A stretch of DNA of 64,000 bases from Euryarchaeota archaeon (GTDB taxonomy: Archaea > Thermoplasmatota > SW-10-69-26 > JACQPN01): the NCBI GenBank assembly GCA_016207515.1, contig JACQPN010000010.1:1-64000 (forward strand), read 5' to 3'. Under the pieces are notes generated by a model. The model worked only from the letters and a program-made list of their open reading frames with translations, was not told the DNA's origin and ran no database searches. Both the position numbers and the translations under genes were made by a program. Shown here piece by piece: positions 1-64,000 of the stretch (positions are counted from its first letter, which is position 1; every line of letters starts with the position of its first letter).

Positions 1-110
1 AGGGCCGGGAGATCAGCCGCGAGCAAATGGCCCAACTCAACCTCCATCCGGACGCGTTTCACGGCGACTGGAACTACACGATCACGCCACGCGGACACCA
101 TCGGAAATAG
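1..110 (+). mobile_element. 3' end of an ISAzo13-like transposase gene (cut by window edge)
   Basis: An open frame enters from the left edge and stops at the TAG at 108-110. Its last 35 residues contain AFHGDWNYTITPR, which I recognise as the type of C-terminal signature seen in ISAzo13-family (Rhodopirellula-type DDE) transposases. Only the extreme C-terminus is present, so the catalytic residues, the left part of the element and its terminal repeats lie outside the window. I see no clear inverted repeat just after the stop. Whether the copy is intact or decayed cannot be judged here. The family assignment is from memory of the motif. Confidence 0.5.
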
Positions 111-132
111 AGCGATAATTTTCTAACGAGCC

Positions 133-1203
133 CTAAGGAATGATCTCGGTGGTGTTGTTGAACGGTGGGTACGCGATTTCCTCCCGTGTCACGCGACCGG
201 CGGCCATTAGGGCGTCCACCTTGGGGCGGGCGTCCTCCATTTCCGCGATGAGATGCTTCACGGTCCGGCATACTAGGTCGAACTCCTTCCTCTTCGCGCG
301 TCCCTCCATGTTCGCGAAGAGACATCGGCCGCCACAGACGTTTGCCACCGGGCAGCTGCGGCACGGTCCCTGCATCTCGAGGCGGTCTTTCAGCGTCTCT
401 GGATCCACTTGGTCGAGTGTGCCGAGCCGGTTCCATTCGTATTCCGGGCCGATCGGACACGCGAGTATCCGACCGTCGGTCGTGATCGCGAAGGCGTCCC
501 GGCCCGCCCCGCATGGAAGGCCCTTGGCGCCGGAACGGAGGCGCTCCATGACGCCTTGGAACGGGACGATCCCCAGGACCCGACCTCCACGCATCTCTTC
601 GAGCCAACGCTTCTTGAGACGCGTGATCCCCGGAAGGTAGCTCTTCTCGATCCAGCCTCCGAAGTCGGTCCACGACCCTTCGGGGCTCCAGATCGCGTTG
701 AGTTGCCAATGGACGTGGTCGAAACCTTGCGACAGGAGATGGGTCACATCTAGGTAGATGTCGGACTCCTCGCTCACGGTCATGCGCGCGACGAGATCTC
801 CTGAGAAGCGGGGGCGGATCTTGGCCACCTTTTCCATGACGTGTCCGTGGATTCCGGGACCCCGGTGCGCGTTGGTGACCTCGGGTCGCCCGTCGAGCGA
901 AACGAGGATCGTGTCGAGTCGGCGCACGCAGTCATCGGGGATCGAGTCCAAGAAGAGCCCGTTTGTCTGCAGGACGAAGTGCTTTGCCTGAACACGGTCC
1001 ATGATCTCTCGCACCAGGGATACGCGTAGGAGCGGTTCGCCCCCGTAGAACGCCACCACGGCATCCTTGTCCCTCTCCACGAGGGCCCGGAGCGCTTCGG
1101 TAGGGTAACCGACTTCGCGTGGCATCACGGATGCCGGAAAGGAGCCTCCACAGTAGTCACATGCGAGGTTGCAGACCCCCGTCGTTGAGACTATGTAGAG
1201 CAT
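133..1203 (-). CDS. Radical SAM enzyme with C-terminal cysteine-rich (SPASM-like) region, AF0577-like
   Basis: About 356 residues from the ATG at 1203. The radical SAM motif CNLACDYC lies near residue 15, followed by a YGGEPLL glycine-rich segment. The C-terminal third carries extra cysteines (CGAGRD, CPIGPEY, CRSCPVANVCGGRC) that would bind auxiliary Fe-S clusters, as in peptide-modifying SPASM or twitch enzymes. The C-terminal ending NNTTEIIP and overall layout resemble the archaeal AF0577 family, thought to modify peptides; the substrate is unknown and no precursor peptide is evident nearby. A TATA-like CTTTATGG at 1225-1232 sits 25 bases before this ATG, favouring a leaderless start here. 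An in-frame GTG at 1248 would add 15 residues but lies upstream of the expected transcript start. Confidence 0.8.
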   Translation of the reverse strand: MLYIVSTTGVCNLACDYCGGSFPASVMPREVGYPTEALRALVERDKDAVVAFYGGEPLLRVSLVREIMDRVQAKHFVLQTNGLFLDSIPDDCVRRLDTILVSLDGRPEVTNAHRGPGIHGHVMEKVAKIRPRFSGDLVARMTVSEESDIYLDVTHLLSQGFDHVHWQLNAIWSPEGSWTDFGGWIEKSYLPGITRLKKRWLEEMRGGRVLGIVPFQGVMERLRSGAKGLPCGAGRDAFAITTDGRILACPIGPEYEWNRLGTLDQVDPETLKDRLEMQGPCRSCPVANVCGGRCLFANMEGRAKRKEFDLVCRTVKHLIAEMEDARPKVDALMAAGRVTREEIAYPPFNNTTEIIP

Positions 1204-1224
1204 GGGAGTCGCAACCGGTCCCCA

Positions 1225-1232
1225 CCATAAAG
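1225..1232 (-). promoter_or_regulatory. TATA box for the radical SAM gene
   Basis: The minus strand reads CTTTATGG, centred about 25 bases upstream of the ATG at 1203. This is the spacing expected of an archaeal TATA box on a leaderless transcript. It is weak in sequence, but the position recurs at other genes in the window. Confidence 0.45.
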
Positions 1233-1334
1233 CCTCGGTGGAATCCACGCCTCATGGATGTCGAAGCCGCCCTCGCGCCCGGAGAAAGAATCCGCAGGGG
1301 CGAGTGTTTCTCTCGCCGCCAATGACCACCGGTC

Positions 1335-1868
1335 TTAACCGATTTCCATGCGCAGCACGAGCATACCCGGACTCACTTCGGTCTCGGAAGATTTTCCAAG
1401 AAGCGATTTGGCGCCCGCGGCCAGATAGTGGCGGAGGAACAACGTGTACTTCTCGCCGAGGTCGTGGCGGATCTTGACCGTGACCGTGCGGCCGCTCCTC
1501 GCCACTTCGGTCTGTGCTTGTCGATAGTATCGGTTGATGAAATCGATGTACTGGAGGAACGTCTCGGGCGTCGCCTGGCCGAACCAGAAGAGCGAGATCT
1601 CCCGCGGCAGGTGGGCCCCAAGGTCCTCCCCGATCCGCGCGATTGTGTCGTCGTCGAGCGCGTCCAAAAGGCTTCGAAAGAACTCTCGCGACATCGCGAC
1701 GTGACCGAACTTCTCCGCGAACCGGCCGTACCGCGAGTAGCGAAGGAGAATCGAGGCGATGAGGTGGTTCACGCTCTCGCCGCGGGCCTCGGCGTCGGCC
1801 TGGAGGATCTTCTCGACCTCGGCTGGGAGACGGACGCTGCGGAGGACGGTCTTTTGGGATGGATTCAC
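1335..1868 (-). CDS. Ribbon-helix-helix protein with unknown C-terminal domain
   Basis: About 177 residues. The N-terminal 45 residues (TVLRSVRLPAEVEKILQADA, then ARGESVNHLIASIL) look like a ribbon-helix-helix DNA-binding domain: a short beta strand followed by two helices. The remaining 130 residues form a domain I do not recognise, containing SLFWFGQATPETFLQYIDF and IRHDLGEKYTLFLRHYL, perhaps for ligand or partner binding. A GTG at 1868 is chosen as start because the TATA-like ACTTAATAAT (1890-1899) lies about 27 bases upstream. An in-frame ATG at 1883 adds five residues but sits too close to that box. It is divergent from the membrane protein gene at 2023, and the shared spacer holds repeats that could be its operators. 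Specific DNA targets are inferred, not shown. Confidence 0.6.
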   Translation of the reverse strand: MNPSQKTVLRSVRLPAEVEKILQADAEARGESVNHLIASILLRYSRYGRFAEKFGHVAMSREFFRSLLDALDDDTIARIGEDLGAHLPREISLFWFGQATPETFLQYIDFINRYYRQAQTEVARSGRTVTVKIRHDLGEKYTLFLRHYLAAGAKSLLGKSSETEVSPGMLVLRMEIG

Positions 1869-1880
1869 GATGCGCCGACC

Positions 1881-1956
1881 CATTCGCCATTATTAAGTAT
1901 TTCCACAGTACGCGCCAGCATTCGCCATTATCAGGTATTTCCACAGTACGCGCCAG
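1881..1956. repeat. Tandem 38-base duplication spanning the RHH gene promoter
   Basis: Two adjacent 38-base copies, 1881-1918 and 1919-1956, are identical except for two positions (TATTAAGTAT versus TATCAGGTAT). Each copy contains the TATA-like stretch and a CAT (ATG on the minus strand) at its left edge. Only the gene-proximal copy keeps the better TATA sequence. The unit may be a duplicated promoter or operator of the adjacent RHH gene. Confidence 0.8.
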
Positions 1957-1964
1957 ATGTGTTA

Positions 1965-1978
1965 CGATGTACACATCG
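1965..1978. promoter_or_regulatory. Inverted repeat CGATGT-AC-ACATCG between divergent genes
   Basis: Six-base arms separated by two bases lie between the RHH gene (minus) and the membrane protein gene at 2023 (plus). Ribbon-helix-helix proteins typically bind such short palindromes, so this is a candidate operator. That link is inference only. Confidence 0.35.
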
Positions 1979-2022
1979 ACCTCTTGGGTCACGACGCCTA
2001 CAGTGGGTCGGTGACATGAACC

Positions 2023-2739
2023 ATGGAACTGATGAAGCGCGTAAGAATCGTAGGACTTGTCCTCGTGGCCGCCGGTCTTGCCGTGGCCGGAGGCGGCTTC
2101 CTCTACGGAATGCCTCAGGCGACCGACGGCCTTGCTTCGGCGCAGGCCTTGTATGAGGCCCAGGGCGTGAAGCTGAGCTACAACGAAGCGGGTCAACTCG
2201 TCGACCGCGGGACCCCAGAAGGCGCTCAGAAGATCCTCGCGCTTCTGGAGCAGGACTGGAAGTACCCGGTCAACCACAAGAACCTCGACCCCAACGATCC
2301 GCTCGTCAACACGCGTGACGAGTTGATGTATCAGTACGCCACCATCACGTACCATGTCCTCCACAGCGAGGTGACCGTGAAACTGACCGACAAGGACGTT
2401 CCGATCACCTATCAAGGCGTGACCTACGACAAGCCCGGTGAGTACAAGATCCCCGTCGGGAAGTTCTACGCCCAGCTCGACCGCACGAACCCGATCGAAA
2501 AGCAGCTCCGCGACGCGTGGACGCCGCAGGCATTGGCCCTGACCGGGATCCTTGCCACGGGACACGCGAACCAAGCGGTGGGCGACCTTGCCGCCGCGAC
2601 GACCTTGGGCATAGGATCGGTGGGGCTCCTGTTCGCGGTCGTCGGAGCCGGCCTGCTCTGGGTGAGCCTCGCAAAGGATCCCGTGCCCGATGCGAAACGC
2701 CGTGCGGCCGTAGCGGACGCCATCCTGTCGGTGAAATAG
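2023..2739 (+). CDS. Two-TM membrane protein of unknown function
   Basis: 238 residues with a hydrophobic segment at about 8-29 and another at about 190-215. Between them is a soluble domain of roughly 160 residues containing AQALYEAQGVKLSYNEAGQL and HSEVTVKLTDKDVPITYQG. If residue 29 is outside, the central domain is extracellular and the short C-terminal tail (PDAKRRAAVADAILSVK) is cytoplasmic. I do not recognise the family; similar N-in/C-in arrangements with a central domain occur in uncharacterised archaeal and actinobacterial proteins. The start may be the ATG at 2023 or the in-frame ATG at 2032, directly before the basic MKRVRIVG. A strong hairpin follows the gene at 2818. Confidence 0.65.
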   Translation: MELMKRVRIVGLVLVAAGLAVAGGGFLYGMPQATDGLASAQALYEAQGVKLSYNEAGQLVDRGTPEGAQKILALLEQDWKYPVNHKNLDPNDPLVNTRDELMYQYATITYHVLHSEVTVKLTDKDVPITYQGVTYDKPGEYKIPVGKFYAQLDRTNPIEKQLRDAWTPQALALTGILATGHANQAVGDLAAATTLGIGSVGLLFAVVGAGLLWVSLAKDPVPDAKRRAAVADAILSVK

Positions 2740-2817
2740 CGACTCTTTGGCCCTGTCCAAGTGCACCCGCGAGGGTCCACAACCGGGTGGGATCCTCGAG
2801 CCTCCACCCGTGCATCT

Positions 2818-2864
2818 TCCTCCAAGCGTGTCGCCTCCCCTCACGCTTGGAGGAGGACGCTTTT
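2818..2864 (+). terminator. Hairpin terminator after the 2023 gene
   Basis: A perfect 13-base inverted repeat (TCCTCCAAGCGTG at 2818-2830 and its complement at 2842-2854) with an 11-base loop is followed by GGACGCTTTT. It lies about 80 bases after the stop of the membrane protein gene. It is strong as a structure; its role as terminator is inferred. Confidence 0.5.
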
Positions 2865-2985
2865 CGCCACGCCCCGGTCCGTTGTTTGTCGCACGCTCAC
2901 CCGTCGCACAATGGTGGCTTTCTCGTCGCCGAAAATCGTGGGAGTACTAATGTAGAGGGGTCGGGACTGCCAGGGTCCGAGGTAA

Positions 2986-4287
2986 ATGGTCCAAGAAGGC
3001 GACAGCCGCCCCGACGGGCGTACTCAGACTGGTTGCGCTGGGGCGTGCGCGGGCTGCGAACAGGGGCCGCAGACCCGGCCGAGACAGGATCCCCCAGATT
3101 CGCACCCAGCCCACGTGGAGACGCAAGCCATCACTGCACGCGTCCACCTCGTCGTCAGTCTGACCTTCTTTCTAGCAGGGCTCCTCTGGCTTGTGTGGAC
3201 CGGACCCACCTTGGCCGGTCTCATAGGTTCCGTTCCCCTCATCGCGATGGGGGCTTTCAGCATCCTGATATTCGGGACGAGCCGGCTCTTGCTTGCGGGC
3301 GCGGGCGGACGCCGGGTGGCCGGCTCCGGTTTCGTGCCGTTCGTGCCGCTCATCCTCGTTTCGATCGGGAGCGGCGCGGCTTTTCTGTCCGGGAACGGGG
3401 ACGATCGCTTGGCGGGGGACGGCGTCATGCTCTGGTCGGCCGGTATGATGGTCCATGTGGGGCTCATGGGGGCCACCGTCCGCCGCCCCAGGATCGTCGG
3501 CACGGCATCGCAACTTGCGCAAGGTGCAGGGATGCGTCTTCTCCACGGCGCGGCGCTGGCGTATGGAGCGGCGACGATCATCGCGATCCCGCTCGCCTTC
3601 CGCGGAGCAATCGCGCTGCCGTCCGCCTATCACCTGCTTCTAGCGGGCTTCGTCACTAACACTCTCATGTCGGTGGCCTTGAGTTTGCTTCCACGCTTCA
3701 CGTCGGTCCATCCGCCACCACGGGTCGTTGGCCTGATCGCGGTCCCGGCCGCGGTCGGTCCCGTCCTCCTTGCTTTAGGCATCGTCGGCGATCCGACCAT
3801 ATTCATGGTCGGGGCGATACTGGAGGCGAGTGCGCTCATCCTTTTTGCCTGGACCGTGTTCGCGCTTCTCGTGCGTTCGACCGCGAGGCGGCCGAGCTTC
3901 GTCGCGTACGGGTGGGGCGCGTTGGCCATCACGGCCGGTGCGGCGCTCGGCCTGCTGTTCGCGATCGACCCACCGCTCAGGGCCTTTGCGCCGGCTCACG
4001 CGTTCACGAACCTGTTGGGATTCGTGGGGTTCTTCATGCTGGGCGCTTCCATGGACATGTACGCCCCCGCGATCTCCATCCGGGCCGCCCGGTTGCGCGG
4101 CCAATGGGTCGCGACGATGGTCTTGGCGATCGTCGGACTCTCTGGATCGGTGGCGGGCGTCCTGCTCTCCTTAGACATGGTCGCGCGCGGTGGACTGGTC
4201 CTTTATTCGATGGCGTTGCTGATTCACGCTTTGGGCGCCGTCGCGACGCTTAGGAGGACCGTGGCGTTGCGTCCCATGGCCGCCTGA
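2986..4287 (+). CDS. Polytopic membrane protein, possibly NnrS/heme-copper-like
   Basis: Up to 433 residues with about ten to twelve hydrophobic segments from residue 50 on. Histidines sit inside or at the edges of helices (MMVHVGLMG, YHLLLAGFVTNTL, HAFTNLLGFVGF), and a LLPRF motif follows the second. This pattern recalls NnrS-type and other heme-binding membrane proteins, but the match is weak and the function stays open. The first 45 residues are arginine-, proline- and cysteine-rich (GCAGACAGCEQG) and may not be translated. An in-frame GTG at 3115 just before the first helix is an alternative start. The gene stands alone, with no partner close on the same strand. Confidence 0.55.
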   Translation: MVQEGDSRPDGRTQTGCAGACAGCEQGPQTRPRQDPPDSHPAHVETQAITARVHLVVSLTFFLAGLLWLVWTGPTLAGLIGSVPLIAMGAFSILIFGTSRLLLAGAGGRRVAGSGFVPFVPLILVSIGSGAAFLSGNGDDRLAGDGVMLWSAGMMVHVGLMGATVRRPRIVGTASQLAQGAGMRLLHGAALAYGAATIIAIPLAFRGAIALPSAYHLLLAGFVTNTLMSVALSLLPRFTSVHPPPRVVGLIAVPAAVGPVLLALGIVGDPTIFMVGAILEASALILFAWTVFALLVRSTARRPSFVAYGWGALAITAGAALGLLFAIDPPLRAFAPAHAFTNLLGFVGFFMLGASMDMYAPAISIRAARLRGQWVATMVLAIVGLSGSVAGVLLSLDMVARGGLVLYSMALLIHALGAVATLRRTVALRPMAA

Positions 4288-4475
4288 CGTCCATCTTCTT
4301 CGCTTGCCACAGGTCTTCCATGGTCGCCTTGGATTTTCCGGCCCAAGACTTGACGCGGATGGTCGCTGCGTGAGGATACCCGGCCGGGGGCGGGCAGGCA
4401 CCTGGCCGACTTTGGTAGGACCCGGAGCGCCCGAGGTACGGGGGCGCGGCCGGCTGGTCACCGGCGCTTTCTTTC

Positions 4476-5201
4476 CTAATGCCCGCCCGGGGTGGCCGGG
4501 CACCCGCCGCATGCGTGTTCGTCCGGTCCCTGGGCGAGCATGTCGCTCCATGCGGGCGGCGCCGCTGGGTGGAGTCCGAGGGCGTGGACGTCTCCCTCGA
4601 CGACCGTGCGCGTCAGGCGCGTGATCTCCACGAAGAACGGGTTTGCCCCCGAGGAACCGACAACCTCCTCCATGCGGCCGAGAAAACGCCCAGTGTGCGA
4701 CTCGAGGAACTTACGCGTGGCGTCGAGGCAGGTGGCAGCGCCTTCTGCATCGCCCGCACGCTGGAGGACCGCTTCCCGGTGGCCAAGCGCGTAGAGGAAA
4801 TCCAGTTCGAGCGCCACATGGTCCACACGGTCTCCTCCCGGGGCCGGAGCATAACCGAAGGCGCGGTAGAAACCCGAGATATCGGCAAGTTCACGCGCCT
4901 GCATGAAGGCGTGGGATGACGTGTAGTCCGTTTCGTAGGGCGAGCACGAGATCCTGCCCCCGAAAGTCGCATGGTAGGCGCCCTCGAAGGATTCGGCGTC
5001 GGCGAAGATCTCTCCTGCTTGGCTCAAAGTCTTGATGTTTCCCGACTCTGCCGGCGGTCCATCCGCGCCGTTGATTCGCGCGAGGCCCTCGCGCCACTCC
5101 GGGCTGCGGATCACCGCCCACGAGCGCCTGTCCGCGGCCAGGAAGCCCCATCTAAGGAGCGCGTACCGCTCCATTCGCGCCTCGGCGTCGGTGGGGGACA
5201 T
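4476..5201 (-). CDS. TorD/DmsD-family molybdoenzyme chaperone
   Basis: 241 residues, helical. It contains the TorD-type pattern GGDRVDHVALELDFLYAL in mid-protein and a late FLESHTGRFLGRM, comparable to the fixed positions of this family. Such chaperones bind the Tat signal and apo-form of a molybdopterin catalytic subunit until cofactor insertion is complete. It is the last gene of the 10748-4476 operon and starts directly after the stop of the heme b subunit gene. That is the usual place for the delta subunit in type II DMSO reductase operons. It does not become part of the exported enzyme in known systems. The glycine/proline- and histidine-rich C-terminal tail (HACGGCPATPGGH) could bind metal, but this is speculative. 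Confidence 0.85.
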   Translation of the reverse strand: MSPTDAEARMERYALLRWGFLAADRRSWAVIRSPEWREGLARINGADGPPAESGNIKTLSQAGEIFADAESFEGAYHATFGGRISCSPYETDYTSSHAFMQARELADISGFYRAFGYAPAPGGDRVDHVALELDFLYALGHREAVLQRAGDAEGAATCLDATRKFLESHTGRFLGRMEEVVGSSGANPFFVEITRLTRTVVEGDVHALGLHPAAPPAWSDMLAQGPDEHACGGCPATPGGH

Positions 5202-5202
5202 C

Positions 5203-6087
5203 TCATCCCTTCCTCAACGGAGGGTCGTCGCCCCCGCGCGCGTTCTCCATGCGCCGGCGAATGGCCCATGCGATGGCCGCCGCGGTGGCACCGGCCGCGA
5301 TCGCGCCGGGTGTCGCGATGCCCGGGATCGACGACTTCGGCTTCTCGTCGGATCGGCCCTCGATCTGGAAAGAATGCCACTCGTAGGAAGGACTCTTGCG
5401 CGCGCCGACCTCGCCCTCGCCACCATCCCAGACGGCGAAGTTCATGGCTCCCTGCCCGCCGACCTTCAATGGCGGATATTGCGCGGGCAGGGGGCGAAGG
5501 AAGACGACGCTCCATGCGCCGTTTTCGAACGCGCTCTTGATCTGCAGATCGGGGTCCTCCGTGCGTGTCAGAGTGCCAAAGCCCTCGGTGACCATGACGT
5601 TGGCACGGCCTTCGTGAGGACGGTCCCCCACCTTGGCGAACGCCGCGTCGTTGGAGGGATTGTAGTAGTCCGCGTACTCGGGGTAGTGCGTCGTGCGGGC
5701 AGTCTCCTGCGCGATAGGGTCTTCCCAGTCCGGCTTCCACTGCCAGACGACGACGGGCTTCCCGGGTCCACCCATGAAGAAGGGCGGCAGTTCACCCGGG
5801 AGGGCGGGGAACATCACGGCGCACGCGTCCCGGTGGCTTCGGATGCCGACGTTGCCGTCACGCTTGGGATTCATCCACGAGAGGCGCACGCCGAATCGGC
5901 GACCATCGGTGAGCGCCTGCACGTCCAAGGCGGTGACGGCACCGCCACCGATGGGAAGCGTCATCTTCTGGGACGAGAGGTCGACGCGATAGGGCGGGCC
6001 GGCTTGCCACGCGGCGTCCGCGGGCGAGAGGGGGACCTCGTCCACCTTGCGCGCGAGGATCTTGGCCGTTTCCGCAGGTTGTGCCAT
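5203..6087 (-). CDS. Heme b subunit (gamma) of type II DMSO-reductase-family enzyme
   Basis: 294 residues from the ATG at 6087. The body resembles the ethylbenzene-dehydrogenase gamma domain (EB_dh), which carries one b-type heme with Met and Lys as ligands in the characterised enzyme. Candidate ligands lie around WMNPKRDGNVGIRSHRD. The domain is soluble in known enzymes; here a C-terminal hydrophobic helix (about residues 263-282, ending in RRRMEN) would anchor it to the membrane outer face. No N-terminal signal is visible, so it would have to travel with the Tat-signal-bearing catalytic subunit or use the tail anchor. It sits between the Fe-S subunit gene (upstream) and torD (downstream), matching the alpha-beta-gamma-delta gene content of chlorate, selenate, DMS and ethylbenzene enzymes. 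Confidence 0.8.
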   Translation of the reverse strand: MAQPAETAKILARKVDEVPLSPADAAWQAGPPYRVDLSSQKMTLPIGGGAVTALDVQALTDGRRFGVRLSWMNPKRDGNVGIRSHRDACAVMFPALPGELPPFFMGGPGKPVVVWQWKPDWEDPIAQETARTTHYPEYADYYNPSNDAAFAKVGDRPHEGRANVMVTEGFGTLTRTEDPDLQIKSAFENGAWSVVFLRPLPAQYPPLKVGGQGAMNFAVWDGGEGEVGARKSPSYEWHSFQIEGRSDEKPKSSIPGIATPGAIAAGATAAAIAWAIRRRMENARGGDDPPLRKG

Positions 6088-6106
6088 GGTGTCTCGTTCC
6101 TCCTGT

Positions 6107-7234
6107 TCACGTGATGTTGAGTCGCGGGATCCCGAGGGCCGGATCGAACGGGTCGCGAACGACTTGCGGCTCGTACAACGGCGTCCGCGCCACCTCTTTC
6201 CCCTCGGCGTCGTACCCGATGGCGTCGTCGCCCTTGATCGCGAAGCGTTCGATGATTCGGTCGGTGCTTCCGAAGAGTTGGATGAGACCCACGATCTCCG
6301 GGTCGTCTTTGGCATTGCGGTACGTCTCGACCGCGTGGGGCACGCCGGGCCCGAACATCTGGATGAGCGGTTCGAAGGGGACGTGGATGGGGGGGATGTA
6401 GTAGACGTTGGGCTCAAGGCCGAGCTGTGGGTAGAGCGGGAGGCCCAGCTTCTTCTCGTGGACGAGGAAATCGAGAGGGTTGTCGGGTCTCGACTCGTCC
6501 GGGGGGCTCAGGAAACCGTTGATGCGGATCTTCCCGATGCAATTCTGCACGCATTGTGTCTGAAATCCCTTTTCGATCTGCGGAAAGCACGCGATGCATT
6601 TCTCTGAGACCTGCGTCGTCGTGCGGAAGAACGGCTTCTTGTAGGGGCATCCTTTCACGCATTCACGGTAGCCGCGGCAGCGGTCCTGGTCGATGAGGAC
6701 GATACCGTCCTCCTCTCGCTTGTAGATGCTTCCTCGCGGGCACGCCGCGAGGCATGCGGGGTACGTGCAGTGGTTGCAGATGCGAGGGAGGTAGAACATC
6801 CACGGCACGTGCGGGATGAGCATCTTGACACCCTGTTGGACTATGTCGGCGACCTCGTCCTCCCCGATGTTCGGGTGCGCGTAATCCTCGTCCTCGGGAC
6901 GATACCCGAGAACGCGCTCGCCGGAGGGCTTGGCCTCGAAGATCGTCTTGCCCCTGTACGTTTCCCCGTCCCACTCTTGGGGGCCGAGGAGTTCGAGGAC
7001 CTTCTGGTCGTAGGCAAGGGGAAAGCCGCCGCGGGGCTTGGTCTCGACGTTGTTCCAGAACATGTACTCCTGACCGCGCCCGCTCGTCCACGCGTTCTTG
7101 CACGCGATGGTGCAGGTCTGGCACGCGATGCACTTGTTCGTGTCGAAGACCCAAGCGACCTGCCGCTTCGGGCGACTACCCTCGTACATGTAGTCCATCT
7201 CACGGCCTAGTTGCCAGTTGTAGACCTTGGGCAT
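6107..7234 (-). CDS. Four-cluster Fe-S subunit (beta) of type II DMSO-reductase-family enzyme
   Basis: 375 residues. Cysteine groups in order are [42 protein letters not shown] and CIACFPQ...CVQNC. In the third group a tyrosine stands where a cysteine would be in a plain ferredoxin. The same position is Trp or another residue in NarH-type subunits, where the cluster is [3Fe-4S]. This fits the beta subunit of nitrate, perchlorate, ethylbenzene and related enzymes, passing electrons between the molybdenum subunit and heme b. The start is set at the ATG at 7234, preceded by GGAGG ten bases away; the catalytic subunit gene ends at 7239. No signal peptide is present, in line with co-export on the alpha subunit. 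Confidence 0.9.
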
Positions 7235-7238
7235 GGGA

Positions 7239-10200
7239 TCAGATCCTCCGTATGTAGCCGCCGGCAACGAAACGCTTCACGGCATCCGTCTCGTACCCGG
7301 GTCTAAGACCTAGGGCGGCGGGTCGCCAAAGACCGCCGTCGGGGGCACCAGGTTCCGCGCGCGTGAGTCTCACGAACGATTCCTTCGGCGCGCCGTTCAC
7401 GGTGTAGATGTCGACTTCGTATCCCTTTCCGATCTCTTGGCCGAAGAAGTTCTTGCGCGCCACGTCCTCGCCCATGAGGGTGGGTCTTAGCCAGGCGCGC
7501 GTCGCGGACTGGTGGGCACCGTAACGGAACATGGCCTGATAGCCGGTCGTGGGGCTTCGCGCGAGGCCGTCCGGGTTCGTCTCGTGGCCCTTCACGCTCC
7601 CGAACGTCGAGACGTACATGTTGTGGAACGTGCGCGCGACGCCGTGAGGGATCCCTGGGTAGTAACGTGCGCGTAGCAGGCCTCTTGCGACCTTGTATTC
7701 CTCCGTGCCGGTCTTCCAACCGCGGTAGGGCCGGTCGCCTGGGTCCCCGTCAAGCCAGACGTAGTCCCCGTCATCGATACCGAGTGACTTGGCGTCTTCG
7801 GGATTGATGTCAACGTATCCTTCCCCGACCCATGGCGTCCGCTTGTCGCGGCGGTACATGTCGCCAAAGGGGCCGAACCAGACCGCCATCATGTCAAGAT
7901 CGACGGGCGTCGTGTGCGCGCCATGGCGGTACTTGGGTGTGATGTAGACATGCGAGAAACCGCGGGCGCGCAGGGGGTGGCGCGTCGCGACGAGCGCGTC
8001 GGCCGTGACCATGACGTTGCGGACTTGACGGCTCTCGGAGTCCAGGTCCGACGTCTTGAATCCCCAGTCCTCCGGTGTCTTTGGCGCGATGAACGAGTGG
8101 GGACGCGCGACGATGACGTTGGGCTCGTAGACCGTCGCATCGACCGGCTCGCGATGGACGGGAAGATTCTCTCCATGATCCCGGAAGTCGGACTCGTCAC
8201 GGTAGAATTCGAGGCGCCCCGTCTTCGTGTACCAGGGTTTGCTGTCGTGGATCTGCTCATAGCCCATCGTCTTCGGGGTCGTCCGCGTCATGAGAAGCGC
8301 GGGAATGCCCTGCTTCGCCTTTTCGTGCAGTTGGGCAAAATCGTAGCCCTTGAGCGTCGCGCTCGTGTCGATGATGCGCTGAAGGTATACCTCGGGTCGT
8401 CCCTCAAGGGCGAACTTGAAGTAGTCGCTTAGACGCGCGTCTCCCGTCTCGCGCGCGAGAGCATCCGCGATGCCTGCGACGATATCGAGGTCGGAGCGCG
8501 TGTCGTGCAGCCGCGCGAATGGCGTGACGGGGAAGACCTGGAAGAACGGGTTCGTGACGCTCGCCGTGAAGTCTGGACTCTTCGTCTCGGCCCAGGAGTC
8601 GACGGCGAACACGATGTCGGCATACTCGCACGAGGCCGTCCACCACCAGTCGGCGACCGTGATGAGCTCCATGCGCGGAAGCGTGTTGTTCACGACGTCG
8701 TAGTGCCACTTCGCGTTCCCGATGATGCTGTTCGAGTTCGACAGCATCAGGGCCTTCGACGGCGTAGGCATGTGGCTTGGGCCGGTGAAGAGCTTCTTTC
8801 CAGCGCGCAGCGGCCGGTCACCGTAGTTCCAATAGTGCGCGGATTCGTACTTGAAGAGCTTGCGCTTCTTGACCGCCGAAGCGGCAAGGGCGGGATCGAG
8901 CGAAGGGGCGAACGGGTCCTCGGTCACCCAGGTGGGAAGGCCGTTGAAGAACGCCGACCGGTAGTTGCCCGCATAGGAACCGACGTTCCCGCCGGGCTTT
9001 CCGACGTTGGCGGTGAGGGACGCGACGAGAAGGACTGCGCGATCCTTGAGGTCCGCGTTGAAGAAGTGGTTGGGCCCCATCCCGCAGGCGAAGAGCGTCT
9101 TTCCCGGATGGGCGGCGATGTCGCGCGCGAGACTCGTGACGGCCTCGGGCGCGAGCCACGTGATCTTCGAGACCGACGCGGGATCGTAGCTTTGGGAAAG
9201 GTGCTCACGCAATACGGCGAAGAGGGGCCGAGCGTTCACCTTCTCGCCGCCCACGAGCGTGACCTCGTGCGCGCCATCGAGGTCAGGCTGGATGTCGCCT
9301 TCGAGGAACCGCGCGCCCGTGTCGTCCATGGTCACGACGCGTGGCGCGTTCGCGGCCGCGTCCCATACGACGTAGTCCCCCCACGCTTCGCGCAGCGCCG
9401 TCGTGAGGATCGGCTTGCCCTGGAGGCCTGGTGCGACCGCGGACTCGCCCTCCTTGAGGACGAGGACCTCCGCGAGCTCGGCCGGAGCGTATCCCGGGAT
9501 GATGTCACGCGCATTCAGCCGCTCGTGCGTGTCGGTGCGCACTAGGAGGGGAAGGTCCGTGAAGGCCTTCACGAAGGCTTCGTCGTAGAGCTTCTCGCGG
9601 AGGATGACCTCGGCGAGACCGAGGGCGAGCGCGGTGTCGGTGCCGGGGCGGAGGATGAGGACTTCGTCGGCCTTGTTGGCGGTCGCTTGGTACTCGCACG
9701 CGATGACGACGACCTTCGTGCCCTTTAGACGCGCTTCGGTGAGCCAGTGGCTGTCCGGCATCTTGGTCGTGATCCAGTTGATACCCCAAAGGGTCACGAT
9801 GTCGGCTTGCTCCACGTTCACGAGGTCCCAGTCCATCGTCTGCTGGCCCGTGACCAGGGGGTGGCCCGGCGGGAGATCGGTGTGCCAAGCATAGCTGTCC
9901 CACCCACGTGCACCGTATGCGTGGGCCGCGTCTACTTCACGGATGCCGGCGTCGAGGAGCGCGAGGCCGTTGGCCAGTCTGTACATGGCTATGAGGCGAA
10001 GCGCGCCGAGAAAGGCCATGCCGCCGCGGATCTTGATGGCCTGCGTCCCGGCGCCGTGCATGGCCTCGATCATGGACTCGTCGTACTCTTGGGCACGCAG
10101 GCGACGAGCACCCTCGTCGCCGGAGTACGTTCGGGCGATGTTGTCGAGCGCCTTGGCGGTGAGGGTGAAGGCCTCGTCCCACGTCGCCTTCACGTAGGTG

Positions 10201-10748
10201 TCACGGCCGCGTTGCATGTACTCGGCGGCTGGTCTTCCGTCCTCGCCGCGGGGAAAACCGGCTTCGGCCCATCGCTTGAACCCCGCGCGGATCATGGGCG
10301 ATTTCGGGCGGCGGTTACCGTGGATTCTTCGCAAGAGCGCCAGGCCCTTTTGGCACAGACGCGGGTCCCAACGCGCGCTCATCTTGTTGCCATAGATGTC
10401 CGTGGCCTTGCCGTAGCCGTAACTGGGCCCGATACGCACTATGTAGTCGTTCTTCACGTAGGCCTTGAGATAACAGTTGTGTGTATCATTGGGGGCGCAA
10501 AGGAAGACAAAGGACGAATCTTCCAAGAACAGGTTGCGATAGATCTTCTCCCAACCTCGATCCGGGTACGCCTTGAGCGGGTTGTCCACCCGCACCACGG
10601 GCTGTAACGCCGCCAGGGCCGGGCCCTCTGCGCGGGCTAGGATCCCTTGAACATCGAGTAGATCCTCCGCGAGGACGGCGCCCGCACCCGCGAGGGCGGC
10701 CTTCTTCAGAAACGTCCTGCGATCGAGCCCCGGATCCGCGCTGGTCAC
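7239..10748 (-). CDS. Tat-exported type II molybdopterin oxidoreductase, catalytic subunit (NxrA/PcrA/EbdA-like)
   Basis: About 1169 residues. A Tat signal ([19 protein letters not shown]) is near the N-terminus. The FS0 cluster site reads CAPNDTHNC, then LCQKG 40 residues on: three cysteines with Asp or His as possible fourth ligand. The segment [16 protein letters not shown] carries the aspartate (about residue 291) that coordinates molybdenum in type II enzymes such as NarG, which excludes the Cys/Ser-ligated classes. The CAPNDTHNC form recalls nitrite oxidoreductase, perchlorate reductase and their relatives. The substrate cannot be decided from sequence: nitrate/nitrite, (per)chlorate, selenate or a hydrocarbon are possible. 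The start is uncertain: the GTG at 10748 gives a normal Tat signal, while an ATG at 10847 lies upstream of the likely transcript start. Confidence 0.88.
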
Positions 10749-10851
10749 GTCCTGCCCCGTCCGTGTTCCGTCGCATCCTTCCGTCTCGCTACGTCGCACG
10801 CCATAGAACCATTCCCCTCGTCGATGTCCGAGGAGCGAGAGAATCACCCAT

Positions 10852-10875
10852 GTTTATTGTCCCTGACGTGTCAGG
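10852..10875 (-). promoter_or_regulatory. TATA box with abutting palindrome upstream of the molybdoenzyme operon
   Basis: The minus strand has CAATAAACA (10852-10859) as TATA candidate. Directly upstream is the inverted repeat CCTGAC-GT-GTCAGG (10862-10875, plus-strand reading), occupying the BRE position. A protein bound there would block TBP/TFB access, so this is a good operator candidate for the 10748-4476 operon. Its binding protein is unknown. Confidence 0.45.
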
Positions 10876-10900
10876 TTTTCGGCTTTTCATCGGAAGGAGA

Positions 10901-11653
10901 TCAGAGTAGCGCGGGCGCGAGAGTCCTGGTGGCAGCGATCGCAAGTACCGCCCCGAGAGATCTTTGGACCGTGAGAGCCGACAACCTGAACGCGCCGACC
11001 CTTGAACCCAGGAGTCCACCGAGGACGGCGAACGGCCCGAGGGCCCAAAGTAGCGAGAGATCGAGATCGGTCAGGAGAGCTCGCGCGGCGAGGCCGCTCA
11101 CGGAATTAAGTACAATGAAGGCCGCGGCGACCGGTGCGGCGCCCTTCGCGTCCGTCCAGCCGGCGAGGATCAAGAGCGGGCTGAGGAATATCCCGCCACC
11201 GATGCCGGTCGCGCCGGCCAGGAAACCGAGGCTCGCGCCCGCGCCAAGTGCTGCGAAGAAGAACGTGGGCGATCCTTCCTCCACGATCGGACGTGATTTC
11301 AAGGTCGGAAGCAAGAGAAGTCGCGCCGCCGCGAAGAGAAGCGCAGTGCCGAGGATGAGCGCCTGCACGCGCGGCTCTATGTGATGGGAGCCCCCGATGA
11401 ACGCGGCGGGGACCGATGCGAGCGCGAACGGTACGAGGACGCGTGGCCTGAAATGCCCGGCGGCCTTGTAGTTGGCGAACGCTATCCCCGCGACGGCCAC
11501 GTTGATGACCAGGACGGGTGCTGCGACGTCGGCCGGCGCGAAACCCGCCAGCATCAGGACCGCCAAGTACGCCGTGGCCCCCCCGTGGCCGACCGAAGAG
11601 TAGATGACGGCGGCCACGAAGATGCCAATCGCGACGAGCCACCCTTCGAGCAT
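10901..11653 (-). CDS. TauE/SafE (TSUP) family membrane exporter
   Basis: 250 residues with about eight hydrophobic segments arranged as two similar halves. Each half opens with a glycine-rich motif (SSVGHGGATAYLAVL; GATGIGGGIFLSPLL), the hallmark of the TSUP family. Members export sulfite, sulfoacetate or related anions. In this sulfur-gene neighbourhood, sulfite or thiosulfate movement is a reasonable guess, but the substrate is not encoded in any motif I can read. The gene lies between the two molybdoenzyme operons, four bases downstream of the carboxymuconolactone-decarboxylase-like gene, so the pair is probably co-transcribed. Confidence 0.85.
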   Translation of the reverse strand: MLEGWLVAIGIFVAAVIYSSVGHGGATAYLAVLMLAGFAPADVAAPVLVINVAVAGIAFANYKAAGHFRPRVLVPFALASVPAAFIGGSHHIEPRVQALILGTALLFAAARLLLLPTLKSRPIVEEGSPTFFFAALGAGASLGFLAGATGIGGGIFLSPLLILAGWTDAKGAAPVAAAFIVLNSVSGLAARALLTDLDLSLLWALGPFAVLGGLLGSRVGAFRLSALTVQRSLGAVLAIAATRTLAPALL

Positions 11654-11656
11654 CGT

Positions 11657-11992
11657 TCAGGTTTTCCTCGCTTGCCCCTTGTGCTCCGCGACGGTCTCGT
11701 CGATCCACGTCTGCGTGGCGACCGCGCTCGGGAACCCGATAGTCGTCGCGGCAAGCAACGCGGTGTGGCGCAGTTCCTCTGTCGTTGCCCCGGCCCCCAG
11801 GGCCCGTCGTGCGTGCGCGTGGACGGCGCCTTCCAGTCGCGCCCCGATGCTGATGCCGAGCTTCACAAGCGATTGGGTCTTGGCGTCGAGCGGTCCGGCG
11901 CGCGCGCAGGCCGAACCGAGTTGGTCGTGCGCCGCCGCGATCTCCGGGTGCTCGTCCTTCAGTTTGGTGTACGCTTTGGGTAGTTTTTCCAT
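11657..11992 (-). CDS. Carboxymuconolactone decarboxylase-like (AhpD-fold) protein
   Basis: 111 residues, all helical. The core LDAKTQSLVKLGISIGARLE followed by GAVHAHARRALGAGATTEEL is characteristic of the CMD/AhpD fold. The redox CxxC pair of peroxidase-type AhpD members is absent (VHAHARRA instead), so alkylhydroperoxidase activity through a cysteine pair is unlikely. A retained histidine (HAHARR) may be functional. Four bases separate its stop from the TSUP exporter gene. The upstream spacer carries an AT-rich stretch (AGTTATCATC on the minus strand near 12020-12030) that could be its promoter. The role in this context is unknown. Confidence 0.8.
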   Translation of the reverse strand: MEKLPKAYTKLKDEHPEIAAAHDQLGSACARAGPLDAKTQSLVKLGISIGARLEGAVHAHARRALGAGATTEELRHTALLAATTIGFPSAVATQTWIDETVAEHKGQARKT

Positions 11993-12061
11993 GGTTTCAC
12001 GTCCCGTTTCGTCTTCTTGGGATGATAACTATGCTTCCCCGTTCTATGCCGTGAGGCGAGC

Positions 12062-13075
12062 TCATGAGCGGTCACTCTCCCGTTGTCGCGGCCGTGTCTC
12101 GCCGTGGACCCGGCGGAGGTGGTCCTTGAGCCCCGCTTCGCGTAGCGTGGCGCCACACTGCGAGCACGCGATGAAAGCGCCGCGCTTGCCCGGTGGAGGC
12201 TTGCGTCGCGAGTTGCCAGTCGCACCCCAGAGGCCGACGCGTCTCGCGACGAGAAGTCCGCCTCCGATCACGGCGACGAGCAGGGCGGCTGCGGTGAAGA
12301 CCTGCGAATACCGTTCGGTGATGGGGGCGGGTTCGCCCTCAGCGGAGGCGAGGACGGCGAGGTCCCACGCATCGTACGAGGAGTTGCTATGGTCGCCGTT
12401 CGCTGCGAGGCCGGCGAGCTCCATTGTGACGGGACCTGTCCCGGGCTCCGGAGCGGTCCATTGGACGCGCCACTGCCGTTGGTTCGCGCCCTCGTGGGTG
12501 AAGCTGAGTTCGCCCCACGTCGAAGGCGCGAATGGGGTCTCTTCATGGCCGCCCGCCGTCATGTCGTGCCAGGTGTCTCCCTTCTTGCTCAGCATCACCG
12601 CGTCGCTGGCGAGGGGGACGGCGAGCTTGCCGGCCGACGCGCGGAGGTTGAAACCACCCGCGTGGCCACCCTGCGTCGTCACGCTTGGCGGTCCGCCAAG
12701 GATCGAGATCTTGAGATCGTAGTTTCTCCCTGGCGCGTACGTCTGGGGAAACCCGTCGAGGACCACCTCGACGTCGGATGCGGGAGACGGCGAGTGACAG
12801 ACGCACCCGGTCGCGGCGTAGCCGACGATGCCGTGAGGATTCGCCTCCGCGGCCGAAAACGCCACGAGGAGGAGAGCGATGGCAGCGAGCGAGACCTTCA
12901 GCGAGGCGCCGACGCGGCGAGCGAACCGCCGCCCGTGGGCCTTTGGCGCCTGTTCGCATCCATCCCGGGCTGGTGGCGCGTCGCAGACGTCGGCCGGGCC
13001 TTCGCGTAGGATCCCTCGCGGGCGGGGCGCCCAGGTCTTCCCACGGGACTGGTCCGCAGGCACGGTTTGAGGCAT
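12062..13075 (-). CDS. Membrane-anchored extracellular protein with CxCH motif and cytoplasmic C2H2 zinc finger
   Basis: 337 residues from the ATG at 13075, with GGTGGTGA overlapping the upstream stop. A basic N-terminal stretch leads into a hydrophobic signal at about 60-76. The exported part begins ANPHGIVGYAATGCVCHSP, with a CxCH motif (C91, C93, H94) where related choice-of-anchor-type archaeal proteins have a heme-like CxxCH or CxCH. A beta-rich domain follows (to about 240). A second TM helix at about 262-282 is followed by a basic tail holding CSQCGATLREAGLKDHLRRV, then H: a C2H2 zinc-finger spacing. It is the last gene of the 23029-12062 operon. Heme binding is uncertain because CxCH is not the standard motif. 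The combination suggests a redox or ligand sensor, but that is inference. Confidence 0.65.
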   Translation of the reverse strand: MPQTVPADQSRGKTWAPRPRGILREGPADVCDAPPARDGCEQAPKAHGRRFARRVGASLKVSLAAIALLLVAFSAAEANPHGIVGYAATGCVCHSPSPASDVEVVLDGFPQTYAPGRNYDLKISILGGPPSVTTQGGHAGGFNLRASAGKLAVPLASDAVMLSKKGDTWHDMTAGGHEETPFAPSTWGELSFTHEGANQRQWRVQWTAPEPGTGPVTMELAGLAANGDHSNSSYDAWDLAVLASAEGEPAPITERYSQVFTAAALLVAVIGGGLLVARRVGLWGATGNSRRKPPPGKRGAFIACSQCGATLREAGLKDHLRRVHGETRPRQRESDRS

Positions 13076-13082
13076 CGTCCGT

Positions 13083-14261
13083 TCACCACCCGCCCTTCGA
13101 GTCCGCCCCACGGGCGTTCAATATCTCGCGAGCCTCTTTTCGAAAGTCGATGGGAAAGGCCTCGGCGCCGACGTACGCGGGGAAGACGATGGGAACGACC
13201 GGGAACAGGTCCACGATCGACCAGAGATCCATCCATAATCCCCGGGCCGGCTCTGTGGGCCCTATGACGCGGACCGAATCCCCGATCTGGCCCGCCCTCT
13301 TCACGATCTCGTTTACGGCCACCGCGGATTCCGCGGCCCTGGATATCGAGGCGCTGCACGGTTCGGTCCGCGGGCACGCGACGAGGACCATCCCGCAGGC
13401 GCCCCGGCGAAGGCTCGCGAGCATCAGGCCGGGGCTCACCGCGGCAGCGCACGGGACTTCCAATGGGAGCACCAGCCGCCGGAGCCTCTCTCGATCCCGG
13501 TCGCCCGTCACGGACGCGAGGGCGGCCGGCGAGCCGACGAGGAGGAGGGGCCCATCCCGCTGCGTGCTTTGCAACAGGAACTCGATCCGCCGAAGGAGTG
13601 AACCCTCCGTCGACCCGGATAGCTCCAAAGCACCCGAGGGGCAGGCCGCGACACAGATGCCGCACGAGACACACGTCTCCTTCGAGACTCTTGCGGTCCC
13701 GTTGGTCGCGATCGCGTTCACGGGACAGGCGTCGCGGCAAGTGGTGCAACCACGCGCCGCTTGGCACTTTTCTTCACTCACCACGGGCACCGTGACGGTG
13801 ACGGGGACCACGTACGATCTCGCGGGCTCAGTCTCTGACGCCTCCCGTACCCGTCGCACGTCGATGACGTGCCTTGCGTCCTTGCCGAGCGGGCGGTAAT
13901 CCGTTGCAGAAGAGGCGGTGGCCGCCGCCAAGAGCGCCAGCGTCTCGAGGGGCATGGGCCCGTGCAACACCGTGGAAACGCTGGCAGCCGGAATGGCCTC
14001 GAAGTTCATGTCGTCCACTTGCGAAAGCCTCGCGAGCTCCGCCGTGAACGGCGACAGGTCGCGCGTCCCGTTGGACACGGTCACGACGCACTCCGTGCCC
14101 TCGGCCACAAGATTCGGGGCGATGCGTCGTGGGTCGGGGGGGATCGTGTGCGTCAGCACGATCGTGAACTGGGCCGGCAGGAGAGATCGCAACTTTGCCG
14201 CGAGCCTCTTTCCGGGCACGCCGCGTCTCGCATCGTCGACAACCACGACGGCCGTCTTCAT
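13083..14261 (-). CDS. Ferredoxin-type protein with MvhD-like C-terminal region
   Basis: 392 residues. The N-terminal 160 residues (MKTAVVVVDDARRGVPGKR onward) are unfamiliar. Two [4Fe-4S] sites follow: CQAARGCTTCRDACP (with C-x5-C spacing) and CVSCGICVAACP. The C-terminal half has VPCAAAVSPGLMLASLRRGA and LVACPRTEPC, resembling the pattern of MvhD-type hydrogenase Fe-S subunits that take electrons from flavoproteins. The same C-x5-C cluster and C-terminal pattern occur in the 15663 gene, so the two are paralogs inside one operon. It probably carries electrons for, or helps mature, the PsrA-like enzyme. Its start overlaps the preceding gene by four bases (ATGA), indicating coupled translation. 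Confidence 0.75.
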   Translation of the reverse strand: MKTAVVVVDDARRGVPGKRLAAKLRSLLPAQFTIVLTHTIPPDPRRIAPNLVAEGTECVVTVSNGTRDLSPFTAELARLSQVDDMNFEAIPAASVSTVLHGPMPLETLALLAAATASSATDYRPLGKDARHVIDVRRVREASETEPARSYVVPVTVTVPVVSEEKCQAARGCTTCRDACPVNAIATNGTARVSKETCVSCGICVAACPSGALELSGSTEGSLLRRIEFLLQSTQRDGPLLLVGSPAALASVTGDRDRERLRRLVLPLEVPCAAAVSPGLMLASLRRGACGMVLVACPRTEPCSASISRAAESAVAVNEIVKRAGQIGDSVRVIGPTEPARGLWMDLWSIVDLFPVVPIVFPAYVGAEAFPIDFRKEAREILNARGADSKGGW

Positions 14262-14632
14262 TCTTCGTCACTCCCCGCGTTCGACCGCGAAGGCGCATGT
14301 TCCGGACGTGGTGTCGAAAGGACCTCCTGCACGTCTAGGCCCTTCATCGCAGGCGCCGTACCGATCTCGAAGGCAATGGCCGCACGTTTGTGGAACCTCG
14401 GGTACGCCCCCTCGATGGTCCCGGTGATGGCCCTTTGCCTGGAACCGGCGGCGAGGTGGCGGACCAAGTGCTCACTCTGTCGATCGAACGTCCGTGAGAG
14501 GGCCGGGTAGGTCGCGCCCCGCCGTTCCCCCGTAGGCGCGAGATCGGCCTCCACGAAGCCCCGAGCGTGTCTCTCGAATCTGGCCCGGGATCGTGGCACG
14601 CCTAGTGGCGACGCCCTTGACCGTGATGGCAT
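14258..14632 (-). CDS. Unknown protein translated in the Psr-like operon
   Basis: About 124 residues from the ATG at 14632; the true start may be further in, since the first 25 residues are arginine-rich and low in complexity. The better-looking part runs from FVEADLAPTGERRGATYPAL through QSEHLVRHLAAGSRQRA and GAYPRFHKRAAIAFEIGT, predicted helical. I do not recognise the family. Support for it as a gene is its stop codon overlapping the start of the 13083 ferredoxin gene (ATGA), and the tight packing of the operon on both sides. No signal peptide, membrane segment or metal motif is visible. Confidence 0.45.
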   Translation of the reverse strand: MPSRSRASPLGVPRSRARFERHARGFVEADLAPTGERRGATYPALSRTFDRQSEHLVRHLAAGSRQRAITGTIEGAYPRFHKRAAIAFEIGTAPAMKGLDVQEVLSTPRPEHAPSRSNAGSDEE

Positions 14633-14664
14633 TCCCGACTTGGTCTTTCCCCGTGTATCCGCGA

Positions 14665-15663
14665 TCACGGCTGCATCACCGCCGCTTTTACGTCCTCTTG
14701 ACTCCAGAATGGCGCGCGCCGACTCGCAGCCTCGGTGAAGAGTCTGGAGATCTCCGGGCGCCCCGCCCCCCGGCGAAGAGGTCCAAGGACATCGACGAGG
14801 TTGTCGTCGCGCATGAGGCACGGTTTGAGGAGTCCATCATGGGTAAGCCGAAGTCTCTTGCAGGCGCGGCAGAAATCGGGATTGTACTGCGGACGCGTGA
14901 CTTCGACCGCTGTGCGGGCCAGTCTGAACCTCATGCGTCCGTGGAGCCGGTGCCGTTCCTCCGAGACCGCCATGCCCTGCAATCGGGTCTCGAAGTCCGC
15001 AAGGTCGATCCTTTCCTCCAGCAGACCCGGAGGTGAGCCGGGAGGAGCGTGGAGCTCGATGAACTGTACCATGACGCCCTGGGATGCGGCCCACCGGATG
15101 AACTCATCGAGACCGTCGGTGGTCCTCCGGGTGACGACTGCGTTGACCTTGACGGGGTCGAGGCCGGCCGCCACCGCCTCGCGGATGCCATCGAGCACCG
15201 GTTCCAAACGCCCCCCGGTGGCCTTCGCATACCCGGACGCGGTAAGAGCCGGTAGGCTGACGTTCACGCGCGTGAGGCCCGCCGCCTTGAGTCTTCGCGC
15301 GTTTCGCCGCAAGAGCTGTCCATTAGTGACCAAGGAGACCTCTTCGAAGAGGGGCGCCGCGCGTGCGACGATCCTGGCTATGTCGCGCCGCAGGAGCGGC
15401 TCGCCTCCGGTGATCTTGAGAAAACGGATCCCGAGGTCGCTCGCCACCTCGCATAGGGACTCGACCTCATCCGCGGTCATGATGTCGGCTCCCGGCCGCA
15501 TACCCTCACGGTGGCAGAACCAACAGGCCAGGTTGCAGTCGCTCGTCAGGCTGATGCGCAGATCGTCGACCGGGCGTCCGAACGGATCTACCAATGGGCC
15601 GGCGCCGCCAGCCGTTGCGATCATCGCCGGTGTGCATTCGCCGCGACCGCTCCCCTTCCCCAT
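14665..15663 (-). CDS. moaA: MoaA-like radical SAM enzyme (molybdopterin synthesis)
   Basis: 332 residues from the ATG at 15663, which overlaps the upstream stop as TGATG. The N-terminus has the MoaA signature RPVDDLRISLTSDCNLACWFCH, with the CxxxCxxC for the SAM-binding cluster, then TGGEPLL. The C-terminal cluster motif is CRACKRLRLTHDGLLKPC, as in MoaA, where it binds GTP. MoaA makes 3',8-cyclo-GTP, the first step of molybdopterin. Its presence inside a molybdoenzyme operon fits supply of cofactor on demand. The C-terminus ends KAAVMQP and lacks the Gly-Gly tail known to matter in bacterial MoaA, so a changed function is possible. Confidence 0.8.
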   Translation of the reverse strand: MGKGSGRGECTPAMIATAGGAGPLVDPFGRPVDDLRISLTSDCNLACWFCHREGMRPGADIMTADEVESLCEVASDLGIRFLKITGGEPLLRRDIARIVARAAPLFEEVSLVTNGQLLRRNARRLKAAGLTRVNVSLPALTASGYAKATGGRLEPVLDGIREAVAAGLDPVKVNAVVTRRTTDGLDEFIRWAASQGVMVQFIELHAPPGSPPGLLEERIDLADFETRLQGMAVSEERHRLHGRMRFRLARTAVEVTRPQYNPDFCRACKRLRLTHDGLLKPCLMRDDNLVDVLGPLRRGAGRPEISRLFTEAASRRAPFWSQEDVKAAVMQP

Positions 15664-17123
15664 CAGGCCACCCCCTTCGCGCGGCAATCGAGGCAGAGGG
15701 AGGCCCAGGACGGTGAGTCGACAGTGCCGATCATGGTCAAGATGCGCCTCTGCATGGAGGCGGACGCGATCACCGAGCTGCACTTCCTGCAACTGACCAC
15801 GGCCTCGCGTTTGAGCACGCGTCGGCCCGACTCTACGAGCGCCGAATCAGCCACCCTCAATAGCCTGATGGCGCCTTCTTTCGGCTCGGGACACGCCGGG
15901 AGGCACAGTGCGCACCCGACGCAGAGCGAGGGGTGGAACGCGATGTTCAGCCCCGTACCCGTCTCTTCCGTCCGCAGTGCACCCGTGGGGCAGACCATGG
16001 CGCACGTGCCGCAAAGGGTGCACGCATCGCCTAGGCGGATCTCGCCGAGGCTCAGCGCGGGGTCCTCGATGCGAAGCGACCTATTGGTCGCCGCCGCGAG
16101 CGCCGCCACGACGCGCGGCGGCGCATCGTGGTCGAAGGGGAGCGTGACGGATGCCCTGGGCATGCCGTTCGGTGCGGGCTCGACAGTGAGGCGTTCCGGA
16201 CCACAGACGAGTCCATCCGGAAGATCCGAGGCCTTGAGGATCGCCTCGGCGGCCCTGGTCGATCGGGGCTGTCCCAATCCTTCTGTGGCAGACGTCTCAC
16301 GGGCTGACCGGCATGCACTTGTGCAAGGGACGAGAGCGACCTGGGAAGCGCCAAGGAGGAGTCCCGCAATCAACCAGGTCGGCGGCACCATTCTCGTGCA
16401 CGGGACCTCGACCGGATACCAGCCCTCGGCCATCGGGAGAGGGACGTTACCCGCGCAAGCGAAGACGAGGCCGGCGGGAGCAGGGGCGGTTTCGAGGATG
16501 GCGCGAACTTGCGCCTCGATCATCTTCGACGAGAACGCGGGATCCATGAGTGCCCCCGTCGGGCAGGCGGAGACGCAAAGGTCGCATCCCGTGCATCTTC
16601 CCGGATCGATCCTCATGAGGCCGCCGTCGGTCTCGATCGCTTCAAAGGGGCATGCCCGCACACAGGCGCGGCAGCCTGTCTGGAAGGCGCACCGGCGCGG
16701 GGCGAGGACGGGAATGGATTGGTACTCGAAGTGGACTCCCGTGAAGAGCGCCCGGCGGCTGAGGCTTCGTGCCAACCGGGCCTTGCGGCCCTCGGGAGGC
16801 GAATCCTCGAACGCTCGCGCGCGTGCCACGGCTGCGTCCACCATTACGGGCCGACCGTCTCCCTTGCCGGGTGGTGGGGGGATCTGGATGCCGAGCGGGT
16901 CGAGGCCTGCCCTGATGGCAGCCGCCTGGAACTCGGCGATCAATGGCCTTCCATCGCAGAGCAGAAGGACAAGACGGTCTGACCTCGTGGCCTTGATGCG
17001 GCGTTCCGCCTCGTCCGGTCGGTGGCAGAGATCCCTGACGCACTCCATCACCTCATCGGCGCCCTCAAGCCCGAGGTCGCCATCCGGGCGATCCGCGCAT
17101 AGGAGCACAAGTACGCGCCTCAC
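15663..17123 (-). CDS. Multi-cluster ferredoxin with MvhD-like region and zinc ribbon
   Basis: 486 residues. An N-terminal region of about 140 residues precedes CAFQTGCRACVRACP and CTGCDLCVSACP, then an MvhD-like segment (VFACAGN, VEVPCTRMVPPTWLIAGLLL, VALVPCTSAC). A second ferredoxin pair, CTLCGTCAMVCP and CVGCALCLPACP, follows, and the tail has a zinc-ribbon-like CRKC...CLDC. Four [4Fe-4S] clusters are therefore likely. It lies between torD (overlap of four bases) and moaA (overlap of one base). It is a larger paralog of the 13083 protein. The role could be electron delivery between cytoplasmic donors and the Psr-like complex, or redox chemistry in its maturation; the sequence does not decide. 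Confidence 0.75.
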   Translation of the reverse strand: MRRVLVLLCADRPDGDLGLEGADEVMECVRDLCHRPDEAERRIKATRSDRLVLLLCDGRPLIAEFQAAAIRAGLDPLGIQIPPPPGKGDGRPVMVDAAVARARAFEDSPPEGRKARLARSLSRRALFTGVHFEYQSIPVLAPRRCAFQTGCRACVRACPFEAIETDGGLMRIDPGRCTGCDLCVSACPTGALMDPAFSSKMIEAQVRAILETAPAPAGLVFACAGNVPLPMAEGWYPVEVPCTRMVPPTWLIAGLLLGASQVALVPCTSACRSARETSATEGLGQPRSTRAAEAILKASDLPDGLVCGPERLTVEPAPNGMPRASVTLPFDHDAPPRVVAALAAATNRSLRIEDPALSLGEIRLGDACTLCGTCAMVCPTGALRTEETGTGLNIAFHPSLCVGCALCLPACPEPKEGAIRLLRVADSALVESGRRVLKREAVVSCRKCSSVIASASMQRRILTMIGTVDSPSWASLCLDCRAKGVA

Positions 17124-17794
17124 GCATCGACCTCCTTCACCGCGGAGCCGCCTAGGGCCCGCAATACGGCGACATCATGCGCGAGAAACGCCTGTGCCGA
17201 GTCGACGACGAGCGCGTGGAAGCCGAACCGATCGTGCGCGCGCACTGCGTCGCGGAACCCGGGGAACCATCGCGTGACGTGACTCTTGAGAAATGTCAAT
17301 TGCGAGTCGCGGATCGCTTCCGCCGCGTCTGCGTTCGTTTCCTCGAGCGCACGGGCTTCCGCCCCCGCGAGGACGGCCAAGACCTCCAGTTCGACCGACG
17401 CCTGGTCAGGCCTTCCTTCGAGGCCGCGCACCGCTTCGATGCCGTGGTCAGTGTAGAACCGCGTAAGCTCCGCGAGGTCTTCTCCCGGGCCGCCTGCCTT
17501 CGTGCCGAGGTACTCGAACCCGAACGGGGGACAAAGGACGCCCTCCGCGTTGGAGGCGAAGAGGCGTGCGTACGACGCACGGGCCGCTTCCACGTCGACG
17601 CCGCGCGTGAGGGTCTTTGCGAGCCGACCGAGTTCCAACCTCAGGGGAAGCGACGCGGCCCCATCGGCCAGAAGTCGTCCCGCTTCATGGTCGAGTCGCT
17701 CCAGGCGGGCGGGGTCGGGGAGGAGGAGCGCGGAGGCGTGGAACCCGTAGAGTCCTTCACGAAGCGAAGCTAGCCGACCTTCGCCCTCATTCAA
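17120..17794 (-). CDS. TorD/NarJ-like chaperone of the Psr-like operon
   Basis: About 224 residues. Its pattern YARLFASNAEGVLCPPFGFEY and DLAELTRFYTDHGIEAV resembles TorD/NarJ-type chaperones, and it ends with SHVTRWFPGFRDAVRAHDRF, another typical region. It should escort the Tat-dependent PsrA-like subunit encoded upstream at 20061-22730. The start is taken as a TTG at 17794 preceded by GGGGAAGG, overlapping the end of the small membrane protein gene; upstream in-frame codons lie inside that gene. The operon thus has its own chaperone distinct from the one at 4476, the two differing enough to suggest separate client enzymes. Confidence 0.75.
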   Translation of the reverse strand: MNEGEGRLASLREGLYGFHASALLLPDPARLERLDHEAGRLLADGAASLPLRLELGRLAKTLTRGVDVEAARASYARLFASNAEGVLCPPFGFEYLGTKAGGPGEDLAELTRFYTDHGIEAVRGLEGRPDQASVELEVLAVLAGAEARALEETNADAAEAIRDSQLTFLKSHVTRWFPGFRDAVRAHDRFGFHALVVDSAQAFLAHDVAVLRALGGSAVKEVDA

Positions 17795-18020
17795 CCTTCC
17801 CCATCCCCCTGTCGGGCAGGATCTCGTAGACGACCGCGGCGAGGAACACGAGTGTGACACCGATGACGAAGAGGCCCGGTGCGAAGGGAACGCGCGGATT
17901 GCTGAACTCCTCGCTCGACGGGGGAAACCCCCATGGAGCGGCGAAGAGGAAATAACTGGTCACCATCAGGACCGCTCCCGCCGTCACCATCGCGAGGGCC
18001 ACGACACCTCTGCCCCTCAT
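17787..18020 (-). CDS. Small two-TM membrane protein next to NrfD-like subunit
   Basis: 77 residues with two hydrophobic helices (about 5-27 and 48-70), separated by a loop rich in Pro and Phe (WGFPPSSEEFSNPRVPFAPG). Its ATG overlaps the stop of the NrfD-like gene (ATGA), so translation is coupled. No cofactor motif is present. Its position, after the membrane anchor and before torD, suggests an accessory membrane subunit of the Psr-like complex. I know of no named family for it. Confidence 0.7.
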   Translation of the reverse strand: MRGRGVVALAMVTAGAVLMVTSYFLFAAPWGFPPSSEEFSNPRVPFAPGLFVIGVTLVFLAAVVYEILPDRGMGKVE

Positions 18021-19321
18021 TGCGGCCCACTCTCCTCGACTGGAAGGATCGGGAACGCCTTCATGAAAAGAAGGAAGAGCATCGCCCCGAGCGCGAAAAG
18101 GCCGAGGATGACGCCTATCTCGACCATGGTGGGCGAATAAGAACCGGCCTCGTACGGCATCAGCATCCCCACGGTCTGCGATGGCACCACAATGAGGTAG
18201 CGCTTCTCGATCGCCGCGACGTTCACCATGAGGCCCACGAGGACCAAGGGCCCGATGGACCACTTCTTGGTGAACGCCATCCAGACGAGCGCCGCAGCCG
18301 AAAGGGCGAGCAGCGCGACCGCCGACCAATAGATGCCGGAAAACGCTCCCGTGAGCATTGCGGCGGTCACGCGGGCGTCCGCCGCACTCGCGGCGTAGAC
18401 ACCGGTGAGGAGGTCTACCAGGATGAAGTAGAGGTACGTGAGCGTCAAGACGAGGAGGAAGAGACCCAGCAGCTTGAAAACGGGTCGCCCGAGTCTCTGC
18501 TCTTCGCCGAGGACGCGCCGCAGAAGGGCCGCGACGACGATGAGTAATCCGACACCCGAGACTCCCGCGAGTACTACGAATCCCGGCGCTTGGAGCGCGC
18601 TGAACCAGCCCGGTCGGCCTACCTGCAGGCCGAAGACGAAACCGAGTGTCGAGTGGGCCGTCACTAGCAATGGGACGATACCGAGGGCGAGCCAGAAACT
18701 AGTCTTCCGGTGCCGCTCCCGTTCAACCTGCGTGTCCCTGTACCCGGCCGCCCACATCCTATGGAGCCATTGTAGCGGGCCCGGATGCTTGGCACAGATG
18801 GCCGCGTCGCGGCGTGCGTCTAGGTAGAAGTAGACGAGGCTCGCGAAGAGGTAACCCGACGTGACGAGGGTGAAAGTGCCGAAGAACGGCGATTGTGGCC
18901 TCGCGTAGAGGAAGAGGTTGATGAGACCGCGCTCTGGTCGGCCGATGTCGATTATGATGCTCAACGCACCCAGAATGATGGTGATGACGGTGAGAAGCTC
19001 CGCGATCCGAGCGACTGGCCGCAGTTCCTTGATGTCCATCAGGCGGATGAGCGCCGCAATCACTATGCCGGCGAAGCTTACGCCGATGAAGTAGACCACG
19101 AAGACGATGTATAGGCCCCACGGGGCACCGCCCATGGTGCCGACGTCGCGCATCCCTGTGACGATCTCCCCTTCCTCTAGCTGCCGCCAGTACTGGGAGA
19201 GGCCGAACGCGAAGATGGCGGCTGCCACGAGGAACGCGATCCACCAGCCTGCCGTCAGCTTGCCCACGCCGTACGGAAGGCCATCGATTGCCCGCTCCTC
19301 TTTACCCGTAGCCATTGCCAT
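18017..19321 (-). CDS. NrfD/PsrC-like membrane subunit
   Basis: 434 residues with about ten membrane helices. The family-typical features are WGLYIVFVVYFIGVSFAGI in the second helix region and the LGALSIIIDIGRPERG motif at about 115-130, both found in NrfD/PsrC proteins. These subunits exchange electrons with the quinone pool for an outside-facing Fe-S and molybdenum pair. It follows the Fe-S subunit gene with two bases between. This is a long NrfD, closer to the ten-helix tetrathionate or Hmc-type than to the eight-helix PsrC. The quinone site residues cannot be fixed from sequence alone. Confidence 0.88.
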   Translation of the reverse strand: MAMATGKEERAIDGLPYGVGKLTAGWWIAFLVAAAIFAFGLSQYWRQLEEGEIVTGMRDVGTMGGAPWGLYIVFVVYFIGVSFAGIVIAALIRLMDIKELRPVARIAELLTVITIILGALSIIIDIGRPERGLINLFLYARPQSPFFGTFTLVTSGYLFASLVYFYLDARRDAAICAKHPGPLQWLHRMWAAGYRDTQVERERHRKTSFWLALGIVPLLVTAHSTLGFVFGLQVGRPGWFSALQAPGFVVLAGVSGVGLLIVVAALLRRVLGEEQRLGRPVFKLLGLFLLVLTLTYLYFILVDLLTGVYAASAADARVTAAMLTGAFSGIYWSAVALLALSAAALVWMAFTKKWSIGPLVLVGLMVNVAAIEKRYLIVVPSQTVGMLMPYEAGSYSPTMVEIGVILGLFALGAMLFLLFMKAFPILPVEESGPQ

Positions 19322-19323
19322 GT

Positions 19324-20061
19324 CTAGAGCCTCCCTTTCACCGTTTCAATGGGTCTCGACTCCGCGGTGGGCGGAGTGCCGCCGATGTAGTGGACGCGGG
19401 GCGACGTGCCTGCCTCCTCGAGGAGCCTGAAACTCTTGTTCTTGGCGAGAAGTTTCGAGACGGAGCTGTTCGGATCGTCCAGGTCGCCGAAGATGAGGGC
19501 GTCCACCGGGCAGTTGGCGACACACGCGGGTTGGAGTCCCTTATCAAGCCGGTGCACGCAGAAAGTGCACTTCTCCATGACACCCTTGTAGTGGCCGCTG
19601 CCCGAGACGAGCCGGCCGTCAGGACCGAAGCGCTTGTCGTGGTCGGGGTTCTTGTACGGGGGAACCGCGCCTCCCGTAACAGCGACGATCGAGGGATCGT
19701 GCCAATCCATGTATTGCCGCTTCTCGGGTGCTTTCCAATTGAAGTAGTTGACGCCGTAGGGGCAAGCGACCTCGCAGTAGCGGCACCCGATGCAACGCTC
19801 GAAATCGGTGAGCACCAGCCCGTCCTCGCGCTTGAAGCGGGCGCCGACGGGGCAGACTTTCACGCAAGGCGCGTTGTCGCAGTGCTGGCAGGGACGAGGA
19901 AGGAAGGTGACCTTCGAGTCGGGGTATTCGCCCTCCTCGAAGCGGAAGACGTGCATCCAGAACTCCGCCTCCTGCGTGTTGTTCTCGATCTTGCACGCCA
20001 TCATGCACGCTCTGCAACCCATGCAGGCGTCGAGGTCGATGACCATGCCGTGCTTCACCAT
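19324..20061 (-). CDS. NrfC/PsrB-like ferredoxin subunit
   Basis: 245 residues from the ATG at 20061 (TGATG overlap with the catalytic gene). Four cysteine groups are visible: CMGCRACMMACKIENN, CQHCDNAPCVKVCP, CIGCRYCEVACPYG and CTFCVHRLDKG...CVANCP. All four have full cysteine sets, so four [4Fe-4S] clusters are expected. This is the standard electron-transfer subunit of polysulfide, thiosulfate, tetrathionate and sulfite molybdoenzymes. No signal peptide is present; it would be exported folded together with the catalytic subunit by Tat. It lies between catalytic and membrane genes in the usual A-B-C order. Confidence 0.9.
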   Translation of the reverse strand: MVKHGMVIDLDACMGCRACMMACKIENNTQEAEFWMHVFRFEEGEYPDSKVTFLPRPCQHCDNAPCVKVCPVGARFKREDGLVLTDFERCIGCRYCEVACPYGVNYFNWKAPEKRQYMDWHDPSIVAVTGGAVPPYKNPDHDKRFGPDGRLVSGSGHYKGVMEKCTFCVHRLDKGLQPACVANCPVDALIFGDLDDPNSSVSKLLAKNKSFRLLEEAGTSPRVHYIGGTPPTAESRPIETVKGRL

Positions 20062-22730
20062 CAGGCGACACCTCCGATGTCCTTGGTGACGCTGACCTTG
20101 ACGTGGAACGACTGGTCGGCGGTCATTCCGACATAGCCCGGACCGGTGAAGAACAGCGCGTTCGCGGTGGGTCCTTGGCCGACCGATCCGGTGTGCCGCG
20201 CGACATTCCCATAATGGTGGGGTAGGCCGACGACATCGGGCCGGATGGTCTCTCGCAGGGCTGCCCGCACCCTGATCTTTCGCGTCTCGCCCGTGACGGC
20301 GTTGTGCGATTCGACCCATACCCAGTCACCCTCGCCGATGCCGTGGGAGCGCGCAGCCTCCGTGTTGATCTCCAGCATCTGCTCTGGAGCGAGCTCCGCG
20401 AGGAGGGGAACCTGCGAGGCGCGGCCTTGCTTGAACTCTATCTTCTTGTAGGAGACGAGGGTGAAGGCGTACTTCGCCGGGCTCGAATCCATCGTGGGGG
20501 CGCGCCAAGTGGGGAAGGCCGTGTAGTCCAGCCAGTAGAGCTTGTTCGCCTCCGCCTCGGAACCGAAAGCCGTCTTCATGGCGTGCTGCGTTTCGACCAG
20601 GGATGCACCATAGAAGCGGTGGACTATGACCTTCGTCGGGTCCAACGCACTCTTGAAGGGCGGGCTGCTTGCGAAGCCATAGAACTTCTTCGCCGACACG
20701 GCACCTTTGACCTTGACTCCGTTCTTCTCGAAGAAGGAGACGCCCTCGGTTATCCCCTGCTGTCTTGCCCAGGCGTCGAAGACTGCGCGCGTCGTCGGTT
20801 TCGTTTCAGTGGGAAGGGCGTTCGCGTCCTTCAGCCCGAGCACGCGGTTCATCTCCGCGATGAAGCCCTTCGCGCCCGTCAGGTCGCCCGTCTTCTCGCA
20901 GAGATCGATGTAGATGTCTATCTCGCCCTTGGATTCGAACAACGGATCGGTGACGGGGACGCGGATGACGGAGGCGTCGGTGTACATGTCGCTCCCGCTG
21001 TTCGGTCCTTCGTACTTCTCCATGGTCGCCGCGGGCAGGATGACGTCCGCGAAAAGGTCGGCCGTTCGCGACATCCAGGGGTCGATCGCTGCGACGAACC
21101 TGTACTGCCCCAACATGCGTTCGATGTCCGGTTGCGACGCGAAAGAAACGCTCATGTTTGCCATGTGGATGAGCAGGACCTCGGGGATTGTGGCCGGATC
21201 GACCCCCCATTTGGCGGGGTCCTTGAAAACGGTGGCGATGACGCCGGGATTGCCGCTGTTGATCGGGTAGTACTTGCTGTCCGCGAGCGCATAGTTGTAG
21301 CCCGTCGCCTTGACCTTTGGGTGTCCGAGTTTTTCGTAGTTCTTGTACTCCTTCCACGTCGAATCGATGCGCTGTCCGCCGACGGCCTCGACGGCGCCAA
21401 GAAGCATCATCACCATCAGCATGATCCTGATGGCGCCGAAGCCGTGCTCCTGCTGCGACATGTGGTATGCCATGATGCTCACAGGGCGGTAGGGTAGCTT
21501 CACGCCCTCGAGCTCGATGGTGCTTCCGATCTGCGCGTTCTCGACCAGGTCCTTGGCGACTTGGCGGATGGACGCCTCCGGGACGCCGCACACCGAAGCG
21601 GCCCACGTGGGAGTATACTGCTCGACGTGCGTCTTGAAGAGTTCGTACCCCGTCTTCGCGTTCTTGCCGTCGATCGCGTAGCTCCCCTCGAGGGCGGGGG
21701 TCACGCCTGCCGCGTCGAACGGAACGGCGGTGCCCGTGGCGGTGTCCCAGACAAGTTCCTTCGCCACGTCGGTCTCCTTGCCGTCCTTTGTGACCTTGAC
21801 GGTCTTGGTGAGGAAGAGCCCGTCCTCGCCGACGAGATATGTCGCGTTCGTGTACTTCGTGAGGTATTCGCGATCGATCTTGCCACCTGCCATTATCATG
21901 TGGGCGAGCGCTAGTCCGAACGCCATGTCGGTACCGGGCCGTATCGGGATCCAGTCGTCGGCGTGCGGACCGGCGCCGCGCTCGCGCGGGTCTATGTGGA
22001 CGACCTTCAGGCCCCGGTCCTTTGCTTCGACAAGTTGCCGGTTCCACGTGATCCAGCAGTACTTGTTCCCGCCGCCGTTCGTAAGGTTCCAACCCCAGGA
22101 CAGGACGTACCGCGTGTGCTTGAAGTCCGGATGCAGAACACCGTGGGGACCGATCGTGTACTCGCAGGCCCGGTAGCCCGCGTCGCTGCAGTAAGCGCCG
22201 TGGCCGAACTTGACGGTCCCGAGCGCGGTCGTGAGCGCGTCGTCATAGATCGTCTCGGACTTGCTGCGGCCCTTCTGCCAGACGATGCCCTTGTTCTTGG
22301 CGCGCGCTTCCTTGACACGGTCGGCGACGATGGTGAGCGCTTCGTCCCAGGAAGCGGAGCGGAAGGTGCCGGGGACCCCCTTTCCGTTGGTCCTCACCAA
22401 CGGCGTCTTGATCCTGTTCGGGTCGTAGAGGCATTGGATCTGTGCGATGCCCTTCGGACAGAGTTTCCCGACATTGCGCGGGTTGTTGGGGTCTCCTTCG
22501 AGCTTCACGACGCGGCCGTTGATCTTGCGGGCGAGCATGCCGCATTCCTGCTTGCCGATCCAGCACGTCGTGGGCACCCACTCCTCCGTCAACGGCGCAG
22601 GCGCCCCGTCGGCCGCCTTCACGGTCTCAAGCAGCGGCATCTCCGACATCTTCATGGCGACATAGGTCGCCGCTCCGGTCGTCGCCGCAGCCTTCACGAA
22701 CGTGCGTCTTGTCATGCGCATGTTCTTCAC
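20061..22730 (-). CDS. Tat-exported molybdopterin oxidoreductase, PsrA/PhsA/TtrA-like, with altered Fe-S site
   Basis: 889 residues. A Tat signal (TRRTFVKAAATTGAATYVAM) opens the protein. The N-terminal cluster site reads CWIGKQECG...LCPKG: cysteines at 56, 63 and 91, but Gly59 stands where the usual second cysteine of C-x2-C-x3-C belongs. The cluster may therefore be three-cysteine-ligated or [3Fe-4S]. The likely molybdenum ligand is C181 in HGAYCSDAGYRAC. The C-terminal domain ends with the usual beta-barrel that binds the pterins (LEINTEAARSHGIGEGDWVW). With the B and C subunit genes this makes a polysulfide, thiosulfate or tetrathionate reductase-type complex; arsenate or selenate remain possible. 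TatA is encoded just upstream with a four-base overlap. Confidence 0.87.
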   Translation of the reverse strand: MKNMRMTRRTFVKAAATTGAATYVAMKMSEMPLLETVKAADGAPAPLTEEWVPTTCWIGKQECGMLARKINGRVVKLEGDPNNPRNVGKLCPKGIAQIQCLYDPNRIKTPLVRTNGKGVPGTFRSASWDEALTIVADRVKEARAKNKGIVWQKGRSKSETIYDDALTTALGTVKFGHGAYCSDAGYRACEYTIGPHGVLHPDFKHTRYVLSWGWNLTNGGGNKYCWITWNRQLVEAKDRGLKVVHIDPRERGAGPHADDWIPIRPGTDMAFGLALAHMIMAGGKIDREYLTKYTNATYLVGEDGLFLTKTVKVTKDGKETDVAKELVWDTATGTAVPFDAAGVTPALEGSYAIDGKNAKTGYELFKTHVEQYTPTWAASVCGVPEASIRQVAKDLVENAQIGSTIELEGVKLPYRPVSIMAYHMSQQEHGFGAIRIMLMVMMLLGAVEAVGGQRIDSTWKEYKNYEKLGHPKVKATGYNYALADSKYYPINSGNPGVIATVFKDPAKWGVDPATIPEVLLIHMANMSVSFASQPDIERMLGQYRFVAAIDPWMSRTADLFADVILPAATMEKYEGPNSGSDMYTDASVIRVPVTDPLFESKGEIDIYIDLCEKTGDLTGAKGFIAEMNRVLGLKDANALPTETKPTTRAVFDAWARQQGITEGVSFFEKNGVKVKGAVSAKKFYGFASSPPFKSALDPTKVIVHRFYGASLVETQHAMKTAFGSEAEANKLYWLDYTAFPTWRAPTMDSSPAKYAFTLVSYKKIEFKQGRASQVPLLAELAPEQMLEINTEAARSHGIGEGDWVWVESHNAVTGETRKIRVRAALRETIRPDVVGLPHHYGNVARHTGSVGQGPTANALFFTGPGYVGMTADQSFHVKVSVTKDIGGVA

Positions 22731-23029
22731 TCGCTCCCGTTCGCGCGTTTCTGGGCAAGACCTCCCATGCGGGCTTTCTCTTCCGGATCCTCTTTTTCTT
22801 CGTCGTCTGTGGGACCGGCCCGCTGCGCCGTCTCTGTCGACTCTGCGCGTCTCAGTTCCTGCTCCAGTTCGCGCTTTCCCTTCTCGTACTCGCCCTTCGC
22901 CTTGCCGACGCTGCGGGCAAGCTCGGGGATCTTGTTCGCTCCGAAAAGGAGGACGATGACGACGAGGAGGAGTCCGATCTCAGCGGGGCCGAGGTTGAAG
23001 GCGAATATTGGCGGCAGTTCGTTCAGCAT
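22727..23029 (-). CDS. tatA: Twin-arginine translocase subunit TatA/E
   Basis: 100 residues. A short N-terminus with one membrane helix (about 14-31, LGPAEIGLLLVVIVLLFGAN) leads into the TatA hinge and amphipathic helix (KIPELARSVGKAKGEYEKGK), followed by a charged acidic tail. TatA forms the pore-like assembly that moves folded proteins. Its stop overlaps the ATG of the PsrA-like gene (ATGA), so an export component is co-expressed with a Tat substrate. TatC is not in the window. It is the first gene of the long minus-strand operon; the promoter should lie in 23030-23120, but no clear TATA box stands out. Confidence 0.9.
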   Translation of the reverse strand: MLNELPPIFAFNLGPAEIGLLLVVIVLLFGANKIPELARSVGKAKGEYEKGKRELEQELRRAESTETAQRAGPTDDEEKEDPEEKARMGGLAQKRANGSE

Positions 23030-24335
23030 GGTGTCAGTGCTCCGATTCGTGTGGTCATTGCATCACGTTCTTTCGAGGATAGTGTTCCGACGGACCGGCC
23101 CGACCGGGGTTGATCGTAATAGGTCGGGTCGGCCGACGGAAGTGGATGTTGCGTGGCGAAGAGCAAGCGCCTTGCATCCATGCGGCAACGACAGGGGTGG
23201 GTCATCACATGCTTAGGTCGCAGTCGAACCGCAACGTAGTATTGTTGCCGCGCCACCATCATCCACCTGATAGGTCAGTAGAAACAAGCCATTTCAGGAG
23301 CGCGAGCGTTTCTCTTGGCTGATTCTCGGACGTGATAAGCGACGGGCGAGTGGATACGGGGGGAGGGGAAACGCCCTCGGAGGCCGCGGGGTCTTATTGC
23401 CGCCACCGGACTGGTCGGGCGTTTGCATCTTTTGACGCGCCAGAAGATCCGACGGACCAGGCGCCTCGACGGATCCCGTGCCACAAGAAGGCGCATCGCG
23501 GCGGAAAACGCCGGAGTGATGACGACCCACGGCTCGCCCGTCACGAGCGCGTTGTATGAAATCCGGCCCGCGGGTACTGAGCGACGTCTCGGGCAACGCA
23601 AGAGAATCCGGGAGGCGCGGGTCCCAGTGGGCTTGGTTGATTAGGTCAAGGACCTTGTAGGGGAGCCTCCGTGCCCGCGCCTCTCGGTGTAGGGTTCCGT
23701 AGGTCCGGCTCGGGTCTTCTAATCTTTCCCGGACTGGTAAGGATAGGGATGCGTCCGTCCTCTTGGCAGTGACGCCTCGCGAACATCGCAAACTGATCGA
23801 AAATATCGTGGTCACGGATGAGGCCCTTGCCACCCAGTCACCTCTTCTCGGGGACGATGCGACCGCATTTCGAGATTGTCCGGACGGTGCCCGCCGGCCT
23901 TGTACCGGAGACCTGGTCTAGCGTTGCTACACTTCCAGGATCCGAGTTATCCCCTGTTCACCACGGATGCTGCAGGGTCGTTGCGAAGGGTCGGTTTTCC
24001 GCCCATCGTGGCACGGTCGTACTGGTCCTATGTGAAGGCGATCGACGTGTTGAAGGAAGCTGTCCCCGCATCGGCGGTTCCCGAGACGAACTGGTTTCTC
24101 GCGCGCCTCATCCAAGTCGCTCTCGACTGGTGGAACAGACCGCCTTCTCTATTGACCTCGAGGGAATCGCCGGTTCTCGCCGACGAGCCCAAGGCATCAA
24201 CCCCGGACATGTAAGGTGGAACCGTGATCAGGTGTGCGATAGGCGCCGGGTGCCCCCATGCGTGGTCGGGGCCCACGGATCGCCCGATGACGATGCACGG
24301 AATGGCCAAGTACACGTCTACTCATTCCCCGTCCA
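23030..24335. other. 1.3 kb without a supported gene
   Basis: No open frame here has convincing protein features. On the minus strand between about 23700 and 23420, two frames carry protein-like text that would join through a frameshift (KVLDLINQAHWDPRLP, then ALVTGEPWVVITPAFSAAM), perhaps a decayed gene, but I cannot name it. Frames at 23876-24214 (plus) and 24028-24315 (minus) are open but unconvincing. The left end must hold the promoter of the tatA operon. No tRNA, rRNA or clear repeat is seen. Confidence 0.5.
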
Positions 24336-25082
24336 GTGCCCGTAATACGCCAGACGAATGGTCACGTGCTTCTGTTGACGATCGACCGCCCCGAGGCGAT
24401 GAACGCGCTCGACCCCGAAACGAGCGACGCGCTCACCACCGAATGGCTGCGTTTCCGGGACGACGAGGCACTCCGCGTCGCGGTCCTCACAGGTGCGGGC
24501 GACAAGGCCTTCTCGGCAGGCATCGACTTGAAGAGACTGGGGGAATGGTATGGTCGTGTCCCACCGGAGCGGCGCCGCGAAGTGTGGGACCGGGAACCAG
24601 GCCTCGGTGGGATCACCCGCAACCTCGACGTCGGCAAACCCGTCATCGCCGCCATCAACGGCCACTGCCTCGGCGGCGGACTCGAACTCGCCCTCGCCTG
24701 CGACATGCGGATCGCGAGTGAGAAGGCCACGTTTGCGCTGCCCGAGCTGAAGTGGGGCATCATCCCGGGCCAGGGAGGGACCCAGCGGTTGCCGCGGACT
24801 GTCGCTCCCGGTCACGCGCTCGAAATGGTCCTCTCGGGAACGGCGATCAGCGCCCGGAGGGCATACGAGATCGGCCTCGTGAACGCCGTCACGGCGCCCG
24901 CCGAACTCATCCCGAGTGCGCTCCGGTTGGCCGAAACCATCGCGTGTAATCCGCCCCGCGCCGTGAAAGCCGCGCGTGAGGCGGTGCTACGAGGGCGTGA
25001 CATGCCGCTTGCGCAATCGTTGGGTCTTGAGCGATCGCTCGCCGAACCGTTGGATGAAGCGTTCGAAGATCGGGTCGGCTAG
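24336..25082 (+). CDS. Enoyl-CoA hydratase/isomerase family protein
   Basis: 248 residues from a GTG. Crotonase-fold features are in order: LTIDRPEAMNALD near the N-terminus, GAGDKAFSAGIDLK (first oxyanion-hole region), GHCLGGGLELALACD (second oxyanion-hole region) and LPELKWGIIPGQGGTQRL. The glutamate in LPELKWG corresponds to a catalytic acid position of enoyl-CoA hydratases, so hydratase activity on a 2-enoyl-CoA is likely, with chain length unknown. It stands alone with no other fatty-acid or amino-acid degradation gene adjacent, and the gap before it holds no clear promoter. Other crotonase activities (isomerase, dehalogenase, thioesterase) cannot be excluded. Confidence 0.88.
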   Translation: MPVIRQTNGHVLLLTIDRPEAMNALDPETSDALTTEWLRFRDDEALRVAVLTGAGDKAFSAGIDLKRLGEWYGRVPPERRREVWDREPGLGGITRNLDVGKPVIAAINGHCLGGGLELALACDMRIASEKATFALPELKWGIIPGQGGTQRLPRTVAPGHALEMVLSGTAISARRAYEIGLVNAVTAPAELIPSALRLAETIACNPPRAVKAAREAVLRGRDMPLAQSLGLERSLAEPLDEAFEDRVG

Positions 25083-25141
25083 GGCCCCGGGTAGACAAGC
25101 TAAGGCGAGGGGCGGGCCCAAGTGCCACCCGTCGCGGTTCG

Positions 25142-25345
25142 TCAGCGGCCGTGGGTGTCATCGCGTCCTTTCGCGATCGGTTCGGCGGGATCGCCGGGGT
25201 CGGGTTTGGCGCCTGCTCGGTGCACGATGATCTCCAACCTTATGGAGGAGAGGAGCATGGCGATGGCGACCGCGAACAAGAGCAGGTCCCCGTCGCCGAA
25301 GGAAAGCCCGAGATCGGGAGGGGGTGCCGTGATCAGCGCTGCCAC
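25142..25345 (-). CDS. Small single-TM protein in a three-gene operon
   Basis: About 67 residues from a GTG at 25345, five bases after the stop of the lipoprotein gene. One hydrophobic helix (LLLFAVAIAMLLSSIRLEII) is followed by a polar tail with PDPGDPAEP. I do not recognise it. Tight spacing to the lipoprotein gene is the main support. An ATG at 25381 is also in frame but overlaps that gene. Confidence 0.5.
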   Translation of the reverse strand: MAALITAPPPDLGLSFGDGDLLLFAVAIAMLLSSIRLEIIVHRAGAKPDPGDPAEPIAKGRDDTHGR

Positions 25346-25350
25346 GGGCC

Positions 25351-25794
25351 TCAGCCCTCGCCCAGTCTGGCTTTCGCGCACGAGTTGCCAAGGCAGGTTT
25401 CGTAGTCCCCGGGTTGCGGCGGTGCCGGCGTCCCCCAGACGTGATCCAACGCGAGGCCGAATCGCCCTTCGGGATCTTCCCGCGGGTGCAGAGCCAAGAT
25501 CACTCTCTGCGCTGGTTCGATGGGGCGGGAGAACGGCGTGTCGCCCCAGTAGGCGGGGATCTGGTGTTGTCCTCCATCGACGGGTCCAGAAAGCGTCATA
25601 TCGACGCCTCCGGGCCCCACGGATGCGGGCGCGCTGCCCCGGTTGTCGATGACGAGCATCAGGTGGGGGAGCGGGTCATCGTTCCAAGGTTGCCAATGGG
25701 CCGCGACACGCAAGTCTGGTTCCGCAAACGCCACCGGCGCGGCGCATCCGGTCGCGAGAACCATCAGTGAGAGCGTGGCGATTCCAGCTCTCAT
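25351..25794 (-). CDS. Putative surface lipoprotein
   Basis: 147 residues from the ATG at 25794 (ATGA overlap with the upstream gene). The N-terminus MRAGIATLSLMVLATGCAAP is a lipoprotein-type signal with the lipobox LATGC, so a lipid-linked mature protein starting at Cys17 is likely. The mature part resembles a small beta-sandwich: DLRVAAHWQPWND, MLVIDNRGSAPASVGPGG and a late cysteine pair (CLGNSC) that may form a disulfide. There is no family match that I can name. Its operon partners are small membrane proteins, so the three may form a surface complex. Confidence 0.6.
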   Translation of the reverse strand: MRAGIATLSLMVLATGCAAPVAFAEPDLRVAAHWQPWNDDPLPHLMLVIDNRGSAPASVGPGGVDMTLSGPVDGGQHQIPAYWGDTPFSRPIEPAQRVILALHPREDPEGRFGLALDHVWGTPAPPQPGDYETCLGNSCAKARLGEG

Positions 25795-26012
25795 CTCGAC
25801 CGCCCACCAGGAGGGGGTGCCCTCTCCGAAGGAGTCCTTGTGAAGAGAACGAAGGCAAGAAGCGCCACGACCACCACCGGAAGCGTCATCATCTTCCCGA
25901 GGAGGCCCGTGAACCAACTCCAGCCTCCCGAGGAGTAACTCCCGAGGAAGAATGCCAGTCCCGTCGCGAGGACTGTCGTCACGAATCCTGAGATACGGGC
26001 GGCGCTGCCCAT
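25791..26012 (-). CDS. Small two-TM membrane protein
   Basis: About 73 residues from the ATG at 26012; an upstream ATG at 26048 would add a short polar extension. Two hydrophobic helices (SGFVTTVLATGLAFFLGSY and MMTLPVVVVALLAFVLFT) are joined by a loop with aromatic residues (GGWSWFTG). The tail is basic and proline-rich. The stop overlaps the lipoprotein start. A TATA-like CTATATTT (minus strand, about 26049-26055) lies 37-43 bases upstream of this start. The function is unknown. Confidence 0.55.
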   Translation of the reverse strand: MGSAARISGFVTTVLATGLAFFLGSYSSGGWSWFTGLLGKMMTLPVVVVALLAFVLFTRTPSERAPPPGGRSR

Positions 26013-26037
26013 CTGGAACCGAATATCCTTCTTGCAG

Positions 26038-26246
26038 CCAACGTGCAAATATAGGGTCGTCCCGGTTCTGCGGGTTGATTCTCAGTCGCGAGAAGAAGGC
26101 GGGCACCGGCACCTCGATGCCGGAGGCAACGAGTGCGGCCGATTTCGGATCTGTCGATTCGCATGGCTCGAGGCCGCAAGATACCGTCGTAACCAGAGCG
26201 CCCGTAAGCACCCAACGGGCAAATATGGGGGTGCAAATATGCATAT
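26038..26246. repeat. Two near-identical 19-base repeats plus a palindrome in an intergenic region
   Basis: 26038-26056 and 26212-26230 share CCAACG-x-GCAAATAT-x-GGG with few differences, 174 bases apart in the same orientation. A third shorter GTGCAAATATG follows at 26231, and ATATGCATAT (26237-26246) is a perfect palindrome. On the minus strand the first copy supplies the TATA-like CTATATTT for the small-protein operon. The stretch 26057-26436 contains no supported gene. These may be duplicated promoter or regulator sites. Confidence 0.5.
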
Positions 26247-26436
26247 GTCAAGAGATAACGAAGGCTGCACAGCGGCCCCCCTGCGCGTCTCTCGCCGCAC
26301 CCGGGGGGACGCGTGTCGTCGTCGGCTACGACATGGTCAACCCGGAACGGCTCCGACGTATACGGTGGCATGACGGGGCTTACCATCGTGGAATGCGACA
26401 CGGACTCGCGAGAGCAAGGCGAACGGAGGACGAAGC

Positions 26437-26760
26437 ATGGATCGGGACCCTTTGGACGAAATGCACGCGGAACTCTGTAAGGTCTTCACGAGCCCCGCGC
26501 GAATCCGGATACTCGGCCACCTGCGGGACGGCGAGCGGTCCGTGGGCGACCTCGCCGAGGTCATTGGACTCCCCCAACCCAACGTCTCCCAACACCTTAC
26601 GGTCATGAGGAGCCGCGGGATGGTAACGACCCGCAAGGCGGGCGCCACCGTGTACTATCGCCTCGCCAACCCCAAGATCCTGAAGGCGTTCGACATCATC
26701 CGCGAAGTCTTGGATGAGAACCTCTCCGAAGTCGGCCGGCTGGGCAAGCGAGGTCGATGA
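26437..26760 (+). CDS. ArsR-family transcriptional regulator
   Basis: 107 residues. The winged helix is clear: LCKVFTSPARIRILGHLRDG, then SVGDLAEVIGLPQPNVSQHL as recognition helix region, then a wing (GMVTTRKAGATVYYRLA). No cysteine pair of the metal-sensing ArsR type is present in the usual helix; Cys14 is the only cysteine, so metal sensing is not evident. A GGAGG lies eight bases before the start. It is the first gene of a four-gene operon (SHOCT protein, sulfide:quinone reductase, DsrE), overlapping the next by four bases. It may sense sulfide or persulfide and control the operon; that is inferred from the neighbours. Confidence 0.85.
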   Translation: MDRDPLDEMHAELCKVFTSPARIRILGHLRDGERSVGDLAEVIGLPQPNVSQHLTVMRSRGMVTTRKAGATVYYRLANPKILKAFDIIREVLDENLSEVGRLGKRGR

Positions 26761-27146
26761 GGATGGCGCCCCACGACGACTCCGTGAAAGTCCTTCTCTG
26801 GCTCGCGGTCGCTGTCCTCGGCGCCGCCGCGCTCTCGGGCCTCCTCGGCGGATGGATCTGGGGTGGGGGCTGGATGGGTGGGATGATGGGATTCGGCCCC
26901 GTCTGGATGCTCGGTGCCGTCGCCATCATGGTCCTCATGGCGACCCACATGTTCAGCCATGGGGCCCACTCGGGCCGCGACCACGCAAGCCACGGCTGCA
27001 TAGATCATGCGGGATCCCACGAGAGTCGTACGACGCCGTCTGAGGACGCGCACGCGATCATCGAGCGCTGCTATGCCTCCGGCGAGGTCTCCCGTGCCGA
27101 GTACCTTCAGATGAAGAACGATCTCCTCGGGGGTCGCCCCCGGTGA
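26757..27146 (+). CDS. Membrane protein with C-terminal SHOCT domain
   Basis: 129 residues. Two membrane helices (about 11-33 and 45-66) with glycine- and tryptophan-rich packing (GGWIWGGGWMGGMMGFGP) are followed by a His-rich segment (HMFSHGAHSGRDHASHGC). The last 30 residues are a SHOCT domain (AHAIIERCYASGEVSRAEYL). SHOCT domains often mediate oligomer formation. The His/Met-rich segments could bind a metal such as copper, but this is not proven. Its start and stop overlap the neighbouring genes (ATGA and GTGA), so it is co-translated with the regulator and the sulfide:quinone reductase. Confidence 0.75.
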   Translation: MRMAPHDDSVKVLLWLAVAVLGAAALSGLLGGWIWGGGWMGGMMGFGPVWMLGAVAIMVLMATHMFSHGAHSGRDHASHGCIDHAGSHESRTTPSEDAHAIIERCYASGEVSRAEYLQMKNDLLGGRPR

Positions 27147-28294
27147 GCGAGACCGTAGTCGTCCTCGGCGGGGGCGTGGGCGGGCTTGTCGCGGCCACGA
27201 GATTGCGTGAGCGGCTGCCCCGAGAGCACCGCGTCGTCCTCGTTGACCGCACGGGCCAGCACCAGTTCGCGCCATCGTTCCTGTGGCTCATGACGGGCGA
27301 CCGAGAACCCGCACGCCTTTCTCGCGACCTCCGCGTGCTCGAACGCAGGGGCATCCGCGTCGTGGTGGCGGAGGTCGAGGGGATCGACCTCGCGCAGAAG
27401 GAAGTCCGAACGACCGGCGAAACTCTTCGCTACGACCACCTGGTCGTGAGCTTGGGCGCGGAACTCGCGTCCGAAACGGTGCCGGGCCTCGCCGAGGCCG
27501 GCGAGACCTTCTACACGCTCCCGGGTGCTACGCGCCTACGGGACAAGCTCCGAGCGTTCAAGGGCGGCCGCCTGGTCGTCCTCGTCGCCGCCACGCCCTT
27601 CAAATGTCCCGCCGCACCCTACGAAGCGGCGCTCCTTCTTGAGTCCCACCTACGCCGACGCCGCCTACGAGCGAAAGTCGAGTTGGACGTGTACACGCCC
27701 GAGAAGCTCCCCATGGCCGTGGCAGGTCCAGCAGTCGGGACCGCGCTTCGCGGCATGCTGGAAGCGCGCGGTATCCGGTTCCACCCCGAGCACAAGGTGA
27801 AGACGGCCCGCCCCGAGGATCGGCTCATCGTCTTCGAGAACGGAGCGCAAGCGGCCTACGATCTATTGGCCTACGTGCCCCCGCACCGGGCTCCGCGCGT
27901 CGCGCGCGAAGCGGACCTCACGAACGGGTCCGGCTGGGTCAGCGTGGACGCAGGCACCTTGGTCACGAAGCACCCGGCCGTGCACGCGATCGGGGACCTG
28001 GCGGCGGTGAAGCTACCCTCGGGCCTCTTCCTCCCGAAGGCCGGCGTCTTCGCCCATGCAGAGGCCGAGGTCGTGGCGAACAACATCGCCGTCGAGATCA
28101 CGGGCAGGGGGACATCCCGCCGCTTCGATGGCCATGGCTACTGTTGGGTCGAGACGGGCGAAGGCAAGGCCGCCTTCGGGAGCGGCGATTTCTACGCGGC
28201 GCCAGTGGCGAAGGTCAAGCTGCGCGCGCCGACGCGATACTGGCACTGGGGGAAGCTGCTGTTCGAGAAATACTGGCTATGGAAGTGGTTCTGA
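27143..28294 (+). CDS. Sulfide:quinone oxidoreductase-like flavoprotein
   Basis: 383 residues from a GTG. The FAD-binding GGGVGGLVAATRLRE is at the N-terminus and a second dinucleotide-fold region ends in HAIGDLAAVK. Two cysteines at SQR-like positions are present: C155 (TPFKCPAAPYE) and C334 (GHGYCWVETG). The third cysteine near residue 125 found in several SQRs is absent. The tail ends in aromatic, basic residues (YWHWGKLLFEKYWLWKWF), fitting an amphipathic membrane-attachment helix. SQR oxidises sulfide to polysulfide and reduces quinone at the membrane. Together with DsrE downstream this fits sulfide oxidation. A related flavoprotein with a different electron acceptor (FCSD- or NDH-2-like) is the main alternative. 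Confidence 0.85.
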   Translation: MSETVVVLGGGVGGLVAATRLRERLPREHRVVLVDRTGQHQFAPSFLWLMTGDREPARLSRDLRVLERRGIRVVVAEVEGIDLAQKEVRTTGETLRYDHLVVSLGAELASETVPGLAEAGETFYTLPGATRLRDKLRAFKGGRLVVLVAATPFKCPAAPYEAALLLESHLRRRRLRAKVELDVYTPEKLPMAVAGPAVGTALRGMLEARGIRFHPEHKVKTARPEDRLIVFENGAQAAYDLLAYVPPHRAPRVAREADLTNGSGWVSVDAGTLVTKHPAVHAIGDLAAVKLPSGLFLPKAGVFAHAEAEVVANNIAVEITGRGTSRRFDGHGYCWVETGEGKAAFGSGDFYAAPVAKVKLRAPTRYWHWGKLLFEKYWLWKWF

Positions 28295-28304
28295 AGGAGA
28301 CAAT

Positions 28305-28628
28305 ATGCGGATAGGAATAGTTCTTTCCACAAATGAACCGGAAATGGCGTGGAACGCCCTACGTTTTGGCGTGACGGCCGTCAAGAGCGGGCATACTGTG
28401 AAACTGTTCCTCCTCGCGCGCGGCGTCGAGGTCGAGACGATCAGGGATGCCCGATTCGACGTCGCCGGTCAGCTGGGGGCGTTCGTATCGGCAGGCGGCC
28501 GCGTCTTCGCGTGCGGGACCTGCCTCACGCAGCGGAACATGGAGGCGACCGAGGCGTGTCCCGCGTCTTCCATGAAGGAGCTCCTGGCGATAGTGGCGGA
28601 GTCAGACAAGGTGCTCACGTTCGGGTAA
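28305..28628 (+). CDS. DsrE-family sulfur-carrier protein
   Basis: 107 residues from the ATG at 28305, preceded by AAGGAGA. The fold is a DsrE/DsrF-like Rossmannoid: MRIGIVLSTNEPEMAWNALR at the start and the central cysteine site FACGTCLTQRNM (C70, C73), with a third cysteine in EACPAS. DsrE-type proteins carry persulfide sulfur between enzymes. It is the last gene of the ArsR-SHOCT-SQR operon, ten bases after the SQR stop. It is therefore likely to accept sulfane sulfur made by SQR, an inference from context and fold. Confidence 0.85.
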   Translation: MRIGIVLSTNEPEMAWNALRFGVTAVKSGHTVKLFLLARGVEVETIRDARFDVAGQLGAFVSAGGRVFACGTCLTQRNMEATEACPASSMKELLAIVAESDKVLTFG

Positions 28629-28699
28629 CGCGGTCGGCGCGACGCATCCTGCACCGATCCCGAAAGTGACGACTGACGGCAAGGGGCGAGAGTCTCATT

Positions 28700-28954
28700 T
28701 CAATCCCGCCTCGGCGGCCCTCTGCGCGGCGGGATCTTCGTGAGGAGAATGATGATTCCGAGGCCCACGAGCGACGGCAGGTCGAACCAGATCAGCTCCG
28801 ATTTCACGCCGTCGGGCCAGGCGCCGGCCGAGATGGTTCCCAGAAGAACCGCCAGTGAGATGCCCACGCCGACCAGGAGGGTATGCCAAAAGGTGTATCT
28901 CGCGATGCTCTCACCAGTGGCAAGCGTTCCCTCTGGCAGATATCGTCGATGCAC
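28700..28954 (-). CDS. Small two-TM protein of unknown function
   Basis: 84 residues from a GTG at 28954. Two hydrophobic helices (FWHTLLVGVGISLAVLLG and LPSLVGLGIIILLTKI) flank a short loop with a conserved-looking WPDGVKSELIWFD. The tail is Arg/Pro-rich. It is convergent with the DsrE operon. I cannot name a family, and no promoter is obvious, so the gene is moderately supported by its helix pattern only. Confidence 0.45.
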   Translation of the reverse strand: MHRRYLPEGTLATGESIARYTFWHTLLVGVGISLAVLLGTISAGAWPDGVKSELIWFDLPSLVGLGIIILLTKIPPRRGPPRRD

Positions 28955-29151
28955 GCTTCTCGGTGCCGATTAGCGGAGGTGAGAATCTGAATGGCGGGGA
29001 TTCCCGAGCGCCTTATCAGCTCTTGACCGCCTCTAAGCGCCACGCCCGCATGCATCCCGATCAGAGCGCGATCTGGCGCAAGCCGGAGCGGCGAGCGAGA
29101 CGATACCGTAGGGGATCATCCTTCTTCACCTAGGGACCGTCTTCGACTTGG

Positions 29152-29745
29152 TCAGCGGCCCTCCCCCTTGGTGAAGACCTTCCCGGGTCGCCAAGGCGTC
29201 CCGAGCATCGGCAGGAGGTACCTGTCGAGTCCGATCCAACCCGCGGTCTTCCACGCGAGGATGAGGAGGATCGCAAGCAGTAAGAGCATGGGATTGCTGC
29301 TGGCGGTGCCTGCCATCATGAAGTTCCAGTTCATGAAGGCCCCAAAGCACGCCGCTATCCCCACGAAAGCGCCCACGATGAGCGCTACCCCGATGAGTAG
29401 TTCGCCCGCGACGACCACCTTCGCGAACCACGAGTAGTGGCCGCCGGCGACGAGGAAGTTGATGAAATCGCGGTACCAGTCGAAGGATATCGGGGGTCTC
29501 CCCGGTGCGGCAGGCATGGCCACCGCGCGCTCCCAGAAGGCCTTCAACGCCGTCCCGTCGCCCACCCACTTTGGGTCTCCCACCTTATGAAGGCCCGCGT
29601 TGACCCACTCATAGCCGAGATAGAGGCGGATGACGACCCACGCCCATGCCCATTTCGTCCCGTCGAGGATGTCACGGACGAACGGCGGATCCGTGACGTA
29701 TTCGATGTTCGACACTGTCGTGGAGTCGGTCTTCTTGACGGTCAT
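29152..29745 (-). CDS. DoxX/DoxD-like membrane protein
   Basis: About 197 residues from the ATG at 29745 (a TTG at 29766 is an alternative). Four hydrophobic helices follow a polar N-terminus. The features WVVIRLYLGYEWVNAGLHKV, GGHYSWFAKVVVAGELLIG and ILAWKTAGWIGLDRYLLPML match the DoxX/TQO family. DoxD is the large subunit of thiosulfate:quinone oxidoreductase in Acidianus, and other DoxX proteins act in different redox systems. Sulfur-related neighbours make thiosulfate oxidation plausible, but no DoxA partner is present. A TATA-like GGTTTAAGAC (29781-29790, minus strand) lies about 40 bases upstream. Confidence 0.8.
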   Translation of the reverse strand: MTVKKTDSTTVSNIEYVTDPPFVRDILDGTKWAWAWVVIRLYLGYEWVNAGLHKVGDPKWVGDGTALKAFWERAVAMPAAPGRPPISFDWYRDFINFLVAGGHYSWFAKVVVAGELLIGVALIVGAFVGIAACFGAFMNWNFMMAGTASSNPMLLLLAILLILAWKTAGWIGLDRYLLPMLGTPWRPGKVFTKGEGR

Positions 29746-29966
29746 GGTAGCATCTTCTGAGTTCAAGAACCCACCAGTCGGTCTTAAACCCGTTCGAAAG
29801 GATATTCCGGAAACGCGCTTCTCCAGAATGATTGGCGACCGTGAGGATCAAGATGCAAGATCCCTGGTGGGTCAACGGGCCTACGACGGGAGATGTGTTT
29901 CGATCCGGCGAAACGCCCTGCGGTTCCTTATACGGGGTCTAACCAGGTAATCAGAGGCGATGCGGC

Positions 29967-30152
29967 ATGGCGAAAGACCCGGTCTGCGGCATGAGCGTCG
30001 ACGAGCGGACGGCGGCCTTCACGACGATGCTTGGCGACGTTTCCTACTACTTCTGTTCCGAGCATTGTAGGGTCTCCTTCGACAACAACCCTGCTCCGTA
30101 CCTTTCATTGGCGGGCGATCCGCACTGGCGACCGGCAAGGCGGCGCGCATAA
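29967..30152 (+). CDS. YHS-domain protein
   Basis: 61 residues. The domain is plain: MAKDPVCGMSVDERTAAF and, 20 residues later, YYFCSEHCRVSFDNNP, giving the cysteine spacing of YHS domains found in copper ATPases and monooxygenases. It probably binds a metal ion. The gene is separate from the DoxX gene (divergent), with a TATA-like CCTTATACGG (29926-29935) 36 bases upstream of the ATG. A function in metal transfer or sensing is inferred from the domain. Confidence 0.8.
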   Translation: MAKDPVCGMSVDERTAAFTTMLGDVSYYFCSEHCRVSFDNNPAPYLSLAGDPHWRPARRRA

Positions 30153-30237
30153 GACAGCCAAACTGCTTGGTGGGCGATACGCGCTGGGATGAACGGTTGG
30201 TGAGCCACGAACGACGCAAGGCCTCCCGCGCGATCGA

Positions 30238-31227
30238 CTACGCTTTCCCCGGGTAGAAACAGGCCGCCCGTTGGCCAATGGCCTTCTCTTCCAGCTCCGG
30301 TTCCGACAGGGCGCAATCGGGACGCGCCCGGGGGCAGCGTGGGTGGAACCGGCACCCGCGCGGCGGATCCATGGGGGACGGGACGTCGCCCTTAAGGATG
30401 ATGCGTCCGGCCCGGCGCTCCGGGTCGGGCACGGGAACGGCGCTGAAAAGGGCCTGCGTGTAGGGGTGCTGCGGATCCTCGAACGTCGTCTCCACGGGGC
30501 CTAGTTCCACGATCTTGCCCAAGTACATCACGGCCACGTCGTCGGCCATGTGCCGGATCACCGATAGATCATGACTGATGAAGAGGTAAGTGAGATGAAG
30601 CTCTGCTTGCAGTTCCCGTAGCAGGTTCAAGATCTGTGCCTGCACGCTCACGTCGAGCGCGCTCGTCGGTTCGTCGAGGACTATGAACTCCGGGCCCGTG
30701 GCCAGCGCCCTCGCGATCCCTATCCTCTGTCGTTGGCCGCCGGAGAACTCGTGCGGGTAGCGGTCCGCGTGGTCCCGGTTGAGACCCACTTTCCGCAGGA
30801 GCTCCGGAACGCGCTCCTCTATCTCGTGACGGGTGAGGCCCGCGGCGAAATGCATGGGCTCGGCAAGGGTGTCACGGATCGTCATCCGGGGATCGAGGCT
30901 CGACATCGGATCTTGGAAGACGATCTGGAGCCTTCGCCGTATCCGGCGTAGCTCACGTCCACGGACGGTCGTCACGTCCGCACCGTCGTACAGTATGCGG
31001 CCCGCCGTGGGCTCCGCGAGTCGAAGGACGGTCCGGCCCACCGTGGTCTTGCCGCATCCGCTCTCGCCGACGAGCCCAAGCGTCTTGCCGCGTTCGACCT
31101 TGAAACTCACGCCGTCGACCGCTTTCACGCTTGCGGCGCTCGCCCCCAGCATGCTGCGTCGTACCGGGAATTCCTTTCTTAGCCCATCGACTTCAAGGAG
31201 CAGGGCGCGAGCGAGGCCGCCAGCCAT
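30238..31227 (-). CDS. Peptide ABC transporter ATP-binding protein (OppF/DppF-like)
   Basis: 329 residues from the ATG at 31227 (TGATG overlap). Walker [12 protein letters not shown], signature [16 protein letters not shown], Walker [13 protein letters not shown] and H-loop [10 protein letters not shown] are all present. The C-terminal extension has the oligopeptide-transporter Fe-S-type cysteine motif [14 protein letters not shown]. It is the last gene of the peptide-uptake operon and pairs with the DppD-like ATPase upstream. Substrate class is peptide by family; nickel or other opp-type solutes are possible. Confidence 0.93.
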
Positions 31228-32357
31228 CACCGGGACCTCCCTGGTCGCCCCACGCCTGCCGCTTCGCCAAGTTCGCGAGGCACATCGTGCGCGCCGTCGT
31301 AGAGGTGGCACGCGACCCGGTGGTCTTCCCCTGCGTCGAACATCGGGGGCCTTTCCGATCGGCAGACATCGATCGCGTATGGACAGCGCGGATGGAACCG
31401 GCAGCCTTGCGGTGGATCGATGAGGTCGGGCACGAAACCGGCGATCACGGGCAGCGGCTCGCGACCCGCCTGAAGCTCGGGGATCGACTTGAGCAGGCCC
31501 ACCGTGTACGGGTGACGTGGCGCGTGGAACATGTCGCGCGTCGTCGCCGTCTCCACGACGCTACCCGCGTACATCACCGCGACCCGGTCGCAGATCTCGG
31601 CGACGAGTCCCAGGTGGTGGGTTATGAGCAGGATGCTGGCGCGCTCCTCGCGTTTGAGGTCCTTGATAAGTTCCATTATCTGCGCCTGGATGGTCACGTC
31701 GAGCGCCGTGGTAGGCTCGTCCGCGATAAGGAGGTCGGGTTTGCAGGCGATCGCCATGGCTATCATGACGCGCTGCCGCATCCCCCCCGACAACTCGTGC
31801 GGGAACCGCGACAGGATGGCCCGTGAATCGGGGATCCCTATGCGACGAAGCATCGCGTCAGCGACGTCGAGCGCCCTCCGGCGACGCTCGCGAAGCTTGT
31901 TCGTGAGAAGCAGCTTCCGCGATTCAAGGGCCCGCTCCAGCCCGGTGAGGGGCGTGACACCGAGGTCCTGATGCTCGAGCACCGCCTCCGCGATCTGGTC
32001 GCCGATGCGCATGACGGGGTTGAGGCTCGTCATCGGTTCCTGGAAGATCATGCTGATGTCGTTTCCGCGAAGGGTCCGTAACTCCGTTTCCCGAAGCCGG
32101 AGGATGTCCTTGCGGGGGCCCCGTTCGGGCGTGAAGGTGATCGTTCCGCTCGTGTACTCGGCGGGCGGGACGGGGTTGAGCCGCAGAAGGGACAACGCCG
32201 TGACGCTCTTGCCGCAGCCGCTTTCGCCGACAAGGCCCAGGGTCTCGTCGCGCCTGATGTCAAGCGTCACGCGGTCGAGGGCCTTCACGTCGCCCACGTA
32301 CGTGTGGAAGACGAGGGAAAGATCCTCGATGCGGACAATGGGCGTGGGGTCGGTCAA
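31227..32357 (-). CDS. Peptide ABC transporter ATP-binding protein (OppD/DppD-like)
   Basis: 376 residues. Walker [13 protein letters not shown], signature [16 protein letters not shown], Walker [13 protein letters not shown] and the switch histidine in [10 protein letters not shown] are present. The C-terminal [14 protein letters not shown] motif is the one shared by opp/dpp ATPases. Its start overlaps the upstream permease gene by four bases. An insertion of about 30 charged residues ([18 protein letters not shown]) between the Q-loop and signature is longer than usual. Confidence 0.93.
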
Positions 32358-33286
32358 CGTCTCCCCCTAGGGTCCAGGATGTCGCGAAGGCCGTCGCCCA
32401 GGAGATTGAAGCCGAGGACAAACCCGAATATCGCAAGGCCCGGGAAGAACACGGTCCACCACTGGCCCGTGGCCATGTAGTCCTGGCCGAGGGCCACCAG
32501 CCTTCCCCATTCCGGAAGCAGCGTCGTCGATGACGAGAAACCGATGAAGGAGAGGGCGGCGGCGACGAGGACCACGGTGCCGATGTCAAGGGTCGCTTGG
32601 ACGATGACGGGGTTCAAAGCATTCGGGACCACGTGCCTCGCGAGGATCTGCAGGTCAGGCAGTGCGGACGCCCGTGCGGCCTCCACGAAATGGCTTTCCC
32701 GCAACAGAAGGACTTGACCCCTCACAAGGCGCGTGTAGGGCGGCCACCAGACGGCCACCAGGGCAAGCGCCACGTTCTCGAGCCCCCGCCCGAACGCGAC
32801 CACGACGGCCAAGGCGAGGACGAGGAGCGGCAACGAGAGGAAGACGTCGGTCGCCCGCATGAGCACGTCGTCGACCCAGCCGCCGTACCAGCCCGCGAAG
32901 AGGCCGAGCACGAGGCCGATCGCGACGCCGGCCAAGGTCACGGCGAGGCCCATGGCCATGCTGATCCGCGTCCCCCAGACGATCCCGTAGAAGATATCGG
33001 CGCCGAATTCCGTGGTGCCCAGGGGGCAGGCCCGTTCACAATCGGGAGAGCCTGGGGGAAGAAGGTCGTCTCCGAACGCGGGCTGCGGCTCGTACGGGTT
33101 CTTCCACTCGCTCGGCGTCGGGGCGATCACCGGTGCCGCGACGGCCACGATCATGTAAGCGAGGATGAGGCCGAATCCGAAGAGCGTAAGAGGGCTGCTC
33201 TTCACCCTGTACCAGAGGAACCGCGACCCCCTGGCCTCACGCCTACGGGGCATCGGGACGAGCGGGAGCGGGCGTCCCTCCGTCAT
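32354..33286 (-). CDS. Peptide ABC transporter permease (OppC/DppC-like)
   Basis: 310 residues. A hydrophobic helix near residues 33-55 precedes a periplasmic-type loop (CERACPLGTTEFGADIF), then the binding-protein-dependent transport domain with about five helices. The EAA-type loop EAARASALPDLQILARHVVP is clear. DppC-type permeases pair with DppB to form the pore. It overlaps both neighbours by four bases, so stoichiometric expression is expected. Confidence 0.92.
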   Translation of the reverse strand: MTEGRPLPLVPMPRRREARGSRFLWYRVKSSPLTLFGFGLILAYMIVAVAAPVIAPTPSEWKNPYEPQPAFGDDLLPPGSPDCERACPLGTTEFGADIFYGIVWGTRISMAMGLAVTLAGVAIGLVLGLFAGWYGGWVDDVLMRATDVFLSLPLLVLALAVVVAFGRGLENVALALVAVWWPPYTRLVRGQVLLLRESHFVEAARASALPDLQILARHVVPNALNPVIVQATLDIGTVVLVAAALSFIGFSSSTTLLPEWGRLVALGQDYMATGQWWTVFFPGLAIFGFVLGFNLLGDGLRDILDPRGRR

Positions 33287-34713
33287 TCGAGTCTCACCCG
33301 GGGATCGATCACGCTGTACGCTATGTCGACGAGGAGGTTCGCTACGAGGTAGATGATCGCGACCAACAGCGTGAACATCATCACGCTGTTAGTGTCGGCC
33401 CGCGAGATGGCGGCGGTCGACCAGCGGCCCAGCCCCGGCCACTGGAAAATGGTCTCGGTGAGCACGGCACCGGAAAGCAGGCCACCGAAGGTGAGGCCCA
33501 CGACGGTCGCGATCGGGATCAACGCGTTGCGCCTTGCGTGTCCGCCGATGACGACCCGTTCGGCAAGGCCCTTGGCGCGTGCGGTGCGGATGAAATCGGC
33601 GGAGAGCACATCGAGCATCGACGCCCGCATCATGCGCGCTATCACCGCGAGGCTGGCGTAACCGAGCGTTATTCCTGGCAGGATCAAGTGGGAAAGGACG
33701 TCCTCGAACGCCGTCCAATCGCCCGCGAGGGCCGTGTCGACGAGGAGGATCCTCGTGGGCCCGCCGATGAGCGAGGGGTGCGCGCCCTCGACCGCCACAA
33801 GGTCGTTCGAGAACCGGCTCCCGAGAGGAAGATCCGGGACGAGCTCGAACGTCCGGTCGATGACGGTAGACGCGTACGGACTGACCGCCACGTTGGCCGC
33901 GATCACAACGAGCACGACCGCCGCAGCCTGCCAATACGGGCGTCCGAACGCTACGTCCTTTCGCAAGCGGGCGAGCGACGCAACCGCGAACGCGACGACC
34001 GCCGAAAGTCCGACAAGCATGGCCCACACGGTCCAGCCGAGGCCGAGAAGCAGCGCACACAGCACCACGCTCACGGCCACGTGTCTAAGGAGGCGATGGC
34101 GGGAAACGCGGGCGAGGTCGAGGGCGTCGGCCGCAAGGAGGCCAAGCACCATGGGAAGCCCCACGGCGATGAGGAGGAACAGGGCCTTCAGCAGCACGTC
34201 GCCTTCTTTGAAGAGCTGCGCCCCGTAAGGTGTGGCGAAGGCGAATTTCAGGATGAGGCCCAACCAGAAGATCGGGATGCTCACGCCTGCGAGGGCGAAG
34301 AACCGCGTGGCATGGTCGACGGCGGAGTCCTTCCTCACCGCCGTCAGCGTCCCGAGGGACACCCCGACGCTCACCGCGACGACCATGGCTACGAGCGTGA
34401 GCTCCAACGTCGCGGGGAAGAATTCGCCCATCACCTTGAGCACGGGTTGGTCGTTGACCACGCGGGAGAAGCCAAGGTCCCCGTTGGCGAGTCTCACTAG
34501 ATAATGGAAGTACTGGAGGAACCAGGGGTCTCGAAACCCGTACTGGTCGGTGATGCGCTCCCGCTGGTCGGGCGTCATCTTCTCGGTGACGTAGGCCCGC
34601 TCCATGTGACCCTCGTTGGCCATCCACGCTATCCCGAACGTGAGGATGGTCACGCCAAGGATGACCGGGATGGAAAGGAGGAGGCGCCGCAAGACGTACG
34701 TCGAAAGCCTCAT
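33283..34713 (-). CDS. Peptide ABC transporter permease (OppB/DppB-like) with a large extra membrane insert
   Basis: 476 residues, about 140 longer than usual DppB. Residues 1-160 and 330-476 are ordinary: N-terminal helix, PATLELTLVAM, FFALAGVSIPIFWLGLI, and the EAA loop DFIRTARAKGLAERVVIGGH. Between them, residues about 165-290 form an insert with hydrophobic stretches at roughly 175-193, 212-248 and 261-278, adding perhaps four helices. The reading frame is continuous and the ending fits the family, so this looks like a true insertion. Its purpose is unknown. The start is the ATG at 34713, following the binding protein gene by 72 bases. Confidence 0.9.
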   Translation of the reverse strand: MRLSTYVLRRLLLSIPVILGVTILTFGIAWMANEGHMERAYVTEKMTPDQRERITDQYGFRDPWFLQYFHYLVRLANGDLGFSRVVNDQPVLKVMGEFFPATLELTLVAMVVAVSVGVSLGTLTAVRKDSAVDHATRFFALAGVSIPIFWLGLILKFAFATPYGAQLFKEGDVLLKALFLLIAVGLPMVLGLLAADALDLARVSRHRLLRHVAVSVVLCALLLGLGWTVWAMLVGLSAVVAFAVASLARLRKDVAFGRPYWQAAAVVLVVIAANVAVSPYASTVIDRTFELVPDLPLGSRFSNDLVAVEGAHPSLIGGPTRILLVDTALAGDWTAFEDVLSHLILPGITLGYASLAVIARMMRASMLDVLSADFIRTARAKGLAERVVIGGHARRNALIPIATVVGLTFGGLLSGAVLTETIFQWPGLGRWSTAAISRADTNSVMMFTLLVAIIYLVANLLVDIAYSVIDPRVRLE

Positions 34714-34785
34714 CTCACGTCACCTCGTCCTCGCGTGTCATGGCGACCGCCCCGGCCCGCCGGCCGAGGTGCCAACGTCGCGGGC

Positions 34786-37239
34786 TCACGCCTTCGATAG
34801 GGTCGAGTAGTCGCCCGTCGTCGGGGAGCCCGAGTGGAGGGGGCTGTAGTAGTACCCCTGGACGTAGCTACGCTCGACGTGGGTCTGCGTCCGCTGGTCC
34901 AGGAATATGTCGACGTACTTGTCCACGGCCATCTTGTTGATCTCCTTGAACAGGGCCGCCTGTTTCACGGGGTCGAGCTCCTGGAGGGCCTCGTCGATCT
35001 TCGCATCGATCGCCGCGTCCTTGAAATTCTGCTGGACCGGGTAGTTCCCCGTCGAGTGAAGGAACGGCACGATGTAGTCGTCCGTCGCGATGTAGTCGGG
35101 TGACCAGCCGAGGATCCAGAACGGGATCTGCTTGTTCTGGGTCTTGTCTAGGATCGAGTTGAAGGGCTCCGCGATCACGTTCACCGTGATGCCGCTCCGA
35201 AGCGCTTCGAGGTTCAGCTTGATGAGCTCGCAAGCTCCCTTTCGCACGTTGTTCCCGCTGTTGTAGTAGCAGCTGACCGTGAACCCGTCCTTTCCTTTCG
35301 AATCGGCGAGGAAGCCCTTCGCCTTCTCGACGTCGTAGGCGTAGGCCTTCAATGCGGCGTCGTACCCGGGCATCCCGCGGGGGATGACGCCCGCAAGGTC
35401 CTTGGCGCGTCCCGCCCAGACGTCCGAGAAGAACGACGGGAAGTTGAAGGCGTGGGCGAAGGCCTTGCGCACGTTGATGTCCTGGAAGAACCGGCAGTCT
35501 GCGGAACCGTCCGCCAGTCTCACGCACTCGTTCGGGTCTTCGATGTCGTAGTTGAAGAAGAACGCGTCGATGATGAGCGTGTCCGCCGGTACGAAGCGGG
35601 CAAGGCCCTGGATCGATGGCGTCACGCGGTCGAGGTCGCTCGAGGCGATGTAGATGTCGTCGGCATCGCCCGACTTGAACATCAGGAGCCGCGTGTTGAG
35701 GTCGTCGACGTACTGGATGATCACGGTCTTCAATTGAGGCGCGGTTCCCCAGTAGCCGTCGAAGCGATCCATGATGACGCGATCGCCGGGCAGCCATTTT
35801 CGCATCTTGAACGGCCCCGTGCCGACCGCATTAGTGTCGGCCCATGGGTCGCGCGTGATGCCGGGCGGCGGCAGACCGTCGCTCGTCTGACAGCTTCCCC
35901 ATAGCGAGGCCCGTTCTTGGTGGCAGGCCTTGAACGCCGTGGGGCTTACGACGGAACTCGCGTAGAAGGCGAGGCGCTGGAAGAAGGCCGCGTTCGGGAG
36001 GTCGAGCTTGATCTGGATCGTGTACTCGTCGATGACCTTGACCGCCTCCTTGGCAAGCCAAGCGTCCCGCTCGCCCTGGGTATTGGTGCTGGTCCTCCTG
36101 TAGTCCTCTGCGCCGAGCAATATCGGCGTGATCACGGGAGCGCCGGAGCTCGGGTCGTTCATCAAGACGAGCCGGTCGAGGCTGAACTTGACCGCGGCGG
36201 CGTTGACGGCCGTCCCATCGTGGAAACTGGCGCCCTTCCGGATCTTCATGACGTAGGTCTTGCCGCCGTCCTTGATGCCGCCGTTCGCCACCGTCGGGAT
36301 CTCCGATGCGAGGAGGGCCACGATCTTGTCGGTGTTCCCGCGTTCAGTGTCGAAAAGCGTCTCGTAGACCTGTTCGATCACCTGTCCGCCCGCGGTCTCG
36401 TAGTCGAACCCGGGGTCGAACGACTGCGGCCCGCTGATGGTCGCGGTGACGAAAAGGTCCTTGAACTTGTACCCGCCGATGGTCGGTGGTTCGCCGAGGA
36501 CCACGATGGTCGCGCCGGCGGCGCCGCTCTTTCCGTTGGACGCGGTGACCATAAGCTTCAACGTGTAGGTACCGGCCGTGGCGTACGCGTGGGTGGCCGC
36601 GGTCACATTGGCGGCGTCCCCGGCGGTCTTTGCGGAGCCGTCGCCCCAGTCCCACTCGATTCCGGTCAAGGCGCCGGCGTCGGGCAGGATCGGGAAGTTG
36701 TCCGGCGTTATCGCCCGGCTGGAGTTGTAATCGCCGTTAGCGACCCACCCGTGGGACGCGGAGGCGTTCACGGCGACCGTACTGCCCTTCTGGATCACCT
36801 GGTGGTCGGCGCTGAAGATCGCGGCCGGCTCAACGTCGGCGGCAGTCGCGGAGGAGCCCACGGCCGCGGGAGAGACGCGGACGTAGACCAGCGTTGCGTC
36901 GTTGTTTGCCGTGCCCTTCTCGTTCGTGATCGAAAGCCTGACGATGAAGTCGCCGGGGATCGAGTAACCGTGCGTCGCCTTCGCTGTGGAGGCGGAACCG
37001 CCATCACCGAAGATCCAGGCATAGGTCGCGGTCTTGGCGCCGCCCGTATCGGAACCCGTGGAGTCGCAAGTCACGGTCTCGCCGACGATCGGGGCCGTCG
37101 GGGCGCACGCAGCCGCTACGGTGGGTGCAACGACTTGAGGTGGAGGTGTCTCGCCTTGGAGGCAGCCGCTCATTGCCGCAGCCACCATGATTACGGTCAT
37201 GCTCCATGCAGGGATCGCGGGTAGAACACGGAAACGCAT
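34786..37239 (-). CDS. PKD-domain fused peptide-binding lipoprotein (SBP family 5)
   Basis: 817 residues. A signal with lipobox AAMSGC puts the mature start at C26. Two PKD-like domains follow (about 43-122 with YAWIFGDGG, and 138-250 with EWDWGDGSA). The family 5 solute-binding domain then covers about 255-815, with YVMKIRKGASFHDGT, GTGPFKMRKWLPGD and FNFPSFFSDVWAG. The protein would be tethered to the outer face and deliver peptides to the DppBC pore. PKD domains ahead of a binding domain are uncommon and may act as a stalk. It is the first gene of the operon, with a TATA box at 37272-37279 about ten bases of leader away. Confidence 0.92.
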   Translation of the reverse strand: MRFRVLPAIPAWSMTVIMVAAAMSGCLQGETPPPQVVAPTVAAACAPTAPIVGETVTCDSTGSDTGGAKTATYAWIFGDGGSASTAKATHGYSIPGDFIVRLSITNEKGTANNDATLVYVRVSPAAVGSSATAADVEPAAIFSADHQVIQKGSTVAVNASASHGWVANGDYNSSRAITPDNFPILPDAGALTGIEWDWGDGSAKTAGDAANVTAATHAYATAGTYTLKLMVTASNGKSGAAGATIVVLGEPPTIGGYKFKDLFVTATISGPQSFDPGFDYETAGGQVIEQVYETLFDTERGNTDKIVALLASEIPTVANGGIKDGGKTYVMKIRKGASFHDGTAVNAAAVKFSLDRLVLMNDPSSGAPVITPILLGAEDYRRTSTNTQGERDAWLAKEAVKVIDEYTIQIKLDLPNAAFFQRLAFYASSVVSPTAFKACHQERASLWGSCQTSDGLPPPGITRDPWADTNAVGTGPFKMRKWLPGDRVIMDRFDGYWGTAPQLKTVIIQYVDDLNTRLLMFKSGDADDIYIASSDLDRVTPSIQGLARFVPADTLIIDAFFFNYDIEDPNECVRLADGSADCRFFQDINVRKAFAHAFNFPSFFSDVWAGRAKDLAGVIPRGMPGYDAALKAYAYDVEKAKGFLADSKGKDGFTVSCYYNSGNNVRKGACELIKLNLEALRSGITVNVIAEPFNSILDKTQNKQIPFWILGWSPDYIATDDYIVPFLHSTGNYPVQQNFKDAAIDAKIDEALQELDPVKQAALFKEINKMAVDKYVDIFLDQRTQTHVERSYVQGYYYSPLHSGSPTTGDYSTLSKA

Positions 37240-37271
37240 CTTCGCACCGACCTTTCCACGGCTTGGGCCGC

Positions 37272-37279
37272 TATTTAAG
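37272..37279 (-). promoter_or_regulatory. TATA box for the peptide transporter operon
   Basis: The minus strand reads CTTAAATA within TTCTTAAATAGC, centred about 36 bases upstream of the ATG at 37239, giving a leader of about ten bases. GGAAAGGTCGGTG lies between it and the start codon. Confidence 0.6.
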
Positions 37280-37573
37280 AACGGTCAACGTCGGTGAAAA
37301 CACTTCCGGGTCAGCACCATATATATCTATTTGACAAAGCGAATGAAAAACCGATTGCCGAAAATATCGCCTTTTGGGGCACTTCTGGCGTTCTGACCAG
37401 TGGGACCACATCCATTCCGGCCTTGGCGGGCGGACGAGGAAGGCACGAACACGGAGTCGGTCGGCCGCTTCCCTTGCGGCGACGGGCGACGGACCCGTCT
37501 AGAGGAGTCAAGTACCGATTCTCATATAGGCGCGCGGAAATGCACTACTGTTCATGAACCGTCATTCGCGGTG

Positions 37574-37954
37574 ATGATAATCGCCGAAACGCCGATGGAG
37601 GGCCCCTTGGATGATGAGGTGGTGGCAGCGGCGCTCTCGGACCTTTATTCGAGGAAGGTCCTCGCCGCATGCGTGAAGGTCGCAAGACCCGTGAAAGAGA
37701 TCAGCGCGGCGACGGACATGCCCTTGCCGACGACCTACCGCCACGTGAACGACCTCGTCGCCCAGGGTCTTCTCGTGGTCGAGAGGAGCGCCATGACGGA
37801 GGACGGCAAGAGGTACGAGCTCTACCGCTCGCGGATCCGGTCGGCTCGCCTGGAATTCGATGCGTCGGGCTCCCGCGTCGTGTGGGAACCGAACGGCCCC
37901 GTGGAAGAGAGACTCGCAAGGATGTGGGCCTCGCTACGTGATGTGGAGAGATAA
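37574..37954 (+). CDS. Winged-helix transcriptional regulator
   Basis: About 126 residues from the ATG at 37574. The HTH reads LYSRKVLAACVKVARPVKEI, then SAATDMPLPTTYRHVNDL and a wing LVVERSAMTEDGKRYELYR. This resembles ArsR/TrmB-like archaeal regulators with no clear ligand domain. A TATA-like CATATAGG (37523-37530) sits upstream. It is followed two bases later by a small membrane protein gene, so the two form an operon. Such HTH plus small three-helix membrane protein pairs are common in haloarchaea and suggest a simple membrane-linked sensor, which is inference. Confidence 0.75.
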   Translation: MIIAETPMEGPLDDEVVAAALSDLYSRKVLAACVKVARPVKEISAATDMPLPTTYRHVNDLVAQGLLVVERSAMTEDGKRYELYRSRIRSARLEFDASGSRVVWEPNGPVEERLARMWASLRDVER

Positions 37955-37956
37955 CG

Positions 37957-38229
37957 ATGGTGGATACGATATTGGTGTTGAGTGTGGTGAAGACTGTCAC
38001 GGTGCTACTTGGTTTCGTGGTACTTTACCTCGGGTGGAAGGCGTACCATAAGACCCGCGCGACGCACCTTTTCTGGCTCGTGATGGGCATGGGCCTCATG
38101 ACACTCGGCGCCATCTCAGAGGGTATCGCGTTCCAGGGGTTCGGTTGGTCGCTCGACCAATCGCACGTCCTTGAGTCGGTGGTGACACTCGCCGGATTCG
38201 CAGTACTTGTCTACTCGCTCTACGCGTGA
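37957..38229 (+). CDS. Small three-TM protein (DUF7521-like)
   Basis: 90 residues, nearly all hydrophobic: helices at about 5-27, 39-58 and 71-89, with a short YHKTRATHLFW loop. The pattern resembles the haloarchaeal DUF7521 family, usually encoded next to an HTH gene as here. No catalytic residues are visible. It may relay a membrane signal to the neighbouring regulator, but the function is unproven. Confidence 0.65.
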   Translation: MVDTILVLSVVKTVTVLLGFVVLYLGWKAYHKTRATHLFWLVMGMGLMTLGAISEGIAFQGFGWSLDQSHVLESVVTLAGFAVLVYSLYA

Positions 38230-38300
38230 CCTCACGACGGCAATCCCGAAGCGCAGAGCCATTTATCGTGGAGGCGGCAGAGTTCTTGTGGGTGCCAAGG

Positions 38301-38540
38301 ATGCATCAAGTCACGGTATGCTTCAACAAAGCCTGCCCACTTTGTCTACGCGTCTTGGACCACGTGTGCGCCAAGTGCCAGGCGGATTCCGTCTCGATCT
38401 CGGCCGTCGATCTATCGGCACATCCCGAGGCGGGGAATCGTTTCAGGATCCAGTCGTCGCCGACCGTCGTCCTTGATTCCGGCGCCGTTGTCATGGGACT
38501 ACCGACGAGGGCCGGGTTCCACGAATTGGCAACGGGTTGA
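38301..38540 (+). CDS. Thioredoxin-like small protein with CPLC motif
   Basis: About 79 residues from the ATG at 38301; the open frame extends upstream to 38226, overlapping the previous gene, and other starts are possible. QVTVCFNKACPLCLRVLDHV has a CPLC redox-like motif after a beta strand, followed by SISAVDLSAHPEAGNRFRI and SSPTVVLDSGAVV, the order of a thioredoxin or glutaredoxin fold with the cis-Pro (SSPT). A thiol-disulfide or persulfide function is likely. The substrate is unknown. Confidence 0.65.
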   Translation: MHQVTVCFNKACPLCLRVLDHVCAKCQADSVSISAVDLSAHPEAGNRFRIQSSPTVVLDSGAVVMGLPTRAGFHELATG

Positions 38541-38681
38541 GAAAGCCGACCCCATGTGCTTGGGATCACTGGTGGAGAGGAGCCCCTGCGTTTCGTCACG
38601 TGGCCCGGAATGGCGCATCTGACTAGGCTCTTACGGCAATCTTGATTAGCCCCCGGTCCGTCTTGATGACGGAGGCATACG

Positions 38682-40121
38682 GTGGAGATCCGGCCGCGAC
38701 ACCTAGCCAATGGAATCGTGCTAGGCGTCACTTTGATGGCCCTTTCGCAGGCGGTGGCTGTACCGTTTTCGGACGAGTTCACGAGCCTCGACTGCGAACC
38801 GGCCTGCAACATCCCGGCGACACCGGGCCCCGCCAACGAAGTGACCATCGTGGTAAACCCTGCGAACCCGAACAACCTCATCGCGTCCGCGAAGGACTAC
38901 ACGCTATCGAACGGGTTCCAAAGGTCCTGCACCGTGTATCGCGTGTGGGCGGGCATCTATTACTCGAACGATGCAGGAGCGAGCTGGAACCGGACCTACA
39001 TCCCAGGCTGGAATGGAACGGGCCCCGTCGGCGGTTATGATTGCATGAGCGACCCGGTCCTCGCTTTCGCCGGAAACGGAGTCGCATACCACATCGGGCT
39101 CCCGTACTCCGGAGCGGACATCAACCCGTGCCCGGCGCTCGTGGTCCATCGGAGCCTCGACCGTGGCGCGACGTGGCAGTTCCGGTCCTACCTCGCCTTC
39201 GGTCCACAGGATTGCGCCGACAAACAGTGGGCCGCCGTAGATACCGGCGGTCGTCTCTACATCGCTTGGGCGAATACTACGGGTCCGGTCCAAGGCGTCG
39301 CCGGCTTCCGGTTGCACCTTTCGTACTCGGACGACGGGGGCGCCTCGTGGGTCCACCGCGGGCCTATCTCCCTGACGGATACGACGCGACAGGACCAGGG
39401 TGTGTACGTCGCCATCGGGCCCCTTGGCCAGATCTACGCCACTTGGCGTGAGACGGTCGCGGGTGTCATCATGTTCGCGTCGAGCTCGAATGCAGGGGCC
39501 TCGTGGATGACCATCCCCGTTGGAGATTGCCTTTGCACCGGCGATTTCCTCTTGGCCGAGACGCAAAGCAGCCGCGGGTACCGTTTTCCCATGATGCCCA
39601 CCATGGCCGTCGACACGTCGGGAGGCGCGAACCACGGGAGCATCTACATCGCCTACACGATCCTCGGTCCTTCGCAAAAAGCGGAGGTGCGTGTCGCGGC
39701 CAGTCGCACGGGAGGCTTTGACTGGACGACCACCACACCGGTAAACGATCAGGTGGCGACGGGCGCCGCCGTCGACGGCGTCGGCGCATTGACCGACGAT
39801 TTCATGCCGGCGATCTCCGTCGGGCCCCGCGGCGATATCCACATCGCATATTATTCGACGCGCGAGGACGGCGGGTTCGGATCGGCCAACATGCTCAAGC
39901 TCAATGCCTTCTACGCGCACAGCACGAACGGTCTCGTCTGGGACCCTAACGTGCGATTGAGCACCGAGGCGTTCGACCCCGCGCTGAGCCACCATCAGGA
40001 GGGTTTCGCGTTCATGGGCGACTACATCGGGATATCATCGAACGCCGACCGCGCGCATGCCATTTGGGCGGACACTCGGAGCGGGCAACCTGCGGCGATG
40101 ACGGCCACCGTGGTCCGCTAG
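38682..40121 (+). CDS. Secreted Asp-box (sialidase-like propeller) protein, copy 1
   Basis: 479 residues from a GTG preceded by GGAGG. A signal peptide (about 10-26) leads to a mature protein with repeated Asp-box motifs: SNDAGASWNRT, SLDRGATWQF, SDDGGASWVH and SSNAGASWMT. These make a beta-propeller of the BNR/sialidase type. The catalytic arginine triad of true sialidases is not evident to me, so a binding or unknown hydrolytic role is safer. The N-terminal part has a cysteine pair (CEPACN) conserved in the next gene. It is a tandem paralog of 40224-41744. Confidence 0.75.
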   Translation: MEIRPRHLANGIVLGVTLMALSQAVAVPFSDEFTSLDCEPACNIPATPGPANEVTIVVNPANPNNLIASAKDYTLSNGFQRSCTVYRVWAGIYYSNDAGASWNRTYIPGWNGTGPVGGYDCMSDPVLAFAGNGVAYHIGLPYSGADINPCPALVVHRSLDRGATWQFRSYLAFGPQDCADKQWAAVDTGGRLYIAWANTTGPVQGVAGFRLHLSYSDDGGASWVHRGPISLTDTTRQDQGVYVAIGPLGQIYATWRETVAGVIMFASSSNAGASWMTIPVGDCLCTGDFLLAETQSSRGYRFPMMPTMAVDTSGGANHGSIYIAYTILGPSQKAEVRVAASRTGGFDWTTTTPVNDQVATGAAVDGVGALTDDFMPAISVGPRGDIHIAYYSTREDGGFGSANMLKLNAFYAHSTNGLVWDPNVRLSTEAFDPALSHHQEGFAFMGDYIGISSNADRAHAIWADTRSGQPAAMTATVVR

Positions 40122-40223
40122 ACCTCACACAGCCAGGCGCGGTGTAATGGCGGAAGTTTGAGGATCGGCCCATAGACGTCTTCGGATTACCCATTCGAGC
40201 ATGGTTTCGCGCTAGGGCCACGC

Positions 40224-41744
40224 ATGAAACTTCATGATGCCGCCCCCTCATCCCGATTGGATGGAGGCGTCACTGTGACGGGTCGCCGGGTGGTGTTGGC
40301 GCTCGTGTCGGGCTCCCTTCTCCTTGTTCCAGCATTAGCGTTAGGCCCGTCTGGCGAGTTCCAGACGCTGAATTGCGATCCCGCTTGCAACGTCGTCGCA
40401 TTCAGTGGGCCCGCGAACGACGCGAGCATCGTCATCAATCCTGCGGATCCTCGAAACCTGATCGCGGCGGCAAAAGACTACTCGTTGACCACACCGTCGG
40501 GCCTGTGGTGCAGCTCGGTGCGCGTTTGGTCCGGGGTGTACACGTCCCTCGACGCAGGCGCCACGTGGACAAGCTCGTTCATCCCCGGCCACAACCTGAC
40601 GGATCATCCGCTCTCGAACTACACGTGTTCGACCGATCCCGTGGTCGCCTTCGATTCCCAGGGCGCGGCATATTACTTCGCCCTCGGGGTGAACGGGTCG
40701 CAGGACTCCCCCGACCTTTTCGTCGCCAAGTCCATCGACAAAGGCTTGTCGTGGCGGTTCCTCTCGGTGGTGGACCAGTGCGCCGGACGACCCGCGGCCG
40801 CGGCCGACCGGGAGACGAACCGCGTGTACGTCGTGTGGGTCCACCTTTGCGAACCAGGTGCCACGGGAGCCATCACCAAGCCGGTGAGATTCGCTTATTC
40901 CGCGGACGGCGGCTCGTCGTGGCTGAAGACTGCTGCGATTTCGGGTTCGGCGATATCGGAAAACGAGGGACCCGCGGTCGCGACCGGGGCCCTCGGCCAG
41001 ACGTACGTCGCGTGGAGGGACGTCCTCGCCGGCGCGATCCTCGTCGGCGTGACCAACAACCTTGGGCAATCCTTCGTCGTCACGATGGCGGCAGTATGCA
41101 CGTGCCAAGGGGACGTGCATCTTCGGCCCGTGGGGCCATTGAAGCAACCCGATCGTGAGGACGAGGAGGACATCCTGCGCGGCTACCCATACGTCTCCAT
41201 CCCGGCGATGGGCGTCGACCTTTCCGGCGGGCCAAATCACGGTAGCGTCTACATCGCGTACACGGATTTCAGCCAAGAGCGCGGGGAAGTGCGCGTCGTG
41301 TCGAGCAGGACCGGGGGTTTCGACTGGTCTCCCGCCGTCCCCGTGAACGACCAGATAGTGGTGTCGTCGAACGCCGCATCGTTTGCGCCCGTGGCGGACG
41401 AATTCATGCCGGCATTGGCCGTAGGCCCGGCGGGAGACGTCCACGTCGCCTACTACTCTACCCGCATGGGCTCCATGCAATCGATGCTCGACCATCTGCT
41501 TGGCGTTCCTTCCGGGGAGCCACTAGACGCCTACTACGCGCACAGCGAGGATGCCATCGTCTGGGATGCGAACGTCCGATTGTCGTCAGAATCCTTCGAC
41601 CCGTACTTCTCATACCATCAGGACGGGTTCCGCTCCATCGGCGATCTCCTCGGCATCGCGGCAGGACCCGACAGCGCCCACGCCGTCTGGTCGGACACGA
41701 GGACCGGCACAACCGCCTTGATGACGGCCAAAGTAGAGCGATGA
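40224..41744 (+). CDS. Secreted Asp-box (sialidase-like propeller) protein, copy 2
   Basis: 506 residues. A signal peptide (about 18-40) is followed by CDPACNVVAFSGPANDASIV, matching the same region of copy 1. Asp-box motifs include SLDAGATWTS, SIDKGLSWRF and SADGGSSWLK. Late shared blocks (FMPALAVGPAGDVHVAYYST; DPYFSYHQDGF) confirm a tandem duplication with clear divergence. It is 102 bases downstream of copy 1. Surface binding or glycan processing is likely from the fold; substrate unknown. Confidence 0.75.
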   Translation: MKLHDAAPSSRLDGGVTVTGRRVVLALVSGSLLLVPALALGPSGEFQTLNCDPACNVVAFSGPANDASIVINPADPRNLIAAAKDYSLTTPSGLWCSSVRVWSGVYTSLDAGATWTSSFIPGHNLTDHPLSNYTCSTDPVVAFDSQGAAYYFALGVNGSQDSPDLFVAKSIDKGLSWRFLSVVDQCAGRPAAAADRETNRVYVVWVHLCEPGATGAITKPVRFAYSADGGSSWLKTAAISGSAISENEGPAVATGALGQTYVAWRDVLAGAILVGVTNNLGQSFVVTMAAVCTCQGDVHLRPVGPLKQPDREDEEDILRGYPYVSIPAMGVDLSGGPNHGSVYIAYTDFSQERGEVRVVSSRTGGFDWSPAVPVNDQIVVSSNAASFAPVADEFMPALAVGPAGDVHVAYYSTRMGSMQSMLDHLLGVPSGEPLDAYYAHSEDAIVWDANVRLSSESFDPYFSYHQDGFRSIGDLLGIAAGPDSAHAVWSDTRTGTTALMTAKVER

Positions 41745-42128
41745 CCATTCGGTGGGCGCAAGTGTTGACCGGTACGCGGTAGGAAAACGCGTTCTGTAAG
41801 GGTGGTCCGGCCAGATCGTCTTTGAAACCGCGGTGACACGGCACTGATTATCTTCCCCGATGGCCTAACGATGTCTGCCATCCAGACGGATGCGTTGGCG
41901 CGAGGACCGCCAGAAAGGCGCCGGCGCGAAGGACCCGAACAGCGCCGTGCAAAGAAGTAGATTGAGGAGGCCGACATCGGATCATCACCGACCACCCCTG
42001 GGGGAGCCCGCTCGGGTCCCCCGGGCCTCCCATCCGGGCGATAGGGGCCTTCGTGGAACCCAGCCATCTCTATGGGGAAAACATACTCACCACTTTTTCT
42101 ATGCCCGCGCCGTTTCCGGGTGGAGAGA
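41745..42128. other. Intergenic 384 bases, no gene seen
   Basis: No frame here carries protein-like features. The right end has AAACATACTC (about 42079-42088), a possible TATA box for the amidohydrolase gene, and GGAGAGA just before its ATG. No hairpin or repeat stands out. Confidence 0.5.
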
Positions 42129-43661
42129 ATGCCTTCCCAGCCTAGAGCCGACCTGATACTTTACAACGGGACCGTCTTCACGGTGGACGCGAAGGCGACG
42201 GAGGCGCAGGCGGTGGCCGTGGCAGACGGCCGCGTCATCGCCGTCGGAAAGGATCGGACGATCAAGGCGATGGCAGTCCCGAAGGCGAAGAGGATCGACC
42301 TCAAAGGCAGGTTCCTTCTCCCGGGTTTCATCGACGCCCACACGCATCTTGCGAAATACGGCGTCCTCCTTTCCCAAGTGCCCCTTGGCCAAGCGCGTTC
42401 CGTAGAAGACGTGGTGCGTCGCCTCGCCGCCGCCTCGTGTAAGGCCCCGCCAGGTGATTGGGTCGTGGGATACGGATGGGACGAGACCAATTGGACTGTC
42501 GCCCGCTATCTCACGAGAGAAGACCTCGACAAGGCGAGCAGCACACACCCGATCCTCGCAAGCCGCGTTGACCGCCACATGGCAGCCGTCAATTCCACCG
42601 CGTTGCGGCGCCTGGCGCTTCCAGCGGGTCTTCACGGCGTCGAGGAGATGGCCGGAACGGCGACGGGTGTTCTCAAGGAGAGCGCATGGGACGCCGCGCG
42701 ACGGTTGGTCGAACCGGAAGGAACGGATGCCGGCACGTTTCTTGACGCGGGCATCAAGGAGGCGGCTTCGCTCGGGGTAACGTCCGTCCACAACCTCGAC
42801 TGCGCAAACGACCTCGCGGCGTACGGCGCCGCAGAGAACGCTTCGCGCATCCGAGCCTACCTCATGCACGGTGCGGCCCAGATGGAAGCGTTGACTTCGC
42901 TCGGCGTGACCCGCGGCGTCGGAAGCGAGTTCCTACGACTCGGGGGCGTCAAGTTCTACGTGGACGGAAGCATCGGAGCGAGGACCGCCGCATTGAGAAA
43001 CGATTATGACGACGCGCCGGGGGTGCGAGGAGAACTGACCTACCGTTCCGACGAACTCGCGGAATGGTTCGCGAACTGCGACCGGGCCGGCCTCCAGATC
43101 GCGGCCCACGCGATAGGGGACGACGGGATCGAGCAGGCCCTCGACGCCTTTGACGATGCGGATGTATCGACGGAGGCTCGCCACCGGCTCGAGCATTTCG
43201 AGATGGCGAGCATCGAGCAGATGCGAAGAGCCGTCTCGATGGGGATACTCCTCTCCATGCAACCGAATTTCACGGGAGAATGGGGGAGACCTGGGGGCAT
43301 GTACGAGCGGCGCGTCGGGAAACGCGCATCCACGATGAACGCGCTCCGTACAGCCGTGGATGAGGGCGCCACCCTCGCTTTCGGGAGCGATCACATGCCT
43401 TTCGGGCCGCTCTATGGTCTCCATTGGGCAGTGAACGCCCCGTTCGATTGCCAACGCATCTCGGTCGAGGAAGCGCTCCAGGCGTACACGATCGGCGGAG
43501 CGTTCGCGAGTTTCGAGGAGATGTCCAAGGGATCGATCGAACCCGGCAAGGCCGCAGATCTCGTTGTCCTTGGAAAGGACCCGCGCGACGAACCGGAAAA
43601 CATCGACGCCATAACGGTCGAAATGACGGTCGTCGCTGGGGCCGTCACATTCAAGAGATAA
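42129..43661 (+). CDS. Amidohydrolase 3-family enzyme (YtcJ-like)
   Basis: 510 residues from the ATG at 42129, with GGAGAGA right before it. The N-terminal urease-type domain opens ADLILYNGTVFTVDA, and metal ligands appear as DAHTH. Later landmarks are VDGSIGARTAAL, RLEHFEMAS and GSDHMPF, where the Asp is a catalytic or metal-binding residue in the family. Its closest relatives hydrolyse N-substituted amides of small molecules; the substrate here is unknown. The gene stands alone. No signal peptide is seen, so it is cytoplasmic. Confidence 0.88.
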   Translation: MPSQPRADLILYNGTVFTVDAKATEAQAVAVADGRVIAVGKDRTIKAMAVPKAKRIDLKGRFLLPGFIDAHTHLAKYGVLLSQVPLGQARSVEDVVRRLAAASCKAPPGDWVVGYGWDETNWTVARYLTREDLDKASSTHPILASRVDRHMAAVNSTALRRLALPAGLHGVEEMAGTATGVLKESAWDAARRLVEPEGTDAGTFLDAGIKEAASLGVTSVHNLDCANDLAAYGAAENASRIRAYLMHGAAQMEALTSLGVTRGVGSEFLRLGGVKFYVDGSIGARTAALRNDYDDAPGVRGELTYRSDELAEWFANCDRAGLQIAAHAIGDDGIEQALDAFDDADVSTEARHRLEHFEMASIEQMRRAVSMGILLSMQPNFTGEWGRPGGMYERRVGKRASTMNALRTAVDEGATLAFGSDHMPFGPLYGLHWAVNAPFDCQRISVEEALQAYTIGGAFASFEEMSKGSIEPGKAADLVVLGKDPRDEPENIDAITVEMTVVAGAVTFKR

Positions 43662-43722
43662 CCTGGTCGGTCGTCATTGTGCCGGGTGTTTTTTCGGCAG
43701 ATCGGTTTCGGGCGCGGAAGGG

Positions 43723-43730
43723 TTTTATCA
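43723..43730 (+). promoter_or_regulatory. TATA box for the 43754 gene
   Basis: TTTTATCA is centred about 27 bases before the ATG at 43754, the spacing of a leaderless archaeal transcript. Confidence 0.6.
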
Positions 43731-43753
43731 TGGGGCCAAAAGATGCAGACTAG

Positions 43754-44029
43754 ATGATGAGCCCACCCTCGAAGCTGCCGCGCAAGGTCACGCGGCAGGA
43801 GTTCAAGAGCCTCATCGTGAGCCTCCCGAAGGGACTCTGTGCCTACAAGATCCCCGAAGGGCTCAAGGTGGAACGATTGGAGGCGGAAGACCCCGTCGAA
43901 ATAGCGATCGGCGACGTGAACGCGGAGAACCTCTGGTATTACGAAGAGACCGATGAAACGGACGCCCGCGGCGAATCTGTGCTGGCCCTACGCCGCTACC
44001 AGTGGGATCCCTTCGCCGGCATAATGTGA
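43754..44029 (+). CDS. Small acidic protein of unknown function
   Basis: 91 residues, apparently leaderless (ATGATG at the predicted transcript start). SKLPRKVTRQEFKSLIVSLP, then KGLCAYKIPEGLKVERLEAE, and an acidic centre (YYEETDETDARGE) suggest a compact alpha/beta protein. No signal, membrane segment or metal site is visible. I do not know the family. It is convergent with the transketolase genes, ending ten bases from them. Confidence 0.6.
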   Translation: MMSPPSKLPRKVTRQEFKSLIVSLPKGLCAYKIPEGLKVERLEAEDPVEIAIGDVNAENLWYYEETDETDARGESVLALRRYQWDPFAGIM

Positions 44030-44039
44030 TCGCCCGCGC

Positions 44040-44978
44040 CTATTTGCGGCGCGTCGCCAGCGCGGTCGCGCGCTTGGCAACCGCCTCCGGCGTGAAGCCG
44101 TGCTTCTCATACAGCCGGTCAGGCGAGCCGGTCTCTCCTAGCCCCTCGACGCCGACGAAGTCCACGTAAGTCGGGTGTTCCTTGGCGAGGACGCCGGTGA
44201 CGGCGGCGTAGAGGCCACCGGGACCCTCGTCGGCCGCCACCACTATTCCTCTCGTCTCCCGTCCGGCCGCCAGGATAGCAGCCAGGTCGACCGGTTTCAG
44301 GGTGGACGCGTTGATCACGCGCGCCGAGATGTCCTTACCGACCAAGATGTCGGCCGCCTTTTCGCAGATCGCCACGAGCGCGCCATGCGCCATGAGTGTC
44401 ACGTCGCCGCCTTCGCGGCGCGTCTCCCACTTGCCGAGGGTGAACCGGAACGAGGAATCGTGGATTATCGGGACAGGGTTACGTCCTACGCGCTGGTAAG
44501 TAGGGCTTCGAAGTCCCGCGAGGACCTGTGTTGCGGATTCCGCCTCCACCGAATCGGCGGGGGCGACCACCGAGAACCCATGAAGGCTCGTGAACACGGT
44601 CGTGTCCTCAAGGCACTGCGCGCTCTCGCCGTCTTCGCCCGTGTGCAGCCCGGCGTGCGTCCCCATGATGTGGACGCCGTAACCCGCCCGGGCAATCAAT
44701 TGTCTTACCGGTGCGAGTCCGTGGTATGTCAGGAAACAGGCGAACGTGGCAGGATGCGCGTTCCACCCGGCCGAAGCAAGACCTGCCGAGGTCGCGAGCA
44801 TGTCCGACTCCGCGATGCCGTGCTCTATGAAGCGGTCGGGGAAGGCCTCGCGGAACTTATCGTGGCGCGTCGAGCCCTTGAGTTCCGCGCTTTGCGCGAT
44901 CAGTCGCTTGTCCGCCGCACCCGCTTTGATGAGGCCGCGTCCATACCCTGCCCGCGCGGGCTCCATCGCGACGCTCAT
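44040..44978 (-). CDS. Transketolase, C-terminal subunit
   Basis: 312 residues. It has the pyrimidine-binding and C-terminal domains: DKFREAFPDRFIEHGIAESD, GLASAGWNAHPATFACFLTY, and IVVAADEGPGGLYAAVTGVL in the last domain. The glutamate in EHGIAE corresponds to the residue that activates the thiamine ring. It overlaps the N-terminal subunit gene by four bases (ATGA). Split transketolases are normal in archaea and take part in pentose and sugar-phosphate interconversion; a DXS-like or other transfer activity is less likely from the length. Confidence 0.9.
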   Translation of the reverse strand: MSVAMEPARAGYGRGLIKAGAADKRLIAQSAELKGSTRHDKFREAFPDRFIEHGIAESDMLATSAGLASAGWNAHPATFACFLTYHGLAPVRQLIARAGYGVHIMGTHAGLHTGEDGESAQCLEDTTVFTSLHGFSVVAPADSVEAESATQVLAGLRSPTYQRVGRNPVPIIHDSSFRFTLGKWETRREGGDVTLMAHGALVAICEKAADILVGKDISARVINASTLKPVDLAAILAAGRETRGIVVAADEGPGGLYAAVTGVLAKEHPTYVDFVGVEGLGETGSPDRLYEKHGFTPEAVAKRATALATRRK

Positions 44979-45823
44979 CGGGACGCCCCCCTAAGCTTCG
45001 CGTCGGCTGCGTCGAGCTCCTTGAGCGCCGCAGCGAATTCTTCCTTGTTCGGGGCTGACCCGTGGAAGCGGGGATTGTTCTCCATGAATGAGATGCCTTT
45101 GCCTTTGATGGTCTTCGCGAGGATCGCATTCGGCGTCCCATCGCGCGCGGTCGCCCTTGCGATGGCAGAGCGCAGCGCCTTGAGATCGTGCCCGTCCACT
45201 GCCTCCACGTCCCAGCCGCAGGCCTTGAACTTGGCCTCAAGGTCCAACGATTTAGTCGTCTCGACCCAATCGTCGTTTTGGACCCGGTTCTGGTCCACGA
45301 TCACTATGGTGTCGAGGCCGTGGTGCCTTGCCGTCTCAAGCCCCTCTTGGATGCTGCCCTCCTGCATCTCGCCGTCTCCGACGACGACGAACGTATGGTA
45401 ATCAAGATCGCGTCCGTTGATATCCCGTTCGAACCGCCGCGCAAACTCGAGGCCGTTGCCGAAACTGACACCGAGACCGAGCGAGCCTGCGGGAAACTCC
45501 ACGCCAGGCGTCTTCACCGTGGAGTGCCCGGGAAGCCCGCCGAGCGTCCGGTAGGTGGCGAGAGATTCGCGCGCGATGAAACCGAACTCCGCGAGAACGG
45601 CGTAGACCGCCGGAGACGCGTGGCCCTTGCTGATCACGATGCGGTCGCGCCCTTCCCAAGAGGGGTCGTTCGGGTCGTAGCGGGCGTCCGAGTAGAGCGC
45701 GAGGAGAATCTCGACGCATGAGAGGGATCCTCCGGGATGTCCCGATGCGGCCAGTGCCGTCATACGGACGATCTCGCGGCGGACCCGTACGGCTTTGGAC
45801 TCTAGGCTCCCCCCTTCCGTCAC
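44975..45823 (-). CDS. Transketolase, N-terminal thiamine-binding subunit
   Basis: 282 residues from a GTG. TPP-binding features are SGHPGGSLSCVEIL, SKGHASPAVYAVLAEFGF, and GDGEMQEGSIQEGLE followed by IVIVDQNRVQND, the GDG...N motif holding Mg-TPP. It is the first of the two-gene transketolase operon. A possible TATA (GAAATACC, minus strand near 45878-45885) lies about 58 bases upstream, leaving a leader of about 30 bases. Confidence 0.9.
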   Translation of the reverse strand: MTEGGSLESKAVRVRREIVRMTALAASGHPGGSLSCVEILLALYSDARYDPNDPSWEGRDRIVISKGHASPAVYAVLAEFGFIARESLATYRTLGGLPGHSTVKTPGVEFPAGSLGLGVSFGNGLEFARRFERDINGRDLDYHTFVVVGDGEMQEGSIQEGLETARHHGLDTIVIVDQNRVQNDDWVETTKSLDLEAKFKACGWDVEAVDGHDLKALRSAIARATARDGTPNAILAKTIKGKGISFMENNPRFHGSAPNKEEFAAALKELDAADAKLRGASR

Positions 45824-46336
45824 GGCGATGAGCGGTATCTTCGGCCCTCCTTTTCATCGTTGGCAAAGTCCTAGGGGTATTTCAGCCCGTAAGGCAAGCT
45901 TCCATTGGACTCGCTTCGCCTCGTCCACTTGTGGCCGCTCCCATAGCGCGTGACGGTCGCTTTCGGGGTCTTCGATCACGGGGCGAGGTCATTTCAACCC
46001 AGACAGCGGTCCTTCAACGCGCGCACTCCGCGACGATGGCCCTCAATTCACGCTTTGCGACGAAAGGCTAGTCGTCACTTCCAGCAAACAAAACGGATCG
46101 CCCCACTCAAGCGCTCTTCGACCAATAGGGCCTGGTGTTCGTCCAAGCGCCCGACGAGGTCACCGTCCGTCAGAATCACGATTCCAAGGGGCGACGGGCT
46201 GCGAATCTCACGATGGCCTTCTCCCTTATGTAGTCCGGGGGGCGCCGGCGGCCGACAGCCCTCATGTGACACTGGGCACGGCCACCGGGGCCCGTTCGAG
46301 GTACTTACGCGTCCGGTCCTTCCCTGAAATAGTACG
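45824..46336. other. Intergenic 513 bases, no gene seen
   Basis: Divergent spacer between the transketolase operon and the HTH gene at 46337. A long antisense frame (to 46836 on the minus strand) crosses it but has no protein-like features. Apart from the transketolase TATA candidate I see no repeat or RNA gene. Confidence 0.5.
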
Positions 46337-47005
46337 ATGCAGGTACGACACCTGATGAGTCTGCTCTTGGTCGAGGTCCGGCTTCCGGCAGGCGGGTGTG
46401 GTCTCGCGAGGGCCACGCGGGAGGATCCGGACGTCGACGTGCAGCTCATCGATGCGATCCACCACGAGGGCGGCGCGTTCACGGAGATATTCCGGTTCTC
46501 CGGGACCGGCGCCTCGCGGCTCTTTGAGAAGGTGTCAAGCCTGGACGCTCCACAGGGTGCTCGCGTCATCGAGAGCGGCCCGTCCTCGCTCGTCTGCGGG
46601 CTCGTCCGCCGCTGTCGATGCGTCCGTAGTGCTCTCGCCGCGCAAGGGTGGTTCCCGTTGAGCGTGCGCCTCAAGGGGGGAAGCGAGTTCGTGAGCGTGG
46701 CGGTCGGCGGGCGGGAGGACGGAAGGCGGCTGCTTGCTTTCCTCAAGAAGAGGTACGAAGGCTTCGAGCTCGTCCGCGTCTCGCCGCTTTCGACGCTTTC
46801 GGCCGCCTCAAAGGCACCGAGGCCGACGGCCCTCACGCCGCGTCAAAGGGAGATCCTCCGCGCCGCGGTGTCGTCGGGATATTTCGAACCGGCTCGTGGT
46901 GCCTCCGGTTTGGAGATCGCCCGGAGCATGGGCATGGACAGGGGATCTTTCGCGAGGCAGTTACGGGCGGCGCTGCGCAACGTCGTGAAATCCGTCGCCG
47001 AGTGA
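46337..47005 (+). CDS. Bacterio-opsin-activator type HTH regulator
   Basis: 222 residues. The last 55 residues are an HTH_10 domain: ALTPRQREILRAAVSSGYFE, then SGLEIARSMGMDRGSFARQL and RAALRNVVKSV. The first 150 residues form the sensor-like region common to archaeal Bat-like regulators (MSLLLVEVRLPAGGCGLARA, VDVQLIDAIHHEGGAFTEIF), with a cysteine cluster VCGLVRRCRCVRS. The cysteines could bind metal or sense redox state. It is encoded just upstream of a second regulator and the Kor-Hdr-Etf operon, so it may influence that operon, an inference from position. Confidence 0.8.
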   Translation: MQVRHLMSLLLVEVRLPAGGCGLARATREDPDVDVQLIDAIHHEGGAFTEIFRFSGTGASRLFEKVSSLDAPQGARVIESGPSSLVCGLVRRCRCVRSALAAQGWFPLSVRLKGGSEFVSVAVGGREDGRRLLAFLKKRYEGFELVRVSPLSTLSAASKAPRPTALTPRQREILRAAVSSGYFEPARGASGLEIARSMGMDRGSFARQLRAALRNVVKSVAE

Positions 47006-47079
47006 CTCTTCAAATAGGGTCCCCATTGTGGCAATCCAGCTTCATCCCCCCGCGAGCCCGTACGCCCGTCTAGAGAACC

Positions 47080-47457
47080 GTGACTTCCCAGTTGGGCCCG
47101 CTCGAATTAAAGCTCTTGGCATCGTTGCGATCCGTCGAACGCGCCACGGTCCGCGCCCTCGTCGAAGCCCTCAAGGAGCGCGGCGAACGAGTCACGTATG
47201 CGACGGCGAGCACTGTCCTCGGCAGGCTCCAGGCCCGCGGTTTCATCTCACGAGAAAAGGAGGAGCACCGCGGTTCGTTCCGCTACGTATATCGCTCGCT
47301 ACACAAGGAGGAGGAGGCGCTCAGGGCCTTCGCAAGCGACGTCGATCCCCTCCTAGGCACGCTCGGCATACCGAACCTCTCCTGGCCTCCCAGGGAGGTG
47401 ACCACTCTTGACGAGCACGGGGACGGGCGCGCCCGGAACTTTCGTCCCCGAGACTGA
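47080..47457 (+). CDS. BlaI/MarR-like winged-helix regulator
   Basis: 125 residues from a GTG. The winged helix is clear: GPLELKLLASLRSVERATVR, then ALVEALKERGERVTYATAST and VLGRLQARGFISREKEEHRG. This is closest to BlaI/MecI/CopY-type repressors, which lack an obvious ligand domain. It ends 65 bases before the first Kor gene, making it the likely local regulator of that operon. The C-terminal tail past residue 95 is poorly ordered (GDGRARNFRPRD). Confidence 0.7.
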   Translation: MTSQLGPLELKLLASLRSVERATVRALVEALKERGERVTYATASTVLGRLQARGFISREKEEHRGSFRYVYRSLHKEEEALRAFASDVDPLLGTLGIPNLSWPPREVTTLDEHGDGRARNFRPRD

Positions 47458-47521
47458 GTTCTTCCCACGGCCAAAACGACTGGCGCGTCCTTCGCGTGCC
47501 GCCCACGCTCCCCGCGCGCCA

Positions 47522-47779
47522 ATGGACGCCGCACGACTTCGTCGACCGGCCGGTCTCGTCCACGTGGTGAGAGAGAGATGCAAGGAGTGCGGCTTCTGTT
47601 GGGACTTCTGTCCGCTCGACGTCCTTGAACAAGGCGACGCCTCCAACGAGAAAGGGTATCACTATCCCCGCGTGAAGGCCGGAAAGGAAGCGGCGTGCGT
47701 GAATTGCGGCATGTGCGCCGAGGTCTGTCCCGAGTTCGCGATCTTCAGCACCGAGAAGGAGGTCGAGACCCATGCCTGA
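47522..47779 (+). CDS. korD: 2-oxoacid:ferredoxin oxidoreductase, delta (ferredoxin) subunit
   Basis: 85 residues from the ATG at 47522; the frame is open further upstream but would overlap the regulator gene. Two [4Fe-4S] sites are present: CKECGFCWDFCPLDVLE and CVNCGMCAEVCPEFAIF. In this enzyme family the delta subunit passes electrons to external ferredoxin. Its stop overlaps the alpha subunit start by eight bases. Subunit order delta-alpha-beta-gamma is typical of KorDABC. Confidence 0.88.
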   Translation: MDAARLRRPAGLVHVVRERCKECGFCWDFCPLDVLEQGDASNEKGYHYPRVKAGKEAACVNCGMCAEVCPEFAIFSTEKEVETHA

Positions 47780-48917
47780 GCAGAAGGCGGTGCTCACGGG
47801 GACGCATTTCATGAAGGGCGACGAGGCGGTCGTCGAAGGCGCCATCGCCGCCGGATGCCGTTTCTACGCCGGCTACCCCATAACCCCCTCGAGCGAGGTG
47901 GCCGAGCGGATGTCGAAGCGGATGCCGCGCGTCGGGGGAACGTACATCCAGATGGAAGACGAGATAGGGAGTCTTGCGGCCGTGCTCGGTGCTTCGTGCG
48001 CGGGGGCGAAGGCCATGACGGCAACCTCCGGGCCCGGCTTCTCCCTCATGCAGGAGAACCTCGGCCTTGCCATCATGATGGAGGCGCCGTGCGTCATCGT
48101 GGACGTACAACGGGGAGGGCCCTCCACCGGGCTCCCGACGCTCACCTCGCAGGGCGACATGCTCCAGGCGCGCTTCGGCAGTCACGGCGACTACGAGATC
48201 ATCGCCTACTCGCCAAGCAGCGTCCAGGAGATGTTCGACCTCACGATCAAGGCCTTCAATGCGGCAGAGAAGTACCGCACGCCGGTCGTGCTCCTTGCCG
48301 ACCAGGTGGTCGGTCAGATGACGAGCACGCTCATGGTGCCAGAGGAGGCCTCCATCCATCGCACGACACGCGCCACCCCGACGGTGGCTCCATCCTTGTA
48401 CAAGCCCTTCGACGCGAGACACCTCGTCCCCCCGATGGCGTTGGCCGGCGGAGGTTTTCGCGTCCATATGACAGGCCTGACACACAACGAGCGAGGGGCC
48501 CCGGCGACCAATGCCGAGGCACAAGAGCAACTCGTGCGGCGCCTCGTGAGGAAGATCCGCGAGAACGCCTCCGAGATCGTCGAGGTGGAAGAGCGCTTCA
48601 TGGAGGATGCCGAGGTGGCACTCGTCGTCTACGGATCCACCTTGGGTCCCGCTCTCGAAGCGGTGCGGCACGCACGCGCCGAAGGCATGCGAGTCGGGCT
48701 TCTTAGGCTCGTGACGCCATGGCCGTTTCCGCGCGAGGCCATCCAGAAGGTCTCGGCCACCTTGCGCGCCTTGGTCGTCGCCGAGGGGAACCTCGGTCAG
48801 ATGGTCCATCCCGTCCGCGAGTATGCGAAGTGCCCCGTCATCCACCTCGGCATACCAGGAGGACGGATGCTACGCCCCGACGAGATCCTCCGCACGCTCA
48901 GGGGGGTGGCGGCCTGA
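47772..48917 (+). CDS. korA: 2-oxoacid:ferredoxin oxidoreductase, alpha subunit
   Basis: 381 residues. It has the KorA pattern: GCRFYAGYPITPSSEVAERM, DEIGSLAAVLGASCAGAKAM, TSGPGFSLMQENLGLAIM and VDVQRGGPSTGLPTLTSQGD. These shape the active-site domain I and the CoA region of 2-oxoglutarate or branched 2-oxoacid oxidoreductases. The substrate cannot be fixed; 2-oxoglutarate is the most common in this subfamily. The C-terminal domain (LRLVTPWPFPREAIQKVSAT) completes the alpha subunit. Confidence 0.9.
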   Translation: MPEQKAVLTGTHFMKGDEAVVEGAIAAGCRFYAGYPITPSSEVAERMSKRMPRVGGTYIQMEDEIGSLAAVLGASCAGAKAMTATSGPGFSLMQENLGLAIMMEAPCVIVDVQRGGPSTGLPTLTSQGDMLQARFGSHGDYEIIAYSPSSVQEMFDLTIKAFNAAEKYRTPVVLLADQVVGQMTSTLMVPEEASIHRTTRATPTVAPSLYKPFDARHLVPPMALAGGGFRVHMTGLTHNERGAPATNAEAQEQLVRRLVRKIRENASEIVEVEERFMEDAEVALVVYGSTLGPALEAVRHARAEGMRVGLLRLVTPWPFPREAIQKVSATLRALVVAEGNLGQMVHPVREYAKCPVIHLGIPGGRMLRPDEILRTLRGVAA

Positions 48918-48928
48918 CGGAGGCGCAA

Positions 48929-49762
48929 GTGGCGACGCGGCACCCGAAAGACGATCTCCTTCGGGTCGCAAGACTTCCCCACATCTGGTGCCCCGGCTGC
49001 GGATTGGGAAACGTCCTGAGGTCCGTGGCGGAGGCAATCGGGGGGTCGAGGATACCCGTGGAGCGCCACGTCTGCGTCTCCGGCATCGGTTGCACGGGGC
49101 GTTCGGCCGGTTACCTCAACATCGATTCCTACCACACGACGCACGGGAGGCCCATCCCCTTTGCGACGGGCCTTAAACTGGCAAATCCCGCCCTTGAGGT
49201 GACCGTCATCTCCGGCGACGGCGATCTCACGACCATCGGGGGAAACCATCTCATCCACGCCGCCCGCCGCAACATCGACATCAACGTCGTCCTCGTGAAC
49301 AACTTCAATTACGGAATGACGGGCGGCCAGTTCGGGGCCACCACCCCGCACGGGGCGAGGACCACGACGTCCGGGTACGGCAACTTCGAATATCCTTTCA
49401 ACCTGCCCCTCCTCGTCGCGGCGGCGGGGGCGCCCTTCGTCTCGCGCTGGACCACGCTCCACGTGCGGCAGCTGCGGCGCGCCATCGAGGACGCTTTCGA
49501 GTTCGACGGGTTCACTTTCATCGAGGTCATCTCCCCTTGTCCTCCAGGCTTCGGGAAGAAGAACGGCTACGCCGACGCACTCTCGGAGATGAACCACTTC
49601 ATGGAGCAGGCCGTCGTGGACAACGAGGCCGACCTTTGGGAACTCGATCTTTCCATGAGGGCTGACGAGCCGTTGATCGTCGGCGATTTCAGACGCGGCA
49701 AGCGGCCCTCCTACGGCGAGGCCCGAAGCGAGATACTCTCGAAATCGGGGGTAACGCGATGA
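48929..49762 (+). CDS. korB: 2-oxoacid:ferredoxin oxidoreductase, beta (TPP) subunit
   Basis: 277 residues from a GTG at 48929 with GGAGG seven bases before. The cluster/TPP site is WCPGCGLGNVL, CVSGIGCTG, GDGDLTTIGGNHLIHAARRN and NNFNYGMTGGQ, as in KorB. A later ISPCPPGFGKKNG is typical of the subunit. It gives the thiamine-bound intermediate electrons to the Fe-S chain. It starts 11 bases after the alpha subunit and overlaps the gamma gene by four. Confidence 0.9.
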   Translation: MATRHPKDDLLRVARLPHIWCPGCGLGNVLRSVAEAIGGSRIPVERHVCVSGIGCTGRSAGYLNIDSYHTTHGRPIPFATGLKLANPALEVTVISGDGDLTTIGGNHLIHAARRNIDINVVLVNNFNYGMTGGQFGATTPHGARTTTSGYGNFEYPFNLPLLVAAAGAPFVSRWTTLHVRQLRRAIEDAFEFDGFTFIEVISPCPPGFGKKNGYADALSEMNHFMEQAVVDNEADLWELDLSMRADEPLIVGDFRRGKRPSYGEARSEILSKSGVTR

Positions 49763-50298
49763 GGACGGAGATACGCGTGGCGGGTTTTGGCGGTCAAGGA
49801 GTGATCACGATGGGGAAGATCCTCGGTCGGGCGGCGGCACTCCATGACGGCCGGCACGCTGCCCTGACGGAGGATTACGGACCTGAAAAGACCGGCGGCT
49901 GGAGCAGGGCGGACCTCGTGATAAGCGACGACGTCATCGGGTATCCTATCATCGAGAAGCCCGGCGTCTTCGTCGCTTTGTCCCAGGACGGGTTCGAGCG
50001 GTTCAGATCCTCCATGGACGAGGAGACGACGTTGATAATCGAATCGGAACTCGTGAAGCTCCCCGCGAGTTCGGAGCTCAGGGCCCACGCGATACCCGCG
50101 ATGCGCAGCGCCTTGTCGCTTGGCAAGAAGGTGGTCGCGAACATCGTGATGATGGGAGCGGTCGTGGAGTTCACGCGCGCCGTCTCGCCCCAGGCCGTGC
50201 AAAAAGCCCTGGGCGAGAGCGTCCCAAAAGGGACAGAAGGGCTGAACGAACGGGCCTTCGAAGAGGGGCGGCTCCTTGCGCGGGAGGCGTCACCGTGA
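49759..50298 (+). CDS. korC: 2-oxoacid:ferredoxin oxidoreductase, gamma subunit
   Basis: 179 residues. The gamma motif AGFGGQGVITMGKILGRAAA at the N-terminus, TEDYGPEKTGGWSRADLVIS and VVANIVMMGAVVEFTRAVSP agree with KorC/PorG. This subunit binds part of the CoA or nucleotide region in the complex. Start (ATGA) and stop (GTGA) overlap beta and the HdrA-like gene, tying the Hdr-type protein into the same transcript. Confidence 0.9.
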   Translation: MRTEIRVAGFGGQGVITMGKILGRAAALHDGRHAALTEDYGPEKTGGWSRADLVISDDVIGYPIIEKPGVFVALSQDGFERFRSSMDEETTLIIESELVKLPASSELRAHAIPAMRSALSLGKKVVANIVMMGAVVEFTRAVSPQAVQKALGESVPKGTEGLNERAFEEGRLLAREASP

Positions 50299-53200
50299 CC
50301 GGGACGAAAGGCGACCGCGTGCTCATCATCGGGGCCGGCATCGCCGGGATACAGGCGGCGCTCGATCTGGCCCACGCGGGCGCCCCGGTGACTCTCGTCG
50401 AGCGGGGTTCCGCCATCGGCGGGCACATGGCTGCGCTCGACAAGAATTTCCCCACGCTCGACTGCTCCATATGCATCGAGGCGCCGAGGATAAGCGACGC
50501 CGTCCGGCACCACAACATCGAGGTCCTCACGCTCAGCGACGTCGTGGCCGTCTCCGGCTCTCCGGGGGACTTCCGCGTGGAGATCGTCAAGAGGGCGCGC
50601 TACGTGACCGACCAGTGCACGCGCTGCAACGAGTGCTCGCTCGTCTGCCCGCAGGCACGCCCCAACGGGTTCGACCGGGGCCTCTCGACGCGCAAGGCCA
50701 TTTACACGCCGTTCCCGCAGGCGGAACCCGGTGCCTACGTCCTCGATCTTTCCTCATGCCTCAACGAGCCCCCGAACTACCTTCCATGCGGTCGTTGTTT
50801 GGACGCCTGCGCGCCCAAGTGCATCGATTTCTCCATGAAGCCGACGGAACTCCTCGAACGTCGCGCGTCTTCCGTGATCGTCGCGACGGGCTTCGACCTC
50901 CTCGAGGCGGGCGAGATCCCTGAGTACGGCTACGGATCGCACCCCGACGTCCTCACCGCGATGGAGTTCGAGCGGATGCTCAACGCGGCGGGGCCGACCT
51001 CAGGCGAGATCCTGAGGCCCTCGGACGAAAAGCCTCCGAAAAGCATCCTCTTCGTCCTGTGCGTCGGCTCGCGCGACGAGCGCTTCTGCCACTACTGCTC
51101 GCGGATCTGCTGCATGTACTCCGTCAAGGAGGCCCTCCAGGCAAAGGAGCACGGCGTGGCCGACGTCACAATCCTCTACATGGATCTTCGCGCGTACGGG
51201 AAGGGCTTCGACGATTTCGTCGAACGGACTCGATCCGAGGGCGTGCGCTTCGTCCGCGGACGTCCATCGAGCGTTGCCTCGGACGGGAAGACGGTCCGGG
51301 TGCGCTTCGAGGACACATCCGAGCGTAAGGTCCATGAAGAAGCCTTCGACATGGTCGTCCTCGCTCCCGCCGTCCTCCCGGCGCGCGGTACCAAGGAACT
51401 CGCCGGGGTGCTGGGAGTGGAGCTCGACAGCGACGGTTTTTTCCTCACGCCCGGGACCTCCGGCGACCTTCAACGGACGAGTCGGCCCGGGGTGTACGTG
51501 GCGGGCTGCGCGAGCGGGCCCAAGGACATCCCGGACACCGTCGCCGAGGCGGGGGGTGCCGCGGCCAAGGCGCTGGCGCACGTGGAAGGTCGCTACTGGC
51601 CCGAGGAAGAGAAGGTGGAGCCCATCGATGCCACGGGCGATGCCCGGGTGGGCGTCTTCGTCTGCGACTGCGGATCCAACATCGCGGGCACCATCCGTGT
51701 GCCCAAGCTCGTCGAGGACGTAATGAAAGTGCCCGGTGTCGCCCACTCCGAAGAGGTGATGTTCGCCTGCGCCGCGAAGACGCAAGGAGACATCGCGAAG
51801 ACGATCCGCGACAAGGGCCTGAACCGCGCCGTGGTCGCGGCGTGCTCGCCAAAGACCCACGGCCCCACGTTCCAAGGCGCCTGCTCGAGGGCGGGGCTCA
51901 ACCCGTTCCTCTTTGAGATGGCGAACCTCCGCAACCACGCGTCCTGGGTCCACAAGAAGGAGCCCGACCTTGCCACCGAGAAGGGGTCCGACCTTGTGCG
52001 CATGGCGGTGGAGAAGGCGAAACTGCTTCGACCGCTCACGGTGACCAGGCAGAAGGTGGAAAAGCGCGTCCTGGTCGTCGGCGGCGGGGTCGCCGGCATG
52101 AGCGCCGCGGAGGCGCTCGCCTCGCATGGCATCGAGACCCACCTCGTGGAAAAGGGGAGCGAGCTCGGTGGAAACGTCCGCCGCCTTTCGCACGTTTCCG
52201 GCATCGACGTTCCCGCTGCCGCATTCCTCATGGAGAAGGAGGCGACCCTGCGCCGGGCGGGCGCGAAGATCCACCTCAGGGATTCCGTCGAGGTGATAAG
52301 CGGTCACGTGGGGAACTTCCACGTGTCCCTCAAGAGCGGGGAGAGCCTCGACGTGGGTGCGGTCGTACTTGCCACAGGGGCCACCCCTGTCGATACGGAT
52401 GCGCTGGGGCGCGGGACGGATCCTCGGGTACTCACGAACGTCGAGCTTGAGGCGCGCTCCGACCCCATCAGGGGGGAGCGCATCACCTTCCTTGGATGCG
52501 TGGGATCGCGCTCCGACGGGTCCGGATGTTCCCGGTACTGCTGCAGATCGATGGTCTCGCAAGCCACCCGGCTCCAAGAGGCCGGAAACAGCGTGCGCAT
52601 CGTATCCAAGGACCTACGGACGTACGGGCGCCATGCCGAGGAGGCGCTTTCCAGGGCGGCCCGTTTGGGTGTCAAGTTCTTCCGCGTGTCATCCGACGGA
52701 CCCATAGAGGCGGCCATCGGATGGCGCGACGGGGGCATCGCCTTCAACGACGCCCTCAGCGGGGCCGAGGTGCTCCTTCCGACCGATAAGTTAGTGCTCG
52801 CTGTCGGGCTTCGGTCCGCCGCGTCATCTCCCGCCGAGCAACTCAAAGTCGCCCTCGGGGAGGACGGCTTCCTCCTCGAAAGTCACCCGAAGCTCGGCCC
52901 CGTGGAGGCCGCCGTCGCGGGCGTCTTCTTGGCAGGCGCCTGCCAGGGCCCGAAGGACGCGGGCGAGGCGATGGCGCAGGGGCTCGCGGCCGCGGCGAAG
53001 GCCTCGGCCCTGCTCGGCCCCGGCGAGATCGAGCAGGAGCCGCTCAAGGCCGTCATCGACGCCGAGAAGTGCACGGGTTGCACGCTCTGCGCGCGCGTCT
53101 GCCCGCATGGCGCCATATCAGCCGAGCCCGGAAAGCCCGCGCGACTCATCGAAGCCGCATGCGCCGGGTGCGGGACCTGCGCGGCCGCTTGCCCCGCCGA

Positions 53201-53687
53201 CGCGATCACCATGCCCTCTTTCACGGACGAACAGATACTGGCCCAGATCGACGCGGCCACGGAGAACGCCCCGCTCGAAAAGGTCGTGGTGTTCGCCTGC
53301 AACTGGTGCTCCTACGCGGGCGCAGACACCGCCGGCATCGCCAAGCTCCAATACCCGGCGTCCTCCAGGGTCATCCGGACGATGTGCTCGGGCCGTGTTT
53401 CCGAGAAGTTCATCCTCCGCGCCTTCGAGCGCAAGGCGGGAGCGGTCCTCGTCACCGGGTGCCATCCGGGCAGTTGCCACTACCTGACGGCGAACCTCGA
53501 GACGGAGAAACGCATGAAGCGATGGAAGTCGCGCCTCGCGGCCAAGGGCTACGACCCGGAGAGACTGGGCCTTGCCTGGATATCGGCCGCGGAGGGGAAG
53601 CTCTTTGCCGCGAAGATGGCGGAGTTCGACGGAAAGCTCCGCTCCTCCCCGGTCGCGGTGCCGACGCCGGGGGAGGCGTCGCGATGA
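50295..53687 (+). CDS. HdrA-like flavoprotein with duplicated HdrA module and C-terminal MvhD domain
   Basis: 1130 residues from a GTG. Module one: FAD motif IIGAGIAGIQAALDLA (about 10-25), PTLDCSICIEAP, and a cluster CTRCNECSLVCP. A second cysteine set includes CGRCLDACAPKC, and CHYCSRICCMYSVKEA follows. Module two, about residues 590-900, repeats the FAD fold (VVGGGVAGMSAAEALAS) and has CVGSRSDGSGCSRYCC. Then two [4Fe-4S] sites (CTGCTLCARVCP, CAGCGTCAAACP; about 925-965) and an MvhD-like end (VVFACNWCSYAGADTAG, VTGCHPGSCHY; about 994-1115). HdrA carries the electron-bifurcating flavin in methanogens. The doubled module plus MvhD resembles multi-module HdrA proteins. Coupling to Kor and Etf is read from the operon. 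Confidence 0.88.
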   Translation: MTGTKGDRVLIIGAGIAGIQAALDLAHAGAPVTLVERGSAIGGHMAALDKNFPTLDCSICIEAPRISDAVRHHNIEVLTLSDVVAVSGSPGDFRVEIVKRARYVTDQCTRCNECSLVCPQARPNGFDRGLSTRKAIYTPFPQAEPGAYVLDLSSCLNEPPNYLPCGRCLDACAPKCIDFSMKPTELLERRASSVIVATGFDLLEAGEIPEYGYGSHPDVLTAMEFERMLNAAGPTSGEILRPSDEKPPKSILFVLCVGSRDERFCHYCSRICCMYSVKEALQAKEHGVADVTILYMDLRAYGKGFDDFVERTRSEGVRFVRGRPSSVASDGKTVRVRFEDTSERKVHEEAFDMVVLAPAVLPARGTKELAGVLGVELDSDGFFLTPGTSGDLQRTSRPGVYVAGCASGPKDIPDTVAEAGGAAAKALAHVEGRYWPEEEKVEPIDATGDARVGVFVCDCGSNIAGTIRVPKLVEDVMKVPGVAHSEEVMFACAAKTQGDIAKTIRDKGLNRAVVAACSPKTHGPTFQGACSRAGLNPFLFEMANLRNHASWVHKKEPDLATEKGSDLVRMAVEKAKLLRPLTVTRQKVEKRVLVVGGGVAGMSAAEALASHGIETHLVEKGSELGGNVRRLSHVSGIDVPAAAFLMEKEATLRRAGAKIHLRDSVEVISGHVGNFHVSLKSGESLDVGAVVLATGATPVDTDALGRGTDPRVLTNVELEARSDPIRGERITFLGCVGSRSDGSGCSRYCCRSMVSQATRLQEAGNSVRIVSKDLRTYGRHAEEALSRAARLGVKFFRVSSDGPIEAAIGWRDGGIAFNDALSGAEVLLPTDKLVLAVGLRSAASSPAEQLKVALGEDGFLLESHPKLGPVEAAVAGVFLAGACQGPKDAGEAMAQGLAAAAKASALLGPGEIEQEPLKAVIDAEKCTGCTLCARVCPHGAISAEPGKPARLIEAACAGCGTCAAACPADAITMPSFTDEQILAQIDAATENAPLEKVVVFACNWCSYAGADTAGIAKLQYPASSRVIRTMCSGRVSEKFILRAFERKAGAVLVTGCHPGSCHYLTANLETEKRMKRWKSRLAAKGYDPERLGLAWISAAEGKLFAAKMAEFDGKLRSSPVAVPTPGEASR

Positions 53688-54838
53688 ACGGTTCCCTATC
53701 GGTCCTGGAGGTGGACGATGCCCTTTCCGAGCGGATGATGAGAGCGGCCTCCCACGCCCCGGCCGCATGCTTCCAGTGCGGGACCTGTGCCGCCACGTGT
53801 CCAGTCCTTTCCGGGGAGGGCCGTCGTGTCTCCGCCCGCATGATCCTCCGCCGGGCCCAACTGGGCGTTCCGGGAGGCGAGGATGACGGCCTCTGGGCCT
53901 GCACGGCGTGCCGGTCTTGCGAGGTACGCTGCCCCCGCGACGTCCACATCGTCGAGGCCGTGATGGGGATGCGCGGCGTGTCGCTTTCCGACGGCAAGGC
54001 CCCGCCAGAGTTCCATAGGCTTCTGTGGAGTACGCTCGAAGAAGGGAATCCAGGGAACCATCCGCGTTCCCGGCGCGCGGACTGGGCGAAGGGAAGCGGG
54101 CTGCCCGCACCCGGAGGCACGCACAAGCTCTTGCTCTACGCGGGCTGCGCCGCGGCATACGATGAGCGGATCCAGAGGACCGCCCGGGCCGCCGCGCGCC
54201 TTCTCGTCTCGAGCGGAGTCGACGTCGGGTGGCTCGGAGCCGCGGAGAAATGCTGCGGGGACGCGGTGCGCTCGACGGGCGAGCGCGGGCACCTCGAACG
54301 CCTCGTCGCCGCTAACGTCGCCGCGTTCAACGCGACGGGCGCAGAGCGCGTCGTGGCGCTATCGCCCCATTGCTTCGACATCATGAGGAACCTCTATCCG
54401 CGCTACGGGCTACGGGCAGAAGTCGTCCACTCCACGCAACTGTTCTCGGAGCTCGTTGATGCCGGACGGCTCGTCTCCCCACGACGCGTGGATGCGACGG
54501 TGGCCTATCATGATCCATGCTATCTTGGGCGCTACAACGGGGTATACGAGGAACCCCGCAAGATATTGGAATCGATCCCCGGCCTCAAGGTCGTCGAGAT
54601 GAGGGACAGCAAGGACAGCGCGCTCTGCTGCGGTGGGGGCGGCGGCGGCATGTGGCGGCGCGAAGAGGGAGAACGTCTATCGGACAAGCGGCACGCCCAA
54701 GCGGCATCGACCGGCGCGGAGATCCTTGCGACCGCCTGTCCCTACTGCATCGAGAACTTCGAGGACGCCACCAAGAGGCTCGGGGGGCCGGCCGTCTTAG
54801 ATGTCGTGGAGCTTCTTTCCCCTGCAGGAGGTGCCTGA
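53684..54838 (+). CDS. HdrC-HdrB/GlcF-like Fe-S protein
   Basis: 384 residues, ATGA overlap with the HdrA-like gene. The N-terminal ferredoxin pair (CFQCGTCAATCP; CTACRSCEVRCP) is HdrC-like. Two CCG domains follow: YAGCAAAYDERIQRT...AEKCCGD, and HDPCYLGRYNGVYEEPRKIL...LCCGGGGGGMW. CCG cysteines bind the unusual clusters that cleave disulfides in HdrB, or act in GlcF/LdhE-like dehydrogenases. In this setting it may reduce a disulfide or another acceptor, or link Hdr to Etf. The actual acceptor is not known. Confidence 0.87.
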   Translation: MNGSLSVLEVDDALSERMMRAASHAPAACFQCGTCAATCPVLSGEGRRVSARMILRRAQLGVPGGEDDGLWACTACRSCEVRCPRDVHIVEAVMGMRGVSLSDGKAPPEFHRLLWSTLEEGNPGNHPRSRRADWAKGSGLPAPGGTHKLLLYAGCAAAYDERIQRTARAAARLLVSSGVDVGWLGAAEKCCGDAVRSTGERGHLERLVAANVAAFNATGAERVVALSPHCFDIMRNLYPRYGLRAEVVHSTQLFSELVDAGRLVSPRRVDATVAYHDPCYLGRYNGVYEEPRKILESIPGLKVVEMRDSKDSALCCGGGGGGMWRREEGERLSDKRHAQAASTGAEILATACPYCIENFEDATKRLGGPAVLDVVELLSPAGGA

Positions 54839-55849
54839 TTGGTCTCGGCGAAGGAAGGCGAATGGAAGGGCATCTGGGTGTTCATGGAACGCGCCGATCA
54901 AGGCTTGGCACGCGTGGGGCTCGAACTCCTCGGTCGCGGCCGCGCGCTCGCCGATGAGGTACATGAGGTACTTACGGCAGTGATACTTGGCGACGCGGTC
55001 GAGGCGCAGGCTTCGCTCGCCGCGACCCACGGGGCGGACCGCGTGATCGTCGTGGAGCATCCGCTTCTTCGCAATTACTCCACGGAGAGCCACGCGAAGG
55101 TCATGACGGAGCTTGTCTCCGCGAGGCGTCCCAACATCGTCCTATTCGGCGCCACGCCCGACGGCCGCGATCTTGCGGGGAGGCTCGCCGTGAGGCTTCG
55201 GACGGGACTCACCGCCAACGCCGTCCGGCTTGAGATCGACCGGGAAAAACGGATCCTTCTCGCCGGCGTCCCGGGCTTCGGCGGCAGCGTCGTCGCGATG
55301 ATAAAGTGCGAAACGGGCCGCCCCCAACTCTCCACCGTACGGGCGGGGGTCTTTGCGCCTTGCGCTGCGGACGCGGAAAGACGTTTCGAGGTCGAGCGAG
55401 TGCGCGTCGATCTTACCGAGGCCGACGTCCCGGTGCGCCTCCTTGGAAGAGAATCCTTGGCGGCCGAGGACGTGGCGGCGGCGGAGCGGGTCGTTGTCGC
55501 GGGGTTGGGCGTCGCCGGAGACCTTCGTCCCGTCGAAAGGATCGCGCTCGCGATGGGTGCAAGTCTCGCGGTCACGAGGCCCCTCGTCGATGCGGGCGGG
55601 TTCGGGCGGGACCGACAGGTGGGGTCGACGGGGATCGCGTTGCGCGGAAAACTCGCGATCGTCGCCGGGGCGAGCGGCGCGAGCCACTTCGTCTCGGGAC
55701 TGCGCGACGTCGGATTGGTCATCGCCATAAACAAGGACGCGTCCGCCCCGATCTTTGAGCATGCCGACCTCTGCCTCGTGGGGGATGCGGCCATGATCCT
55801 CTCCCTCGCCACGGATGAACTCGAACGGGTCGAGAAGGTGTCGGTTTGA
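54839..55849 (+). CDS. etfA: Electron transfer flavoprotein, alpha subunit
   Basis: 336 residues from a TTG directly after the upstream stop, with AGGAGGTG in front. N-terminal alpha/beta domain, then the C-terminal FAD domain: LGVAGDLRPVERIALAMGAS, VGSTGIALRGKLAIVAGASG and ASHFVSGLRDVGLVIAINKD. This is EtfA. The VGSTG variant (commonly VGQTG) is a small deviation. Etf takes electrons from, or gives them to, dehydrogenases; here its partner is likely the HdrCB/HdrA-like pair. Confidence 0.92.
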   Translation: MVSAKEGEWKGIWVFMERADQGLARVGLELLGRGRALADEVHEVLTAVILGDAVEAQASLAATHGADRVIVVEHPLLRNYSTESHAKVMTELVSARRPNIVLFGATPDGRDLAGRLAVRLRTGLTANAVRLEIDREKRILLAGVPGFGGSVVAMIKCETGRPQLSTVRAGVFAPCAADAERRFEVERVRVDLTEADVPVRLLGRESLAAEDVAAAERVVVAGLGVAGDLRPVERIALAMGASLAVTRPLVDAGGFGRDRQVGSTGIALRGKLAIVAGASGASHFVSGLRDVGLVIAINKDASAPIFEHADLCLVGDAAMILSLATDELERVEKVSV

Positions 55850-56652
55850 CGCTCGACGTCGTGGTCGCCGTCAAGGTCGTGCCCAAACCCGAAGAGGTCT
55901 CCTTCAACAAGGAGACGAAGACGTTGGACAGGGCGAAGGCCGAAAACGTCCTGAACCCTTCCGACAAGTGCGCCATCGAAGCCGCCCTGCGGCTGGCGCA
56001 ACGGCACGGGGGCGATGTCTCTGTCGTCTCCATGGGCCCTCCGTTCGCGAAGGCCCAACTCGATCTGGCGATTGGCATGGGTGCGACGAGGGCGATACTC
56101 GCAAGCGACCGGCTTTTCGCCGGCTCGGACACCTACCCCACATCCCGGGTCCTCGCCGCCGCGATCCGGTTGACGGGTAAGTGGGACGTCGTCCTGTGTG
56201 GCGACGAGGCGGCGGACTCCGCGACGGGCCAAGTGCCGCAGGGGATAGCGGAATGGCTAGGGATCCCGCAGGTGACTTTTGCGGATCGGATCGATTATGA
56301 AGGCGGCCGGTTGGTGCTTCGGCGGCCGGTGGGGCGCACCATAGAGAGGGCAAGCGCGCCGGTCCCGGCGCTCGTCTCGCTCGTGGCGGGCGCGTATGAA
56401 CCACGTTTTCCGGACTTCACCCGCGTAACGGGTTCGGAGAAGGAGAACACGGTCGAGGTCGTGGGTGCGGCTCAGCTGGGGCTAAGGGAAGAGGAGGTCG
56501 GGCTCAAGGGCTCCTTCACGACCGTCGCAGGGCTCGTCGAGGGAGAGGCCAAGGCGCGGCGGCGAAGGCTCGTAGAGGGCTCGATGGAAGAGAAGGCGCG
56601 CGCCGTAGCAGACGCGATAAGGGCATCCATGGGCCGGGCCCCGCGGACGTAG
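55846..56652 (+). CDS. etfB: Electron transfer flavoprotein, beta subunit
   Basis: 268 residues from a TTG overlapping the etfA stop (TTGA). The EtfB pattern is clear: VVVAVKVVPKPEEVSFNKE, LNPSDKCAIEAALRLAQRHG, ATRAILASDRLFAGSDTYPT and CGDEAADSATGQVPQGIAEW. Whether it binds AMP or a second FAD (bifurcating type) cannot be said without a structural comparison. It is the last gene of the operon. Confidence 0.92.
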   Translation: MTLDVVVAVKVVPKPEEVSFNKETKTLDRAKAENVLNPSDKCAIEAALRLAQRHGGDVSVVSMGPPFAKAQLDLAIGMGATRAILASDRLFAGSDTYPTSRVLAAAIRLTGKWDVVLCGDEAADSATGQVPQGIAEWLGIPQVTFADRIDYEGGRLVLRRPVGRTIERASAPVPALVSLVAGAYEPRFPDFTRVTGSEKENTVEVVGAAQLGLREEEVGLKGSFTTVAGLVEGEAKARRRRLVEGSMEEKARAVADAIRASMGRAPRT

Positions 56653-56857
56653 ACGCCGGGCCGGCATCCATGTGAAACCCGTCCGTTCTTGAAATGGCCA
56701 TCGTGGCAGAAGAAAGACAGGCCCCGTTGACGCCGGGTCAATGGCCGCCGACTCCGTGCATTCGCTTGGTAGATCGGCTGCCTCACTCATCGCCTTCGAT
56801 GACGTCGCCTTCGGCTCCGTCATCTCGTCCACTGCTTGGGGACACTAGGGGACGCAG

Positions 56858-56953
56858 TGGAGTCGTCGGGATCTGATTCGGGTGACTCCCTCCGGTCGTC
56901 ACCCTCTCAAATCCCGACTTCGTCCATTCGCGACCTCGCTCACGCTCGGTCGC
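56858..56953 (-). repeat. Structured tRNA-Ala trailer: hairpin, antisense copy and second sense copy of the tRNA 3' end
   Basis: Reading the minus strand downstream of tRNA-Ala: a hairpin (arms 56948-56953 and 56930-56935), then an antisense copy of the tRNA 3' end (56925-56907), a 7-base-pair hairpin (56904-56898 with 56886-56880), and a sense copy of the tRNA 3' end (56876-56858). The antisense segment can pair either with the mature tRNA 3' end or with the distal copy. The mature 3' end and the distal copy are 99 bases apart. The two sense copies differ at a few positions. No CDS is present. Confidence 0.7.
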
Positions 56954-56956
56954 TCA

Positions 56957-57028
56957 TGGACTCGTCGGGATTTGAACCCGAGGCCTCTCCCATGCCAAGG
57001 GAGCGATCTACCGCTGATCTACGAGCCC
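56957..57028 (-). tRNA. tRNA-Ala (GGC)
   Basis: 72 bases fold as a cloverleaf on the minus strand. Acceptor GGGCTCG pairs with CGAGTCC (one G-U), discriminator A. The anticodon stem CTCCC/GGGAG encloses TTGGCAT, giving anticodon GGC for alanine codon GCC. The T arm is TCGGG-TTCAAAT-CCCGA. No CCA is encoded and no intron is seen. Both ends are also part of strong alternative inverted repeats (56930-56976 and 57022-57055), an unusual situation described as a finding. Confidence 0.93.
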
Positions 57029-57110
57029 AAATCGCGTGCGCGCGATTTGGGCTCGGAGACGAGATGACGAGGCGCCCGAGGGCGCCGAAGTCATCGAAGT
57101 CTACGAGCCC
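57022..57110 (-). repeat. Structured tRNA-Ala leader: antisense and second sense copy of the tRNA 5' end
   Basis: A perfect 15-base inverted repeat (57022-57036 and 57041-57055, loop of four) includes the first seven bases of the mature tRNA. A second, longer interrupted hairpin (57049-57110; paired blocks of 6, 4, 6 and 7 bases) uses the same antisense strand. Its far arm, 57100-57110, is an exact 11-base copy of the tRNA 5' end (TCTACGAGCCC on the plus strand). The arrangement mirrors that on the 3' side. Confidence 0.7.
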
Positions 57111-57233
57111 GGCTTTGGGGAGCCGAAACCGCGCGACGAGCGATATTGGTGACCGGGCCACGTTTGAAGCGCCCTGGCTGGTTCGCCAAAGCCAGCGCTG
57201 GTTAATAAAAGTGAGCCATTGGCGTCTTGGCGC

Positions 57234-58910
57234 TCAGACGCGGCGGCGAGGGCGCGTCAAGGCCACGGCGACGGCGGCCAGAGAGAGGAGAGGTAGCTCC
57301 AAGCCGGGAACCCGCGCAGGTTGATCCCCTTGCGTGAGCGGCGCGATTTCGCCGATCGGCGACGGAAGAGGTGTTCCCTGCGCGACGTTCAAGGTGAGCA
57401 ACCTCGGCGCGTTCACGTCGTTTCCGAAGTATGCGGGGGTCGCATCGTCGTGGATCGATATCGGGTCGGCCTGAAGGTAGTATTCGCCGCCCGCGGGGAA
57501 CGTGACGTTGATCAGGAACTTGCCGTCCGCGTGAGTGTGGACCTTGTGGGTAAGTATGGGGGCCCCGCCTTTCGAGGCGAAGAACTGGAAATCGACTTCC
57601 GCATGCTGGAACGGGAGGTCGCCAAGTAGGTGCGCGAAGAACTCAAGGCTTTGGGGCGTTCCCGATTTCAGTTGGTCTGTGCCTGACGTCTCAAGGAAGA
57701 CCGGGCCGCTGTTAGGCGAAACCGGGCTTCCGTTCGGCGCCCCGAGAGCCCCGCCGGCGAGGATGAACGCCGGGTTAGGGGGGAGAATCCGGTACATGAA
57801 AGTCGCGTGGCCGGCCCACGTGCCGCGTTTGGCGCTGACTTCCATCCGATAGTCGCCCGGCTGCTTGTTGAGTGCCAGTATTTCGAGGATCCCATCGTAC
57901 TCGTGCAGGCTCGAACTCTTGAAAACGACGGCACCGGTCGGGTCTACGAGGCTCGCCTCGAAGTTCACATGCTGGAGCGTCTCCATCATCTCGGGGTCAT
58001 AGACGACTGCGGAAAGTCGCATCGGGCCGAAGACGCCATCAGTCACGTCCGGGTCGTATGTCGCGAAGAGGTCGTACGCGGGCCCTTCCGCGGCGGCGTG
58101 GCCGGGGTCGTCTTGCTCGGTCGGCGCTTCGGATGTGCGGGTCGCTCCCGTCGCGCCAGAACGCACGTTCGGTGGGTCCACCGTCACCTTGTGTTCGTGC
58201 GAGAAAGCGCGGAACGCGGGCGAATCCGGCGTCGGATACGCGTTGTATGCGACGAACCGGACCGAGAATTCGCCCGTCTCCGGGAAGACAAAGCCGAAGC
58301 TCTGTGGGTCCGCATGGGTGTGCGTGTGCGTCCGGAAGATGAGCTGGTCGTCGCGAAGGCGCCTGATCTCGACGTTCACGTCCGTGTGGTCCAGCATCTC
58401 GCCCTCCGCGTTCTCGATGTAATACGAAAACTCGGCCGGCTCGCCGACCGCAACGCTTCCCGGCGCCTTCACGAGTTTCAGACTCGGCGAAAGATAGGAG
58501 GTCGCTTCGACCGCCGTCCCGTTGAAATAGGACACTAGAAGTCCTTCGCTCGTCGGGACCTCCGCTATCACCTGGTACGGGCCCGGCACGGGGAAAACGA
58601 TCTCCACGTTGTTCACACCGTCGTAATCGTGGGCGGAAACGGTCTCGTAAAGTACCACGGCGTTTTGCACGATCGTGACCTTCGCGTTGTGGTGGCGCGA
58701 GGGGAGCCCGTCCTTTCCAAGGAGGAGGAAACCAAAGTGGCTCACGTCCCCGACGAGCGCGTAGCCGTCGGGCTGGACGTCATGCGTCACGAACAACATG
58801 CCTTTGCTCATGTCGTGCTCGTGATCGGCCTGGGCGTTTGCAAGCGGCCCGCCGATGACGACGAGCGATAACACCAACACTAGCGCACGGTTCGTCAAGC
58901 CCTTTTCCAC
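57234..58910 (-). CDS. Secreted surface protein with C-terminal membrane anchor
   Basis: 558 residues from a GTG at 58910, which sits at the predicted transcript start of the TATA box at 58933-58940; a TTG at 58898 after GGAAAAGGG is an alternative. A signal peptide ends LANAQA. The mature part has several beta-sandwich regions with His-rich strands: DHEHDMSKGML, a THTHTHAD stretch, and KVHTHADGKFLINVTFPAGG, suggesting metal binding. The C-terminus is VPGLELPLLSLAAVAVALTR followed by basic residues, an archaeal cell-surface anchor of the archaeosortase-like style, though no classic PGF motif is seen. T-rich CTTTTATT follows the stop at about 57202-57211 and may terminate it. Confidence 0.75.
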   Translation of the reverse strand: MEKGLTNRALVLVLSLVVIGGPLANAQADHEHDMSKGMLFVTHDVQPDGYALVGDVSHFGFLLLGKDGLPSRHHNAKVTIVQNAVVLYETVSAHDYDGVNNVEIVFPVPGPYQVIAEVPTSEGLLVSYFNGTAVEATSYLSPSLKLVKAPGSVAVGEPAEFSYYIENAEGEMLDHTDVNVEIRRLRDDQLIFRTHTHTHADPQSFGFVFPETGEFSVRFVAYNAYPTPDSPAFRAFSHEHKVTVDPPNVRSGATGATRTSEAPTEQDDPGHAAAEGPAYDLFATYDPDVTDGVFGPMRLSAVVYDPEMMETLQHVNFEASLVDPTGAVVFKSSSLHEYDGILEILALNKQPGDYRMEVSAKRGTWAGHATFMYRILPPNPAFILAGGALGAPNGSPVSPNSGPVFLETSGTDQLKSGTPQSLEFFAHLLGDLPFQHAEVDFQFFASKGGAPILTHKVHTHADGKFLINVTFPAGGEYYLQADPISIHDDATPAYFGNDVNAPRLLTLNVAQGTPLPSPIGEIAPLTQGDQPARVPGLELPLLSLAAVAVALTRPRRRV

Positions 58911-58932
58911 GGTTTGCCAGCGTAGATGTGAG

Positions 58933-58940
58933 TATTTATA
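58933..58940 (-). promoter_or_regulatory. TATA box for the surface protein gene
   Basis: TATAAATA on the minus strand, centred 26-27 bases upstream of the GTG at 58910. It is a consensus archaeal TATA box with leaderless spacing. Confidence 0.75.
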
Positions 58941-59165
58941 GCTTCTACGGCGAGCCTTGGCCAATGGACAGAAGTGGACGGCGCCTTGGCCGGGCAGAGC
59001 TTTTTTCCGTGACCCGGCCATCGAAGCCCAAGGCGTGACAATGGAAATCGAGACCATCTGCGAAAAGGGTCGACATCAGAACTGCCTTCACACGAAGATG
59101 CAGGAAAAGCGGGCGAAGAGGTAGGGATATCGGTAGCGCCGCCATCTTCTCGATTCCCTCGTGAA

Positions 59166-59260
59166 GGGCCCAGCCGGGTTTTCGCTGGACTCGCCCCGGC
59201 TCGTCCGCTTGGAATCCAGCTGGTCCCATGAAGCGCCATTCGCTACGCTCATGGCTTTCA
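59166..59260 (-). repeat. Structured trailer of the CAT-anticodon tRNA
   Basis: Same order as at tRNA-Ala, on the minus strand: a hairpin (59260-59229; about nine base pairs), an antisense copy of the tRNA 3' end (59227-59211), an inner stem (GGAC...GTCC), then a sense copy of the tRNA 3' end (59182-59166, CCCGGCTGGGCCC). The distal copy lies 96 bases from the mature end. The hairpin loop TCGCTACGCTC (plus strand) closely matches TCGCTCACGCTC at tRNA-Ala, and both sit between CCATTCGC and GCTCATGG blocks. Confidence 0.7.
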
Positions 59261-59334
59261 TGGGCCCAGCCGGATTTGAACCGGCGACCAATCGGTTATG
59301 AGCCGAACGCTCCACCGGACTAAGCTATGGGCCC
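59261..59334 (-). tRNA. tRNA with CAT anticodon (elongator Met or Ile2)
   Basis: 74 bases on the minus strand. Acceptor GGGCCCA pairs perfectly with TGGGCCC, discriminator A. The anticodon loop is CTCATAA with anticodon CAT, and the T arm is GCCGG-TTCAAAT-CCGGC. It does not start with the AGCGGG typical of archaeal initiator tRNA, so it is elongator Met or the Ile2 species whose C34 is modified to agmatidine. Sequence alone does not separate these. No CCA or intron is encoded. Confidence 0.9.
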
Positions 59335-59426
59335 GGCGACTGCCAATCAATGGGGCAATCGACTGCCCGGACGACGTCGCCAAGGCCGGTCGTCCCAGGC
59401 CGACGGGTCCGCGAAGCGAACCGCGA

Positions 59427-59433
59427 CTATAAG
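59427..59433 (-). promoter_or_regulatory. TATA box for the CAT-anticodon tRNA
   Basis: CTTATAG on the minus strand within CACTTATAGTCG, about 95 bases before the mature tRNA. Transcription would start near 59404, leaving a leader of about 70 bases that contains small hairpins (GGGCA-TGCCC; GGACGAC-GTCGTCC). Confidence 0.45.
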
Positions 59434-59558
59434 TGATTGGCGAGCCGGATTGGCGCCCGCGCGGGCCGCACAGGGGGTGGTCGCCTTCCTGTGGCCCCCT
59501 TCCCCCTTTCCAGAACCTTTTTTAGCCGCTAGCAGCGTGTGGAGGCCCGGTAGGACCC

Positions 59559-60134
59559 GTGGAAGTCGAACGTCTGCTCGTCGATGGGGAAACATACGTG
59601 AAGAACGCCGAGGAGGCGCTCGAGCGCGTCATCATCAACGCGGACCAGCTCTACGTCTGGGACAACCAGGTCGAGGTCATCGACACGTTCCTCGCCGACA
59701 CCGAGGACATCAGCGGCGGAGATCCGAAGATCGGCGACCTGCGAAGCAAGCTCCGGGAGCTAAAGACCAGGATCGAGAAGAAGAGCGCGGAGTTCCTCGC
59801 GAAGGCCGAGGGCCAGGAACTCCCGGAAGACCCGCCCGAGGACGAGGCGGTCGCAGAGTTCGAATCGTTCGGCGCGGATTTCCTGAAGATGGCCAACGAC
59901 GCTTTGAAGGCGAAGGTGAAGGACGTGTCGGAGCTTCCCGATTGGGAGGAGCCCCTAGCGATCATCAACTCGTATCTTGCCGATTCGGAACCGTACGCGG
60001 GCAAGGGCAAGTTGCCGAAGATCCGGACGGACCTCAAGGCGAAGAAGGCCGAGTTGGCGACGAAGATCCGGGACATCGTCGAGAAGTGGCGCCAACAGGA
60101 TATGGCGGGCGGCGAAGACGAAGGCGACGACTGA
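59559..60134 (+). CDS. Acidic helical protein with an internal duplication
   Basis: 191 residues from a GTG. Two similar segments are visible: VEVIDTFLADTEDISGGDPK...LRSKLRELKTRIEKK (about 38-75) and LAIINSYLADSEPYAGKGKL...IRTDLKAKKAELATKIRD (about 130-172). Each is a short helix, a YLAD/FLAD turn, a basic pair and a long charged helix, suggesting a repeated helical hairpin. There is no signal or membrane segment, and the tail is acidic (GGEDEGDD). I do not recognise the family. A T-rich TATA-like CCTTTTTTAG (59516-59525) lies upstream. Confidence 0.6.
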   Translation: MEVERLLVDGETYVKNAEEALERVIINADQLYVWDNQVEVIDTFLADTEDISGGDPKIGDLRSKLRELKTRIEKKSAEFLAKAEGQELPEDPPEDEAVAEFESFGADFLKMANDALKAKVKDVSELPDWEEPLAIINSYLADSEPYAGKGKLPKIRTDLKAKKAELATKIRDIVEKWRQQDMAGGEDEGDD

Positions 60135-60195
60135 CCGCCACCAAGCGATTGAGTCTCCGGAAGCCGCGTCCACGGCCGCCGTCGGACGGGGCGTC

Positions 60196-60396
60196 GTGGA
60201 AGGGGCGAGCACCGCCGGGCGGCGCCACGGGACGCTCCTTGCCGCCGGCACGGTCGCGCTCTGCGTCGGTTGCGGGGGGCTCGCCACTTTGGTCTACGGC
60301 GTGCTCGGGACCGGCGCCTTTGCGACAGGTGTTGCCTACGGTGCGCCGCCCCTGGTCGTCCTTGGAGCGTTTCTCTTTTGGGCATCTCGCCGGTGA
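60196..60396 (+). CDS. Small two-TM protein
   Basis: About 66 residues from a GTG. Two hydrophobic helices (GTLLAAGTVALCVGCGGLAT and AYGAPPLVVLGAFLFWA) flank a glycine-rich turn. A CVGC motif lies in the first helix. The start is uncertain because the frame is open upstream. Low support beyond the helix pattern. Confidence 0.35.
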   Translation: MEGASTAGRRHGTLLAAGTVALCVGCGGLATLVYGVLGTGAFATGVAYGAPPLVVLGAFLFWASRR

Positions 60397-60401
60397 CAGG
60401 G

Positions 60402-60409
60402 TTTATGCA
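60402..60409 (+). promoter_or_regulatory. TATA box for the 39-residue gene
   Basis: TTTATGCA is centred about 25.5 bases upstream of the GTG at 60431, matching the leaderless spacing of other genes here. Confidence 0.5.
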
Positions 60410-60430
60410 CATGGAACCCTCTTGGCGCCC

Positions 60431-60550
60431 GTGAAGCCCAAGAAGAAGCTCCCCTCCATCGAGATCGAAGGCAAGTCGGAGGAGAGTTTCGAGTTCCGAG
60501 ATGGCAAGATTGTCCGCGTGAAGAGGGAGAAGAAGCCCGGATCCGAATAG
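60431..60550 (+). CDS. 39-residue basic/acidic protein of unknown function
   Basis: Starts at a GTG placed at the predicted leaderless transcript start. The protein begins (M)KPKKKLPSIEIEGKSEES and ends with FRDGKIVRVKREKKPGSE: alternating charges, and a short strand-like IEIEGK and FEFRDGKIVRV pair that could form a beta hairpin. It is too short for domain recognition. Support is the promoter spacing and the ordered charge pattern; conservation was not tested. Confidence 0.45.
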   Translation: MKPKKKLPSIEIEGKSEESFEFRDGKIVRVKREKKPGSE

Positions 60551-60601
60551 TTGGGAGAGGCCCCTTACCGGTATGGTTCCCCTCTTTGGGCATTCCGTTG
60601 G

Positions 60602-60610
60602 TTATAATTA
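60602..60610 (+). promoter_or_regulatory. TATA box for the Kelch/PKD gene
   Basis: TTATAATTA lies about 50 bases before the TTG at 60657, with AAGGAGAGGG (60635-60644) between them as ribosome-binding candidate. Confidence 0.55.
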
Positions 60611-60656
60611 GACGTGATACCGTGGGCCACGACCTAAGGAGAGGGCGAAACAAATA

Positions 60657-62828
60657 TTGAGACGGAAAGGGGCCGATGGTCTCGTCATCGTCTTGATGGT
60701 GGCGCTCATGACGCTCACCCCCGGGTGGAGCCAGGCCCAAGCCTCGCACGAGACGGGCGGCATCTCGCTTGCGGGGGCGGTCCTTCCGACCGGGAGAGCG
60801 CGATCGGCCGCCGTGGGGATTACTGGGACCGCCTACGTGTTCGGAGGTAACGACGGAAGCGCGCTCGACGCCGTACTCGCCTACTCGCCCGCCACCGATT
60901 CTTTGACCCAGATCTCGGTGAAACTGCCGTCCGGCCGCTACGGTTCAAGTGCTGCGACCGACGGGCGCTCCGCCTACGTGTTCGGGGGCCGCAACCACAC
61001 TTCTTTCTTCGATGAGATCGCGGTCTTCGATCCAGACGCTCCCTCGCTTCGCGTGGACGGTGGACGGCTTCCGACCGCTCGCGCCTTCACAAGCGCCGTC
61101 TGGACGGGCTCGACCGCCCTGGTCTTTGGAGGCCTCGGGCCTTCCGGGCCGCTCGATTCGATCGTGCAGTACGACCCGGGGACCGGCGTCGCCACCACAC
61201 TTGAGGCGAGGTTGCCGTACCCCCTTTTCGACGCGAGCGCCATCTGGGACGGGGAGGCCGCGTTGATCTTCGGCGGGTTCGACAACGTGAGCCTGCGACG
61301 CGAGGTGCTCCGTTTCGACCCCGCCGTGGGGGCCGTGACGACCATGGGCGCAAGGTTGCCCTCCGCCCGTGACCAGACGAGCGCTGTTTGGAACGGCGCT
61401 AACGCCTACGTCTACGGCGGGGGGACGGGGACCTTGCTCTTGCGCGAGGTGCTTCGCTACTCGCCATCGTCCGACACTTTTTTCATCATGGCCGAGAAGC
61501 TTCCGAGCGGGCGCGACCAGTCGAGCGCCGCGTGGGTCGGGAACCGCGCCTTGGTCTTTGGAGGCTTTGGCGGGTTGATGCCGCTTTCAGAGATCGTGAG
61601 ACACGAGCCGCCGAACCAGGCACCCGTCGCCGCCTTCGACCATCTCACTCGGCGGCTCGCGGCAACGGTCGACGCATCGGATTCGACCGACCCCGACGGG
61701 AGCATCGTGTCGTATTCGTGGGATTGGGGCGACGGCTCCGACCCGGGCCTTGGCGTAACGGCGACTCACGACTACGAAAGTGAAGGCACGTATGCCGTCG
61801 CGCTTACCGTGAGAGACGGTGCGGGAGCGAGTGCCAAGACATCGAAGGACATCGTCGTGTCGAGCGTGAACCAATCGCCGGTGGCCGACTTCAGGCACAC
61901 GACGCGAGCGCTCGTCGCGAAGGTCGACGCCTCGTCCGCCACGGATTTCGATGGGGCCATAGTGTCCTACGAGTGGCGTTGGGGGGACTCGAGCGCCGCT
62001 GGCATGGGCGTCATCACGGAGCACTCGTTCCCTGAGCCCGGAACGTACGCGGTCACGCTCAAGGTGATCGACGACGAAGGTCTTTCCAGTACGGTCGTGC
62101 GGGATGTGGCGGTCTCGAAGTCCAACTTCCCGCCTACACCCGCCTTCGTGGCCGCGGTCGATGGATTGGCGATGACCGTGGATGCAAGCGCTTCATCGGA
62201 CACGGACGGACGGATCGTGTCGTACTCGTGGAATTGGAGCGATGGCACGCCGGACGGGGCCGGTCGTTCGACGGCCCACAGGTTCGGCTCCCCCGGCGCC
62301 TACACGGTCACCCTCCAAGTGACTGACGACGCGGGCGCCATCGGCGTATCGAGCCAGTCGGCGGTGGTGGAGGGTGTCGGCGAAGAGCCCGACGAGTCGG
62401 GTGACGCGCCGGTGTTCGCGCTCGTGGGCTTCGCTTTGGAGCCTGAAAAACCCCTGCGCGGCGATTCGGTCGTCGCGAGGCTCACGATATCGAACCAGGG
62501 GAACGCCACGGGGACGGCGACGGTCCGGTTGCGCGTCAACGATTCCGTCTACGACGTCCGTTTGGTCACCCTTCCGGCCGGCGAGACGCTGATCGTCCGC
62601 TTCAAGGGATTGAAGCTCGAAGCCGAGGGTCTTTACCGGTTCGAATCGGGGATCGTCGGAGGCCCGCAATCCCAGCCGATCACCGTGGACGTCCCCATGG
62701 GATCGAAGGCGGATCCGATGGATGAAGGATTGAAGACGGCCGTCCCGAACCTCCCATTGGAAGGGTTCCTCGCACTCGCTTGCGCCTGCGCGGGCGGCGC
62801 CCTCGTTCGACGACGCAATAGCAGATAG
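60657..62828 (+). CDS. Kelch-repeat and PKD-domain surface protein
   Basis: 723 residues from a TTG. A signal peptide (LVIVLMVALMTLTPGWSQAQ) precedes about six Kelch repeats (residues about 45-320; ending patterns AYVFGGND, AYVFGGRN, ALVFGGLG, ALIFGGFD, AYVYGGGT, ALVFGGFG), forming a beta-propeller. Three PKD domains follow (about 325-580; SYSWDWGDG, YEWRWGDS, SYSWNWSDG), then a CARDB-like domain (LTISNQGNATGTATVRLRVN). The C-terminus is LPLEGFLALACACAGGALVR plus basic residues, a likely anchor. It should be a large extracellular binding or structural protein. Similar end motifs occur in the 57234 protein. Confidence 0.85.
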   Translation: MRRKGADGLVIVLMVALMTLTPGWSQAQASHETGGISLAGAVLPTGRARSAAVGITGTAYVFGGNDGSALDAVLAYSPATDSLTQISVKLPSGRYGSSAATDGRSAYVFGGRNHTSFFDEIAVFDPDAPSLRVDGGRLPTARAFTSAVWTGSTALVFGGLGPSGPLDSIVQYDPGTGVATTLEARLPYPLFDASAIWDGEAALIFGGFDNVSLRREVLRFDPAVGAVTTMGARLPSARDQTSAVWNGANAYVYGGGTGTLLLREVLRYSPSSDTFFIMAEKLPSGRDQSSAAWVGNRALVFGGFGGLMPLSEIVRHEPPNQAPVAAFDHLTRRLAATVDASDSTDPDGSIVSYSWDWGDGSDPGLGVTATHDYESEGTYAVALTVRDGAGASAKTSKDIVVSSVNQSPVADFRHTTRALVAKVDASSATDFDGAIVSYEWRWGDSSAAGMGVITEHSFPEPGTYAVTLKVIDDEGLSSTVVRDVAVSKSNFPPTPAFVAAVDGLAMTVDASASSDTDGRIVSYSWNWSDGTPDGAGRSTAHRFGSPGAYTVTLQVTDDAGAIGVSSQSAVVEGVGEEPDESGDAPVFALVGFALEPEKPLRGDSVVARLTISNQGNATGTATVRLRVNDSVYDVRLVTLPAGETLIVRFKGLKLEAEGLYRFESGIVGGPQSQPITVDVPMGSKADPMDEGLKTAVPNLPLEGFLALACACAGGALVRRRNSR

Positions 62829-62905
62829 GCACGAGAGGCCTTGAGGCGGCCCCGGGCGGCCTTCGATCGCGGTACTTTACGGTAGCTCCCCGCGCGCGCG
62901 GCTTT

Positions 62906-63436
62906 TCACTTGTACAGCTTTTCGCCTGCGGGGATCCCGACTTTCAACCAGTTCTCCATGGGAGCAAGCGGGCAACTGTAATCCTCGTTGTAGGCGCAGT
63001 ATGGATTGTACGCCGCGTTGAAGTCGAGCTCGAAATGGTCGTCGCTTGACATCTCGAGGTCGAGGTACCGGGCGGCCCCGTAGGTCTCTTTGCCCGAGGT
63101 GAGGTCCCTGAACGCGATGAACAGCGTGTCGCGGGTGCGCTCGGGCGAAACGTAACCTTGGAGGACGCACTCGACCCCGTCGAGCTCGAAGCGCAACCTT
63201 CCGTACTTCTCGTACTCCCGGACGTCCCCGTCGCTCGTTCCCATCTCGATACGTTCGCCCGCAGCGTTGCGGTCGAGCTTCAACCTGAAACGGAGCCTCT
63301 CATCGACGGGGAAATATCTTAGGCCATGGAACGCGGCTCTTTCGGAAGCCGGGATCGGCGACCAAGGGGCCGATTTGAAAGCCTCGTCCTTCTCCTTTCG
63401 GAGGGACTCGACCCTGCTTACGTACCACCCGGCCAA
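62906..63436 (-). CDS. DUF1684 family protein
   Basis: About 176 residues from a TTG at 63436; the start is uncertain as no ATG or GTG is suitable. The conserved DUF1684 blocks are present: SLRKEKDEAFKSAPWSPIPA, HGLRYFPVDERLRFRLKL, and the signature DFNAAYNPYCAYNEDYSCPL near the end, followed by NWLKVGIPAGEKLY. The family is common in bacteria and archaea but has no assigned biochemical role known to me. A TATA-like CATTATCT (minus strand, 63469-63476) lies upstream, and the gene is divergent from the PLP enzyme gene. Confidence 0.8.
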   Translation of the reverse strand: MAGWYVSRVESLRKEKDEAFKSAPWSPIPASERAAFHGLRYFPVDERLRFRLKLDRNAAGERIEMGTSDGDVREYEKYGRLRFELDGVECVLQGYVSPERTRDTLFIAFRDLTSGKETYGAARYLDLEMSSDDHFELDFNAAYNPYCAYNEDYSCPLAPMENWLKVGIPAGEKLYK

Positions 63437-63610
63437 TGAGACGACCCGCCCTGGAGTCGCGACGGGAAAGATAATGTCGTCGTTACCGGGTGGGAAGCGT
63501 CGTCGCGTTTCGCGGATGGCGGCGTCCGGCTTTGTGGCCGTCGTTCGCCATGCGCATGTCGGGCGATCGACCCATCGGGCGGAGGGGGCCTCGGGGGCGG
63601 GCCTTGCCAA

Positions 63611-63618
63611 ATTATATC
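63611..63618 (+). promoter_or_regulatory. TATA box for the PLP enzyme gene
   Basis: ATTATATC centred about 28 bases before the GTG at 63643, again with leaderless spacing. Confidence 0.6.
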
Positions 63619-63642
63619 TTTTGCGACCCTCTTCGTTGCCTC

Positions 63643-64000
63643 GTGGACGAAGAGAAGGAAGCCATCGAGACCCGCCTCATCCACGCAGGCCAGCCGCCGA
63701 ACGGCGAGACCGGCGCGGTCGTCGTTCCCATAAGCCCCGCGACCACCTACGCCCAAGCTAACCTCGGCGAGCATAAAGGCTACGAGTACGGCCGCACGCA
63801 TAACCCGACGCGGCAAGCCCTCGAAGCGTGCATCGCGGACGTCGAGGGCGGAAAGCGCGGGTTCGCGTTCGCAAGCGGCATGAGCGCGATACAGGCCCTG
63901 TCGCATCTTTTCAAATCTGGTGATCACCTTGTCGTGGAGCAGAACTGTTACGGCGGGACGTACCGCTTCCTCACCACGATAATGAAGGACTTCGGCCTTG
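63643..64000 (+). CDS. PLP-dependent trans-sulfuration enzyme (cystathionine gamma-synthase/lyase family), 5' part
   Basis: The first 119 residues are inside the window. KEAIETRLIHAGQPPNGETG, AVVVPISPATTYAQ, YEYGRTHNPTRQALEACIAD and FASGMSAIQALSHLFKSGDH are standard for the Cys/Met metabolism PLP family. These residues give the family but not the activity; the PLP lysine and the substrate-determining parts lie beyond the right edge. Cystathionine gamma-synthase, gamma-lyase or O-acetylhomoserine sulfhydrylase are all possible. The frame continues past 64000. Confidence 0.9.
   Translation, partial: MDEEKEAIETRLIHAGQPPNGETGAVVVPISPATTYAQANLGEHKGYEYGRTHNPTRQALEACIADVEGGKRGFAFASGMSAIQALSHLFKSGDHLVVEQNCYGGTYRFLTTIMKDFGL

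Follow-up and report, generated by a model that had tools for sequence, protein, structure and literature searches.

To my knowledge, the repeats of the tyrT gene of E. coli have been known for decades and have no accepted origin. Rfam assigns the trailers of tyrT and tyrV and those of the Lys genes (lysT/W/Y/Z/Q and lysV) to the RtT family (RF00391), and the E. coli units score 133-138 bits against this model. For comparison, I took 53 tRNA genes of E. coli K-12 from annotated regions. It was found that the tyrT and tyrV trailers contain an inverted copy (GGGGAAGGATGAGAAGCTTCGA), a copy of the T-arm, hairpins including GAGCGCCAGCGAG, and then AATCCTTCCCCCACCACCA, which is the exact 3′ end of tRNA-Tyr. 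The Lys trailers likewise contain displaced 3′ ends of their tRNAs. On the 5′ side, a copy of the own end was found at none of the 53 genes. The trailers of argQ, argZ, and argV (locus L238) carry a displaced tRNA-Arg 3′ end of 18-19 nt together with GA-flanked hairpins, and Rfam makes no RtT call there. The attC sites of integrons and the ends of IS200/IS605-type elements are folded, strand-specific DNA hairpins whose structure is kept more than their sequence.

PMC4986893, citing Bosl and Kersten (1991), describes RtT as an RNA that is freed from the transcript of tyrT and is tied to amino-acid limitation. Tyrosine recombinases integrate at the loops of tRNA genes and thereby displace tRNA ends (PMC8371274, PMC9897764). 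In archaea, targeting of the 5′ half of a tRNA has been described for pTN3-like integrases only (PMC8371274). Human Pol theta performs stem-loop synthesis in vitro (PMC11292364), and mini-hairpins of the d(GCGAAGC) type are unusually stable (Hirao et al. 1994, as cited in PMC11292364).

The window, which is the whole stretch of 64,000 nucleotides analysed here, comes from an archaeal genome (archaeal by rRNA; 2.67 Mb in 25 contigs, with 52 tRNA matches; referred to as G000). An Rfam scan of the window found tRNA only, the other matches being weak. The tRNA-Ala(GGC) gene lies on the minus strand at 56957-57028 (ARAGORN; 66.5 bits with the Rfam tRNA model) and anchors a unit on each of its flanks. 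On the 3′ side, a spacer hairpin of the GA/GA type (56930-56953, minus strand, that is, the tRNA-sense and outward strand) is followed by an inverted copy of the tRNA 3′ end at 56907-56926 on the minus strand, whose core at 56907-56918 is complementary at 12/12 positions. Next comes the core hairpin GGGTGAC-GA-CC-GGA-GG-GA-GTCACCC (56880-56904, minus strand), an identical 24 nt of which was found upstream of a tRNA-Gln gene on contig C18. Beyond this hairpin lies a displaced direct copy of the tRNA 3′ end (56858-56876, minus strand), which begins at tRNA position 55 and is 89% identical (17/19) to 56957-56975. A further, decayed unit at 56748-56824 on the minus strand probably remains from the same side, with a GA hairpin at 56798-56824 and a stretch resembling the inverted copy at 56748-56765.

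The 5′ flank has the same parts in mirror image. The spacer hairpin AAATCGCG-tgcg-CGCGATTT (57029-57048, plus strand) runs without interruption into the tRNA 5′ end on one side and into an inverted copy of this end (57049-57060, plus strand) on the other. A core hairpin with GA/GAA loops follows at 57063-57095 on the plus strand, which is opposite to the tRNA and is again the outward strand, and then a displaced 11-nt copy of the tRNA 5′ end at 57100-57110 on the minus strand. This copy is exact, as TCTACGAGCCC occurs at both 57018-57028 and 57100-57110. The repeats listed in the preliminary description, among them the exact copy of the 5′ end, were all found at the positions given there, and its mirror-image arrangement proved correct: the antisense and second sense copies of the 3′ end, the perfect 15-nt inverted repeat that takes in the first seven tRNA bases (57022-57036/57041-57055, extending to 19 nt at 95%), and the hairpin at 57049-57110, whose 62 nt form 23 pairs on folding. 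Just beyond the upstream unit, there is another imperfect inverted repeat (57111-57124/57180-57193), and a TATA-like stretch is found near 57198-57206, about 170 nt from the tRNA-Ala gene.

The preliminary description did not mention the second tRNA gene of the window, tRNA-Met(CAT) (59261-59334, minus strand), which also has a downstream unit of the tRNA-Ala kind. All of its elements are on the minus strand: a GA/GA-type spacer hairpin (59235-59255), an inverted copy of its own 3′ end (59205-59228, +33 to +56), a core hairpin GCGGAC-GA-GCCGGGGC-GA-GTCC identified by folding (59184-59208), and a displaced direct copy of its 3′ end (59166-59181, +80 to +95).

Is this common among the tRNA genes of this archaeon? 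The flanks of 51 tRNA genes were compared with their own ends, the ends of the other tRNAs serving as the control. A copy of the own 3′ end was found within 250-300 nt downstream of 23-24 of the 51 genes (control, 4-9%), and an inverted copy of it downstream of 10 genes (control, 5%). A direct copy of the own 5′ end lies upstream of 10/51 genes (control, 1.3%). With a stricter cut-off, the numbers for the direct 3′, direct 5′, and inverted 3′ copies are 23, 10, and 9 of 51. The reverse combinations, that is, 5′ ends downstream and 3′ ends upstream, were not enriched at the 51 genes. GA-type hairpins are similarly concentrated: of the six in the 64-kb window, five lie beside its two tRNA genes, and 36 of the 44 in 457 kb of the genome (sequence picked around tRNA genes) are within 300 nt of a tRNA. 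As the hairpin scan was devised after viewing the window, the hairpins of the window itself are not independent evidence, while those of the other tRNA genes are. The own-versus-other-tRNA controls at 51 genes and the clustering of hairpins in the window exclude chance; the arrangement around tRNA-Ala is far beyond it.

From either tRNA end outward, the unit consists of the end itself (X), a spacer, the reverse complement of X, a hairpin, and a displaced copy (X′), all within about 75-120 nt and without genes. Where both copies occur near the tRNA, the inverted one usually precedes the direct one, and several trailers (tRNA-Val, tRNA-Met, and tRNA-Ala) have a spacer that itself forms a hairpin. 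The core hairpins are built alike: an outer stem leads to a 2x2 internal loop, either GA/GA or GA/GAA, beyond which come a short inner stem, in many cases GC, and a terminal loop mostly of three or four residues. The outer boundary of the copies coincides with the mature tRNA ends, and their inner boundary is also restricted: in six genomes, 53 of the 72 direct 3′ copies begin at tRNA positions 55-60, in the T-loop, with a mode at 57, and the 5′ copies mostly end in the D-arm (nt 11-13 or 23-25), a few of them in the anticodon loop (33-34). Units may be tandem. The tRNA-Gln(TTG) gene has five upstream copies of its 5′ end, mostly about 75 nt apart, and the tRNA-Ser(TGA) and tRNA-Val(CAC) genes each have three downstream 3′ copies. 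In such arrays, the arms and spacers are nearly constant and the hairpins vary. Between the tandem units of tRNA-Ser(TGA), 5/8 pairs are changed on both sides and none is broken; in those of a tRNA-Arg gene of another genome (G005), 9/19 pairs are changed on both sides and three are mismatched in one unit. The tRNA-Ala(TGC) gene, which is inside an rRNA operon (locus L004, G000:C22:192384-192455), has a leader unit like that of the tRNA-Ala gene in the window; the two leaders have identical arms, and their hairpins differ by paired changes. The evidence of paired changes is limited to flank-aligned tandem units and these two leaders, since the scan itself requires pairing and covariation across all scanned hairpins was therefore left out. 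Within these limits, the hairpin stems do show paired changes.

About 55 nt, a GA hairpin among them, interrupt the 5′ part of one tRNA-like gene with a long variable arm (L085, 4837-4990, minus strand of contig C12); this may be an insertion caught within a tRNA or an intron-like insert. On the same contig, several tRNA-like genes whose variable arms are long and whose anticodons are odd (CAT, CCT, and GAA) are clustered at 162822-168594.

The orientation of the hairpins is striking. Of the GA-form hairpins no more than 120 nt from a tRNA gene, 32 are read outward and one inward (19:1 downstream and 13:0 upstream), and in three other genomes (G004, G005, and G010) the near hairpins are outward in 7/7 cases. 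The outward strand was the more stable one in 44/44 near outward hairpins, as expected for GA loops compared with TC loops. Downstream of a tRNA, this strand has the sense of the tRNA; upstream, it is opposite to the transcript. It is chiefly this mirror polarity that argues for a DNA-level process and against an evolved pre-tRNA switch.

Next, the distribution in relatives was assessed. Copies of the own 3′ end are found downstream of 12/27 tRNA genes in G005, 11/23 in G032, 6/31 in G004, and 5/30 in G010, and of none of the few genes sampled in G001 and G002; inverted copies are likewise frequent in G005 (10/27) and G032 (10/23). The same unit plan is present in G005, G032, G010, and G004 with hairpins that differ between genomes; it extends to other families of the phylum, whose hairpins are different. 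In G005, most 3′ copies are 15-19 nt long, and in many cases the 5′ strand of the T-arm has been copied ahead of them, a hairpin pair thereby interrupting the displaced T-loop, and some upstream copies are split in the D-loop by hairpin pairs. The tRNA-Ala(GGC) genes of the same-order genomes G001-G004 are without direct end copies, that of G004 having only a 12-nt inverted match downstream, while several tRNA-Ala(GGC) genes in other families do have direct end copies. The exact hairpin pattern was found among 293 genomes of the phylum only in G000 and in one isolated match; among named bacterial and archaeal genomes in one unrelated bacterium, probably by chance; and in no viral contig. The inverted T-arm pattern was found in only G005 and one other of 283 genomes; therefore, there is no simple phylum-wide sequence signature. 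No empty site could be demonstrated by comparison within family f12, and no description of such units in archaea was found in the literature. Thus, comparison with relatives divided the earlier expectation: the exact hairpin is missing from those sampled, and the plan recurs at other tRNAs and in other families. A one-off insertion scar, which had been the fallback reading, is ruled out by this recurrence, and the tRNA-Ala flanks are no conserved switch of tRNA-Ala either.

The preliminary description had offered a folding switch or processing signal on the one hand and the scar of tRNA-targeting elements on the other. The former belongs to a wider possibility, that the units serve as leader and trailer structures of the pre-tRNA, or as small RNAs released from these, and are held by selection on RNA folding or processing. 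This seems fairly unlikely. In its favor, RtT is such a released RNA (PMC4986893), the hairpins are maintained by paired changes, and the leader unit of tRNA-Ala(TGC) is within the rRNA operon, so it is probably transcribed. In addition, the equilibrium fold predicts the competition for the acceptor strands that had been proposed for the tRNA-Ala precursor, with mutually exclusive folds: the pair probability of the acceptor is 1.0 for the tRNA alone, about 0.3 with the trailer only, and 0 with the full leader, whose antisense arm and spacer are predicted to capture the 5′ strand. The distal 5′ copy could, in such a model, compete for the antisense arm during transcription. The competition holds as a prediction of the equilibrium fold; as an RNA switch, it conflicts with the 5′-side units, in 13/13 of which it is the opposite strand that carries the stable GA form. 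Moreover, the transcribed-strand structure is not conserved at the tRNA-Ala(GGC) homologues of G001-G004, where tRNA-Ala lacks direct end copies, and the units are at about half of the tRNAs under no visible rule. A selected switch is unlikely because of this opposite-strand polarity on the 5′ side and the patchy distribution, and the idea of a scar of tRNA-targeting elements fits much better.

What kind of event on DNA might be responsible? A purely mutational origin, in which a 3′ end folds back at the edge of the tRNA during replication or repair, is extended into a reverse copy of the tRNA end, and after a second turn at a stable mini-hairpin is extended into a forward copy, without any dedicated element, would generate tRNA-specific arms alternating as X, reverse complement, and X′, and outward polarity would follow from 3′-end growth. 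The in vitro stem-loop synthesis by human Pol theta (PMC11292364) and the exceptional stability of d(GCGAAGC)-type mini-hairpins (Hirao et al. 1994, through its citation in PMC11292364) are in its favor. I nevertheless regard it as distinctly unlikely, since it leaves unexplained the common GA hairpin plan within one genome, the non-templated GATGAGAA in three lineages, and the stop of the copies at the mature tRNA ends. Very unlikely is the repeated integration and loss of elements whose tyrosine recombinases target tRNA loops. Such integration displaces tRNA ends, usually by crossover in a tRNA loop (PMC8371274; PMC9897764), and the displaced end in the window matches the tRNA end (89%) and breaks off within a tRNA loop; of the five integrase genes of the genome, four are within about 300 bp of a tRNA gene (tyrosine-recombinase genes at C13:3905, C5:81089, C18:3277, and C25:338297), as in integrated elements. 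These genes are located elsewhere than the window tRNA-Ala unit, however, and instead of an integrase element only 80-100 nt lie between this tRNA and its displaced end. Gene-free units of about 75-120 nt with an inverted copy of the tRNA end are foreign to attachment sites, about half of the tRNAs with their differing sequences would require many integrase specificities, and archaeal targeting of the 5′ half is described only for the pTN3-like integrases (PMC8371274).

The reading I tentatively prefer, at somewhat short of an even chance, is that both tRNA-Ala flanks belong to a single kind of repeat, which is specific to tRNA ends, arises at the DNA level, and is added outward from the mature ends. 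It is supported by the copies of own ends (24/51 and 10/51 against 9% and 1.3%), by the 32:1 outward polarity of GA hairpins on both sides and 7/7 in three other genomes, and by the breakpoints, 53/72 of which are at positions 55-60 while the copies stop at the mature ends. Support also comes from the tandem units, which keep their arms and spacers while the hairpins vary by paired changes, from the recurrence of the plan in G005, G032, G010, G004, and E. coli tyrT/tyrV, and from the GA hairpin interrupting the 5′ part of the tRNA-like gene L085. The unit may be a folded single-strand DNA site, the GA-looped hairpins and arms of the outward strand forming a stable hairpin. A recombination, insertion, or fold-back activity would use this hairpin and add units beside tRNA genes while an intact tRNA is retained. 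Displaced ends and tandem arrays would be the products of this addition, and the competing folds of the pre-tRNA would be incidental to it. Such a repeat would account for most of the facts. Against it, no enzyme and no autonomous copy were found, Y1 transposase (PF01797) being absent from the genome, no empty site could be demonstrated, and the exact hairpin is lineage-specific. Furthermore, GATGAGAA replaces the templated GATTCGAA in E. coli Tyr, in G005, and in tRNA-Ser(TGA) of G000, and this recurrence points to selection on a fold, which on the 3′ side may be that of an RNA.

That this plan recurs at about half of the tRNA genes in one archaeon, on both sides and mirrored, suggests that RNA alone does not give the full account; it also cautions against taking every genomic tRNA fragment for an integration scar. 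The units of this genome may be the products of an unrecognised tRNA-seeking DNA process. The origin of such repeats becomes testable: the units are expected to come and go beside tRNA genes and to need an activity that recognises tRNA gene ends. It is a bolder and somewhat unlikely proposal that unrecognised, tRNA-gene-seeking units of single-strand-folded DNA with tRNA-specific arms build outward from either mature end of tRNA genes in both archaea and bacteria, RtT being one lineage of them.

How do these units compare with the known systems? Like the attL and attR sites of tyrosine recombinases, they place a displaced tRNA end beside an intact tRNA, with breakpoints at the cloverleaf loops; unlike them, they have no element genes between the copies, include an inverted copy, and are found at many tRNAs per genome. 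By analogy, they resemble integron attC sites and IS200/IS605-type ends as folded, strand-specific DNA hairpins kept in structure more than in sequence and occurring in tandem arrays, whereas their arms are specific to the adjoining tRNA. A non-autonomous hairpin element of the IS200/IS605 type would find no Y1 transposase in the genome to mobilise it. The RtT model had no match in 56700-57300 of the window up to E=5, nor at the archaeal loci tested, and since the tested units do not match the Rfam model, they are not classed as RtT. In other respects, the two agree. Downstream units, tandem or single, close with the tRNA 3′ end copied exactly from the T-loop onward, and the inverted copy, the T-arm copy, the GA-flanked hairpins, and the GATGAGAA replacement are also present in tyrT/tyrV. 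The E. coli units are restricted to few tRNAs and to the 3′ side, while the archaeal units are at about half of the tRNAs, on both sides with mirror polarity, and often have a single GA hairpin. The archaeal units resemble RtT and may work like RtT.
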